This document shows positions 1 through 42,191 of a stretch of DNA of 42,191 nt, in pieces (the stretch's first letter is position 1; each line of letters starts with the position of its first letter). The notes beneath the pieces were generated by a model. It had not been told where the DNA came from. It was given only the letters and a program-made list of their open reading frames with translations, and ran no database searches. Location of the stretch: positions 1 to 42,191 of the forward strand of contig JACPTK010000039.1 of NCBI GenBank assembly GCA_016192825.1, read 5' to 3'. Origin of the DNA: Betaproteobacteria bacterium (GTDB lineage: Bacteria; Pseudomonadota; Gammaproteobacteria; Burkholderiales; SG8-41). A program made the position numbers and the translations under genes.

Positions 1-70
1 GCTCCTCATCGAGCGGCTGGGACTGACTCTGCCTGAGCGCCTGCGCCCGCCCGCAATGCTGCAAATGTAG
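1..70 (+). CDS. C-terminal end of an upstream CDS (partial)
   Basis: An open frame enters from the left edge and closes at the TAG at 68-70. Its last residues read ...LLIERLGLTLPERLRPPAMLQM. Composition is ordinary high-GC coding sequence, unlike the lower-GC stretch that follows. The tail is reminiscent of the C-termini of some DDE transposases, but 22 residues cannot prove this. If it is a transposase, it would explain the rearranged hydrolase fragment just downstream. Confidence 0.4.
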   Translation, partial: LLIERLGLTLPERLRPPAMLQM

Positions 71-171
71 TGGCGACCGCAGAGCTTAACTGCTTGATTT
101 ACCGCAATTCACACCCGCGAACTGTGGAAGTTGGGTTAGGGCTCAACGGCATAATCCGTGACTGGCTCGGA

Positions 172-690
172 ATGATCAGTACTGCATTGAGACGCTCGAA
201 TATCGGGCGATACGTGACTTCTTTGCTCACAGCGTTACTCTTCATCAGCTGCTCAACGCCCGGAATTGTCCCCATGAATAATCTGCCGGTCCTTACGCCA
301 GGTCAGACTGCCGATCTCGACGGCGTCGCGGTTAATTACACATCAAATGTGAAAGACCCTGAGGACGTCACGTTAATCCTCATTCACGGCTTCGGCGCTT
401 CCCTGGAATCCTGGCACGGCGTACATCCGGCCCTTAGCGCGCAGTTCCCGGTAGTGCGGCTTGACTTAAAGGGCCATGGCTTCTCCTCGAAGCCAAAGCA
501 TGACAAGTATTCATTGGACGAGCAGGCACGCTTGGTTACTGCATTCATCAATAAGCTTGGCTTAAAGCGCGTCGTCCTTGTTGGCCATTCTTTTGGCGGT
601 GGCGTTGCATTACTTACATTCCTCCAACGTCAAGATCGGAGGGCAAGCTTCGATATTGCCGGACTAATTCTCATCGGCAGCGCAGGCTAA
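172..690 (+). pseudogene. alpha/beta hydrolase lipoprotein, C-terminally truncated
   Basis: The N-terminal half of an alpha/beta-fold hydrolase. I chose the ATG at 172 because it gives a lipoprotein-like signal (basic start, hydrophobic run, Cys at residue 27); a GTG at 70 would add 34 unlikely residues. The oxyanion-loop motif HGFGAS, the strand-turn DLKGHGFSSKP and the nucleophile elbow GHSFGG (catalytic Ser) are all visible. The frame ends right after the strand LILIGSAG, so the cap domain and the catalytic Asp and His are missing: only about 170 of the 300 or so residues expected remain. The sequence after the stop does not continue the family in any frame I could see, so this looks like a rearrangement rather than a point mutation. 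Base composition is clearly more AT-rich than the neighbours, suggesting transfer. Probably non-functional. Confidence 0.7.
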
Positions 691-714
691 GGGTCGATAC
701 GTCGGCGCCGAAGC

Positions 715-1935
715 TCACAGCATTCCAAGCGGCAGCGCGACTGCCCCCGGGCCGAGCGGCAGCCCGCTGTCACCGAGGTGGACCACGTAACCAGGGCTCC
801 TGATCCCGCGGACAAGCGCACGCGCGCGGACGATTCCCTGCGCCATCGGGGGGGCCGGCGTCGCTGTGGCCTTGGCTTCCACGGCCACGATCCCACTGGC
901 CGTCTCGACCAGCAGGTCCACTTCTTCACCCGTGGAGGTGCGCCAGAACCAGAGCCGCGGCTCCTGCCCGCGATGCCAATATGCCTTCGCGACCTCGGTC
1001 ACCACGGCGGTCTCGGCGATGGCTCCTGCGAGCGGCCCCGACGCCGCGTGCTGCGGGTCCTTCAACCCGGTCAGGTAGCAAAGCACCCCGGTGTCGGTGA
1101 AATAGACCTTGGGCGTCTTCACCAGCCGCTTGCCTACATTGGCAAAGTATGGTCTCAGGATGATGACCTGGTGGGTGGCTTCGAGAACCGAAAGCCAGGC
1201 CTTGACCGTGTTGAGCGCGAGGCCGAGATCCCGCCCGAGGTCGGCGAGGTTGAGCAACTGCGCGCTGCGCGCGGCCAGCGCGCGCAGGAACACCTGGAAT
1301 TGCCCGAGGTCGCCGACCTGGCGCAGCGCGCGAACGTCGCGCTCGAGATACGTCTGCACGTAGCTCGCGAGCCACATTCCAGCATCGCGGCGCGGATGCG
1401 CTGCGATCTCTGGATACCCGCCGCGCAGCGCCGAGCGCCAGAACTCGCCGGGGGAGCGCGGCGTCCCGTTCCTGCGCCGGGACCGCCCTTCCCACGGCAG
1501 CGGCGCGTCCGGCTGCGCGTCCAGCTCGCGGCGCGAGAGCGGCAGCAGGCGCAGCACCGCCGCGCGGCCGGCAAGCGACTCACTGACGCTTCGCATCAGG
1601 AGCAGGTTCTGCGAGCCGCTGAGCAGATACTGGCCGGTCCGCGAACGGCGCTCGTCGACCGCCTCCTTGATGAAGGGCAGGAGCTCCGGGGCGTGCTGGA
1701 TCTCGTCCAGGATGACCGGCGGCGCCCAGTGGGCAAGAAATCCCCGCGGGTCGGCAAGCGCCGCCGCCCGTACATCCGGCGGCTCCAGGGACACATAGCG
1801 AAGCGCGCCGAAGCGCCGCCTGAGCAGCGTTGTTTTCCCCGACTGGCGTGGGCCAGTCAGGACGACCGCCGGGAACGACCGCCGCGCCTTCTCCAGCGCG
1901 CGCTCCAGGGTGCGGGGGACATAGCTTACCGCCAT
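715..1935 (-). CDS. AAA ATPase with DUF4143 / nuclease-like C-terminal domain
   Basis: A 406-residue P-loop ATPase of the family usually annotated as ATP-binding protein (AAA_14 plus DUF4143). Walker A is GPRQSGKT (residues 28-35), Walker B is ILDEIQ (74-79), and a sensor-like LLSGSQN follows. The C-terminal part carries EEVDLLVE...IVAVEAKA, a spacing typical of a PD-(D/E)xK nuclease-like fold. The ATG at 1935 is preferred over the in-frame TTG at 1944, because the TTG lies within a palindrome and the ATG gives the usual MAVSYVPR-type start. There is no good Shine-Dalgarno: the palindrome at 1940-1970 occupies that place. It is a single gene in opposite orientation to the truncated hydrolase and abuts the GMC operon end. 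Members are common in accessory islands; their cellular role is not settled. Confidence 0.85.
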   Translation of the reverse strand: MAVSYVPRTLERALEKARRSFPAVVLTGPRQSGKTTLLRRRFGALRYVSLEPPDVRAAALADPRGFLAHWAPPVILDEIQHAPELLPFIKEAVDERRSRTGQYLLSGSQNLLLMRSVSESLAGRAAVLRLLPLSRRELDAQPDAPLPWEGRSRRRNGTPRSPGEFWRSALRGGYPEIAAHPRRDAGMWLASYVQTYLERDVRALRQVGDLGQFQVFLRALAARSAQLLNLADLGRDLGLALNTVKAWLSVLEATHQVIILRPYFANVGKRLVKTPKVYFTDTGVLCYLTGLKDPQHAASGPLAGAIAETAVVTEVAKAYWHRGQEPRLWFWRTSTGEEVDLLVETASGIVAVEAKATATPAPPMAQGIVRARALVRGIRSPGYVVHLGDSGLPLGPGAVALPLGML

Positions 1936-1939
1936 GGTA

Positions 1940-1970
1940 TGCAATTATGCACTTCAAATGCATAATTGCA
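1940..1970. promoter_or_regulatory. perfect 12-bp inverted repeat before the AAA ATPase start
   Basis: TGCAATTATGCA (1940-1951) and its exact reverse complement TGCATAATTGCA (1959-1970) are separated by 7 bp. The element begins 4 bp upstream of the ATPase ATG and replaces the usual ribosome-binding region. It is AT-rich in GC-rich surroundings. It could be an operator for autoregulation or an RNA hairpin masking the start; both are inferences. Confidence 0.6.
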
Positions 1971-1995
1971 AAATCGGCGCCTCCGCGGTTCGTTA

Positions 1996-3759
1996 TCAAA
2001 CCAGCGCGCCGGGGCGCTTGAGGTACTGGTCCTTGATCGCGTCGGCCGCCCAGCACGCGAGCGTCCCGATCGTGGCGGTAGGAGGGTTGGCGCTGTTTTG
2101 CGGGAAGGCGCTGCCGCCGATCACGAACACGTTGGAGACGTCCCACGACTGCAGGTACTTGTTGACGGCGCTGGTCGCCGGGTCCGCGCCCATCACGGCG
2201 CCGCCCATGTTGTGCGTGCTCTGGTAGGGCACGATGTCGTAGTGGCCGGCGGTGGGCTGGGCGCTCATGCGCGAGGGATTCATCGCCCGCGCGATTTCCT
2301 CCGCCTTCTTGACGATCCAGGCCGACGCCACTCGCTCGTTGTCGCCCCAGTCGAAGGTCATGCGCAGCAGCGGCAGGCCGTTGGCGTCGCGGTAGGTGGG
2401 GTCGAGGTCGAGATAGTTCTGGCGGTAGCTCTGGCACGCGCCGTGCAGCCGCACGGTGAAATTGCGCTGGTAGTAGCGCGCCGCCGCGCGCTTCCATTCC
2501 GCGCCCCACTTTGGCGTCCCCGGCGGCACGTGGATGGAGCGGATCGGCATTGCGCCGCTGCTCGCGACCGCGATGTAGGCGCCGCCGAAGAAATCGAGCC
2601 CCGCGTGATCGAAGTTGTCGCCGTTGTATTCGTCGATCGCGGTGCCGCGCGCGCCGCCGCCCATGAAGGGGTTGAACGATTTCTCCTCGAAGAAGCAGTT
2701 GACCCGCCCGGCCGACTGGTAGGAATAGTTCCGCCCGACCACGCCGCGGTTCGCGACCGGGTCGTAGGGCTCGCCGATGCCGGAGAGCAGCATCAGGCGC
2801 ACGTTGTTGAAGGTGTAGGCGGCGAGGATCACCAGCTCGGCGGGCTGCTCGAACTCGCGCCCGCGCGCATCCAGGTAGGTGACGCCGGTAGCGCGGCTGC
2901 GGTCCGAGTCGAGGTTCACCTTGATCACGTTCGAGAGCGGGCGCAGCTCGAAGTTCGCCTGCTTGGCGAGCGCCGGCATCACTGTCGTCAGCGGGTTTGC
3001 CTTGGCGCCCATCGAGCAGGCGTGGCTGCTGCAAAAGCCGCCGCGCAGGCACTGGCCCAGCATGAGCTTGTAGGGATTGAGATAGGCCTGCGTCTGGGCC
3101 GCGACCGGGTTGACGTGCGGGTGGTAGCCCAGCTCCCGGCACGCGGTCGCGAACATCGTGCCGGCGTAGGTCATCGGAGACGGCGGGTTCGGAAACTCGC
3201 GCGAGCGCGGCCCCTCGAACGGGTTGCCGCCGGGCTGGATCACGCCGTTCAGGTTGCCGGCCTTGCCGCCGACGCCGTAGAGATGCTCGAACTGGTCGTA
3301 GTACGGCTCCAGCTCCTCGAAGGTGACGCCCCAGTCCTGGCTGGTGCAGTCCTCCGGAACGTGGCGCTTGCCGTAGCGCTCGACCGTGCGGCTGCGCGTT
3401 TCGAAATCCCACGGCAGAAGACGCCGCGAATGGGTGCCCCAGTGCAGCGCGGTGCCGCCGACGGCCTCGCCCGGCTTGAACGAGCCCATCTCGCGCATCG
3501 GCAGCGCGGTCTCGCCCACGTTGTTGCGGAAGGTGATGGTTTCGCGCGAGAGGTCCTGGAAGATGTCGCTATGGCGGTCGTACTTCAGCTCGTCGTAAGT
3601 GTAGGGCGCGGCGAAGTCGTGCTGGGGATCGACCGGGCGCCCGCGCTCGAGCGCGACCACCTTGAGGCCCGCGTCCGCGAGCTCCTTGGCGAGGATGGAG
3701 CCGACGATGCCGGTGCCCACGATGACCGCATCCACGGGCTTCAAGCGGGAGGCGGTCAT
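1996..3759 (-). CDS. GMC-family flavoprotein oxidoreductase (gluconate 2-dehydrogenase large-subunit-like)
   Basis: A 587-residue FAD-dependent alcohol/sugar-acid dehydrogenase of the glucose-methanol-choline family. The dinucleotide-binding motif GTGIVG lies at residues 15-20, after VDAVIV. The FAD-contact stretch GGTALHWGTHSRR follows, and the C-terminal catalytic region has STHNMGGAVMG and NPPTATIGTLA. The central cysteine-rich stretch (CLRGGFCSSHACSMGAK) matches the membrane-associated gluconate/2-ketogluconate dehydrogenase large subunits. The ATG at 3759 overlaps the preceding gene's TGA by 4 bp (ATGA), which fixes the start and indicates translational coupling. The partner is the subunit-3-like gene upstream. 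No cytochrome c subunit gene is present, so the electron acceptor is unknown. The exact substrate cannot be read from sequence. Confidence 0.88.
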   Translation of the reverse strand: MTASRLKPVDAVIVGTGIVGSILAKELADAGLKVVALERGRPVDPQHDFAAPYTYDELKYDRHSDIFQDLSRETITFRNNVGETALPMREMGSFKPGEAVGGTALHWGTHSRRLLPWDFETRSRTVERYGKRHVPEDCTSQDWGVTFEELEPYYDQFEHLYGVGGKAGNLNGVIQPGGNPFEGPRSREFPNPPSPMTYAGTMFATACRELGYHPHVNPVAAQTQAYLNPYKLMLGQCLRGGFCSSHACSMGAKANPLTTVMPALAKQANFELRPLSNVIKVNLDSDRSRATGVTYLDARGREFEQPAELVILAAYTFNNVRLMLLSGIGEPYDPVANRGVVGRNYSYQSAGRVNCFFEEKSFNPFMGGGARGTAIDEYNGDNFDHAGLDFFGGAYIAVASSGAMPIRSIHVPPGTPKWGAEWKRAAARYYQRNFTVRLHGACQSYRQNYLDLDPTYRDANGLPLLRMTFDWGDNERVASAWIVKKAEEIARAMNPSRMSAQPTAGHYDIVPYQSTHNMGGAVMGADPATSAVNKYLQSWDVSNVFVIGGSAFPQNSANPPTATIGTLACWAADAIKDQYLKRPGALV

Positions 3760-4418
3760 CGTCCGTTCTCCCCGACGCCCTTCAATCTTACGTGCCGCGG
3801 CAGGCCCTGGCTGTCGAGCGCCACGCGCCCCTGCTCGATGTCGAGGATGCTCACGGGCTCGACGCGGTAGGGCACGTTGTGCTCGTCGATGAGGTCGTTG
3901 TAGTTGGCGACGGGCACGCCCGGAAAGCCGATCAGCCTCCAGCCGGCCTTGTCGCGGTTGCCCCCGTAGATCGGGTCGGCGAAGTAGCCTTCCATCGTGT
4001 TCCGCAGCAGGAGCCCGAAGAACAGTTTGGACGAAAGCGATGCCAGCTCGACGCCGCCGTTTTCCAGCCCCGCCAGCACCTCGTCCTGCAGCTCGGGCGC
4101 CAGGAACTCGAACGCCTTCCCGTATTGCCTCAGGCAATGCAGGTTTGCCTCGCGGATCGCCGCGCGGTAGATCTCGCGCGGCGTGAGGCGCGACTGGAAG
4201 CCCTGTTGCGGCGTACCTGCCGGCCACGGACCCATGCGGTAGTTGCGGCCGTGCGATCCCCACACGCTCGCGAGCTGCTGGTCTATGAAATAGGTGACGC
4301 CCGCTTCCTTCGCCCCCGGCCCCAGCTCGTCCGCCGGTATCAGGCGGGCGACCGCCGCGTCGAGGAAGCGGATTTCAGGTTGCGTCAGGTAGCCAAACGC
4401 TCGCGCTTCATTCGTCAT
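3756..4418 (-). CDS. gluconate 2-dehydrogenase subunit 3 family protein
   Basis: About 220 residues, matching the small (gamma) subunit family of gluconate 2-dehydrogenase. The N-terminal half has the typical pattern FLDAAVARLIPADELGPGAKEAGVTYFIDQQL, and WRLIGFPGVPVANYND lies towards the C-terminus. These proteins accompany and help export the FAD-containing GMC subunit, with which this gene overlaps by 4 bp. Family members commonly carry a twin-arginine signal, but I see none here, so the complex may be cytoplasmic. The start is the ATG at 4418; a GTG at 4424 overlapping the upstream stop (GTGA) is nearly as good and adds two residues. Confidence 0.8.
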   Translation of the reverse strand: MTNEARAFGYLTQPEIRFLDAAVARLIPADELGPGAKEAGVTYFIDQQLASVWGSHGRNYRMGPWPAGTPQQGFQSRLTPREIYRAAIREANLHCLRQYGKAFEFLAPELQDEVLAGLENGGVELASLSSKLFFGLLLRNTMEGYFADPIYGGNRDKAGWRLIGFPGVPVANYNDLIDEHNVPYRVEPVSILDIEQGRVALDSQGLPRHVRLKGVGENGR

Positions 4419-4420
4419 GT

Positions 4421-5416
4421 TCACAGCCCCAGCAACGATTCCAGGTTACGCCACAGGATCTTGTCCTTTTCCTCCTGCGTGAGGGACTTCAGGCCCTGGA
4501 CCCATGCGACGGGCGAGGGGTGCCACGGCACGAAAGGCCAGTCGCTGCCGAGCACCACGCGGTCGGCGCCCACCCGGTCGAGGAGGAAACGCAGCTCTTC
4601 CTCGCTGCCGGTTACGGTGTCGTAATAGAGGCGGCGCTGGTACGCGCTCGGCGGCCTGGGGGTGGAGCGGGTGTCGGGACGCCCGTGCCAGGTCCGGTCG
4701 AGCCGTCCCATTGCGTAGCACGCGGGGCCGCCGCCGTGGGCGATGCAGATGCGTATGTTCGGGCACGCCTCCAGCACGCCGCCGCAGATCAGGATCGCGG
4801 TCACGATCGCGTCGTCCAGGATGACGCCGAGGCTGTTGAACAGCCCGTGACGCTTGATGCGATCTCTCAGGAAGTTGTTCTGCGGCTGGGGATGGAAGAA
4901 TAGCATCGCGCCCATCTGCTCGGCGGCCTTGAACAGCGGCAGGAACTTCGGCTCGTCCCATTGCTCGCCGTTCACGTTCGTGTCGAGGGTGGCGCCCTTC
5001 AGGCCGAGCCGGGTGACCGAGCGCTCCAGCTCGCCGATGGCGGACTTCACGTCCTGCGCCGGCAGCGTGGCGAGCCCGGCCAGGCGCTTCGGGTAGCGGC
5101 GCGCCGCCTCAGCGATCTCGTCGTTGACGTCGCGGGCCAGCGCGAGCCCCTGCGCCGCGTCGAGGTGGTAGCCGACGAACGGCATATGGGTAGAGAGCAC
5201 CTGCACGTCCACCTGCTGCGCGTCCATGTCCTTCAGCCGGTCCTCCAGGCTCATGCGCGCCTTGGGCGTGGTGAAGTGGGTGCGCATGCCCCCGCCGACC
5301 ATGGCGCCCAGCCCCTTGCCGGGCTCGTGGCGGAATCCGTACCACTCGGTGCCGGCGTCGACGGCGTTCCACAGCGAACCCGGGATGATGTGGGCATGGA
5401 TGTCGATGGATCTCAT
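4421..5416 (-). CDS. amidohydrolase family protein (ACMSD-like metal-dependent hydrolase/decarboxylase)
   Basis: A 331-residue TIM-barrel enzyme of the amidohydrolase-2 family, which contains 2-amino-3-carboxymuconate semialdehyde decarboxylase and related non-oxidative decarboxylases. The metal ligands are visible in order: HAH in IDIHAHIIPG (residues 7 and 9), FFHPQ in mid-protein, IAHGGG, and the active-site Asp in LGSDWPF near the end. It is the first gene of the three-gene overlapping group amidohydrolase, subunit 3, GMC oxidoreductase. With the enolase-superfamily gene upstream it suggests breakdown of a carboxylated ring or sugar-acid substrate. The specific reaction is not determinable here. 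Confidence 0.85.
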   Translation of the reverse strand: MRSIDIHAHIIPGSLWNAVDAGTEWYGFRHEPGKGLGAMVGGGMRTHFTTPKARMSLEDRLKDMDAQQVDVQVLSTHMPFVGYHLDAAQGLALARDVNDEIAEAARRYPKRLAGLATLPAQDVKSAIGELERSVTRLGLKGATLDTNVNGEQWDEPKFLPLFKAAEQMGAMLFFHPQPQNNFLRDRIKRHGLFNSLGVILDDAIVTAILICGGVLEACPNIRICIAHGGGPACYAMGRLDRTWHGRPDTRSTPRPPSAYQRRLYYDTVTGSEEELRFLLDRVGADRVVLGSDWPFVPWHPSPVAWVQGLKSLTQEEKDKILWRNLESLLGL

Positions 5417-5437
5417 GAAGCGGTATTCCTTTCAGGG

Positions 5438-5629
5438 TCGTGGATCGCGGATCGCGGATCGAATTATCCGTGAATTCGGGAGATGGAGAAGCCGGAAGAT
5501 CGTGAAGTCGGGAGATCGGGAGATGGGAAAACCACGAGGCGTGATTCTCGCCCTCCCGCTCTAACGCGCTCACGGCTCCTTTCGCTCTCCCGCCCTCCCG
5601 CTCTCCCGGAATTTCCAGAATCGCCGGTC
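5438..5629. repeat. degenerate 7-bp-period array between amidohydrolase and enolase-family genes
   Basis: The gap is filled by two runs with a heptamer rhythm. The first starts with repeated units like GTGGATC GCGGATC GCGGATC and continues with GGAGATC-like units. The second contains CCCTCCC/GCTCTCC-like units. The second run is close to the reverse complement of the first (GGGAGA versus TCTCCC), so a long imperfect hairpin is possible. It ends at the stop codon region of the enolase-family gene. Period and spacing are seen directly; function is unknown. Confidence 0.65.
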
Positions 5630-6739
5630 TCAGGCGATTCGAAATCGCTCCACCAGCTTCCAGTCCAGCTGGATGCCGAACCCCGGCTCGGTCCCGACTT
5701 CCATCATCCCATTCCGGATCTCCGGGCGGTTCGCCCAAACCGCCTGCCATACCGGGTCGCGGTCGGGATCGGCGAAGCACTCGACATAGGTGCCGTGCGA
5801 CACGCCGGCGAGAAGCTGCCGGGAGATCTGCGATTCCTCGTGGTGCGCCATGCGCACGCCGGCGGTGCGGCAGATTTCCGCCGCGCGCCGCCAGTCGGTG
5901 ACTCCGCCGCCCTCGGATACGTCGAAGTTCACGAAGTCCACCGCGCCCGCGTCCACCAGGCGGCGCACGCCATGGCTGGTGATCTCGCACTGGCCCGCGG
6001 TGACCGGGATGCGCGTCGCCTGGCGCACGCGCGCCATCAGCGCGACGTCGTCGTACCAGTGGCAGGGCTCCTCGAACCAGCCGATGTCCAGATGCTCGAC
6101 GCTGCGAGCGAAGCGGATCGCCTCGCGCGCGTTCCAGCCGCGGTTGGCGTCCACCACCAGCACGAAATCCGGCCCCGCCGCCTTGCGCGCGGCTTCCACC
6201 CGTTTCGCGTCTTCCTCGGGCGCGAGCCCGCCGACCTTGAACTTGCAGCCCATCATGCCCGCTGCCCGGTACGCTTCCATCTCGCGCCCGATGTCGGCGA
6301 GCGTCTTGCCTTCCATGTAATAGCCGCCGATGGAGATGATGGGCAGGCGGTCGCGGTCGCCGCCGAGGAGGGCGCTGACGGTCTTCCCCCGCGCCTTGCC
6401 GACGAGGTCCCACAACGCGCAATCCACGCACGCGACCGCCTCCAGCAGCGTCTTGCGATCGCCGCTCGCGTGCGTGAGCTGGAACATCGCCTGCCACGCG
6501 CGCTCGACCTCGAGCACGTCCATTCCCGCGACGCGCGGCGCAAGGGCTTCGTGGATCAGCCGGACGATCTCGCGTCCGTGCTCGCGGTTGTCGCCGTTAT
6601 AGACCTCGCTCACGAGCCCCTCGTCGGTGCGCGCGCGCGTGATCACGGTGCAGCGCTTGAGCACCGAGTAGGTGCTGCCGCCGAAATTCCGCTTGAGCGG
6701 AATTTCGATGGCAACAGCTTCAATATTCTGGACTTTCAT
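5630..6739 (-). CDS. enolase-superfamily enzyme (mandelate racemase / muconate lactonizing type)
   Basis: A 369-residue enzyme with the two-domain layout of the mandelate racemase group: an N-terminal capping domain (about 1-125) and a modified TIM barrel. The KxK general-base motif is KFK at 166-168. The metal ligands fit Asp198 (VVDANRGW), Glu224 (FEEP) and Glu252 (TAGQCE). Asp273 (NFDVSEGGG) and the histidines near 299-300 (MAHHEES) complete the site. Such enzymes abstract the alpha-proton of a carboxylate for dehydration, racemisation or cycloisomerisation. I used the ATG giving MKVQNIEAVAIEIPL, the classic family start. It lies upstream of the amidohydrolase on the same strand with a 213-bp repeat-filled gap. 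The substrate is probably a sugar acid or cyclic carboxylate (inference). Confidence 0.87.
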   Translation of the reverse strand: MKVQNIEAVAIEIPLKRNFGGSTYSVLKRCTVITRARTDEGLVSEVYNGDNREHGREIVRLIHEALAPRVAGMDVLEVERAWQAMFQLTHASGDRKTLLEAVACVDCALWDLVGKARGKTVSALLGGDRDRLPIISIGGYYMEGKTLADIGREMEAYRAAGMMGCKFKVGGLAPEEDAKRVEAARKAAGPDFVLVVDANRGWNAREAIRFARSVEHLDIGWFEEPCHWYDDVALMARVRQATRIPVTAGQCEITSHGVRRLVDAGAVDFVNFDVSEGGGVTDWRRAAEICRTAGVRMAHHEESQISRQLLAGVSHGTYVECFADPDRDPVWQAVWANRPEIRNGMMEVGTEPGFGIQLDWKLVERFRIA

Positions 6740-6742
6740 GTA

Positions 6743-6825
6743 AAAAAAGCGCGAGCAGTGTCCGCGATTCGAGCAATTGAGGCCGGATACCGACGCCAAT
6801 GATCATTTCCAGCTCGCGCTTTTTT
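6743..6825 (-). terminator. 14-bp perfect inverted repeat with T/A tracts downstream of the kinase gene
   Basis: The arms (6743-6756 and 6812-6825, AAAAAAGCGCGAGC and its exact complement) are separated by 55 bp. Read on the minus strand, the right half of the stem (GCTCGCGC) ends in a run of seven T, immediately downstream of the kinase stop. This is a plausible Rho-independent terminator isolating the kinase from the enolase-family gene, though the 55-nt loop is unusually long. The A/T tracts on both sides would also let it act on the plus strand. Confidence 0.5.
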
Positions 6826-8027
6826 CAGGCGAGGACGATTATCGCTCCGATAATCGTGGCGCCGGCGACGCCCGCCGCGAAGATGAGCCGGTCCGTGGTG
6901 CTCCAGCCCGGCCCCCGGCGCATCTCGCTGATGATCGCCCGCGCTTCGGTCGCCGAGCCGGCGGGCGTCGCGGGATAATCCTTGAGCGCTTCCGTCATGC
7001 CGGTCTGGGCGGCGAGCTTGACCGTCGCTTCGAGGGAATCGAACGCCTTGGACAGGCCCAACGCGGGCGTGGACTGCGCGGCGGGAGACTCGGCATCGGC
7101 GCGGCGCTCGCCGGGCAGCGAGCGCACGACGGCCAGCGCCGCCTCGGTATCGAGCGTGGGCTGGGCGGGCAGGAGGACGGCCGCCGGCGCCTGGGCGGTT
7201 GTAGCCACCTGCTTCGCGCTGTCGCTCAGGTCGCGCGCGAGCTCGCCGGCGTCCTGGTAGCGATCGTCGGCGACCTTGGCGAGCGCCTTGGCGACGATGA
7301 AGTCCAGCACCGCGGGCACCGCCGGGTTGACCGCGCTGGGCGGCGGCGGCACCACATTGAGGATCTGGAACATGACCGAGGTCACGTCCTCGCCGGTGAA
7401 CGCCGGCTTGCCAGTGAGCATCTCGTAGAGGATGACGCCGAGCGAGAAGATGTCCGAGCGCGGCTCGGCGCGCTTGCCGGCGACCTGCTCGGGCGACATG
7501 TAGCGCGGCGAGCCGAGCACGACCCCGGTTTGCGTCCGCACCTCGGCGGTGCGCATGCGCGCGATGCCGAAGTCGGTGATCTTGGCCGCGCCGCTGCCCA
7601 GGATCATGATGTTGGCGGGCTTGACGTCGCGGTGCACGACGCCGTGATGGTGGGCGAAGGCGAGGCCTTCCGCCACCTGCGCCGCGATCTCGACCGCGCG
7701 CGCGGGCGCGATCGGCGCGCCGGCCTTCATCAGGGCGCGCAGCTCGGCGCCGTCGAGCAGCTCCATCGCCATGTAGATGACGTTGCCGCTCTTGCCGATG
7801 TCGTAGATGGTGACGATGTTGGGATGGTTGAGCCCGCCGGCGGCCTTGGCTTCCTGGTAGAAGCGCGCCTCGTACTCCGCCATCTCCTCCGGATCCTGCG
7901 ACATGTTGACGGTCTTGATCGCGACCGTACGGTTGAGCAGGGGGTCGGTCGCGCGGTAGACGACGCCCATCGCGCCCTTGCCGAGCTCGGCGAGGATTTC
8001 GTAGCGGCCGAGGGTGCGCGGTTCCAT
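6825..8027 (-). CDS. serine/threonine protein kinase, tail-anchored
   Basis: A 400-residue Hanks-type kinase. The Gly-rich loop GKGAMG is at 16-21, the catalytic Lys is Lys38 (VAIK), the catalytic loop is HRDVKPAN (Asp134) and the metal-binding DFG is at 152-154. GSPRYMSPEQ (APE-like) follows, so all active residues are intact. The kinase domain ends near residue 270. A roughly 100-residue variable region leads to a single C-terminal membrane helix (LIFAAGVAGATIIGAIIVLA), so the domain faces the cytoplasm with no PASTA-type extracellular part. It is downstream of the TssQ-like lipoprotein and a class III cyclase on the same strand, suggesting one signalling unit. Targets are unknown. Confidence 0.92.
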   Translation of the reverse strand: MEPRTLGRYEILAELGKGAMGVVYRATDPLLNRTVAIKTVNMSQDPEEMAEYEARFYQEAKAAGGLNHPNIVTIYDIGKSGNVIYMAMELLDGAELRALMKAGAPIAPARAVEIAAQVAEGLAFAHHHGVVHRDVKPANIMILGSGAAKITDFGIARMRTAEVRTQTGVVLGSPRYMSPEQVAGKRAEPRSDIFSLGVILYEMLTGKPAFTGEDVTSVMFQILNVVPPPPSAVNPAVPAVLDFIVAKALAKVADDRYQDAGELARDLSDSAKQVATTAQAPAAVLLPAQPTLDTEAALAVVRSLPGERRADAESPAAQSTPALGLSKAFDSLEATVKLAAQTGMTEALKDYPATPAGSATEARAIISEMRRGPGWSTTDRLIFAAGVAGATIIGAIIVLA

Positions 8028-8048
8028 CGAAGGCGAAAACCGAAATAA

Positions 8049-8141
8049 GGATTTACAGGATTAGAACCAACAACAAGAAAACCTGAACGCCGCAACAGGA
8101 ACTGACGGGGACTTAATCCTGTTAATCATGTAAATCCTGTC
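8049..8141. repeat. inverted repeat of the 'aatcctgtaaatcctg' type
   Basis: In the gap between the lipoprotein and kinase genes, GGATTTACAGGATTA (8049-8063) faces a related complement (TAATCCTG... TAAATCCTG, 8114-8141). The surrounding DNA is AT-rich. The right arm itself contains three imperfect AATCCTGT/AATCATGT units. It would fold into a long imperfect hairpin in the transcript. Similar short intergenic repeats occur in many bacterial genomes; no function is claimed. Confidence 0.5.
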
Positions 8142-8151
8142 TATTTGCCGT

Positions 8152-8553
8152 TCAGCGGCGGGCCTTCTCGCTGCGGAACACGGGGCCCCAGATCGGGTGC
8201 CCGGCCTCGCTCGCCGCGAGCTCGAAGGAAGGGTCGATGTCGAGCGCCGCGCGGAACTCGTCCCGGCATTGCCGCTCGCGCCCGGCCTGGCAGTGTATGA
8301 AGGCCAGGTACTTGTGGGCCCGGACCTGGTTCGAATCGCCCAGGCCGGCGTCGAGCGCGCTCTGGAGCCGCCGCGCCGATTCGTTGTAGCTGCCGTTCTC
8401 GTACGCGCCGATGCCGGCCTTGAGATCGGCGTCGCCCTCGTTGGCCTGGAACAGGCTGCTGATCTGCGCCTTCACTTCCCTGACGGGCGCGGACTCGCAG
8501 CCGGCCAGCCCCGCGGCGAGCGCCGCCGTCAGCATCAATCGAAACAGCGTCAT
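8152..8553 (-). CDS. TssQ-like lipoprotein with TPR-type helices
   Basis: A 133-residue lipoprotein: signal peptide and lipobox AAGLAGC, then about 110 residues with tetratricopeptide-like helices (YENGSYNESARRLQSALDAG and HKYLAFIHCQAGRERQCRDEFRAALDIDPSFEL). This resembles the family annotated as TssQ, a lipoprotein associated with some betaproteobacterial type VI secretion loci. No other type VI gene is in the window. It starts 13 bp after the cyclase stop, so the two are probably co-transcribed. Confidence 0.75.
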   Translation of the reverse strand: MTLFRLMLTAALAAGLAGCESAPVREVKAQISSLFQANEGDADLKAGIGAYENGSYNESARRLQSALDAGLGDSNQVRAHKYLAFIHCQAGRERQCRDEFRAALDIDPSFELAASEAGHPIWGPVFRSEKARR

Positions 8554-8566
8554 GGCATTCCCCCCG

Positions 8567-9727
8567 TCAGCGGAATTTGTGCCTAATTCTAATCCGGCCG
8601 CCGGATTTGGCGTCCACCACCTCCAAATAGGGCGCGAAATCGGTGTTCCTGATCTCGATGCGGTGACGGCCCGGCTCGACCTGCAGCTCCCGCAGCGGGG
8701 GCGCGACCCCGCGCTTCTGGCCGTCCACGTAGACCTCGCCCCAGGGTGTAATCGCGAAGTTGATCACCGCCGGGGCCATCGGCGCCGCCTCTTCCAGCGG
8801 CCTCCTGACGGTCGCCGGCTTCGCGGCGGGCGGGGCGGGTTTCGCGGCGGCGGGGGCGGACTTGACGGGCGCAGCCGCGGGCTGGGACTTCTCGGCAACC
8901 GGAGGTTTCGCGACTTCTTTCGCTGGCGCGGGCGCTGGCGCGGCGGCGATCCCCGCCGGCGGCGAGGGTGCCGCGACCGGTTCGGCTGGCGGCTGGCGGT
9001 TCAACCGCAGGACCGTCGCGATCGCCAGTATGGCGACGACCGCGAGCACGGTGCTGAGCCTCGGCTTGCGGCGCAGGCTGTCCGTGACGAACGCCGTGGA
9101 CAGCGAGAGCTTGTCGAGCGCCGCCGCGCGTTCGTGGGAAGCGGACCTGCCCTTGGGCGCCGTGGCGGCGGCCCGCTGCAGCGCCGAGCCGGTCGCCTGC
9201 ACGGCGTACACCTCGTGCTCGCGCACGTGCTTGTCGGTGCGCGAGCCCTCGTAATGAAACAGCTTGCCGTACTCCTCCGACAGGCGGGAGACCACCTCGT
9301 AGTAGGAGCGCGAGACCAGGATCTGGGCCGGCCCCGCAAAGCTCATCACGCGCTGCGCGACATTGATGCCGTCGCCGATGATATTGGGCTGGCCGTTGAT
9401 GTCCTTGACGAGCTTCACCGGCCCGAGATTGATGCCGAGGCGCAGCGTCAGTTCCGGGCCCGGCTCCAGCTGCACGGCGAGCGCGTCGCGCAGCGTGAGG
9501 CTCACGAACAGCGCGTCTTCCGGGTCGCCGAGGAAGTTCAGCGCCGCGCCGTCGCCGGTGTCGAGGATGATGCGGTCGTTGGGCGCGACGTTCGCCAGCG
9601 CCTCCGTGAGCAGGCCGTTCAGGCGCTCCTTGAGCTGGATCTGCTCGGCGACCGGTTTCTTGGAATACCCGACGATATCCAGAAACAGCACGCTGCAGAT
9701 GAAGGTGCGGTTGCTTGCGGCCTGCAT
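8567..9727 (-). CDS. class III adenylate/guanylate cyclase with membrane helix and PEGA-like tail
   Basis: 386 residues. The cyclase catalytic domain occupies about 1-180. Metal-binding aspartates are Asp17 (FLDIVGYS) and Asp59 (TGDGAALNF), and the transition-state pair Asn122/Arg126 is in GDGINVAQR, so it looks active. A membrane helix at about 224-241 (LSTVLAVVAILAIATVL) follows. A Pro/Ala/Lys-rich linker (about 245-315) and a PEGA-like beta domain (PWGEVYVDGQKRGVAPPLRELQVEPGRHRIEIRN) finish the protein, outside the cytoplasm if the cyclase is inside. Nucleotide specificity is not decided here. It is the first gene of the cyclase, TssQ-like, kinase trio. Confidence 0.88.
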   Translation of the reverse strand: MQAASNRTFICSVLFLDIVGYSKKPVAEQIQLKERLNGLLTEALANVAPNDRIILDTGDGAALNFLGDPEDALFVSLTLRDALAVQLEPGPELTLRLGINLGPVKLVKDINGQPNIIGDGINVAQRVMSFAGPAQILVSRSYYEVVSRLSEEYGKLFHYEGSRTDKHVREHEVYAVQATGSALQRAAATAPKGRSASHERAAALDKLSLSTAFVTDSLRRKPRLSTVLAVVAILAIATVLRLNRQPPAEPVAAPSPPAGIAAAPAPAPAKEVAKPPVAEKSQPAAAPVKSAPAAAKPAPPAAKPATVRRPLEEAAPMAPAVINFAITPWGEVYVDGQKRGVAPPLRELQVEPGRHRIEIRNTDFAPYLEVVDAKSGGRIRIRHKFR

Positions 9728-9743
9728 TTAGCGGGTGAGGCGC

Positions 9744-9841
9744 GACTCGTGATAGGTGACTCGTGAAGGCCGGGTTGGCAGTCGGCAGCCGTCAGTTGGC
9801 AGCCGCTGCAAACTGCCCACCGCAAACTGCAAACTGATCAT
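9744..9841. repeat. 7-bp-period array between metG and the cyclase gene
   Basis: Fourteen contiguous heptamers in register, for example GACTCGT, GATAGGT, GACTCGT, then CAGTCGG, CAGCCGT, CAGTTGG, then TGCAAAC, CGCAAAC, TGCAAAC. The unit drifts along the array but the period stays at 7. It starts 16 bp from the cyclase start and stops about 15 bp short of the metG stop codon. No ORF or promoter was recognised in it. Confidence 0.75.
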
Positions 9842-9856
9842 CCCTCATTCCTCGCG

Positions 9857-12007
9857 TCACTTGACGCGCATGCCGGGCTCGGCGCCGGAATCCGGGCTGA
9901 GGAGGAACAGCCCCGGGCCGTCGCCGCTCGCGGCGAGCACCATGCCCTCGGAGACCCCGAACTTCATCTTGCGCGGCGCGAGATTCGCGACCACGACCGT
10001 CAGGCGGCCATTGAGCTTCCCGGGATCATAGGCGGTCTTGATGCCCGCGAACACCGTTTTCGTTACGCCGCCGACGTCGAGCGTCAGCTTGAGGAGTTTG
10101 TCCGCGCCCTCCACCTGCTCCGCGTTGACGATTCGCGCGATGCGCAGGTCCACCTTGTTGAAATCGTCAATCGTCAGGAGCGTGCTTGCGCTCGAACTTT
10201 TCCCTTCGCCCCCAGGGGCAGGGGGAAGGGGCGAGGGTGGGGCTTGCGTGCTCACGGGGCCCTCCGTTTTCTTCGTGACGTGCGCCTGGTGCTCGGCGTG
10301 ACGCTGTTGCGAGTGGGGCGGCGGCACCGGCTGCAGGCTTTCTTTGTTGGCCTCGACCAAAGCGGCGATCTGCTTCGCATCGACGCGGGTCATGAGGTGC
10401 TTGTACGGACCTATCCGTTTTGGAATGGTGTTCAAATCGTCCCAAACAAAGTCGCGTTTCATGCCAAAAAGATCTCGCGCAACCCTTGCGGCAAGGTTGG
10501 GCAGGATTGGGGCCAGCAGGATGCTCATGACGTAGAACCCATGAATTGCACGCGAACAGATCTCATGCAGCTCTTTGGCCCGCGCAGGGTCTTTCGCTAG
10601 CTCCCAAGGTCTAGCGCCATCAAACGCCTTGTTGATCCGGTCGGCCAATTCCATGACATGGCGAATGCCCTTGCCGAACGCTCTCGGGTCATAGGATTCG
10701 CTTCCAACCAAAACACCTTCCGTACGTGCGCCCTCAATCAACGGGTCGCTCGATTGTCGCGCCGCGGCAACGTCAATTGCCCCCTGAAAATGGTCCGTCA
10801 AGAAACGGGCTGCGCGGCTGGCGATGTTGACGTATTTCCCAACGAGATCGCTGTTGACCCGCGCGACGAAATCATCAAGGCGAAGGTCGATGTCCTCCAT
10901 CGTGGGCCCCAGCTTGGTAGCGTAGTAGTAGCGCAGCCACTCGGGGTTGAGCCCCTGCTTCAGATAGCTCTCGGCGGTGATGAAGGTGCCGCGCGACTTG
11001 GACATCTTCTCGCCGTTGACGGTGAGAAAGCCGTGGGCATGGATATGGGTGGGAGTCCGGAAGCCCGCCCGCTCCAGCATTGCCGGCCAGAAGAGGGCAT
11101 GGAAGTAGAGAATGTCCTTGCCGATGAAATGGATCATCTCGGTGCCGGCGTCCCTGCTCTTCACGGCGTCGGTGAATTCGGCGAAATCGATGTTATTCCG
11201 CGCGCAGAGGTTCCTGAAGCTGGCGAAGTAGCCAATCGGCGCGTCGAGCCAGACGTAGAAGTACTTGCCGGGGGCGCCGGGGATCTCGAAACCGAAGTAG
11301 GGCGCGTCGCGCGAGATGTCCCAGTCGGCCAGACCGGCCTTGAACCATTCGTCGAGCTTGTTCGCGGCCTCCGGCTGAAGGGTGCCCACGCCGCGGGTCC
11401 ACCGCTTGAGGAAATCGGTGGAATTGCCGAGCTTGAAGAAGAAGTGCTCCGATTGCTTCTTGACCGGCTTGGCGCCCGAGATCGCCGAGTAGGGGTTCTT
11501 CAGGTCGGTCGGCGCGTAGGTCGCGCCGCAGGCCTCGCACGCGTCGCCGTACTGGTCGCGGGCGCCGCACTTCGGGCACTCGCCCTTGATGAATCGGTCC
11601 GGCAGGAACAGGTTCCTGACCGGGTCGAAATACTGCTCGATCGGCCGCCGCTCGATCATTCCGGCGCCGTCGAGCTTGCGGTAAAACTCGTAGGCGAGCT
11701 CGCGGTTCTCCGGCGAATGGGTCGAGTAGTAGTTGTCGAACTCGACGTGGAAGCCCGCGAAGTCGCGCTTGTGCTCCTCGTGCACGCGCGCGATCAAGGC
11801 TTCCGGCGTGACGCCGTCCTGCTCGGCGCGCAGCATGATGGGCGTGCCGTGCGTGTCGTCCGCGCAGCAGTAATGCACCTCGTGGCCCTGCATCCGCTGG
11901 AAGCGCACCCAGATGTCGGTCTGGATGTACTCCACCAGGTGGCCGAGGTGGATCGCCCCGTTGGCGTACGGCAGGGCGGAGGTCAGGAAAATGCGGCGTT
12001 TGCCCAT
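9857..12007 (-). CDS. metG: methionyl-tRNA synthetase
   Basis: A 716-residue MetRS charging tRNA-Met with methionine. The class I signature is HLGH (20-23) and KMSKS is at 334-338. The zinc knuckle uses Cys144, 147, 157 and 160. The anticodon-binding helical domain follows, and an EMAP-II/Arc1p-like C-terminal tRNA-binding/dimerisation domain starts at about 611 ([14 protein letters not shown]). The ATG giving [17 protein letters not shown] matches the family; an ATG 30 bp upstream would add ten residues. The linker at 560-610 is unusual: residues 591-603 ([13 protein letters not shown]) are encoded by a C/G-rich palindromic element of intergenic-repeat type, inserted in frame. Divergently transcribed from apbC. 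Confidence 0.97.
10197..10242. repeat. GC-rich palindromic element inside metG
   Basis: Within the metG linker the plus strand has a C-rich run followed by CCCAGGGGCAGGGGGAAGGGG and a partially self-complementary flank (CTTCGCCCC...GGGGCGA). This composition is typical of repetitive extragenic palindromes that normally lie between genes. Here it is translated as a Pro/Gly-rich stretch without breaking the frame. Confidence 0.5.
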
Positions 12008-12236
12008 TGATTGCAGGCACTTAAAAGGAGGGTGCATTGTAACAAAGGGCTCCCGCGTCCCCTGCGCGCGCACGCGGCGTGGAAAAACCGCGTGGATGTA
12101 GTGGAGATGACGCGCGCGCCGATAGGCGCACCGCCCGCAATTGTTTAGAATCGCGCCCTACAAGGAGTTTGTCGCGCTGTGCGCCGACAGACTCCTGATT
12201 CGAGACTGCCGGCGGAGACATTTACGGATAGGAAAT

Positions 12237-13325
12237 ATGGCCATCACAGAGCAGCAGGTTCAGGACGCGCTCAGGAAACTGGTCGATCCCAATACCCGGA
12301 AGGATTTCGTCTCCACCAAGTCGGCGCGCAACATGAGGGTGGACGGCGACAAGGTGTCGGTGGAAATCCTGCTGGGCTATCCCGCGAAGAGCCAGCTCGG
12401 GCCGATCCGCGAGCAGGTGACGAAGGCCCTCAAGGCGATCCCGGGCATCGGCGCCGTCAACGTCGACGCGCAGATGAAGATCGTCTCGCACGCGGTGCAG
12501 CGGGGCGTGAAGCTCGTGCCCAGCATCAAGAACATCATCGCGGTGGCTTCCGGCAAGGGCGGCGTCGGCAAGAGCACGGTGGCGGTGAACCTTGCGCTCG
12601 CGCTCGCCGCCGAGGGCGCGTCGGTCGGGGTGCTGGACGCCGACATCTACGGCCCCTCGCAGCCCACCATGCTCGGCATCCGCGGCCGCCCGGAATCGCG
12701 CGACGGCAAGTCCCTGGAGCCGATGGAGGGCCACGGCGTGCAGGCCATGTCCATCGGCTTTCTGATCGACCTGGAGACCCCCATGGTCTGGCGCGGCCCG
12801 ATGGTGACCCAGGCGCTGGAGCAGCTGCTCAACGAGACCAAGTGGCGGGAGGTGGATTACCTGGTGGTGGACCTGCCGCCAGGAACGGGCGACATTCAGC
12901 TGACGCTTGCCCAGCGCGTTCCGGTCACCGGCGCAATCATCGTCACCACGCCGCAGGACATCGCCCTGATGGATGCCCGCAAGGGGCTCAAGATGTTCGA
13001 GAAGGTGGGCATCCCCATCCTCGGCATCGTCGAGAACATGAGCACACACGTCTGTTCGAAGTGCGGCCACGAGGAGCACATCTTCGGAGAAGGGGGCGGG
13101 GAGCGCATGGGCAAGGATTACAACGTCGAGTTGCTGGGCGCGCTGCCGCTCGACATCCACATCCGCGAGCAGGCCGACTCCGGCAAGCCGACGGTGGTCG
13201 CCGACCCCGACGGCCGTGTCTCGCAGACCTACAAGCAAATCGCCCGGCGGGTGGCAGTCATGATCGCCGAGAAGGCGCAGGACCATACGGCGGCGTTTCC
13301 CAAGATCGTCGTTCAAAACACCTGA
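12237..13325 (+). CDS. apbC: iron-sulfur cluster carrier protein ApbC/Mrp
   Basis: A 362-residue P-loop NTPase that carries and transfers [4Fe-4S] clusters. The N-terminal MIP18/DUF59 domain (about 1-85) is followed by the MinD/Mrp ATPase domain with deviant Walker A GKGGVGKS (106-113), VLDADIYGPSQP, and the cluster-binding CxxC at Cys273/Cys276 (CSKCG). I chose the ATG at 12237 because AGGA lies 7 bp upstream and the protein then begins like the family (MAITEQQVQDAL). A longer in-frame TTG start at 12141 is unlikely. Adjacent to and divergent from metG, a common betaproteobacterial arrangement. Confidence 0.95.
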   Translation: MAITEQQVQDALRKLVDPNTRKDFVSTKSARNMRVDGDKVSVEILLGYPAKSQLGPIREQVTKALKAIPGIGAVNVDAQMKIVSHAVQRGVKLVPSIKNIIAVASGKGGVGKSTVAVNLALALAAEGASVGVLDADIYGPSQPTMLGIRGRPESRDGKSLEPMEGHGVQAMSIGFLIDLETPMVWRGPMVTQALEQLLNETKWREVDYLVVDLPPGTGDIQLTLAQRVPVTGAIIVTTPQDIALMDARKGLKMFEKVGIPILGIVENMSTHVCSKCGHEEHIFGEGGGERMGKDYNVELLGALPLDIHIREQADSGKPTVVADPDGRVSQTYKQIARRVAVMIAEKAQDHTAAFPKIVVQNT

Positions 13326-13384
13326 CCGGGGCGGACGATCACGCGCCGCCGCGGTCTGCTCGCGTTCGCCCGGGTTCCTCCGCT

Positions 13385-13710
13385 CGGGACGGCATTTTGC
13401 GACTCCGCGCAGAACTGCTACTGCCTGAACCTCGACAAAGGCTGGGTCAACGACGACCCCGCCTGGGACCGGCGCAATCCAGGCTACGTGCAAACCGACG
13501 ATCACCCGGTGGTATGCATCAGGACGACGCCAAGGCCTATGCCGCCTGGCTTTCGCGCAAGACCGGGATGAGCTATCGGTTGCTCACCGAGGCGGAATGG
13601 GGGTACGCGGCGCGCTGGCTCCAGCACAGCGCGCCCCTGGAGCGACGACCCGCATGACGCCTGCCTGCACGCGAACATCGGCGACCGCATGCGGAACCCG
13701 CAACTCGCAT
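13385..13710 (+). pseudogene. remnant of a formylglycine-generating enzyme (SUMF1/FGE-sulfatase) gene
   Basis: Translated pieces in successive frames give the conserved FGE core: NCYCLNLDKGW and DDPAWDRRNPGYVQTDDHPVVC, then after a frameshift near 13520 DDAKAYAAWLSRKTG.SYRLLTEAEW.YAAR. After a second shift near 13625 comes DDPHDACLHANIGDRMRN. The N- and C-terminal parts are missing. Such enzymes oxidise a cysteine or serine of sulfatases to formylglycine, or have other mononuclear-metal roles. No sulfatase is nearby. At least two frameshifts and truncation make it a clear pseudogene. Confidence 0.8.
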
Positions 13711-13760
13711 GCACGCCCGTCACGGCCCGCGAGGGCGGCGGGCGGGCGTGGCGTAACGAA

Positions 13761-13789
13761 TTGACCTGTAGGTACGAGTGGACTAGAAT
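13761..13789 (+). promoter_or_regulatory. sigma-70 promoter of the Phd/PIN module
   Basis: TTGACC (13761-13766) and TAGAAT (13784-13789) are separated by 17 bp, close to consensus, 31 bp before the antitoxin ATG. A short GCTAGC...GATAGC imperfect repeat follows and could be an autoregulatory site. Confidence 0.65.
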
Positions 13790-13820
13790 TAGCTAGCCTC
13801 GATAGCCACCGGAACAATTC

Positions 13821-14060
13821 ATGGAAAAGATCAACATCCACGACGCCAAGACCCGCCTCTCGCAGCTCGTCGAGCGCGCGGAGGCGGGCGAGGAAATCGT
13901 GATTGCCCGCGCGGGGCGGCCGGTCGCCCGCCTCGCGCCGCTCGCGCCGCGCCGGGGGCCGCGCAAGCTGGGCCTGCTGGACGGACGCTTTCGTATTCCG
14001 GACGATTTCAACGCCCCCTTGCCCGAGGAGCTGCTGCAGGCATTTTTCGGCGGGCGTTGA
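13821..14060 (+). CDS. Phd/YefM-type antitoxin
   Basis: 79 residues. The N-terminal half is a textbook prevent-host-death antitoxin: INIHDAKTRLSQLVERAEAGEEIVIARAGRPVARLAP, the DNA-binding and dimerisation part. The C-terminal 35 residues are the toxin-neutralising tail. It ends in TGATG shared with the toxin start, so the two are translationally coupled. It probably represses the promoter directly upstream. Confidence 0.92.
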   Translation: MEKINIHDAKTRLSQLVERAEAGEEIVIARAGRPVARLAPLAPRRGPRKLGLLDGRFRIPDDFNAPLPEELLQAFFGGR

Positions 14061-14446
14061 TGCGGCTGTTGGTAGACACGCACCTGCTGCTCTGGTCGGT
14101 GGCGGCCAGCCGCAAACTGCCGGCCGTCGTGCGCGAGCTGCTGACGGAACCGGCCAATACGGTGCTCTACAGCGCGGCGAGCGTGTGGGAGATTGCCATC
14201 AAGAGCGGCTTGCGGCGCTCCGATTTCCGCGTCGATCTTCCGCGCTTGCTGCGCGCATTCTCCCAGGCCGGGTTCGCCGAGTTGCCGGTTACCGCGGCGC
14301 ACGCCGCGCGGGTCGGCTCGTTGCCCGACCTGCACAAAGACCCCTTCGATCGGCTGTTGGTCGCACAGGCGCTGACCGAGCCGGCCGTCCTGTTGACCAA
14401 TGACTCGCAGCTCGACGGCTACGGGACTCAGGTTCGCGTCGTCTAG
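14060..14446 (+). CDS. PIN-domain ribonuclease toxin (VapC-like)
   Basis: 128 residues with the PIN acidic residues in place: Asp6 ([10 protein letters not shown]), the central Glu (SVWEIAIK), and [11 protein letters not shown] with its Asp. PIN toxins cleave RNA, often t[15 protein letters not shown] is typical of toxins paired with Phd/YefM antitoxins. The ATG at 14060 overlaps the antitoxin TGA by one base. The pair sits between the FGE remnant and dcd, splitting what is usually a tight housekeeping neighbourhood, which fits an inserted module. Confidence 0.92.
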
Positions 14447-14451
14447 AATTC

Positions 14452-14500
14452 CCTCAATCCTGATCGCTCAATCCCCAATCCTGATGTCAATCAAATCCGA
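14452..14500 (+). repeat. 7-bp-period array overlapping the dcd start codon
   Basis: The units CCTCAAT, CCTGATC, GCTCAAT, CCCCAAT, CCTGATG, TCAATCA run without interruption from just after the toxin stop into dcd. The dcd ATG lies in the fifth unit. The array therefore forms the leader, and there is no recognisable Shine-Dalgarno in it. Confidence 0.6.
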
Positions 14501-15056
14501 CCGCTGGATCCGCCGCATGGCGCGCGAGCGGCGCATGATCGAGCCGTTCGAGCCGGGCCAGATCCGGGAAGTGCAGGGGCGCAAGGTGGTGTCGTACGGC
14601 ACCTCGAGCTACGGCTACGACGTGCGGTGCGCAGCCGAATTCAAGATCTTCACCAACATCAATTCGACGATCGTCGACCCCAAGGCGTTCGACGAGAAGT
14701 CGTTCGTGGACTTCAAGGGCGAGGTCTGCATCATCCCGCCCAATTCCTTCGCCCTGGCCCGCACGGTGGAGTACTTCCGGGTGCCGCGCAACATCCTGAT
14801 CGCCTGCCTCGGCAAGAGCACCTACGCCCGCTGCGGCATCATCGTCAACGTCACCCCCCTCGAGCCCGAGTGGGAGGGGCACGTGACCCTGGAGTTCTCC
14901 AACACCACGCCGCTGCCGGCGAAGATCTACGCGAACGAGGGCGTGGCCCAGGTGATCTTCCTTGAAGCGCAGCCGGACGACATTTGCGAGACCTCCTACA
15001 GGGACCGGGGCGGCAAGTATCAGGGGCAGGTGGGCGTCACGCCGCCCAAGGTCTGA
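14484..15056 (+). CDS. dcd: dCTP deaminase
   Basis: A 190-residue enzyme converting dCTP to dUTP and ammonia for thymidylate synthesis; a cytoplasmic trimer in known members. The conserved blocks are all present: SSYGYDVR (41-48), GKSTYARCG (110-118), and [22 protein letters not shown] with the catalytic Glu137. The C-terminal GGKYQGQ lid is also present. The ATG at 14484 gives the usual MSIKSDRWI start. Length is as expected. Confidence 0.96.
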
Positions 15057-15560
15057 TCAATCCGGACGCGTCGCGCCGGTTGATCTCCGGGCGTTCGAGC
15101 CGGCCGAAGCGGCCGCTCAACGCCCGGCATTCGGCAGATACATCGTGCCGGCATGTCTCTCGAGGTTTGCTCAGGCCGAAGCGATTGTCCGGCGGACAGC
15201 AAAAGCCGGCCGAAGCGGCCGCCCAACGCCCGGCGGCGGAACTTCCCCGGGCCATTCAGGTTGACGCCGACCCCTCCCAAACTGCACTTCCATTTAGCAG
15301 CTTGTCGGGACAGCGAAAGCCCGACAAGCTGCTAGGACGGCCGTTCCCGTCCGCCGGCGACGCGCGCGCGGCAATCCACGTCGGTCGGTTCGCGCCACGT
15401 TGCCCCGGTTGCTTGAGCAGCGCCGGTGGCGTTGCCGATGGCGCTTGGCGGCTGCCACATTGCTCCTCGCTCGACTCCGCCGCGGCTTTCCAGCGACGAG
15501 GCTTGCGTTGCGTACTCCGCACACGCGGCGGAAAATTTTCCCGCGGCCTTGAAAAAACTC
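15057..15560. repeat. repeat-rich intergenic region: 31-bp direct repeat and a perfect 15-bp hairpin
   Basis: No gene was recognised between dcd and the decarboxylase leader. A 31-bp unit at 15098-15128 recurs at 15204-15234 with one mismatch; its core GCCGGCCGAAGCGGCCGC is itself nearly palindromic. At 15295-15309 TAGCAGCTTGTCGGG pairs perfectly with 15320-15334 across a 10-nt loop. That hairpin has no T-run, so it does not look like a standard terminator. Confidence 0.6.
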
Positions 15561-15588
15561 TTGATTCCTGGTACCGCGACCCTATAAT
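15561..15588 (+). promoter_or_regulatory. strong sigma-70 promoter for the decarboxylase
   Basis: TTGATT (15561-15566) and a perfect TATAAT (15583-15588) with a 16-bp spacer. Transcription would start near 15595, leaving a leader of about 130 nt that includes the 21-codon ORF at 15643. Confidence 0.7.
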
Positions 15589-15642
15589 TCGCGGAAGTTT
15601 TGCAGTTTCGTGACGCGCGCTGGAGAGTCGAAGGAAACGAGC

Positions 15643-15708
15643 ATGACAGTGGCAAGCAAGCGCCGACTGACGGCGGAAGTCGTTGTTCGGGACGTGCCGG
15701 AAAGCTAG
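15643..15708 (+). CDS. 21-residue leader peptide ORF upstream of the decarboxylase
   Basis: ATG with AAGGA 7 bp upstream, encoding MTVASKRRLTAEVVVRDVPES and ending 18 bp before the decarboxylase ATG. It lies wholly between a good promoter and the decarboxylase. Leader peptides control some ornithine decarboxylase operons (the speF leader in enterobacteria), so a regulatory role is possible. There is no sequence similarity that I can assert. It could also be an accidental short frame. Confidence 0.4.
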   Translation: MTVASKRRLTAEVVVRDVPES

Positions 15709-15726
15709 GTCTCAAGGAGAACATTG

Positions 15727-16917
15727 ATGGCCGTGCGCCCTGTCGCCTTCAAGAACCCGCAAGCCGCCCCCGAAACCGAGCCGTCCCAACTCTTCGACAC
15801 GCACCCCGAAGTCCGCCTGGACTTCAAGCACGTCCGGAAAGCCCTCAAGCAGGGTTACACCCGGCCCTTCCTGCTGGTGGATACCGGCATCGTCCGCACC
15901 AAGGTCCGCCGTTTCAAGTCCGCCATGCCGCGGGTCAATCCGCATTACGCGGTCAAGGCCAATCCCGATCCCCGGGTGCTCAAGGTCCTGGTCGAGGAGG
16001 GCACGGGCTTCGAGATCGCCTCCATCGCCGAGCTCGATCTCCTGCTCGAGCTGGGGGTGCCGGCCGCCGAGGTCTACTACAGCAATCCGATGAAGTCGCG
16101 CGCCTACATCGAGTATGCCGCGGCAAAGGGCGTGGAATGGTTCGTGCTCGACAGTATCGAGGAGCTGCGCAAGATCCACGGCATCAAGCCCGACGCCAAG
16201 CTCTACGTTCGCATCGAGGCGCCCAACGTGGGCAGCGACTGGCCGCTGTCGGGCAAGTTCGGGATGAAACCGGCCGAGGTGGACGGGATCATCGCGGAAG
16301 CGGCGGCGCTCAAGGCCGACCTGGCCGGGGTGACCTTCCACGTCGGCTCCCAGTGCCGCAACCCGGAGAACTGGCGCGTCGGCATCCAGAGCGCCAAGCG
16401 GGCGTTCAAGAAGATGCGGCTGGCGGGCCTGAAGCCCCGGCTGCTCAACATCGGCGGCGGTTTCCCGGTGCGCCACGTGAAGCCCATTCCCTCGATCGAG
16501 AAGATCGCCGAGGTGGTGAACCACGCGCTGCGCGACGTGCCCCAGAGCGTGCGGGTGATGGCCGAGCCCGGCCGCTTCTTCGTGTCGGACGCGGGCTACT
16601 TCGTGTGCCGCGTGGTCGGCACCGCGACCCGTTCGGGCAAGCGCTGGATGTACTGGGATGCGGGCGTTTTCGGCGGCGTCATCGAGACGACCGAGGGCCT
16701 GCGCTACGACGTTCAGACCGATCGCGCCGGCAAGCTCATTCCGTGGAACGTCGCGGGCCCGACCTGCGACTCGGTGGACGTGTGCATGCGCGACGAGATG
16801 TTCCCGGAGGACCTGCGGGAGGGCGACTTCATCTACATCGCCAACGCGGGCGCCTACACCACAGCCTACGCAAGCAACTTCAACGGCTTTCCGCTGCCTG
16901 AGGTGCGCATCATTTAG
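15727..16917 (+). CDS. PLP-dependent ornithine/lysine/diaminopimelate-type decarboxylase (fold III)
   Basis: A 396-residue alanine-racemase-fold decarboxylase. PLP-binding Lys77 is in HYAVKANP, with HVGSQ (205-209), the phosphate-binding GGGF (243-246), EPGR (280-283) and catalytic Cys347 in GPTCDSVD. The family removes the alpha-carboxyl of ornithine, lysine or diaminopimelate. The length and the DTGIVRTKVRRFKSAMPRVNPHYAVKAN region fit bacterial ornithine/lysine decarboxylases making putrescine or cadaverine rather than LysA. The ATG has AAGGAG upstream. Its own promoter and a short leader ORF precede it. Confidence 0.9.
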   Translation: MAVRPVAFKNPQAAPETEPSQLFDTHPEVRLDFKHVRKALKQGYTRPFLLVDTGIVRTKVRRFKSAMPRVNPHYAVKANPDPRVLKVLVEEGTGFEIASIAELDLLLELGVPAAEVYYSNPMKSRAYIEYAAAKGVEWFVLDSIEELRKIHGIKPDAKLYVRIEAPNVGSDWPLSGKFGMKPAEVDGIIAEAAALKADLAGVTFHVGSQCRNPENWRVGIQSAKRAFKKMRLAGLKPRLLNIGGGFPVRHVKPIPSIEKIAEVVNHALRDVPQSVRVMAEPGRFFVSDAGYFVCRVVGTATRSGKRWMYWDAGVFGGVIETTEGLRYDVQTDRAGKLIPWNVAGPTCDSVDVCMRDEMFPEDLREGDFIYIANAGAYTTAYASNFNGFPLPEVRII

Positions 16918-17413
16918 CGCAATTTCGATTTTCTTGCGCGCGGCGGGAGGGGTGAATCGCAAGGGTGTCCCCGCCTTCGTCCCGGGTCATTGAAACGAGA
17001 TGAATCAAGACGCCAATCCGCGATCTCTTTCTTTCCGTTTTCTGTTGCAAAATTGCAACATTCGAGAAATAAAATGAAGGAATAGTGTCAGGGGATTGAT
17101 TGTTAATGTCTTTTAAGAATACGATTTAAATTGCCCCGGGTTATCGAAGACTTGGCTGGTTGGGCGGGATTTGCGATGGGTTCGGATGGCGCGAGGGCAT
17201 CCGGGTGTTGTGCTGGAGGGGCATCGCGACGGCAGCGACCAGAAGGCAATCGCGGAGAAAATTGAGCTGCGTCAACAATTCCAGCGAGCGCTCAACGATT
17301 GGGCGATTGGACCCGATTTTCCAGCAACAGGGTGATAAAATCGTGCCCTGCGGCACAAGGGAAGATTTCGGAAGAAACCGTCGGCCGGCCCGGTCCGGCC
17401 AGGAGCCAGAATA
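16918..17413 (+). promoter_or_regulatory. intergenic leader of the exporter/FecR-protein operon
   Basis: No gene was recognised here. GCGCAA (16918-16923) and TTGCGC (16934-16939) form a small hairpin after the decarboxylase stop. GTTGCAA-AA-TTGCAAC (17044-17059) is a 16-bp palindrome in an AT-rich patch and a candidate operator. TTGATT (17096) with TACGAT (17120) at 18 bp is a weak promoter candidate. The remaining 280 nt would be an untranslated leader with several short GC hairpins (e.g. GTGCC..GGCAC). AGGAG at 17401-17405 serves the next gene. Confidence 0.35.
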
Positions 17414-18856
17414 ATGCACAAGAAGATTTCCGTACTAGCGCTGTGGATGGTGTTGTTCTTCGGAGCTTTCGGCGCTTTGGCGGCCGAGGCGGACATCAAG
17501 AAAGCGGAAGATCTGATGCGGCAGGGCAAGGCGGCGGAAGCCTATTCGCTGCTGCGGCCGCTCGCCGCCGAGAACGCCGGCAACGTCGACTTCGATTACC
17601 TGCTGGGCATCGCGGCCCTGGACAGCGGCAATCCCAACGAGGCCCTCAACGCGTTGGAGCGCGTGCTTGCCGTCAATCCCGCTCACATGGGCGCGCGGCT
17701 CGACCTGGGGCGCACGTATTATGCGCTCGGTGCTCTCGATCTCGCGAAGCAGGAGTTCGAGCGGGTACGCGCGGCCAATCCGCCTGAAGCCGCGAGTAAC
17801 GTGGTGGCCAAGTACCTCACGGCGATCGAGGAGCGCAGCAAGGAGCAGAAGCGCGCAGTTGCAGGCTATCTCGAGGCGGGCGTTGGCTACGACGACAACA
17901 TCACCAGTGTCACCTCGACCTTCCAGGGCGGGACGCAGCAGGCCTTCGGAGCCGCCTTCAACGCGACCGGAAACGCGATCCGGCGCAAGGCGGGTTTTCT
18001 CAACCTCGGGGGCGGCATCGATTTCACCGCCGCCGTGACCGATACCATCTCGTTTACAGCGGGGTTTGACGCGAGACAGCGCTTTTACGATCCGAAATCG
18101 GCGCCCGTAGAGCCCGCGCCGCGGCCGGCGGCGGGGGACGTTCCGCGGGACAACTCGGCTTACGATTCCCAGACGCTCGATGGGCGGGTGGGGGTGCTGG
18201 CCCGGCTGATGCCCAACTTTCACTTCGGCTTTCATCTCAAGCGGCAGGAGTTCCGCCAGGACGGGGATACCCCGATTACGCCGGGACAGCAGCGTACCAC
18301 GGCGGACCGCAATACCGACGCCGCAGCCTGGGACATGCGTTATTCGTTGACCCCCGAGACGCACGTGGGCGCGTTCTTCCAGTACGCCAATAACCGCTAT
18401 CCGACTCTCGACACGCAGGATACGGACCAGGTTCTCTACGGGCTGAGCTTCCTCCAGACGCTCCAGCGCCAGGGTAACCCGGTGATTTTCGCGAGCGTTT
18501 TCCAGAGCGAGGACTACGCGCTGCGCCCGCAAAATCCTCCGCTCAACACCACGGACGTCAGCAAGAAGATCACGGGGCTGCGGCTCTACGGGCAGTATTC
18601 CGTGATGGAGCACACGGACGTGTCGGCCGGGTTCGGCTACAGCCGGCGCGAGGACCAGACCCGGTTCTCCCGCTCCACCTTGATTCCCTTCGGCGAGGAC
18701 GATACTTATGAATTCGCGCTGGGCGTGAACTGGCGCTTCCGGCCGCTGTGGTCGCTGCGCGGCCAGCTCCAGCACACGAAGAATGAATCGAATCTGTCGT
18801 TGTACTCTTTCAAGCGAACCGAGGCTTCCGTGACGGTGCGCCGCGATTTTAGGTGA
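17414..18856 (+). CDS. TPR-plus-beta-barrel outer membrane protein, Slam/DUF560 (type XI secretion)-like
   Basis: 480 residues. A signal peptide (1-23, cleaved near ALA/AEA) leads to an N-terminal periplasmic TPR part of about 120 residues (AEAYSLLRPLAAENAGNVDFDYLLGIAALDSGNPNEALNALERVLAVNP and the following helices). A C-terminal barrel of about 320 residues begins at GYLEAGVGYDDNI and shows alternating amphipathic strands to the end (ASVTVRRDFR). The order, the length and the GYxDN entry to the barrel fit the surface lipoprotein assembly modulators (DUF560, type XI secretion). These move TbpB-like or other barrel-ended cargo through the outer membrane. The next gene encodes an exported giant with such barrel-like ends, which supports an exporter/cargo pair. 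The match is by architecture, not by a search; another TPR-OMP family remains possible. Confidence 0.65.
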   Translation: MHKKISVLALWMVLFFGAFGALAAEADIKKAEDLMRQGKAAEAYSLLRPLAAENAGNVDFDYLLGIAALDSGNPNEALNALERVLAVNPAHMGARLDLGRTYYALGALDLAKQEFERVRAANPPEAASNVVAKYLTAIEERSKEQKRAVAGYLEAGVGYDDNITSVTSTFQGGTQQAFGAAFNATGNAIRRKAGFLNLGGGIDFTAAVTDTISFTAGFDARQRFYDPKSAPVEPAPRPAAGDVPRDNSAYDSQTLDGRVGVLARLMPNFHFGFHLKRQEFRQDGDTPITPGQQRTTADRNTDAAAWDMRYSLTPETHVGAFFQYANNRYPTLDTQDTDQVLYGLSFLQTLQRQGNPVIFASVFQSEDYALRPQNPPLNTTDVSKKITGLRLYGQYSVMEHTDVSAGFGYSRREDQTRFSRSTLIPFGEDDTYEFALGVNWRFRPLWSLRGQLQHTKNESNLSLYSFKRTEASVTVRRDFR

Positions 18857-18860
18857 GAAA

Positions 18861-19074
18861 AGTCACAGATCAGGAAACCTCCCGGGACTATACTGCAAGC
18901 AAATGCCCGTCGCGCCAGGACGGCGCTGCCAGGTCGGGGGACAGGCGGTTCGAACTGGCTGATGGAAGTCACGGAGCAGGTACTTCGTTGAGACTATACT
19001 TTGACCAAGCGCCCGTAGCGCTGAGCCGGAACTGCCGGTTCGGGAGGCGGGCGGTTCCGGTCTCTTGTTTTGAA
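18861..19074 (+). repeat. tandem ~107-bp duplication between exporter and FecR-protein genes
   Basis: Unit A (18861-18967) and unit B (18968-19074) align end to end: both begin AGTCAC.GA.CAGG, both have ACTATACT at +26 (18887 and 18994), and both continue with GCCCGT.GCGC, CTGCC, TCGGG and GGCGGTTC. The conserved TATACT suggests a duplicated promoter or leader element. Unit B ends in an 11-bp GC stem (19026-19036 with 19050-19060, one G-U pair) just before the Shine-Dalgarno of the giant gene. Confidence 0.6.
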
Positions 19075-19088
19075 TTAGGAGAATGGTT
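19075..19088 (+). promoter_or_regulatory. ribosome binding site fixing the start of the giant FecR protein
   Basis: AGGAG at 19077-19081 is 7 bp from the ATG at 19089 but only 1 bp from the in-frame ATG at 19083. The second ATG is therefore the start, giving MRPVLSVFVRKALS. Confidence 0.65.
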
Positions 19089-22000
19089 ATGAGGCCCGTC
19101 CTGTCCGTGTTCGTTCGCAAGGCCCTTTCCCTGTTGCTGTGTGCCGGCGTGTTCGTCGCAGCCAGTGCGGCGGCCCAGGTCGGCACCGTCCAGTTCGTGG
19201 TGGGCGACGTGAAGATTCGCAACGCGGCGGGCGCGGAGCGGGCCGCCGTGAGGGGCGGGACCGTCAACGAGGGCGACACGATCGTCAGCGGCGCGAACGG
19301 CGAGGCTCAGTTGCGCATGTCGGACGACGCGTTCGTCGCCGTCCGCCGCGACACCCAGCTGCGCATCGACCAGTACAACTACAAGGGCCGCAACGACGGC
19401 ACGGAAAGCGGCGTGCTGAGCCTGGTCAAAGGAACGTTCCGCGCCATCACCGGCTTGATCGTGCGGTCGAACAAGCAGAACTTCGCCATGAAGACGGCGG
19501 TCTCGACGATCGGGATCCGCGGCACGGGTAACATCACCAACCACAATTCCGACACCAACGTCACCATCAACCACACGGTGGACGGCAGCCATTCCGTGAC
19601 CTCCGTCGACCCGAACACCGGCCAGCCCGTCGGCATCACCATCGAGACCAGGCCGGGCGTGACCGTTCAGGTGCGGCCGGGGCAGCCGGCGCAAGTGATT
19701 CCCACGCCGCCCTCCATCCTGGCGGAGGCGTCCAAGGATCCGAAGGCGAAGGGGGAGGAGAAGAAGGAGGAGAAGAAGGAGGCGCGTTCCGACTCTCTCG
19801 CCAAGGCCGAGACCGAAACCCGTGAAACCCAGCCGGAAAAGCCAGCGCAGGAACCGACGCCTGTGGCCACGCCGCCTGCGCCTGCCACTCAGGGCCTGAC
19901 AGTAGCCGTCTCGAGCGAATGCGGCCCCGCTTGCCAGCAGTTGCTGCAGGCCAACCTGCGGACGCAGATCGAGGGCCTCTTCATCCAGGCACAGAATACC
20001 CTTGCTGGCGCCACCGGCAGCGTGACGATGGCGCAGTCTTCGACGACGGCCGCGCAAACCTCGGCGACCAGCGCGCAAACCTCGGCGACGGCCGCGCAAA
20101 CCTCGGCGACCAGCGCGGGGGCGCTGACCGGAGTGGATCTCACAACCCTCGACACCAAGATCGCGTCGGCAGTCTCGCTGCTCGCGTTCGCTCCCCAGAT
20201 TCAGCCGTCGGTGACCGCGGCGCAGACTTCGCGCACGACCGCCTTCAACGCCGCCGGCCTGAGCAATACGTCGTCTTCCCTTGCAGGGGACCAGGCCGCC
20301 GCCCAAGCCGCTGCCACGGCGGCCGGGGCCACCGTCCCAACGGCTCAGACCGCCGTCACGACGGCGCAAAATGCGGTCACGGCGGCGCCGGCTGCGGCCG
20401 CCGCGACCCAGACCGCATTCAATACGGCGAACGCAACCTATCAGGCAGCGCTTGCCGCATTGGATGCAAACGACTTCCTGCTGGCGCAGCAGCTGCTGCA
20501 ACAACTCACGACGGACGTCGCTAACGTTGCCACTGCGGCGGGCCCTGGGGCCACCGCGGCGCAAACCGCGGCCGGCGCGGCGCAAACGGCGGCGACGGCC
20601 GCCAGTTCGGCGGCGTCGAACGCGACGACCGCCGCGAACGAGCTTGCCGACGCGAATACGGCGATCAACACCGCGAATACCAACGTTGCCTCAGGCATCG
20701 CCTCCGCCGATTCGGCCATCAATACGGCGCTCGGCAACATCCAGGCGATCCAGCAGGCGGCGAACACCTCCTCGACCAATGCCGCGGCCTCGGTGACGAC
20801 GATCCAGGGCCTGGTGACGGACGTCAACACGGTCAACACCAATATCGGCGCGATCAGCGCGGTGGACACGGGGCCGGCGACCGCGGCAATCGGCAATGCC
20901 ACGACGGCGATCGGCAATACCTCCAGCGGAGCGACCTTGGCGGTGAACAACGCGAACGCGCTGTCGCTCGCCACGGCCCAGACCACGGCGACCACCAACG
21001 CCACCACCGCCTCCGGGCTCGCGACGACGGCGGGCACGCAGGTGACGAACGCCACGACGGTTCACGATGCCAACGCCAACGTGACCAACGGCGTGGGCGG
21101 CACCGATTTCCGGGACGCCACCGCGATCGGGGCCAAGACGGCGATGGATACCGCCAAGACCGCCCTGGACACCGCCAACACCTCGGTGCAGACGGCCAAG
21201 ACGACGATCGACACCCAGGCGACGGCGCTCACTACCGCGCAGGGGGCGGCCACGACGGCACTGGGCAGCGCAAATACCGCGCTGACCTCCGCGAACACCT
21301 CGTTGGCCACGGCCAACACCCAGAACGGGGTCATAACGACGGCCAAGAACACCGTGACCACCGATCTCGCTACCGTCAACACCCAGCTTGGCATCGCCCA
21401 GACGGCGGCAGGATCTGGCACGACGACGCTGGACCCCGCCCCCACGACCGCCAACAGCACGTTCGCGTCGGGATGCGGATCGGCGCTCGCCTGCTCCGAC
21501 CTGGCGACCCAATACGTGAACACCGCGACTGCTGCGGTGCCGGGATCCCAGGCGCAGGCCGATGCGTCGAACAACGCCTTGACGGCGCAAGGCCGCGCGG
21601 CGACATTCGAGGTGACGGCGGCGCAGGCCGTTACGGCGGCGCAGGCGGCGGCGACCGATGCTTCGGCCCAACTGCCGGTCGCGCAGACCGCCTTCACCAC
21701 CGGCACCACGGCTGCGGGCGACGCGGCGACTGCCGCCGGCACCGGCGCCACGGGCGCGCAGGGCTACGCCACGGTCGCGACGACCCAGGCCGGAAATGCG
21801 ACGACGGCGAGCACCACCGGGGCGACCGCGCTTACCACGTCGAACACGGAGCTGGGCAACGTCCAGACCAACGCGACGTCGGTCGCGCAGCAGTCGATCA
21901 TCGCGCAGTACAACAACCCGACCATCGCCACCGCCAACCGGTTCGCCGGCCTTGCGCTTGCCCCCAACAACCTTGGGACGCCGACCAGCAACGAGGCGGT

Positions 22001-24440
22001 CAGCGCGGCTTCGGACACCCAGCCGAATACGACCTACGTCCTGGACGGAACCAAAAACCTGGTGGAAATTCGGGATACCGCGTACGTCTCCACTCCGGGC
22101 ATTACCGGTCCCTCCGTTTCCTATGCGGACGCCGACGTCAAGTTCGCCGGCGGGACGGCCGCCGATAACTTCGTCGCGTTCGATCCGGCCAATCCGAACT
22201 ACGTGGCATTGGGCCGGTGGCAGGGCGGCACGATCACCGCCGACGACAGCGCGAACGGCGCCGGCGTTGACCATACGGTGACCCTCGGGCCGCGCAGCGC
22301 CCACTGGATCCTCGGCTATACGCCACCGGTGGGCTACGTGCAGGGCCTCACCGGCACGACCACCTACACCAAGCTCGCGAATACCTCGCCGACGGACGCG
22401 AGCGGGAACGTGGGCACCTTGAACAGCGCCACGCTGTCCGCCAATTTCGCCGCTCAAACCGTGAACGCGGGAGTAAACCTTACGGTTGCCAGCAAGACCC
22501 TGGACGCGACGGCGAGCAATCTGCCCATTATGGGTAGCGGCTTCGGCGGGTTCTTCGGGACGGTCAGCTGCACGCCGAGCTGCACGTATTCCGGCAGGCT
22601 GGACGGCACCTTCACGGGCGAGGACTCGTCGGGCGCCGGGTTCGGCTATGGCCTGTGGAGCGGCGCGGGACCGTACACCGACGTGATTCAGGGCGTGGTG
22701 GCGTTTTCCGGACCAGCTCCGGCGATCGCGCCGAAACCGGCCGCGAACTTCGCGACGGCTTACCTGTATGGCGGCAGCAACCTTTCGGCCACGTCGTTCC
22801 AGGCAAGCGGCACGACCTATACCCTGGACGGCAGCGGTAACCTGATCGCGGTCGCGGAGGACCCCCTTCAAACCGACGAGCCGGAGTCTCAGAACGTCAG
22901 CGGCGGGACCGCGCTCGCCCAGGGGACGCCGGTGACTTCCGCCGGCGGAACGACGATCACCTACGGCCGGTGGCAGGGCAGTACGGTGTCGGGCGTGGAT
23001 TTCAACGGGGCGTTCAGCAACCGCGCGATTGATGGGGTCTACCACTGGATGAAGGGTCCGGCGGTCGCGCCGTTCTACCTGGCGGGGGCGCTGACCGGCA
23101 CCGTTTCCTACACCGCACAGGGTGGAGCCGTGACCGACCAGACGGGCGCCGCCGGGACGCTGGACCTGGTGAATTCCACGTTCAGCGCCAACTTCGCGCA
23201 GCAATCGCTGGCGGTGGACGTTCGCGCCACCACGGGCGCGAACACTTGGCGCGGGGTCGGAAGCGGAATAAGCATCGAATCGGGCGGCCAGTTCTTTGCT
23301 TTCACCGGCGGGGGCTCTCCGCATACCAACATGTCCGTGGAGTTCAACGGCTCCACCGTCAACACGTTCGGGGGGATCGACGGCACCTTCATGGGCGCCG
23401 GCGCGGATGCCGTCGGCGTGGGCTTCGCGTTCGGCGAGGGGTCCACCAACCGCGCGGCGGGAACGATCGCTTTCACAGGCGCGGCTCAGAGCCAGACGTC
23501 AAGCACGGTGATCGGCATCGTTGCCCCCGGCTTGCTCGGCGTGCCGCTGACCGGCGCGGGCACGCCCGCCACCGGCACGACGACGCTGGCCTCGCTCGAC
23601 GGGGAGCTCGCGCTCGCGATAGACGCGACCGTCAACGCCAGCTCCCGGGTCGTGCGCGACGTCAACAACAACGTCATCCGGTTCGACGCCGACGTCCCGG
23701 TGGCGCAGCCGACCGGCTGCAGCAGCACCGGCACCGCGTGCACCGGCGTCAGCCATACCCCCGCTGTATTTTCGCTGCGCGATGCCAGCTTTCCGCTGGA
23801 CACGCCGCCGTCCCCGGGCGCGCCAACGGCCGCGACCGTGCTGACCAATACCGGGGCGGACGCGGACACCGGCATCACGTGGGGACGCTACGTCGGCTAC
23901 GTGTCCTATACGGACCGGATCACGGGCACGACGATCAACCCCGCCATTTCCTCGGGCGCGTTCGACGCGCGCACCAGCAACTGGCACGGCATCTGGTCGC
24001 CGAACATGACCTCGCCGCCGGTGCTGCCGACGTCGGGCAGCATCACCTATACCGCGGTGGGCGGCACCAACCCGACCGACAGCCTGGGCAACGTCGGCAC
24101 CTGGAGCACGGGCACGGCGACGCTCAGCGCGAACTTCACGGCCCAGACCGTGAACACCACCGTGAACGCGACCGTCGGGCCGAATGCCTGGGCGGCGAGC
24201 GCGAGCAACCTCCCGATCGTCAACGGCACCTACTTCCAGGCTGCGAAAGGCGGCGGCGCCAATACGCTGAGCGTCACAGTGAACGGCAGCACGACCGGTA
24301 CCGCGGGCCAGGTGATCGGGGTATTCACCGGGAACCACACGACCGGCACGACCGGCGGGGCGATGCTGGGCTATACGCTGAACCAGAACGGCGCCGCCGG
24401 CACGACGATGCAGGGTGTCACGGCCTTCAAGAAGCCGTAG
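19089..24440 (+). CDS. giant exported FecR-domain protein with three C-terminal TbpB-like barrel modules
   Basis: 1783 residues. Signal peptide 1-29 (VAASAAA/QVG); no lipobox. A FecR domain at about 36-146 contains VGDVKIRNAAG, GGTVNEGDTIVSGANGEAQL and KTAVSTIGIRGT. A Lys/Glu-rich linker lies at about 215-265. A stretch of roughly 650 residues made mostly of Ala, Thr, Asn and Ser follows (AQTSAT, NTALTSANTSLATAN), probably a long coiled or stalk region. At the DNA level 20044-20120 holds 21-bp tandem units. From about residue 965 come three modules sharing GRW/GRYxG, an HW box, Y-T, a (TD)xxGxxGTL-like turn, TLSANFxxQ and DGTFxG...GxGxxxG blocks, ending in (QG)V(V/T)AF. This pattern resembles the C-terminal barrels of Slam-dependent cargo. 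Net charge and codon use look like the neighbours. The role is probably surface attachment or binding; the ligand is unknown. Confidence 0.75.
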   Translation: MRPVLSVFVRKALSLLLCAGVFVAASAAAQVGTVQFVVGDVKIRNAAGAERAAVRGGTVNEGDTIVSGANGEAQLRMSDDAFVAVRRDTQLRIDQYNYKGRNDGTESGVLSLVKGTFRAITGLIVRSNKQNFAMKTAVSTIGIRGTGNITNHNSDTNVTINHTVDGSHSVTSVDPNTGQPVGITIETRPGVTVQVRPGQPAQVIPTPPSILAEASKDPKAKGEEKKEEKKEARSDSLAKAETETRETQPEKPAQEPTPVATPPAPATQGLTVAVSSECGPACQQLLQANLRTQIEGLFIQAQNTLAGATGSVTMAQSSTTAAQTSATSAQTSATAAQTSATSAGALTGVDLTTLDTKIASAVSLLAFAPQIQPSVTAAQTSRTTAFNAAGLSNTSSSLAGDQAAAQAAATAAGATVPTAQTAVTTAQNAVTAAPAAAAATQTAFNTANATYQAALAALDANDFLLAQQLLQQLTTDVANVATAAGPGATAAQTAAGAAQTAATAASSAASNATTAANELADANTAINTANTNVASGIASADSAINTALGNIQAIQQAANTSSTNAAASVTTIQGLVTDVNTVNTNIGAISAVDTGPATAAIGNATTAIGNTSSGATLAVNNANALSLATAQTTATTNATTASGLATTAGTQVTNATTVHDANANVTNGVGGTDFRDATAIGAKTAMDTAKTALDTANTSVQTAKTTIDTQATALTTAQGAATTALGSANTALTSANTSLATANTQNGVITTAKNTVTTDLATVNTQLGIAQTAAGSGTTTLDPAPTTANSTFASGCGSALACSDLATQYVNTATAAVPGSQAQADASNNALTAQGRAATFEVTAAQAVTAAQAAATDASAQLPVAQTAFTTGTTAAGDAATAAGTGATGAQGYATVATTQAGNATTASTTGATALTTSNTELGNVQTNATSVAQQSIIAQYNNPTIATANRFAGLALAPNNLGTPTSNEAVSAASDTQPNTTYVLDGTKNLVEIRDTAYVSTPGITGPSVSYADADVKFAGGTAADNFVAFDPANPNYVALGRWQGGTITADDSANGAGVDHTVTLGPRSAHWILGYTPPVGYVQGLTGTTTYTKLANTSPTDASGNVGTLNSATLSANFAAQTVNAGVNLTVASKTLDATASNLPIMGSGFGGFFGTVSCTPSCTYSGRLDGTFTGEDSSGAGFGYGLWSGAGPYTDVIQGVVAFSGPAPAIAPKPAANFATAYLYGGSNLSATSFQASGTTYTLDGSGNLIAVAEDPLQTDEPESQNVSGGTALAQGTPVTSAGGTTITYGRWQGSTVSGVDFNGAFSNRAIDGVYHWMKGPAVAPFYLAGALTGTVSYTAQGGAVTDQTGAAGTLDLVNSTFSANFAQQSLAVDVRATTGANTWRGVGSGISIESGGQFFAFTGGGSPHTNMSVEFNGSTVNTFGGIDGTFMGAGADAVGVGFAFGEGSTNRAAGTIAFTGAAQSQTSSTVIGIVAPGLLGVPLTGAGTPATGTTTLASLDGELALAIDATVNASSRVVRDVNNNVIRFDADVPVAQPTGCSSTGTACTGVSHTPAVFSLRDASFPLDTPPSPGAPTAATVLTNTGADADTGITWGRYVGYVSYTDRITGTTINPAISSGAFDARTSNWHGIWSPNMTSPPVLPTSGSITYTAVGGTNPTDSLGNVGTWSTGTATLSANFTAQTVNTTVNATVGPNAWAASASNLPIVNGTYFQAAKGGGANTLSVTVNGSTTGTAGQVIGVFTGNHTTGTTGGAMLGYTLNQNGAAGTTMQGVTAFKKP

Positions 24441-24546
24441 GACGACGCGCTGCGCGCGCGGCTTCACGTCCACGCGGTGGAGCGGACGCAGGCGCGCCGC
24501 TCATCGCGCGGGCCGTGTATCCCTTCGGTTGGCAGCGGCATGTAGG

Positions 24547-24573
24547 AAAGGCGGCTCATGCCGCCTTTTTTTT
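24547..24573 (+). terminator. Rho-independent terminator after the FecR protein
   Basis: AAAGGCGGC, loop TCAT, GCCGCCTTT, then a run of eight T in total. A near-perfect intrinsic terminator about 105 bp downstream of the stop, closing the exporter/cargo operon. The rest of the 327-bp gap holds only the promoter at 24718. Confidence 0.9.
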
Positions 24574-24717
24574 GGCGATGTGCGCTGTCAAATTACGCCG
24601 GCTTAATATCGGATTCTCGTCCGACCGGGAACTGCCTGGCGTGGCCGGTGCCGGAGTGGAGTAAAGGGCGCACCGAACCCGGATTGCCGCTTGCATACAT
24701 GTAGATAGAGCGGGTTC

Positions 24718-24745
24718 TTAACATTTTCCGGGGAAAGGCTAAAAT
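24718..24745 (+). promoter_or_regulatory. sigma-70-like promoter of the secretion operon
   Basis: TTAACA (24718-24723) and TAAAAT (24740-24745) with a 16-bp spacer, each one base from consensus. The first gene starts at 24768 with GGAGG at 24752-24756, so the leader would be very short. Confidence 0.5.
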
Positions 24746-24767
24746 GGCAGTGGAGGCAAAGGCTTAG

Positions 24768-25583
24768 ATGGCATTCCTGAAACCTTCCCGGGCACGGCTG
24801 CGGGTCTATCTGGCCGCCGACAACGTGGGCGTCGTCCTCGAGCGCGGCTGGCTGCGCCGCCGCGTCGAATGCGCTTCGGAGCATGTCGTGCCCGATGAGG
24901 CGGGCGCGCAGCCCTGGGCGCCGGCGGTGCGGGCGCTGGCCGAGCTGATGGCGGGCCGCGGCTGGCGCGGGCTGCCGATCGACGTGGCTCTTTCAAGCGA
25001 GTTCGTGCGCTTCGCGCTCGTCCCGGGCATCCAGCGCCAGCTTTCGTCGCTGGAAATGCAAGGGCTCGCGCAAGGCATGTTCACGCGGGTGCTGGGCGAA
25101 ACCGCGTCCGACTGGAGCGTTCGCTACTGCGCGACCGATCGCGCGACGCTCCTCGGCGTGGCGACGCAGAAGCCGTTGCTCGCGGCGCTGGAGGATTTCG
25201 CGCGCGCCTGCCACTGCACGCTGCGCTCGGTTTCGCCCCTGTGGTCCTGCGTGGCCAACCAGCAGCGCGCCCGCCTCGGCCGCCGCTCGGCGTGGCTGGT
25301 CCTCGCCGAGCCGCGCGCCACGGCGTACGGCCTGCTCGAGCGGGGGCGCTGGCGCGTGGTGCGCGCCAAGGCGCTCGACGTCGGGCAGGGCCTGAACGTG
25401 GCGCGGCTGGTCGAGCGCGAAAGCCGCTACCTCGGCACCGGCACGCGCGACGCCGTCGTCGCCGGCGAGCCCCAGGACGGCGCGTTCCCGCCGGAGTGGA
25501 AGGTCGAGCGCGTGCCGCTCGCGCTGGCGCGATTCGGAGCGCTGCCCGCGGATTGCCGCCCGGCGTCGCTCGCTGGAACCTGA
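24768..25583 (+). CDS. PilM/GspL-like cytoplasmic assembly protein of a secretion/pilus system
   Basis: 271 residues, first gene of the secretion operon. It starts RARLRVYLAADNVGVVLERGW and has the alternating strand/helix texture of the actin-like PilM/GspL cytoplasmic domain (IDVALSSEFVRFALVPG; LLGVATQKPLLAALEDFARACHCTLRSVSPLWSCV; AWLVLAEPRATAYGLLERGRWRVVRA). No membrane helix is seen, which favours PilM/MshI over GspL. The following PilN-like and PilO-like genes support this. It ends 8 bp before the next start. Confidence 0.55.
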   Translation: MAFLKPSRARLRVYLAADNVGVVLERGWLRRRVECASEHVVPDEAGAQPWAPAVRALAELMAGRGWRGLPIDVALSSEFVRFALVPGIQRQLSSLEMQGLAQGMFTRVLGETASDWSVRYCATDRATLLGVATQKPLLAALEDFARACHCTLRSVSPLWSCVANQQRARLGRRSAWLVLAEPRATAYGLLERGRWRVVRAKALDVGQGLNVARLVERESRYLGTGTRDAVVAGEPQDGAFPPEWKVERVPLALARFGALPADCRPASLAGT

Positions 25584-25591
25584 AGGCCGCC

Positions 25592-26128
25592 ATGCACCGG
25601 CAACGCCTCGATTTTGCCCACCCGCAGCCCGCGGTCAAGCTGAGCGGCAATCTCGGCGGCGCGCTGGTGCTGGCCGCGAGCGTGGTGCTGGCCGCGGGGC
25701 TGATCGCCCACCACCGGGAACTCATCGAGGAAATCGACTCCGCCGAGACCAGGATCGGGCGCCTCGCGCGGGCGCAGTCGCCGCGGCTGGCGGCGCAGGG
25801 CTCGCGCCAGACGATCGCGGAAGAGGTGCGCCGCGTCAACCAGTCGGCGATGCGGCTCACCATACCTTGGGAGGAGCTGTTCCAGACGGTCGAGTCGGCC
25901 GCCGACAAGCGCGTGGCGCTGCTCGCGTTGCAGCCCAATTTCCAGAAACGCGAGCTGAAGATTTCCGGCGAGGCGGACGATTTCGGCGTGATCCGGCAGT
26001 ACATCGAGCGACTGGAGAGCGGCGAGGCGCTCGGCGAGGTGCGCCTGGTGAGCCACGAGGTGGTGAGCCGGCCGGGCGCGACCCGCATCCGGTTCGAGCT
26101 GACCGCGGCATGGAGGCTGCGCACGTGA
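25592..26128 (+). CDS. PilN-like inner-membrane protein
   Basis: 178 residues with a single N-terminal membrane helix (GALVLAASVVLAAGLIAHH, about 23-41). A coiled stretch (RELIEEIDSAETRIGRLARAQ) is followed by a ferredoxin-like periplasmic domain (ALLALQPNFQKRELKISGEADDFGVIRQYIERLESGEALGEVRLVSHEV). This is the PilN/GspL-C architecture that links the cytoplasmic PilM-like protein to the periplasmic PilO/PilP-like ring. The next gene overlaps its stop. Confidence 0.65.
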   Translation: MHRQRLDFAHPQPAVKLSGNLGGALVLAASVVLAAGLIAHHRELIEEIDSAETRIGRLARAQSPRLAAQGSRQTIAEEVRRVNQSAMRLTIPWEELFQTVESAADKRVALLALQPNFQKRELKISGEADDFGVIRQYIERLESGEALGEVRLVSHEVVSRPGATRIRFELTAAWRLRT

Positions 26129-26670
26129 AGCTGCTGCTCTCGCGTTGGGCGGAGGCGCTCGGCGTGGCCGGGACCGCCGGCATCGGGCTCGCGGTCTTCT
26201 GCGCCGCCTTTTATCTCGGCACGATCCGCCCCGGCGAGCAGCGCCTGGCCGATCTGCGCGTGGAGAAGACGCGCCTCGATCGCATCCAGGCCCAGCGCGC
26301 CCGCGAAGGCGGGGCCGCCGGGGGTGGCACGGTGGAGGAACGGCTGCAGGGGTTCTACAACCTGCTTGCCAACGAGCAGTTGATCGGCGAGCTGCTCGAA
26401 ACCATCGACGCCACCGCGCGCCGCAACGGGGTCGTGCTGCGGCAGGGCAGCTACCGCTTCAGCTGGGAGCCCGGGTCGCGTTCCGGGCGCTACGAGATCA
26501 CCTACGCCGGGCAGACGCCGTATCACCAGGCGCGCATCTTCCTGCACGAAGTGCTGCGCGACCTGCCGATGCTCGCGCTCGACGAGGTGAGCTTCCAGCG
26601 CCAGCAGGCCACCGCGGGGGCGACCGAGTTGACCGCGCGTTTCTCGATACTCGTGCGGCGGGAGTCGTGA
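26125..26670 (+). CDS. PilO-like inner-membrane protein
   Basis: 181 residues from the GTG at 26125, which overlaps the previous TGA (GTGA) and has GGAGG 8 bp upstream; an ATG at 26110 lacks a ribosome site. N-terminal membrane helix (GTAGIGLAVFCAAFYLGTI), coiled stretch (EQRLADLRVEKTRLDRIQAQRAR), then a domain like PilO/GspM (LETIDATARRNGVVLRQGSYRFSWE, YHQARIFLHEVLRDLPMLALDEVSFQR). It probably forms a heterodimer with the PilN-like protein in the inner-membrane platform. Confidence 0.65.
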   Translation: MKLLLSRWAEALGVAGTAGIGLAVFCAAFYLGTIRPGEQRLADLRVEKTRLDRIQAQRAREGGAAGGGTVEERLQGFYNLLANEQLIGELLETIDATARRNGVVLRQGSYRFSWEPGSRSGRYEITYAGQTPYHQARIFLHEVLRDLPMLALDEVSFQRQQATAGATELTARFSILVRRES

Positions 26671-26671
26671 C

Positions 26672-27163
26672 ATGATCGCGCCCGCGCGCCGCCGCCTGCT
26701 GCTCGCCGCCGCGTTCGTCGCGGCGCTGGTCTCGGCCGCGCTCGCGCCGAGCGAGGAGGCGCCGCCGGCGAAACGGGCGGCGGCTGCGCCCGCCGCCGCG
26801 CAGCAACCGCAGCGGCTGGCCGCGCGCGAGATCATCGAAGTGCCCCCGGTCTCCAACTACACGCGTTCCATGGCGGAGGGCATCTCGGTGGTCAACATCT
26901 TCGAGCCGCAGGCGCCGCCTTCCGTGGCGCCCGCGCCCGCAAAGCCGGTGGCGCCGAAGCCGCCGTTCACCTACATGGGTCTCATCGAGGAGTCGGGGCG
27001 GACGAAAGTCGCGCTGGCCCAGGGCGACCAGCTCCTGCTCGTGGTCAAGGGCGAGCAGTTCAGCGGATCGTACCGGCTCGAGGAGGTAAGCCCGGACTCG
27101 ATCGTGGTGACCTATCTCCCGCTGGAGGAGCGGCAAAGCCTGTCCATGGGGGCTTCGAAATGA
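26672..27163 (+). CDS. PilP/GspC-like periplasmic linker protein
   Basis: 163 residues. N-terminal hydrophobic segment (LLLAAAFVAALVSAALA), a Pro/Ala-rich spacer, the NIFEPQAPP box, then a small beta domain (PPFTYMGLIEESGRTKVALAQGDQLLLVVKGEQFSGSYRLEEVSPDSIVVTYLP) typical of the PilP/GspC homology region that contacts the secretin. Similar proteins are sometimes annotated 'secretion system X translation initiation factor', a misleading name. GGGAG precedes the ATG; the end overlaps the secretin start (ATGA). Confidence 0.65.
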   Translation: MIAPARRRLLLAAAFVAALVSAALAPSEEAPPAKRAAAAPAAAQQPQRLAAREIIEVPPVSNYTRSMAEGISVVNIFEPQAPPSVAPAPAKPVAPKPPFTYMGLIEESGRTKVALAQGDQLLLVVKGEQFSGSYRLEEVSPDSIVVTYLPLEERQSLSMGASK

Positions 27164-29106
27164 CAACGGTCGCGGCGCGACGCATCCTGGCGTGGCTCGC
27201 GGCGGCGCTGCTGGCGGCGGGCTGCGCGACCCAGCACCCCGCGTACCTGAAGGGGCAGGCGCTGCTCGCCGAAGGGCAGTGGGAGCAGGGCATCGCCCAG
27301 ATCGAGCTGGCGTCGAAAGAGGACGACCGCAATTTCGAGTACCGCGCCGCGCTGATCGACTCGCGCATACGGGCGGCGAACGAGCTCACGCGCCAGGCCG
27401 GGCTGCTGCGCGACACCGGCCGGTTCTCCGAGGCCGAGTCGCTTTACCGGCGGGCGCTGCGCATCCAGCCCGAGGAGAGCCGGGCGCTCGCGGGATTGCA
27501 GCAGACGGCGGCCGAGCGCCGCCGCACGGCGCTGCTGAAGGAGGCCGAGGCCGCGCTCGGCAAGAAAGACGTCCGCACCGCGGAGCGGAACGTTCGCACC
27601 ATCCTCACCGAGGCGCCGCGGCATCCGCGCGCGCTGGCGCTGCTGAAGCGCATCGAGGAGCTCAGGCCGCGGGCGGGCGCCGCCCCCACCGTGCTCTCCG
27701 CGGTGATGAGAAAACCCATCACGCTGCAGTTCCGAGACGCCAACCTGAGGATGATCTTCGACGCGATCTCGCGCGAGGCCGGCATCAATTTCGTGCTCGA
27801 CCGCGACATCCCGCCCGCCGCGCGGGCGACGATCCTGGTGCGGAACACGCCGATCGAGGACGCGGTCGAGTCGCTGATCGTCACCAACGCGCTCGCCAAG
27901 AAAGTGGTGAGCGAATCGCACGTGCTGATCTACCCGAACACGCCGCAAAAGGTGCGCGAGTACCAGGACCTCCTGATCCGCAACTTCTACCTGCAGAGCG
28001 CCGAGGCGAAGCAGATGTTCACGCTGCTGCGCACCATCCTGAAATCGCAGAACATCTTCATCGACGAGAGGCGCAATCTCCTCGTGATGCGCGACACCCC
28101 GGAGGCGATCCGGCTCGCCGAGCGGCTGATCGCCGCCCACGACCAGGTCGAGCCGGAGGTGATGCTCGAGGTCGAGATCCTGGAAGTGTCCCGCAGCAAG
28201 GACACCGACATCGGCATCCGCTTTCCCGACCAGATCGGATTCGGCGTCATCGCCGACCCGACAACGGTGCAGTCGCTGAGAGACCTCAATGCGAGCGGCA
28301 TCGGCGTGAGCGGCCTGGACTCGGCCGTGACGCTCAATCTCAAGAAGTTGTTCAACAACGTGAACCTGCTCGCCAACCCGCGCATCCGCGTGCGCAACAG
28401 GGAAAAAGCGAAAATCCACGTCGGCGACCGGGTGCCGGTCATCTCGACTTCGCTCAGCACCACCGCCGCGTTGAGCAGCCAGCAGGTGACCTATCTCGAG
28501 GTGGGCATCAAGCTCGAGGTCGAGCCGCAGGTGCTCGACGACGAGGTCGTGATCAAGGTCGGCCTCGAAGTGAGCTCGCTTGGCGCGCAGGAGAAGGTGG
28601 AGAACGCGATCGCCTACCGGGTCGGCACCCGCAACGCCAGCACCACGCTCACGCTGAAGGACGGCGAAACGCAGATCCTCGCCGGCCTGATCACCGACAG
28701 CGAGCGCGAGGCGGTCAACAAGCTGCCCGGCCTCGGCGAGCTGCCGTTGGTGGGACGGCTGTTTTCGAGCAACGCCAGCCAGGCCGAGAAAACCGAGATC
28801 ATGCTGTCCATCACGCCGCGGATCCTGCGCCGGCTGGAGCGTCCGAGCGCCGAACTGGCCGAATTCCCGTCGGGGCCGGAGACCAACTTGCGGAGCGCGG
28901 TCACGCCGGCTCCCGCCTTCAAGCCGGCGGTGAGGCCCGCACCCGGCGCGGTGCGCGGCGGCGTCTTTCCCGCCAGGCCACCGGTCACCCCCACGCCGTC
29001 GGCGCCCGTCCCGGGCGCCGCCCCGACGCCGGCGGCCCCGGCGGCCCCGGCGCCCGCCCTGCCGCCGACGATCATCTTCCAGCCGCCGCCCGGCGTCGGC
29101 CGGTAG
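27160..29106 (+). CDS. secretin lipoprotein with N-terminal TPR (GspD/PilQ/MshL-like)
   Basis: 648 residues. Lipobox LLAAGC (Cys near residue 22), then TPR-like helices to about 170 (GQALLAEGQWEQGIAQIELA; GRFSEAESLYRRALRIQPEESRALAGL). A secretin/TonB short N domain (ITLQFRDANLRMIFDAISREAGINFVLDRDI) and an N1 domain with NLLVMRDTPEAIRLAERLIAAHDQ follow. The C-terminal secretin pore domain has VMLEVEILEVSRSKDTDIGI, RVPVISTS, GIKLEVEPQV, and KDGETQILAGLI with LPGLGELPLVGRLF. A Pro/Ala-rich tail of about 70 residues may bind a pilotin or the wall. It forms the outer-membrane channel; the ATG overlaps the previous stop. Confidence 0.92.
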   Translation: MTTVAARRILAWLAAALLAAGCATQHPAYLKGQALLAEGQWEQGIAQIELASKEDDRNFEYRAALIDSRIRAANELTRQAGLLRDTGRFSEAESLYRRALRIQPEESRALAGLQQTAAERRRTALLKEAEAALGKKDVRTAERNVRTILTEAPRHPRALALLKRIEELRPRAGAAPTVLSAVMRKPITLQFRDANLRMIFDAISREAGINFVLDRDIPPAARATILVRNTPIEDAVESLIVTNALAKKVVSESHVLIYPNTPQKVREYQDLLIRNFYLQSAEAKQMFTLLRTILKSQNIFIDERRNLLVMRDTPEAIRLAERLIAAHDQVEPEVMLEVEILEVSRSKDTDIGIRFPDQIGFGVIADPTTVQSLRDLNASGIGVSGLDSAVTLNLKKLFNNVNLLANPRIRVRNREKAKIHVGDRVPVISTSLSTTAALSSQQVTYLEVGIKLEVEPQVLDDEVVIKVGLEVSSLGAQEKVENAIAYRVGTRNASTTLTLKDGETQILAGLITDSEREAVNKLPGLGELPLVGRLFSSNASQAEKTEIMLSITPRILRRLERPSAELAEFPSGPETNLRSAVTPAPAFKPAVRPAPGAVRGGVFPARPPVTPTPSAPVPGAAPTPAAPAAPAPALPPTIIFQPPPGVGR

Positions 29107-29175
29107 CGCCGCGCCTGGCCGTGCCGCAGAGGGTCCGGATGAACTGGCCGTTTCCGATCTCGTCGCCGATCGCGC

Positions 29176-29610
29176 ATGCTGACTGAGCGATCCGTCACCC
29201 GTCGCGGCTCGAGCCCCGGTTTCACGCTGCTGGAACTGCTGGTGGTGATGGTGATCATCGGCTTGCTGGTCGGCTACGTCGGTCCGAGGTATTTCGCGCA
29301 AGTCGGTAAATCGGAAGTGAAGGCCGCGAAGGCCCAGATCAACGCCTTCGAGAAGGCGCTCGACCAGTACCGGCTCGACACCGGGCGCTATCCCACGACC
29401 GAAGAGGGGCTCAATGCCCTATTCAGCAGACCCGCGAACGCGCCGAAGTGGCAGGGGCCGTATCTGGTCAAGGCGGTTCCCGTCGACCCCTGGGGCAATC
29501 CCTACCAGTACCTGCTGCCCGGCGAACATGGCGAATACGACCTGTGGTCCTTCGGCAAGGATGGCCAGCCCGGGGGCGCCGAGGAGGCGGCCGACGTGAC
29601 CAACTGGTGA
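29176..29610 (+). CDS. gspG: type II secretion major pseudopilin GspG
   Basis: 144 residues. A 15-residue leader ends in Gly before FTLLELLVVMVIIGLLVG, with Glu at +5, so it is a prepilin peptidase substrate. The C-terminal part is diagnostic of GspG: YRLDTGRYPTTEEGLNALFSRP, WQGPYL, VPVDPWGNPYQYLLPGEHGEYDLWSFGKDG (calcium-binding loop). No prepilin peptidase gene is in the window. It lies in the same direction as the secretin, with a 69-bp gap. Confidence 0.95.
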   Translation: MLTERSVTRRGSSPGFTLLELLVVMVIIGLLVGYVGPRYFAQVGKSEVKAAKAQINAFEKALDQYRLDTGRYPTTEEGLNALFSRPANAPKWQGPYLVKAVPVDPWGNPYQYLLPGEHGEYDLWSFGKDGQPGGAEEAADVTNW

Positions 29611-29819
29611 TGGCAGTCTATCGGGCTCGACGCCGCGACAGGCTGCCATGACACGGGAAACTGAGATGGGGTTGGATCAACCATTCGCTAACCGCTTCTT
29701 GATGGAGGCGGCGACGAGGCGGAAATCGCGTTCTCGCCGCCCTTTCCCGCCAATTAATTCTTGCGGGCGGTCTTACCCAATGAATTTGACGGGCGTCGGC
29801 CCACCAAACGCCTAGCGCG
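29611..29819 (+). other. non-coding gap with hairpin inside the secretion operon
   Basis: 209 bp without a recognisable gene; a 55-codon frame starting at 29648 has no known features. GGCGGCGA (29707-29714) pairs with TCGCCGCC (29734-29741), followed by CTTTCCC. This could attenuate transcription between GspG and GspF. The sequence after it (AATTAATTC... CAAACGCCTAG) is AT-richer than its surroundings. Confidence 0.35.
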
Positions 29820-31007
29820 ATGGAATTCAAGCTCACGGTCTACCGCGAAACGGATGGCGTCACGTCCATCTCGGTGGACGCGACCGACGAGCAGGCGGCG
29901 TTGCGCCAGGCGACCGCGAACGGCTACTCGGTCCTGTCCACGCGGCGCTCCGGCGGCTGGACCTTCGGGGGCCGCCGTGACGGCGCGTTCCCGCTGCTGC
30001 TGGTCAGCCAGGAGTTGCTCTCGCTGCTGCGCGCGGGGCTGAACCTGGTCGAGGCGTTCGAGACGCTCGCCGAGAAGGAGCAGACGGGCGGCACCAAGAC
30101 CGTACTCGACCGGATACTGGCGGAGCTGTACTCGGGGAAACCGCTGTCGGCGGCGCTGGAGACATTTCCGGGCGCATTTTCCCCGCTTTACGTCGCCACC
30201 ATCCGCGCCAGCGAGCGCACCGGGGATATCCAGCGGGCCCTGGAGCGCTACGTCGCCTACCAGTCGCAGCTGGACCGGGTGCGGAAGTCCATCGTCACCG
30301 CGATGATCTACCCGGTGCTGCTGATCGGCGTGGGCGGCGCGGTGACGCTGTTCCTGCTCGGCTACGTGGTTCCGAAATTCAGCCGGATCTTCGTGGAGCG
30401 CGGCACCGATCTGCCGTGGCTCACCGGCGTGCTGGTCGAGTGGGGCACCCTGCTCAACGAGCACAGCTGGCAGATCGGATTAGCGGCCCTTGCCGCGCTG
30501 GCGCTGCTGGTGATCGCCGCGGCGCGGCCCGAAGCCCGCGCGCTGCTCGTCCGCCAGCTGTGGAAAGTGCCCGGCGCGGGCGAGAAGATGCGTCTTTTCC
30601 AGCTCGCGCGCATGTACCGCACGCTCGGGATGCTGTTGCAGGGCGGCATGCCGATCTTCGCCGCGCTCGGCCTGGTGCGCGGCCTGCTGGATCCGTCCCT
30701 GCGCGGGCAGCTCGCCCGGGCGACGAAGCAGATTGGCGAGGGCGGGGCGACCTCGCAGGCGATGCTCGATCACGGCCTGTCCACGCCGGTCGCCACGCGC
30801 ATGCTGCGCGTCGGCGAGCAGACCGGGGAGCTGGGGGGCATGATGGAGCGCATCGCCGCCTTCTACGACGAGGAGCTTGCCCGCACCGCGGAGGTCTTTA
30901 CACGCGCCTTCGAGCCCGCTCTAATGGTGCTCATCGGCGTTATCATCGGCGGCATCGTGCTGCTCATGTACCTGCCCATTTTCGAGCTCGCGTCCAGCAT
31001 CGAATAG
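29820..31007 (+). CDS. gspF: type II secretion inner-membrane platform protein GspF
   Basis: 395 residues. Two repeated cytoplasmic T2SF domains (LLLVSQELLSLLRAGLNLVEAFETLAE, and LARMYRTLGMLLQGGMPIFAALGLVRGLL) alternate with three membrane helices (VLLIGVGGAVTLFLLGYVV; LAALAALALLVIAAA; LMVLIGVIIGGIVLLMYLPIF). The classic GERTGELGGM motif occurs as VGEQTGELGGMMERIA. It anchors the ATPase and pseudopilus assembly. It ends 2 bp before gspE. Confidence 0.95.
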   Translation: MEFKLTVYRETDGVTSISVDATDEQAALRQATANGYSVLSTRRSGGWTFGGRRDGAFPLLLVSQELLSLLRAGLNLVEAFETLAEKEQTGGTKTVLDRILAELYSGKPLSAALETFPGAFSPLYVATIRASERTGDIQRALERYVAYQSQLDRVRKSIVTAMIYPVLLIGVGGAVTLFLLGYVVPKFSRIFVERGTDLPWLTGVLVEWGTLLNEHSWQIGLAALAALALLVIAAARPEARALLVRQLWKVPGAGEKMRLFQLARMYRTLGMLLQGGMPIFAALGLVRGLLDPSLRGQLARATKQIGEGGATSQAMLDHGLSTPVATRMLRVGEQTGELGGMMERIAAFYDEELARTAEVFTRAFEPALMVLIGVIIGGIVLLMYLPIFELASSIE

Positions 31008-31009
31008 CC

Positions 31010-32677
31010 ATGGCTGCCATCCTCCCCCCCACGGACATCCGGCGCGCGGCCGAGCTCGCGCACCAGTCGGGCCAGTCGGTGTTCCGCGTGCTCGAGGAGC
31101 AGCACGGCCTGAGCGCCGCCGAGTCGCTCGCCCAGGTCGCCGATCTCTACGGCTACCCGGTGCTGTCGCTGGAGCAGATGCTGCGGCTCGAGCCGGCTTT
31201 CGACCTGGTGCCGTTCGCCGAGGCGGCGAAACGCCAGTGCGCGGCGTTTCGCGACGCGCAGGGGAAGCTGGTCGGCGCGCTGACGGACCCGACGGCGATG
31301 GATTTGCAGGAGTGGGCGGAAACGCGGGCGCGCCGCGCGCTCGACTGGCATCTCGCCGATCACAAGGAGCTCGCCGCCTTCCTCGCCCGCACCGAGGAAA
31401 GCCTGCGGGCGCTGGAGATCGCGGTGGAGGGCGTGGGCGGGCAGCGCGGGCCGTCCGCGGCGGAGGAAATCTCGCTGCAGAGCATCAGCGAGGCCTCCAG
31501 CGCGGTCGTAAAGCTGGTCAACTCGACGCTCTACGATGCGCTCAAGGCGGGCGCGAGCGACATCCATCTCGAGACCGTAATCGAGGGCATGGTGATCAAG
31601 TACCGCATCGACGGCGTGCTCTCGGTCGCCGGCAAGGTGGGCGACGCCGCCCACGCCGACCAGGTGATCTCGCGCGTCAAGGTGATGTCGGAGCTCGACA
31701 TCGCGGAGCGGCGCGTGCCGCAGGACGGGCGGTTCAAAGCGGTGCTGCGCGGGCGCGAGATCGATTTCCGGGTCTCCATCATGCCCAGCATCTTCGGCGA
31801 GGACGCGGTGATCCGCATCCTCGACAAGGAGTCGCTGACCGACCGGGTGAGCGGCCTGCGCCTGGACAAGCTCGGCTTCGAGGCCCGCGCGCTCTCCACC
31901 ATCCGCCGCCTCTCGCGCGAGCCCTACGGGATGCTGCTCGTGACCGGCCCCACCGGCAGCGGCAAGACCACCACGCTCTACGCCGCGCTGACCGAGATCA
32001 ACAGCGGCGAGGACAAGATCGTCACCATCGAGGACCCGGTGGAGTACCAGCTGCCCGGCGTGCTGCAGATCCCGGTCAACGAGAAGAAGGGGCTCACCTT
32101 CGCGCGCGGCCTGCGCTCGATCCTGCGCCACGACCCCGACAAGATCATGGTCGGCGAGATCCGCGACCCGGAGACCGCGCAGATCGCGATCCAGTCGGCG
32201 TTGACCGGCCACCTCGTCTTCACCACGGTGCACGCGAACAACGTGTTCGACGTGATCGGCCGCATGATCCACATGGGGATCGACCCCTACAGCTTCGTCT
32301 CGGCCCTGAACGGCATCATCGCGCAGCGTCTGGTGCGCCTGGTGTGCCCGACGTGCGCGGAGGACGAGCGCCCGGACGGGGACCTGCTGGCCGCGTCGGG
32401 TCTCACCCCCGAGGCGGCGCGCGGCTACCGCTTCCGCACCGGGCGCGGCTGCGGCCAGTGCCGCGGCAGCGGCTACCGCGGCCGCAAGGCGATCGCCGAA
32501 TACCTGGTGATGAACGACGAGCTGCGCGAGCTGATCGTGTCGCGCGAGTCGATCCGCGGCCTGAAGGCCGCTGCGGCGAAGAGCGGCACGCGCCTGCTGC
32601 GCGAGGCCGCGCTGGAGCTGGTGAAAAACGGCGAGGCGACGCTGCAGGAAGTCAACCGGGTCACTTTCGTATCCTGA
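31010..32677 (+). CDS. gspE: type II secretion/pilus assembly ATPase GspE
   Basis: 555 residues. N-terminal GspE/PilB N domain (about 1-145), then the ATPase core: DIHLE (Asp box, 184-188), Walker A GPTGSGKT (313-320), the Asp box EDPVEYQ, Walker B IMVGEIRD (379-386), and HTVHAN-type TTVHANN. The zinc-binding tetracysteine is Cys446, 449, 481 and 484, typical of secretion and pilus-extension ATPases. It powers pseudopilus growth at the inner membrane. Last plus-strand gene of the operon; a heptamer array follows 4 bp after the stop. Confidence 0.95.
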   Translation: MAAILPPTDIRRAAELAHQSGQSVFRVLEEQHGLSAAESLAQVADLYGYPVLSLEQMLRLEPAFDLVPFAEAAKRQCAAFRDAQGKLVGALTDPTAMDLQEWAETRARRALDWHLADHKELAAFLARTEESLRALEIAVEGVGGQRGPSAAEEISLQSISEASSAVVKLVNSTLYDALKAGASDIHLETVIEGMVIKYRIDGVLSVAGKVGDAAHADQVISRVKVMSELDIAERRVPQDGRFKAVLRGREIDFRVSIMPSIFGEDAVIRILDKESLTDRVSGLRLDKLGFEARALSTIRRLSREPYGMLLVTGPTGSGKTTTLYAALTEINSGEDKIVTIEDPVEYQLPGVLQIPVNEKKGLTFARGLRSILRHDPDKIMVGEIRDPETAQIAIQSALTGHLVFTTVHANNVFDVIGRMIHMGIDPYSFVSALNGIIAQRLVRLVCPTCAEDERPDGDLLAASGLTPEAARGYRFRTGRGCGQCRGSGYRGRKAIAEYLVMNDELRELIVSRESIRGLKAAAAKSGTRLLREAALELVKNGEATLQEVNRVTFVS

Positions 32678-32680
32678 CGG

Positions 32681-32792
32681 AAGCTGCGAGCCGCGAGCTA
32701 TGAGCCGCGAGCTATGAGCCGCGAGCTGTTAACTCGTAGCCCGTAGCTCGGAGCCCGTGGCTCGTAGCTGATAGCCGCCAGCGGCTCGCTAC
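32681..32792. repeat. 7-bp-period array between gspE and the convergent pseudopilin
   Basis: Sixteen contiguous heptamers in register: AAGCTGC, GAGCCGC, GAGCTAT, GAGCCGC, GAGCTAT, GAGCCGC, GAGCTGT, then TAGCCCG, TAGCTCG and so on. The last unit contains the stop codon (CTA on plus) of the minus-strand pseudopilin, with the boundary GGCTCGCTA. It fills the whole gap between the two genes. Confidence 0.85.
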
Positions 32793-33259
32793 CACTCTTT
32801 GTACGGCACCCCGTTGATCCCGACCCCGGTGCTCAGCGAATACACGTCGTAGACGTCGTCGCCTTCCTTCGGCTCGTCGGGCGGGCTGGCGTAGCTCCTC
32901 TTGCCCCAGCTTTCCACGCCGGTCACGCCGGCCGGCGCCATCGGGTCGGTCGGGACGCGCCGCAGGAAGTAAATTTTCGCCTTGGTCGGGCTGCGCAGGT
33001 CCTCCACGCCCTCGACCAGCACTTCCAGCTTCGGCGGGTAGCCGGTCTCGCCGACTTTCCTCGTGATGCGGCCCTCGTCCCAGGTGCGCTTGTAGGCGTC
33101 GATTCCGTCGCGGATCTGGCGCAGGGTGTAGCGCAGCTCCTGCTCCCGGGTGCGCTTCACCGCAAGCTCCACGACCGGCACCGCGATCGCCGCCAGTATT
33201 CCGAGGATCGCGAGCGTGACCACCAGCTCGACCAGGGTGAAGCCGGAACGGCCGCGCAT
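32789..33259 (-). CDS. type II secretion/type IV pseudopilin, opposite strand to the operon
   Basis: 156 residues from the ATG at 33259: MRGRSG before FTLVELVVTLAILGILAAIAVP, a clean prepilin peptidase site with Glu at +5. The rest is a pilin-like domain (RQIRDGIDAYKRTWDEG; YFLRRVPTDPMAPAGVTGVESWGKRSYASPPDEP; VYDVYSLSTGVGINGVPYKEW). It has GspG-like features but is longer in the variable loop, so it may be a minor pseudopilin or a second major one. Longer in-frame starts read into array-type sequence and are rejected. Heptamer arrays lie on both sides. Confidence 0.88.
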   Translation of the reverse strand: MRGRSGFTLVELVVTLAILGILAAIAVPVVELAVKRTREQELRYTLRQIRDGIDAYKRTWDEGRITRKVGETGYPPKLEVLVEGVEDLRSPTKAKIYFLRRVPTDPMAPAGVTGVESWGKRSYASPPDEPKEGDDVYDVYSLSTGVGINGVPYKEW

Positions 33260-33325
33260 TCCGGGAGGCGGGAGGCGATGGGCAGGAGACGAGAGGCACG
33301 ACTGCACGCGACATTCTAGCGCGGG

Positions 33326-33444
33326 CCAGCTGCTAGCTCCCAGCTTCCGGCTTCCAGCTTCCGGCATCCGGCTTCCAGCTCACAACTGGCTGCTCGTAGC
33401 TGGCAGCTGGTAGCTGGTAGCTCGCCGCTGGCGGCTCGCTACGG
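33326..33444. repeat. 7-bp-period array upstream of the pseudopilin
   Basis: Seventeen heptamers: CCAGCTG, CTAGCTC, CCAGCTT, CCGGCTT, CCAGCTT, CCGGCAT ... GTAGCTG, GCAGCTG, GTAGCTG, GTAGCTC, GCCGCTG, GCGGCTC. As in the array at 32681, it runs into the stop codon of a minus-strand gene with the same boundary GGCTCGCTA. Confidence 0.85.
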
Positions 33445-35400
33445 CCTGTTGACCCAGAACCCCGTGCCGATGCCGAGCATCTTGCCGTAATCCGGGAAGT
33501 GCCGGTAGCCCTGGCTGTCGGCGAAGCTCTTGACCGCGTCCAGCCCGCCCGAGGACTCCAGCAGGGGCGAATGGAAATACCAGTTTCCGGCGGCGGCGTC
33601 CCACGCCCACAGCGTGACGAAGTTGTCCGTCGGCACCACCCCGATCCCCGGCGGCGTGGTGGTGACCTGGATATTGAACTGGCTCGGCGTCACCGTGGTG
33701 GCGTGCGTGATCAGGTTGAAGCCCGAGGGCAGCGTGCTGAAAGCGAAGCCGCCCCAGTTGAAGGGCGTCCCCGTCTGCGTGGGCAAGGTCATCTGCATCG
33801 CCGCATTCACCCAGTAGCCCTCGCCCGGTGCGATCGTGGAGAGCACGGCGTAGCCGATGCCGGCTGCATAGGAAGCGTTCCCCGCCGCGGTGAGCTGCGG
33901 CGAGTAGAACGCCCAGCGTCCCTCCGCCGCGCTCCACTTCCAGATCGTGATGATGTTGGGGGTGACGTCGGCGACCGGCGCGTCCTGGTTGCCGAACGTG
34001 GCCGGCACGTCGATCGTGATGTCGAGCGCGTTGCCGATGAGGTTGAAGCCGGACTCCAGCTGCGGGTAGTAGGCGGATTGCCCCGCGGCGAGCGTGGTCG
34101 CGGAGGCCGCGTCCGACTGCGCCGAGCAGTTGCCGAGCGCGTCGCAGGCGGCTACCGCATAGCTGTAGAGAGTCGAGGCGGTGAGCCCGGTGTCGCTGTG
34201 ACTCGCGGTCGGCGGCGTTCCGGTCACGGTGACGATCAGCACCGAGTCACGGTAGATCCTGTATTGCGTCACGCCCACGTTGTCGGTGGAGGCGGTCCAG
34301 GCAAGGTCGACCTGCGACCCGCTCGCCGGCACGGCGGTAAGGCCCGTGGGCACCGTGGGCGGCTGCGTGTCCGGCGGCGGCGGGTCCTGCGTGGTTGCGG
34401 ACGCGGCGCTCGACAGCGCCGAGCAGTTGCCCGCGGCATCGCAGGCCCGGACCGTGTAGGTGTAGGTGGTGGAAACGGTGAGCCCGGTGTCGCTGAAGCT
34501 CACCGCCGGCGCGTTGACCGTCGCGCGAAATACTCCGCCCCGAAACACTTCGTATGCCGTCACGCCGACGTTGTCGGTGGAGGCGGTCCACGCGAGATTG
34601 ATCTGCGAGCCGCTGACGGGGCTCGCGTTCAAACCGGTCGGCACCGTAGGCGCCTGCGTGTCGGCGGCGGCGACCGTGAAATCGGCCGTCACGCTCTTCG
34701 CCGCGTCCGTCTTCACCATGCAGCCGCCGGTTCCCGTGCAGGCGCCGCTCCAGCCGGTGAACGTCGAGCCGGCATCCGGTGTCGCCGTGAGCGTGACGGT
34801 AGTGTTGATGCCGAAATTCGCGGAGCAGGTGGCGCCGCAGTCGATGCCGGCGGGGCTGCTCGTCACCGTGCCGCTTCCGGTTCCAGTCTTGCTGACGGTG
34901 AGGTCGAACGACGGCACGGTGCCGGTTACGCCTGCGAAATTGCGCGGAGAATTGACTGCTGTGACACCCGTGCGATTGATTGAAAGGACACCGTTAGTCG
35001 GGAGAGCAGCGTGAACGACGCTATCCATTCCGGGAAAAGTCACCGTCCCACCGGTGGTGAACAAAAAGCCGTCGGGGATGACGTAGTCGGGCGTGACGAT
35101 GCCCAGGTTCGCAAATCCCTGAGTTGCGACGAGCACGGACTTGTTAAGGGTTGCGCTATTGGGCAGATTTGTCGCGAAGTTGTAAGTGTTCGTCGTAACA
35201 CCATCGGTGGACGTCATCGAGTGTCCCGCCCAGACATGCTGACCGTCGGCGAGACCCAAAAACTCGACGTACTGGATGGTCCCATCGGCATTGGAATACA
35301 ACTCGACTATCTGGAAAATGTGAAAGTCGGCGCGCGCATTGCCAGCAAAGGCCAGCCCCAGCGCGCCGGCCATCATCCACACCATCAATCGCTTGAGCAT
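33439..35400 (-). CDS. secreted FN3-domain protein with duplicated 'FNLIGN/GEGYWVN' C-terminal modules
   Basis: 653 residues. Signal peptide (GALGLAFAGNARA). An N-terminal domain of about 140 residues (FHIFQIVELYSNADGTIQYVEFLGL) recalls lamin-tail-like domains. Next is a cysteine-bearing repeat (GSGTVTSSPAGIDCGATCSANF...GSTFTGWSGACTG) of the bacterial-repeat type. Two fibronectin III domains follow (VPTGLNASPVSGSQINLAWTASTDNVGV and VPTGLTAVPASGSQVDLAWTASTDNVGV). The end has two related modules with SGFNLIGN...WKW...WAFYSP...GEGYWVN and SGFNLITH...WAW...WYFHSP...GTGFWVN. No membrane anchor. Probably surface or extracellular; it may be a substrate of the neighbouring secretion system (inference). 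It shares the end modules with the gene at 40680-41926. Confidence 0.8.
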   Translation of the reverse strand: MLKRLMVWMMAGALGLAFAGNARADFHIFQIVELYSNADGTIQYVEFLGLADGQHVWAGHSMTSTDGVTTNTYNFATNLPNSATLNKSVLVATQGFANLGIVTPDYVIPDGFLFTTGGTVTFPGMDSVVHAALPTNGVLSINRTGVTAVNSPRNFAGVTGTVPSFDLTVSKTGTGSGTVTSSPAGIDCGATCSANFGINTTVTLTATPDAGSTFTGWSGACTGTGGCMVKTDAAKSVTADFTVAAADTQAPTVPTGLNASPVSGSQINLAWTASTDNVGVTAYEVFRGGVFRATVNAPAVSFSDTGLTVSTTYTYTVRACDAAGNCSALSSAASATTQDPPPPDTQPPTVPTGLTAVPASGSQVDLAWTASTDNVGVTQYRIYRDSVLIVTVTGTPPTASHSDTGLTASTLYSYAVAACDALGNCSAQSDAASATTLAAGQSAYYPQLESGFNLIGNALDITIDVPATFGNQDAPVADVTPNIITIWKWSAAEGRWAFYSPQLTAAGNASYAAGIGYAVLSTIAPGEGYWVNAAMQMTLPTQTGTPFNWGGFAFSTLPSGFNLITHATTVTPSQFNIQVTTTPPGIGVVPTDNFVTLWAWDAAAGNWYFHSPLLESSGGLDAVKSFADSQGYRHFPDYGKMLGIGTGFWVNRP

Positions 35401-35563
35401 TCGAACCCCATTCGTTTCCAGCGATCCCCGGCTCCTCGACCGGGATCCGTCCTGGATCGGCTACCGCGGACTATAACTTGCCCTAAACAATCGCGAAACG
35501 GACGGATTTCACAAGCTTAACAAGAATTGGCCCCCGATTAATCCGGCCGGCCGTGCATCCCCT

Positions 35564-38050
35564 CTATTTGCCCGCTCGTCCCGGCGTGTATTGCAGGAAT
35601 ACCCCAAACAGGTTGCCCGAATGACTCCTGGGGCCGGCGTCGAGAAAGACGCCCGCGCCGCCCGCGAACACCGGGGACAGCCCGTCGTAGTGCCAGTCCT
35701 CGAGCCGGGTGCGTTCGTAGCGGTGGTACAGGCGCAGCGCCGCGTGCTTGTCGATCGCGAGCTTGAGGCTGGTTTCCACCGCCTGCTGGCGGAACACCAT
35801 GTCGGGCATTCCGTCCCCCGCGCCCGCCGCCGCCGCGGCCCCGCCGGCGAGCGCGCCGGCCGACGCGAAGCTGTAGCGCGTGCGGTAGGGGGAGTAGAGA
35901 TACGTGTAGCCGGTTTCGAGCGTCGCGCGGGAGAACGCATAGCGAAAGCCCAGCCCCACGGTATGTGCGTCGTCGCGGGAGCCTTCCTCCCAGCGATTGG
36001 CGAGCGGATAGGCGGCGCCGCCCGCATTGGGATTACCCGTGCCCCAGCCGGCGGGATCGTCGCTGATCTGCGCCATGCGGTTGTGCCGGCGCTCGAACCC
36101 GTAGTGCGCGTAGGCGCTCGCGGCGGGGCGCGGCTGCCAGTTCCATTCCAGGTTGAATGCGGTGATCCGCTCGCCGAGCCGTCCGTAAGCGGCGCCGTAG
36201 TCGTTCTCGAGACGCCGGCCCGCCACCGCCAGGTCCATGTCCCGCGCCACTAGGAAATTGACGCGGCCATTCAGAATGCGCTGGGTGCGGTCGGCGACGT
36301 CGTATTTGCGCAGCTCGGCCAGCGTGGCCGGCGCGTTGATGAGCGCGGCGCCCGAGTAGAACATCTGGTTGGGGTCAAAGTTGTAATTGTCCCCCGAGCG
36401 CGTCGCGTGCTCGAAAGTCAACCGGATCGTCGCCCACGGGATGTCGCGGTTGTTCAGTGCCGCGCGGAAGCGCTCCTCGTCGGTCCTGGCGTGCTCGCGG
36501 TGCGGATGGCGGTTGATCTCGCGCTCGTACCCGAGCGTGACGCTGGTGCGCCGCAGGAGCCGGTAGTCGCCTTCGACGCCGTAGCTGTCCTTGCGGTGCT
36601 CGAAGGGAATGCTATGAACCGGCACGCGGAACAGCCCCGGCACGATGTTGACGTTGTTGGCCCCGTCGAGCCCAATGTAGCCGGACTGCCCGGTCAGAGG
36701 ATTGAACGCGATGTAGCGGGTCTTGTTGTCTTCCTCATAGCGCCGCAACCGCGCCTGGAGTGACAGGTCCCGCAGCGGCGAGAACGCGCCGCTCAGGTGG
36801 ATCAGCCGGGTGTCGATGCGGGCGCCCGCGCTCGCCCGGCTCAAGGCGGCGGTGGTGTTCCAGTTTGCGAGGTTGACCCCGCCCAGGATGCCCGAATTCA
36901 CCGTGTGCGCGATCAGGGCGTCGTCCTGGGACATCCGGCTCCACGACAGCCCGCCGGACAACCGGCCCCGCAGCGGCAACGCCGCGCTCGCATCGAGCTT
37001 CAGGTTATGGAAGCTGTTGTCGGGATAAAGGTCCACGCGGCTGCGCTGCAGTACGGCGGGATCGCCCAGCGTCAGGGGATTCTCCCAGGAGAGCGTGTCG
37101 ATGCCGTTGCGGAAGAAGGATCCCGAGTAGCCGAGATTCGCCTGATGGGCGTCGCGCACCCATTGCAATCCCGCCGACACGTTGTGCGTCTTGTAATCGA
37201 GCGGCTCAATCGTCTCCACCGCCGGCGCGCCGGGGTAGCCGGACGCGCCGCCGGAGGGGCGCGTGCCGGTTTTCCGGTCCTGGGCGTAGCGGGCGTAAAG
37301 CCGCCAATCGGTTCCCGGCGTCGCATCGAAATCCAGGCCGGCCGTCTTGCGGGTGAAGCCGAGCTCGAAGAAGGGCGCCGGCTCCAGCGCGGCGGCGAGC
37401 TGCGCGGGCGTGTTGTTGCCCGGCACGAGCCCGGCGGGCAGCGTCAGGTTGCCGCTGCCGGCGCCCTGGAACACGGTGCGCGCCCGGTCCGTGAACAGCT
37501 TCGGGATCTGGCTGAAATAGAGGCTCGTCCTGAAATCGCCGTTACGGCCGAAGCTGGCGCGAAAGTGCTGGTCGTCGCGGCCGACGGCGCCGGCCGTGAC
37601 GTCGAGATAGCGCGCCGGGGCGCCCTGATCCAGCGCGAACCGGAAATCATTGAGCACGAGGCCGCTGCCGTAGTCGCCATAGTCGTGCAGGCTGGGCGCA
37701 CGGGACGAGCCGTGAACCGCCCCCGCCTCCGCGGACAGCCGGTAGTTCCAGTCACCCGCGACGGGCAGGGCCTGCGGAATTTCCCACGGCGGGTCGTAGA
37801 GTCGCCCTGTCGGGGTGCGCGAGGGTACCGGCACGATCGACGACATCCCGCGCGCGTCCCGCTCCAGCGTCGGATCGCTTCCTGTTCGGTTGAACGCGCT
37901 GCCTTGCGCGTACGCTGCGCCGTGGGCGAGCAGCGCCAGGATAGTCAGAAAACGTGACTTGATAAGGCGTGACTTGATAAGGCGTGACGTGATAGGGCGT
38001 GACGTGATAGGGCGTGACGTGATAGGGCGTGACGTGATAGGGCGTGACAT
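35564..38050 (-). CDS. MtrB/PioB-family decaheme-associated outer membrane beta-barrel
   Basis: About 828 residues. After the signal (FLTILALLAHGAAYA/QGSAF) come the conserved N-terminal lines of the family: WEIPQALPVAGDWNYRLSAEAGAVHGS, LVLNDFRFALDQGAPARYLDVTAGAVGRDDQHFRASFGRNGDFRTSLYFSQIPKLF. Many amphipathic strands follow. In Shewanella MtrB and Rhodopseudomonas PioB such porins sheathe a decaheme cytochrome and pass electrons across the outer membrane; the cytochrome gene is directly upstream. I see no CxxC in the mature part. The ATG at 38050 yields an odd n-region of SRPIT x4 and SRLIK x2 made by a 15-bp DNA array. An ATG at 38161 would add 37 residues made by a second array. The true start is uncertain. 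Confidence 0.85.
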   Translation of the reverse strand: MSRPITSRPITSRPITSRPITSRLIKSRLIKSRFLTILALLAHGAAYAQGSAFNRTGSDPTLERDARGMSSIVPVPSRTPTGRLYDPPWEIPQALPVAGDWNYRLSAEAGAVHGSSRAPSLHDYGDYGSGLVLNDFRFALDQGAPARYLDVTAGAVGRDDQHFRASFGRNGDFRTSLYFSQIPKLFTDRARTVFQGAGSGNLTLPAGLVPGNNTPAQLAAALEPAPFFELGFTRKTAGLDFDATPGTDWRLYARYAQDRKTGTRPSGGASGYPGAPAVETIEPLDYKTHNVSAGLQWVRDAHQANLGYSGSFFRNGIDTLSWENPLTLGDPAVLQRSRVDLYPDNSFHNLKLDASAALPLRGRLSGGLSWSRMSQDDALIAHTVNSGILGGVNLANWNTTAALSRASAGARIDTRLIHLSGAFSPLRDLSLQARLRRYEEDNKTRYIAFNPLTGQSGYIGLDGANNVNIVPGLFRVPVHSIPFEHRKDSYGVEGDYRLLRRTSVTLGYEREINRHPHREHARTDEERFRAALNNRDIPWATIRLTFEHATRSGDNYNFDPNQMFYSGAALINAPATLAELRKYDVADRTQRILNGRVNFLVARDMDLAVAGRRLENDYGAAYGRLGERITAFNLEWNWQPRPAASAYAHYGFERRHNRMAQISDDPAGWGTGNPNAGGAAYPLANRWEEGSRDDAHTVGLGFRYAFSRATLETGYTYLYSPYRTRYSFASAGALAGGAAAAAGAGDGMPDMVFRQQAVETSLKLAIDKHAALRLYHRYERTRLEDWHYDGLSPVFAGGAGVFLDAGPRSHSGNLFGVFLQYTPGRAGK

Positions 38051-38161
38051 GACACAGCGTGCTTTCGAAATCCAATCACGCTTCACCACGTCACGCTTCA
38101 CCACGTCACGCATCACCACGTCACGCATCACCATGTCACGCTTCACCATGTCACGCTTCAT
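37953..38161. repeat. two inverted 15-bp tandem arrays at the porin start
   Basis: Array A (37953-38042): two CGTGACTTGATAAGG and four CGTGACGTGATAGGG units plus a partial one. Array B (38076-38161): five units of TCACGCTTCACCACG type plus a partial one. The core GCGTGACGTG of A is the complement of CACGTCACGC across B unit junctions, so A and B can pair across a centre of about 24 bp. Both are multiples of five codons, so the frame of the porin stays open through them. Confidence 0.85.
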
Positions 38162-38166
38162 CCTGC

Positions 38167-39141
38167 TTAGCGCTGAAACCGCGCGCCGGCCGGGTGGTTG
38201 GAGCCGTGAATCTGCGAGTGACAGTTGCTGCAGCCGCGGTTCACGGCGCGCTCGTCGGGCACCGCGCCCCGCGGCAGGTTCGAACGCGTGAGCAGGTTGG
38301 CGGGGTGCGAAACGTTCGCGTGGCACTGCTGGCACAAGAAGGGGCGCGCCACCACCAGCAGGCTTTCGTGGCTGGAGCCGTGGGGCAGGTGGCACTCCAG
38401 GCAGTTCTTGCGCACCGGCGCGTGCTCCCAGACGAAGGGCCCGCGCTTTTCGGCGTGGCACGTGGTGCAGAGCTGGTTCACGTGGTCCGCCTTGAGCAGC
38501 GGGCGGGTGACCGAGCCGTGGGGATTGTGGCAGTCGCCGCACGAAAGCTTGCCCTCCAGCAGCGGCATACGCGAGCGCTTGCGAAACTCGGTGCGCTGCT
38601 GCTGATGGCAGGTGAAGCAGGTCTCGCTGGCGCTGCTCTTCGCCAGCAGGCCCGAGCCGGACAGTTTCGCCATGGGATTGTGGCAGTCGCTGCAACCCAG
38701 GCGGCTCGTATCGTGGACCGATCCCTGCCAGAACAGGCGCTCGCGGCCCTTGTGGCACTGGAGGCACTGCGCGCTCTGCGTTTCCACGGCCGCGCCGCGG
38801 CGGCGCGTGAAGGCGACGATCGCGTTGCGGTCGGTCGCGTCCTCGAGGTGCTTTGCCCCCGGCCCGTGGCAGGCCTCGCAGCCTTTCGCGGCAAGCTCGC
38901 TCCGGGAATTCGACCGGAATACCCTGGCGTGGACCGTGTGCGCCCAGTTCTCCTGCTCGGTCCCGTGGCACGTCGCGCACCGCGCCTCGCCCAGGTAGCC
39001 ATCCGGTTCCTGGGCCGGCGCCGGCGCGGCCAGCATGCACGCCAGGGCGAAGCAGGCGGGCCATGACGGCGGACGCCGGGTGCTGCGGGAGGGACGGCCG
39101 GCCGCGGGCGAGCCTGCCATTCGTGCGCCCGCGTCCGTCAC
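38167..39141 (-). CDS. decaheme c-type cytochrome (DmsE/MtrA family)
   Basis: 324 residues. Basic n-region and hydrophobic core (WPACFALACMLAAPAPA/QE), then exactly ten CxxCH haem motifs: CATCH, CEACH, CLQCH, CSDCH, CFTCH, CGDCH, CTTCH, CLECH, CQQCH, CSNCH. No membrane anchor, so it is a periplasmic decaheme of MtrA/DmsE/PioA size. It should insert into the downstream MtrB/PioB-type barrel for extracellular electron transfer, metal reduction or Fe(II) oxidation. The GTG at 39141 overlaps the TGA of an 11-codon ORF (39138-39173) that has a strong GAGGAG, which supports this start. An ATG at 39120 is the alternative. No third, cell-surface multihaem gene is in the window. Confidence 0.93.
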   Translation of the reverse strand: MTDAGARMAGSPAAGRPSRSTRRPPSWPACFALACMLAAPAPAQEPDGYLGEARCATCHGTEQENWAHTVHARVFRSNSRSELAAKGCEACHGPGAKHLEDATDRNAIVAFTRRRGAAVETQSAQCLQCHKGRERLFWQGSVHDTSRLGCSDCHNPMAKLSGSGLLAKSSASETCFTCHQQQRTEFRKRSRMPLLEGKLSCGDCHNPHGSVTRPLLKADHVNQLCTTCHAEKRGPFVWEHAPVRKNCLECHLPHGSSHESLLVVARPFLCQQCHANVSHPANLLTRSNLPRGAVPDERAVNRGCSNCHSQIHGSNHPAGARFQR

Positions 39142-39173
39142 GTTGCGCGGGCAGCGGGTATGCGGTGCAACAT
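39138..39173 (-). CDS. 11-codon leader ORF coupled to the decaheme cytochrome
   Basis: ATG at 39173 with GAGGAG about 7 bp upstream encodes MLHRIPAARAT and stops in a TGA that overlaps the cytochrome GTG (GTGA). The cytochrome has no ribosome site of its own, so it may depend on re-initiation from this ORF. Alternatively this is the authentic N-terminus with a frameshift. Confidence 0.35.
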   Translation of the reverse strand: MLHRIPAARAT

Positions 39174-39280
39174 GCGCGGTCTCCTCGGCCGGACACGGGA
39201 CGCTGTTGTTATCGAAGATGCAAAGCCGCGGCGCCCTCCGCAGGTAAACACGCTCGCGCGGCGATTATTCCTGCGAGGTG

Positions 39281-39378
39281 CCAGTCATCAGCTGCCAGCC
39301 GTCAGCCGTTTTTCGTCACTCGTCACTCAGCACTCAGCACTCAGCACTCAGAACTCAGTCAGACTTCAGTTTGCAGTA
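39281..39378. repeat. 7-bp-period array upstream of the cytochrome
   Basis: Fourteen heptamers in register: CCAGTCA, TCAGCTG, CCAGCCG, TCAGCCG, then TCACTCG, TCACTCA, three GCACTCA, GAACTCA and decaying copies. It lies about 110 bp upstream of the cytochrome leader ORF, where a promoter would be expected. Confidence 0.8.
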
Positions 39379-39967
39379 AACCTCAGGGACAGACCACGTT
39401 TAGTTAAACAAAGAGCAGGAAGCGCGAAAAATCGCATCCCAGCTGTCGTGGCAGTGACAATTCTTGCCAGCGCAAAACGCAAAAGGCCACCGCCGCCAGT
39501 CTCCCGGCACGTGTGGCCATTCAAATAACCCTCGGCTTTCATGCTCAGAAAGCCTCCAACGAAGCTACGAGGAGGATACTACAGCGATTGCTTAGACCCG
39601 GTCGACCAAATCCACAACGACGCCGGGCGTGATCCCGCCGTCCGAGAAGTATGGGTAGCTACGGCCATCAGCAGGGTTTTGTCCGCCACGCCCAACGACT
39701 CCCGCCTCTTGTCTCTCGCCCGGCGGTTCTCTCCTTTCGCGTCCCAGAACGGCGCTCCATCCTGTCTGTGTGACAACGGGAATACAGGAAATCCGCGAAG
39801 ACGACACCCCGCAACGGTTGGCCGCCGCTGCCATAAGCAGAATCGCCGTGCGCCCGGTTTGACGATACAGCATTCCGAGGTTGTAGAGTGCGCTGCATCG
39901 GAAGCTTGCTGCCGATTCAGGCACTCGGCTACCATGCGCTTAATAGCCTGCTTGATCCGAGGTCAAT
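39379..39967. other. intergenic region with no confident gene
   Basis: I recognise no intact gene. GGCTTTC and GAAAGCC (39534-39540, 39548-39554) form a 7-bp hairpin with a 7-nt loop. On the minus strand 39592-39924 is an open frame of 110 codons with a TPR-like fragment (SALYNLGMLYRQTGR) and fairly biased codons towards its end, possibly the remnant of a gene. GAGG at 39959-39962 serves the antitoxin start at 39968. Confidence 0.4.
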
Positions 39968-40222
39968 ATGACCACGTTGGAAGTAAAACTAGACTTGCCT
40001 GAAAGCCTCGTTCGCGAGGCGAAAAAGGCGGGCTTGCTCAATGCGCAATCCATCGAAGCGCTGCTGCGTGAAGCGATGCGCCGGCAGGCGCTCGGACGGT
40101 TTTTGCAGGTTTCAGAGCGCGTCGCGGCGGCCGGCATCCCTCCGATGAGCGAGGAAGAAATCCAGACCGAAATCGACGCCGTCCGAAGATCCCGGCGCAA
40201 ACGCCTTGCGCCTGGTCGCTGA
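39968..40222 (+). CDS. antitoxin of a PIN toxin-antitoxin pair
   Basis: 84 residues. The N-terminus TTLEVKLDLPESLVREAKKAGLLNAQSIEALLREAMRRQAL has the strand-helix-helix layout of a ribbon-helix-helix-type DNA-binding antitoxin. The C-terminal part (PPMSEEEIQTEIDAVRRSRR) is the charged toxin-binding tail. It has GAGG 5 bp before the ATG and overlaps the toxin by 17 bp. Confidence 0.8.
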   Translation: MTTLEVKLDLPESLVREAKKAGLLNAQSIEALLREAMRRQALGRFLQVSERVAAAGIPPMSEEEIQTEIDAVRRSRRKRLAPGR

Positions 40223-40625
40223 TACCAACGTCGTCGTCTCCGCCCTGCTCTGGCGGGGCACGCCTTACGTCTTATTCAAGGCGGCGGAAGAGCACGAGCT
40301 GGAGTTCTTTACCAGCCGGGTCTTGCTCGATGAGCTCGATGAGGTTCTGGCGCGGCGCAAGCTCGCGAAAGCCATTCGCGCCACCGGCTTGCCCCGTGCT
40401 GAACTCTTCAAGGACTACCAGGAACTTGCGCAGATCGTGACGCCCGCTCAAACGCGGCGCATCGTGCTTGCTGACCGCGACGATGACGCCGTGGTCGCCT
40501 GCGCGCTCGCCGCACACGCTGATCTCATCGTCTCCGGCGACAGGCGCCTGCGCGACATCAAGAGCTACCAAGGCATTTCCATCGTCGCGCCCGCCGACGC
40601 GCTGAAGCGGATTCCTCAGCACTGA
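40206..40625 (+). CDS. PIN-family toxin (putative TA toxin component)
   Basis: 139 residues from a TTG start inside the antitoxin gene; no ATG or GTG gives a better start. The PIN acidic residues are visible: VADTNVVVSALLW (Asp), LDELDEVLARRKL (Glu), DRDDDAVVACALAAHADLIVSGDRRLRD (two Asp). The C-terminal LIVSGDRRLRDIKSYQGISIVAPADAL is typical of this PIN subfamily. A putative endoribonuclease. Confidence 0.9.
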   Translation: MRLVADTNVVVSALLWRGTPYVLFKAAEEHELEFFTSRVLLDELDEVLARRKLAKAIRATGLPRAELFKDYQELAQIVTPAQTRRIVLADRDDDAVVACALAAHADLIVSGDRRLRDIKSYQGISIVAPADALKRIPQH

Positions 40626-40682
40626 CGCCTCTCTCCTCTCTCCTCTCTCCTCACACCTCACCGCGGCGCGGTTGCGCCGCTA
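40626..40682. repeat. 7-bp-period array between the PIN toxin and the convergent secreted-protein gene
   Basis: CGCCTCT, then CTCCTCT twice, CTCCTCA, CACCTCA and decayed units. It again ends at the stop codon (CTA on plus) of the minus-strand gene. Confidence 0.65.
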
Positions 40683-41926
40683 CGGCTTGTTCACCCAGAA
40701 CCCGGTCCCGATGCCGAGGGTCTTGTTGTAGTCCTGGAAGTGGCGGTAGAAGTGGCTGTCGGCGTAGGCCTTCACCGCGGGCAATCCGCCGGAGGCCTCG
40801 AGCAACGGCGAGTAGAAGTACCACGTCCCCGCCAGCGCATCCCACGCCCACAGGCTCACGAAATTATCCGTCGGGATCACGCCTGGTGAGGGCGGGGTCT
40901 CGCTCACCTGGAGATTGAACTGGCTCGGCGTGAATGCGTCGTGAGATTGAAGCCCGAGGGCAGGGCGCCAAAACTGGTTCCATTCCAGGCGAATTCCGTC
41001 CCGGTCTGCGCCGGCAGCGTCCTTTGCGGGATCGAATTCACCCAGTAGCCCTCGCCCGCGTTGATGGTCGCGAGCACTTCGTAGTTCTGGCTGGCGGCAT
41101 AGGCGGCGTTACCGGCGACGGTCAGCGTGGGCGAGTAGAACGCCCAGCGCCCGGCCGCCGCGCTCCACTTCCAGATCGAGACGATGTCCGGCGTCAGTGC
41201 CGTGGGCGCATCCTGGTTGCCGAAGAGCGCCGGCAGGTCGAGCGTGATGTCGAGCGAGTTGCCGATCAGGTTGAAGCCCGGCTCCAGGGCCGGCGTGAAG
41301 GTGGAGCCGGCCTGGGCGCTGCCGAAAAAGAGGTCGTCCGAGTAGCCGACCTGACGGGTGATGCCGTCGTTCATCAGACCGTCCATCTGTATCCGCGCAA
41401 CCCAGTCCGTCGACGGGTCGGTGCCGTCCGCGATGTAGCCCACGAATTCGGCGTTGACCGTATTGATGTGCTCGGCGAGCAGGGCGCCGGACGCGTTGTA
41501 GAACCGGGTCAGGGAGTATTGCGCGAGCCAGTTCCGCAGCAATCCCGCCCGGCGCTGCGGGGTCGTAAACAGGATCTGATAGCCGACCCGGCCGTCGTCG
41601 CTGCCGGATGTGAACGGCGTGCCCACGATGCAGCGGATCGTGCATTGTCCTGCGGACGAGACGACGACATTGATCGGGCCGAACGGGTTCCCGGCGGTAT
41701 TGATGTTCGACTGAAAGGTGACCCCGCTGACCTGCGTCGAAAGCGCGGTGCCCGCCGCAAAGCTGTTGAAATCGATGAAGGTGTCGGCCGTGGGACCGTC
41801 ACGGAAGCCTTCGAACTGGGTCCGAGCGGCGGGCCCGAGCACCAGCCCCGCCCACGCCTGGGGCAGCACAGCCGCCCACCATCCGGCAAGAATTGCCAGA
41901 GAGAGGATCCGAAGTATTCGTGTCAT
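40680..41926 (-). pseudogene. secreted protein with 'FNLIGN/GEGYWVN' modules, frameshifted
   Basis: The first frame (41926 to 40904, 340 residues) has a signal peptide (LSLAILAGWWAAVLPQAWA) and an N-terminal domain of about 200 residues with TFIDFNSFAAGTALSTQVSGVTF, as in some secreted proteins. It continues with the first SGFNLIGN...WKW...GEGYWVN module. It then shifts frame at 40932-40933, within LPSGFNLTTH. The second frame continues exactly where expected (TPSQFNLQVSETPP...WAWDALAGTWYFYSPLLEASGG...GTGFWVNKP) to 40680. The last 110 residues are close to those of the 33439-35400 protein. It may be a real pseudogene, a programmed shift or a sequencing error; without the shift it would be about 415 residues. 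Confidence 0.75.
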
Positions 41927-41978
41927 AAGTTTTTCGGCCTTCGCCGGGTACTTGTACCTCAGGGAGAGGACGCCTCAT

Positions 41979-41992
41979 TTGACGTAGGTCAA
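41979..41992. promoter_or_regulatory. FNR/CRP-type palindrome upstream of the secreted-protein gene
   Basis: TTGACGTAGGTCAA is a perfect TTGAC-N4-GTCAA dyad, close to the FNR/FixK consensus TTGAT-N4-ATCAA. It is 53 bp upstream of the ATG at 41926. If bound, it would link that gene to oxygen or redox status. No matching site was seen upstream of the cytochrome. The rest of 41993-42191 holds nothing I recognise. Confidence 0.45.
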
Positions 41993-42191
41993 GCACCAAG
42001 AGCCGATATCAAGAAGCGAAGCGGCACCGAAACTGTTCCCCTCTGCCCGAGCTGATCTTTACCCATAAGTTTGCCCGCTGGACACCGTAGGGGGAGAGCG
42101 CGCGAGCGAGGTGATGACGATTTGGTACATCTCGGTGAGATCATCAAGGCGCTGCAATCCCAGCCACAACGTTTGTGTTCCGGGCTCGCCA

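Follow-up and report, generated by a model that had tools for sequence, protein, structure and literature searches.

The gene pair and its features

We consider two genes on the forward strand of the window (the whole stretch of 42,191 nucleotides that was analysed, from a Betaproteobacteria bacterium). The gene of a TPR-plus-barrel outer-membrane protein, taken here as the exporter, is followed 232 bp further on by the gene of a putative cargo of type 11 secretion (T11SS). The features, with the evidence used to place each of them, are the following.

17414..18856, + strand: Slam-like outer-membrane protein of 480 aa, with signal peptide, TPR domain and 14-strand barrel (ORF, Pfam, AlphaFold2 model, profile comparison)
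17486..17851, + strand: periplasmic TPR domain, residues about 25-146 (Pfam TPR matches, model helices)
17852..18853, + strand: 14-strand outer-membrane barrel, residues 147-480 (model strands, barrel-only profile match to Slam)
18886..18956, + strand: intergenic repeat, first copy, starting GACTATACT (pattern search)
18992..19061, + strand: intergenic repeat, second copy, also starting GACTATACT (pattern search)
19089..24440, + strand: putative T11SS-type cargo of 1783 aa (ORF, Pfam FecR, module HMM, model, Foldseek)
19089..19175, + strand: Sec (SPI-type) signal peptide without lipobox (read by eye from the sequence)
19275..19565, + strand: FecR domain, PF04773, residues 63-159 (28.9 bits, cut-off 24)
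19989..21908, + strand: Ala/Thr-rich stalk, residues about 301-940 (49% Ala+Thr)
21984..22718, + strand: module 1, residues 966-1210 (module HMM, 238 bits)
22779..23486, + strand: module 2, residues 1231-1466 (module HMM, 168 bits)
23610..24434, + strand: module 3, a C-terminal handle and predicted TbpB-like barrel, proposed as export signal (module HMM, 196 bits; model; Foldseek)
about 24547..24573, + strand: intrinsic terminator closing the unit, stem-loop and T-run (folding)

A common transcription unit, as in the original prediction, is presumed, with the spacing of 232 bp as its weak point; in relatives, 70 of 72 downstream gaps measure less than 70 bp. The spacing in the window contains two copies of a repeat of about 70 bp, whose pattern has two matches in the genome, both between the exporter and cargo genes. 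Together the copies fold better than shuffles (z -2.36), and the repeat (18886-19061) could be a duplicated promoter or attenuator. Rfam returned nothing over thresholds in the window, and chance-level matches only in 16900-19200. At the other end of the presumed unit, the terminator that the original prediction placed after the cargo gene is borne out by a strong stem-loop with a T-run; a 61-nt stretch of this region folds with -34.2 kcal/mol (z -4.66), and the site is not listed by a simple terminator scan. The next operon in the window reads, by eye, like pilus or type II secretion genes.

The exporter and its relation to Slam

The layout of a Slam/DUF560 protein that the original prediction gave to the 480-residue product agrees with its ORF, its Pfam TPR matches, its 14-strand model and the match of its family profile to Slam. 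The AlphaFold2 model (mean pLDDT 92.1) has helices up to residue 146 and then 14 long strands, and has the architecture of T11SS outer-membrane proteins, a periplasmic TPR domain of about 140 residues and a barrel. The proposed check against DUF560 (PF04575, the SlipAM family in Pfam) failed for the window protein itself and succeeded for its family. As a single sequence the protein reaches 11.4-12.5 bits, below the SlipAM cut-off of 22; its barrel reaches higher scores with BBP2_2 and OMP_b-brl, without passing the cut-off of either, and the protein gives weak matches to EpsL, BcsC and BBP2_2. A SlipAM match at E<=1e-3 is absent from the whole genome of this organism. A PDB sequence search returns mainly TPR proteins, and a tblastn search of plasmids with the exporter returns no match.

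To place the family, one genome per species was scanned, which gave 394 stretches encoding a relative of the barrel protein; the best 80 of the 394 were kept (one of them, L119, a metagenome bin under the title Bordetella parapertussis, is omitted from alignment A3). SlipAM is matched at E<=1e-3 by 64 of the 80 members (best 6.8e-13) and, in another member set including the window protein, at E<=1 by 21 of 22 (best 2.8e-16); near-full-length matches over the cut-off occur in four relatives. Profile-profile comparison (hhalign) was made with 15 Pfam-positive Slams whose genomes encode TbpB_B_D proteins as well; 18 had been extracted, and L173, L177 and L184 were dropped (bridge, weak, in-frame stop). 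The exporter family aligns with these Slams over 399 columns that span TPR domain and barrel (E 7.4e-43, probability 100). A profile of the barrel only still aligns with Slam over 287 columns (score 212, E 3e-30), compared with a score of 19 (E 0.088) for reversed Slam as control and of 117 (E 2.5e-15) for a BBP2_2 profile built from 12 of 24 loci. Slam itself aligns with the BBP2_2 profile (E 6.4e-11). Since the BBP2_2 profile aligns both with the exporter barrel and with Slam, barrels in general resemble each other.

Structure alone leaves the exporter undecided, because a Foldseek search of the PDB with the model ranks BcsC first, with TodX, OmpG and FadL-type barrels also among the first, and has no Slam among the 50 matches listed. 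In a tree of 81 rows, made by a quick method with long branches flagged and the placement of a bridge protein unsure, the FecR-linked exporters group together, separate from the 15 Slams (support 100*). Taken at the level of profiles, the exporter family is homologous to Slams.

Two loci connect this family with standard Slam systems. In G157, a protein of 570 residues in which FecR (51.7 bits) and TbpB_B_D (30.3 bits, cut-off 26) are both over the cut-off is encoded directly before a SlipAM gene (57.3 bits). The bridge in G116 is weaker: a FecR protein of 1152 residues has at its C-terminus a TbpB_B_D match that scores 21.6 bits alone, under the cut-off, and 26 with its frame neighbours; downstream of its gene come first a small FecR gene and next a SlipAM gene (86 bits). 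A second gene, with 78 bits for SlipAM, also stands after the pair in L098.

The cargo and its modules

The original prediction of a 1783-residue protein with N-terminal FecR domain, Ala/Thr stalk and C-terminal modules is confirmed by the FecR match, by the composition of the stalk and by one HMM that matches three modules; this HMM was seeded with the three window modules themselves. The turn-and-strand motifs quoted for the modules (TLSANFxxQ, DGTFxG and a GxGxxY-like one) are found there, and the signal peptide, as read from the sequence, lacks a lipobox as had been stated. The FecR match was obtained with the first 288 residues as query; the whole protein as Pfam query gives no match. A PHROGs search gives an unnamed family only, for the FecR part, and Pfam and PDB sequence searches are uninformative for the modules. 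The same genome encodes a second, short FecR-domain protein (G000:C11:60651-61079), which shares 30% identity with the N-terminal part of the cargo.

What fold do the modules have? The original prediction called for a structure of each C-terminal module; module 3 is the one that was modelled, and for it the suggested likeness to TbpB holds in part, with HpuA and TbpB first in the PDB at low TM-scores. The model was predicted from alignment A2, which contains 111 modules (the three of the window and 108 others scoring >110 bits), and has a pLDDT of 79.7, a pTM of 0.80 and nine strand segments listed in its barrel half. The top eight Foldseek matches in the PDB are three chains of HpuA and five of TbpB (E 1.2e-4 to 2.5e-3). 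These eight are two proteins, and because their TM-scores by query length are low (0.29-0.41) and the rmsd is large (8.7-13.7), the fold match rests on local structure. The C-terminal barrel of NHBA follows at rank 22, with a TM-score of 0.62 over NHBA's own length.

By sequence, the window module matches none of the Pfam families, TbpB_B_D included, and TbpB_B_D is matched by only 2 of the 111 modules at E<=1 (best 6.5e-4). With hhalign, the module aligns with 22 TbpB_B_D domains with E 1.1e-4 and a probability of 56%, and its barrel half with E 3.9e-5 and 70% (reversed controls 0.21 and 0.15); the 22 proteins are what is left of 28 without two FecR-bearing bridges and four that were poorly placed. 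Judged from the model, the last module has a predicted fold that is TbpB/HpuA-like.

The very large cargo of the original prediction is a property of the window protein, whereas in the larger family giant size is variable: complete partners of at least 400 residues are 453-2410 residues long and contain one to five module copies. A short cargo with a single module is the 544-aa one of L088 (Sulfuricella sp. T08). Out of 55 such partners, modules are clear in 49 and weaker in five (L091, L098, L119, L123, L128), and L053 has none; the L085 partner is outside the module counts. The stretch from FecR to the first module exceeds 250 residues in 13 of 56 partners by a crude measure. A lipobox pattern occurs in one of 74 partners, where it appears to be a chance occurrence within a normal signal peptide. 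In 48 of the 49 partners with clear modules, no more than 11 residues lie between the end of the last module and the C-terminus.

The last module also differs from the internal ones. In a tree of 104 modules (7 of the 111 were set aside, their proteins being cut by contig ends), 2 label changes suffice to separate the 45 last from the 59 internal modules, compared with a mean of 34 on shuffling (0 of 500 as low); a single clade is not supported. Module 3 has a mean identity of 34% to the last modules of other proteins (n 44) and of 26% to internal ones (n 57). In 33 multi-module loci, the tracking of the exporter is closer for last modules than for first ones (r 0.73 vs 0.58), and in 499 of 528 pairs the last modules are the less divergent. 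The TbpB C-lobe barrel has been supposed to be the export signal (available text of PMC12282271). A role of the last barrel as export signal would predict such a separation of last from internal modules; this is not proof, and the tracking of the exporter is also expected from shared inheritance.

Pairing of the two genes across genomes

In 75 of the best 80 loci a FecR gene adjoins the barrel gene on the same strand (73 downstream and 2 upstream, L085 counted). For three of the five unpaired loci (L093, L094, L105) the contig end is no more than 240 bp away, and the real exceptions are L071 and L104. A first set of relatives had the FecR gene beside the barrel gene in 19 of 20 loci; the remaining one, L035, has module-bearing frames beside the barrel gene (10003-13169, in two reading frames) without a FecR domain. 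As these modules lack the domain, the N-terminal domain of the cargo may be exchangeable. As a control, the same FecR profile matches 25 of 30 short loci, 2 of 30 TbpB_B_D loci (both bridges), 5 of 24 BBP2_2 loci and, with 1.5-kb flanks, 0 of 15 Slam loci. Going by record titles, the 80 loci belong mainly to betaproteobacterial metagenome bins, e.g. Gallionella and Sideroxydans, with three Gammaproteobacteria-titled ones and one Desulfobacterales bin.

The survey of co-occurrence that the original prediction proposed shows a near-obligatory association. Among 300 genomes of the order, some of which may be sources of the search profiles, 64 have the module (E<=1e-5), 91 the exporter (E<=1e-20) and 62 both (Fisher p 5.5e-39, for related and hence not independent genomes); 29 of the 91 exporter-bearing genomes gave no module. 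At least 59 of the 64 module genomes have module and exporter within 12 kb on one strand, a lower bound because the adjacency count used 65 module places and 69 exporter places, while the genome lists are complete. The barrel gene and the FecR gene are a conserved cassette.

The cassette seems to consist of two genes only, because 17 neighbour genes scanned in 16 loci are mixed in kind; none of them encodes a TonB-dependent receptor, the neighbour looked for with T11SS iron-uptake loci in mind. CHASE2-cyclase-like genes lie near the pair in 11 of the 80 loci (e.g. L088:6903-9128; Pfam CHASE2 and cyclase confirmed for L088 only), and the query gene itself sits after the Slam gene of the G157 bridge locus. 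As a fixed part of the cassette this gene was ruled out, being present in those 11 loci only and absent from the window. A TPR and glycosyltransferase family 41 gene directly follows the FecR cargo in two loci (L126:12714-14849 and L131:12683-14854), which suggests possible glycosylation of some cargo. In two others (L082:12959-15334 and L088:12949-15315) a GAF and type II/IV secretion ATPase gene has this position.

Interpretation

We regard it as likely that the pair is a divergent type 11 secretion (Slam/DUF560-family) pair, in which the FecR protein is the non-lipidated cargo of the barrel protein encoded upstream. At the level of the family, this supports the Slam-like exporter and cargo of the original prediction, with export as a proposed step. 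The Sec system would take the 1783-residue protein through the inner membrane, by means of a signal peptide that can be cleaved and is not of the lipid type. In the periplasm, the TPR and 14-strand protein encoded just upstream would recognise the TbpB-like handle-barrel module at the C-terminus of the cargo and then hand the cargo on to the cell surface. An exposed or partly periplasmic working part would be made up of the FecR domain, the stalk and the inner modules, and the giant forms may have arisen by module duplication and stalk insertion. We infer the export step, the recognition through the last module and the surface location, as well as the placement of the FecR domain.

BcsC/EpsL-type exporters carry out polysaccharide. 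The TPR-barrel protein could be such a porin (BcsC/PgaA/EpsL-like) with the FecR protein as a periplasmic or surface accessory instead of a cargo, an idea suggested by BcsC, also TPR plus barrel, as first structural match, by the weak EpsL, BcsC and BBP2_2 matches and by the alignment of the barrel profile to BBP2_2. We consider it unlikely. The barrel profile is closer to Slam than to BBP2_2 by score and by E-value, the C-terminal module of the adjoining protein has Slam cargo as its best structural matches, and the 17 neighbour genes scanned in 16 loci include two glycosyltransferase family 41 genes but no polysaccharide synthase. That the FecR protein, in the periplasm or at the surface, has no relation to the barrel protein and is adjacent by accident might be argued from the FecR matches beside other barrel genes, in the five BBP2_2 control loci; four of these are P0001-family genes and one (L195) is not. 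The pairing in 75 of 80 loci speaks against it, and the survey of 300 genomes makes accidental adjacency very unlikely, to the point that we give it hardly any weight.

There is also a form of the T11SS reading, overlapping with it in probability, in which the modules are exposed at the surface via the pore and the FecR domain stays in the periplasm as a pore plug, an anchor or a sensor that replaces the lipid anchor. FecR domains are usually periplasmic signalling domains, the lipobox is missing from the window protein and, except for one apparently chance pattern, from the 74 partners, and CHASE2-cyclase-like genes occur in 11 of the 80 loci, all of which would suit such an arrangement. Against it are L035, with modules and no FecR domain, and the soluble, released T11SS cargo with SPI signals that is known (available text of PMC8406197). 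We hold this form to be possible, if rather doubtful. A tentative and somewhat more speculative extension is anchoring without lipid, where the FecR domain would hold the N-terminus in the periplasm while the pore displays the barrels; the protein would then be a trans-envelope surface fibre and could signal the presence of ligands.

Returning to the exporter and non-lipidated cargo as the favoured reading, the pair probably serves environmental bacteria to display large proteins on their surface, provided that export takes place as proposed. By this reading, cargo of the T11SS type may be as long as 2400 residues and have no lipid anchor. According to the available text of PMC8406197, nine of ten DUF560 clusters, mostly from water and soil organisms, are without a characterised protein; PMC12282271, as far as its text is available, analyses clusters 1 and 3 and describes few known barrel domains near cluster 3. 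FecR is absent from the available main texts of the T11SS papers PMC12282271, PMC8406197 and PMC5449769, supplements lying outside the search, and the literature matches listed include no paper on FecR together with DUF560. From these literature searches, on which its novelty rests, the FecR-cargo branch of T11SS looks apparently unrecognised, yet widespread. The work gives this environmental branch a defined cargo type (FecR and a C-terminal predicted TbpB-like barrel), and the pair can be used to examine whether the last barrel serves as export signal.

Comparison with known systems

The exporter is like the Slam/DUF560 (PF04575) proteins of T11SS in its N-terminal TPR domain and C-terminal barrel, in the end-to-end profile match, and in that its gene adjoins the gene of a protein ending in a TbpB-like module. 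It differs from them in that its family is a group of its own outside the 15 Slams, is paired with FecR proteins, and has a window member below the Pfam cut-off. BcsC, grouped here with EpsL (BBP2_2), shares periplasmic TPRs and an outer-membrane barrel with the exporter and is first in the Foldseek ranking, whereas the BBP2_2 barrel profile is further than Slam from that of the exporter.

HpuA and TbpB are named as Slam-dependent (available text of PMC5449769), and HrpB/HrpC is a pair that has been co-expressed in laboratory E. coli (PMC8406197). The resemblance of the window-type cargo to TbpB, HpuA and hemophilin-type cargo lies in the C-terminal position and the predicted handle and barrel fold, as suggested by Foldseek. 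The window-type cargo differs in having an N-terminal FecR domain, one to five modules and in some cases a long stalk, and its module sequences are mostly below TbpB_B_D detection. Another giant multi-barrel case is seen in G221:C60:12120-19380, where frames of 972 and 1770 residues have three and four TbpB_B_D barrels. The multi-barrel surface proteins of Sphingomonas and Psychrobacter, as described in the available text of PMC12282271, are similar in placing two to three handle-barrel pairs behind a low-complexity N-terminal stretch, and differ in that this stretch is of Pro-Thr-type repeats and that they more often have lipid signals.
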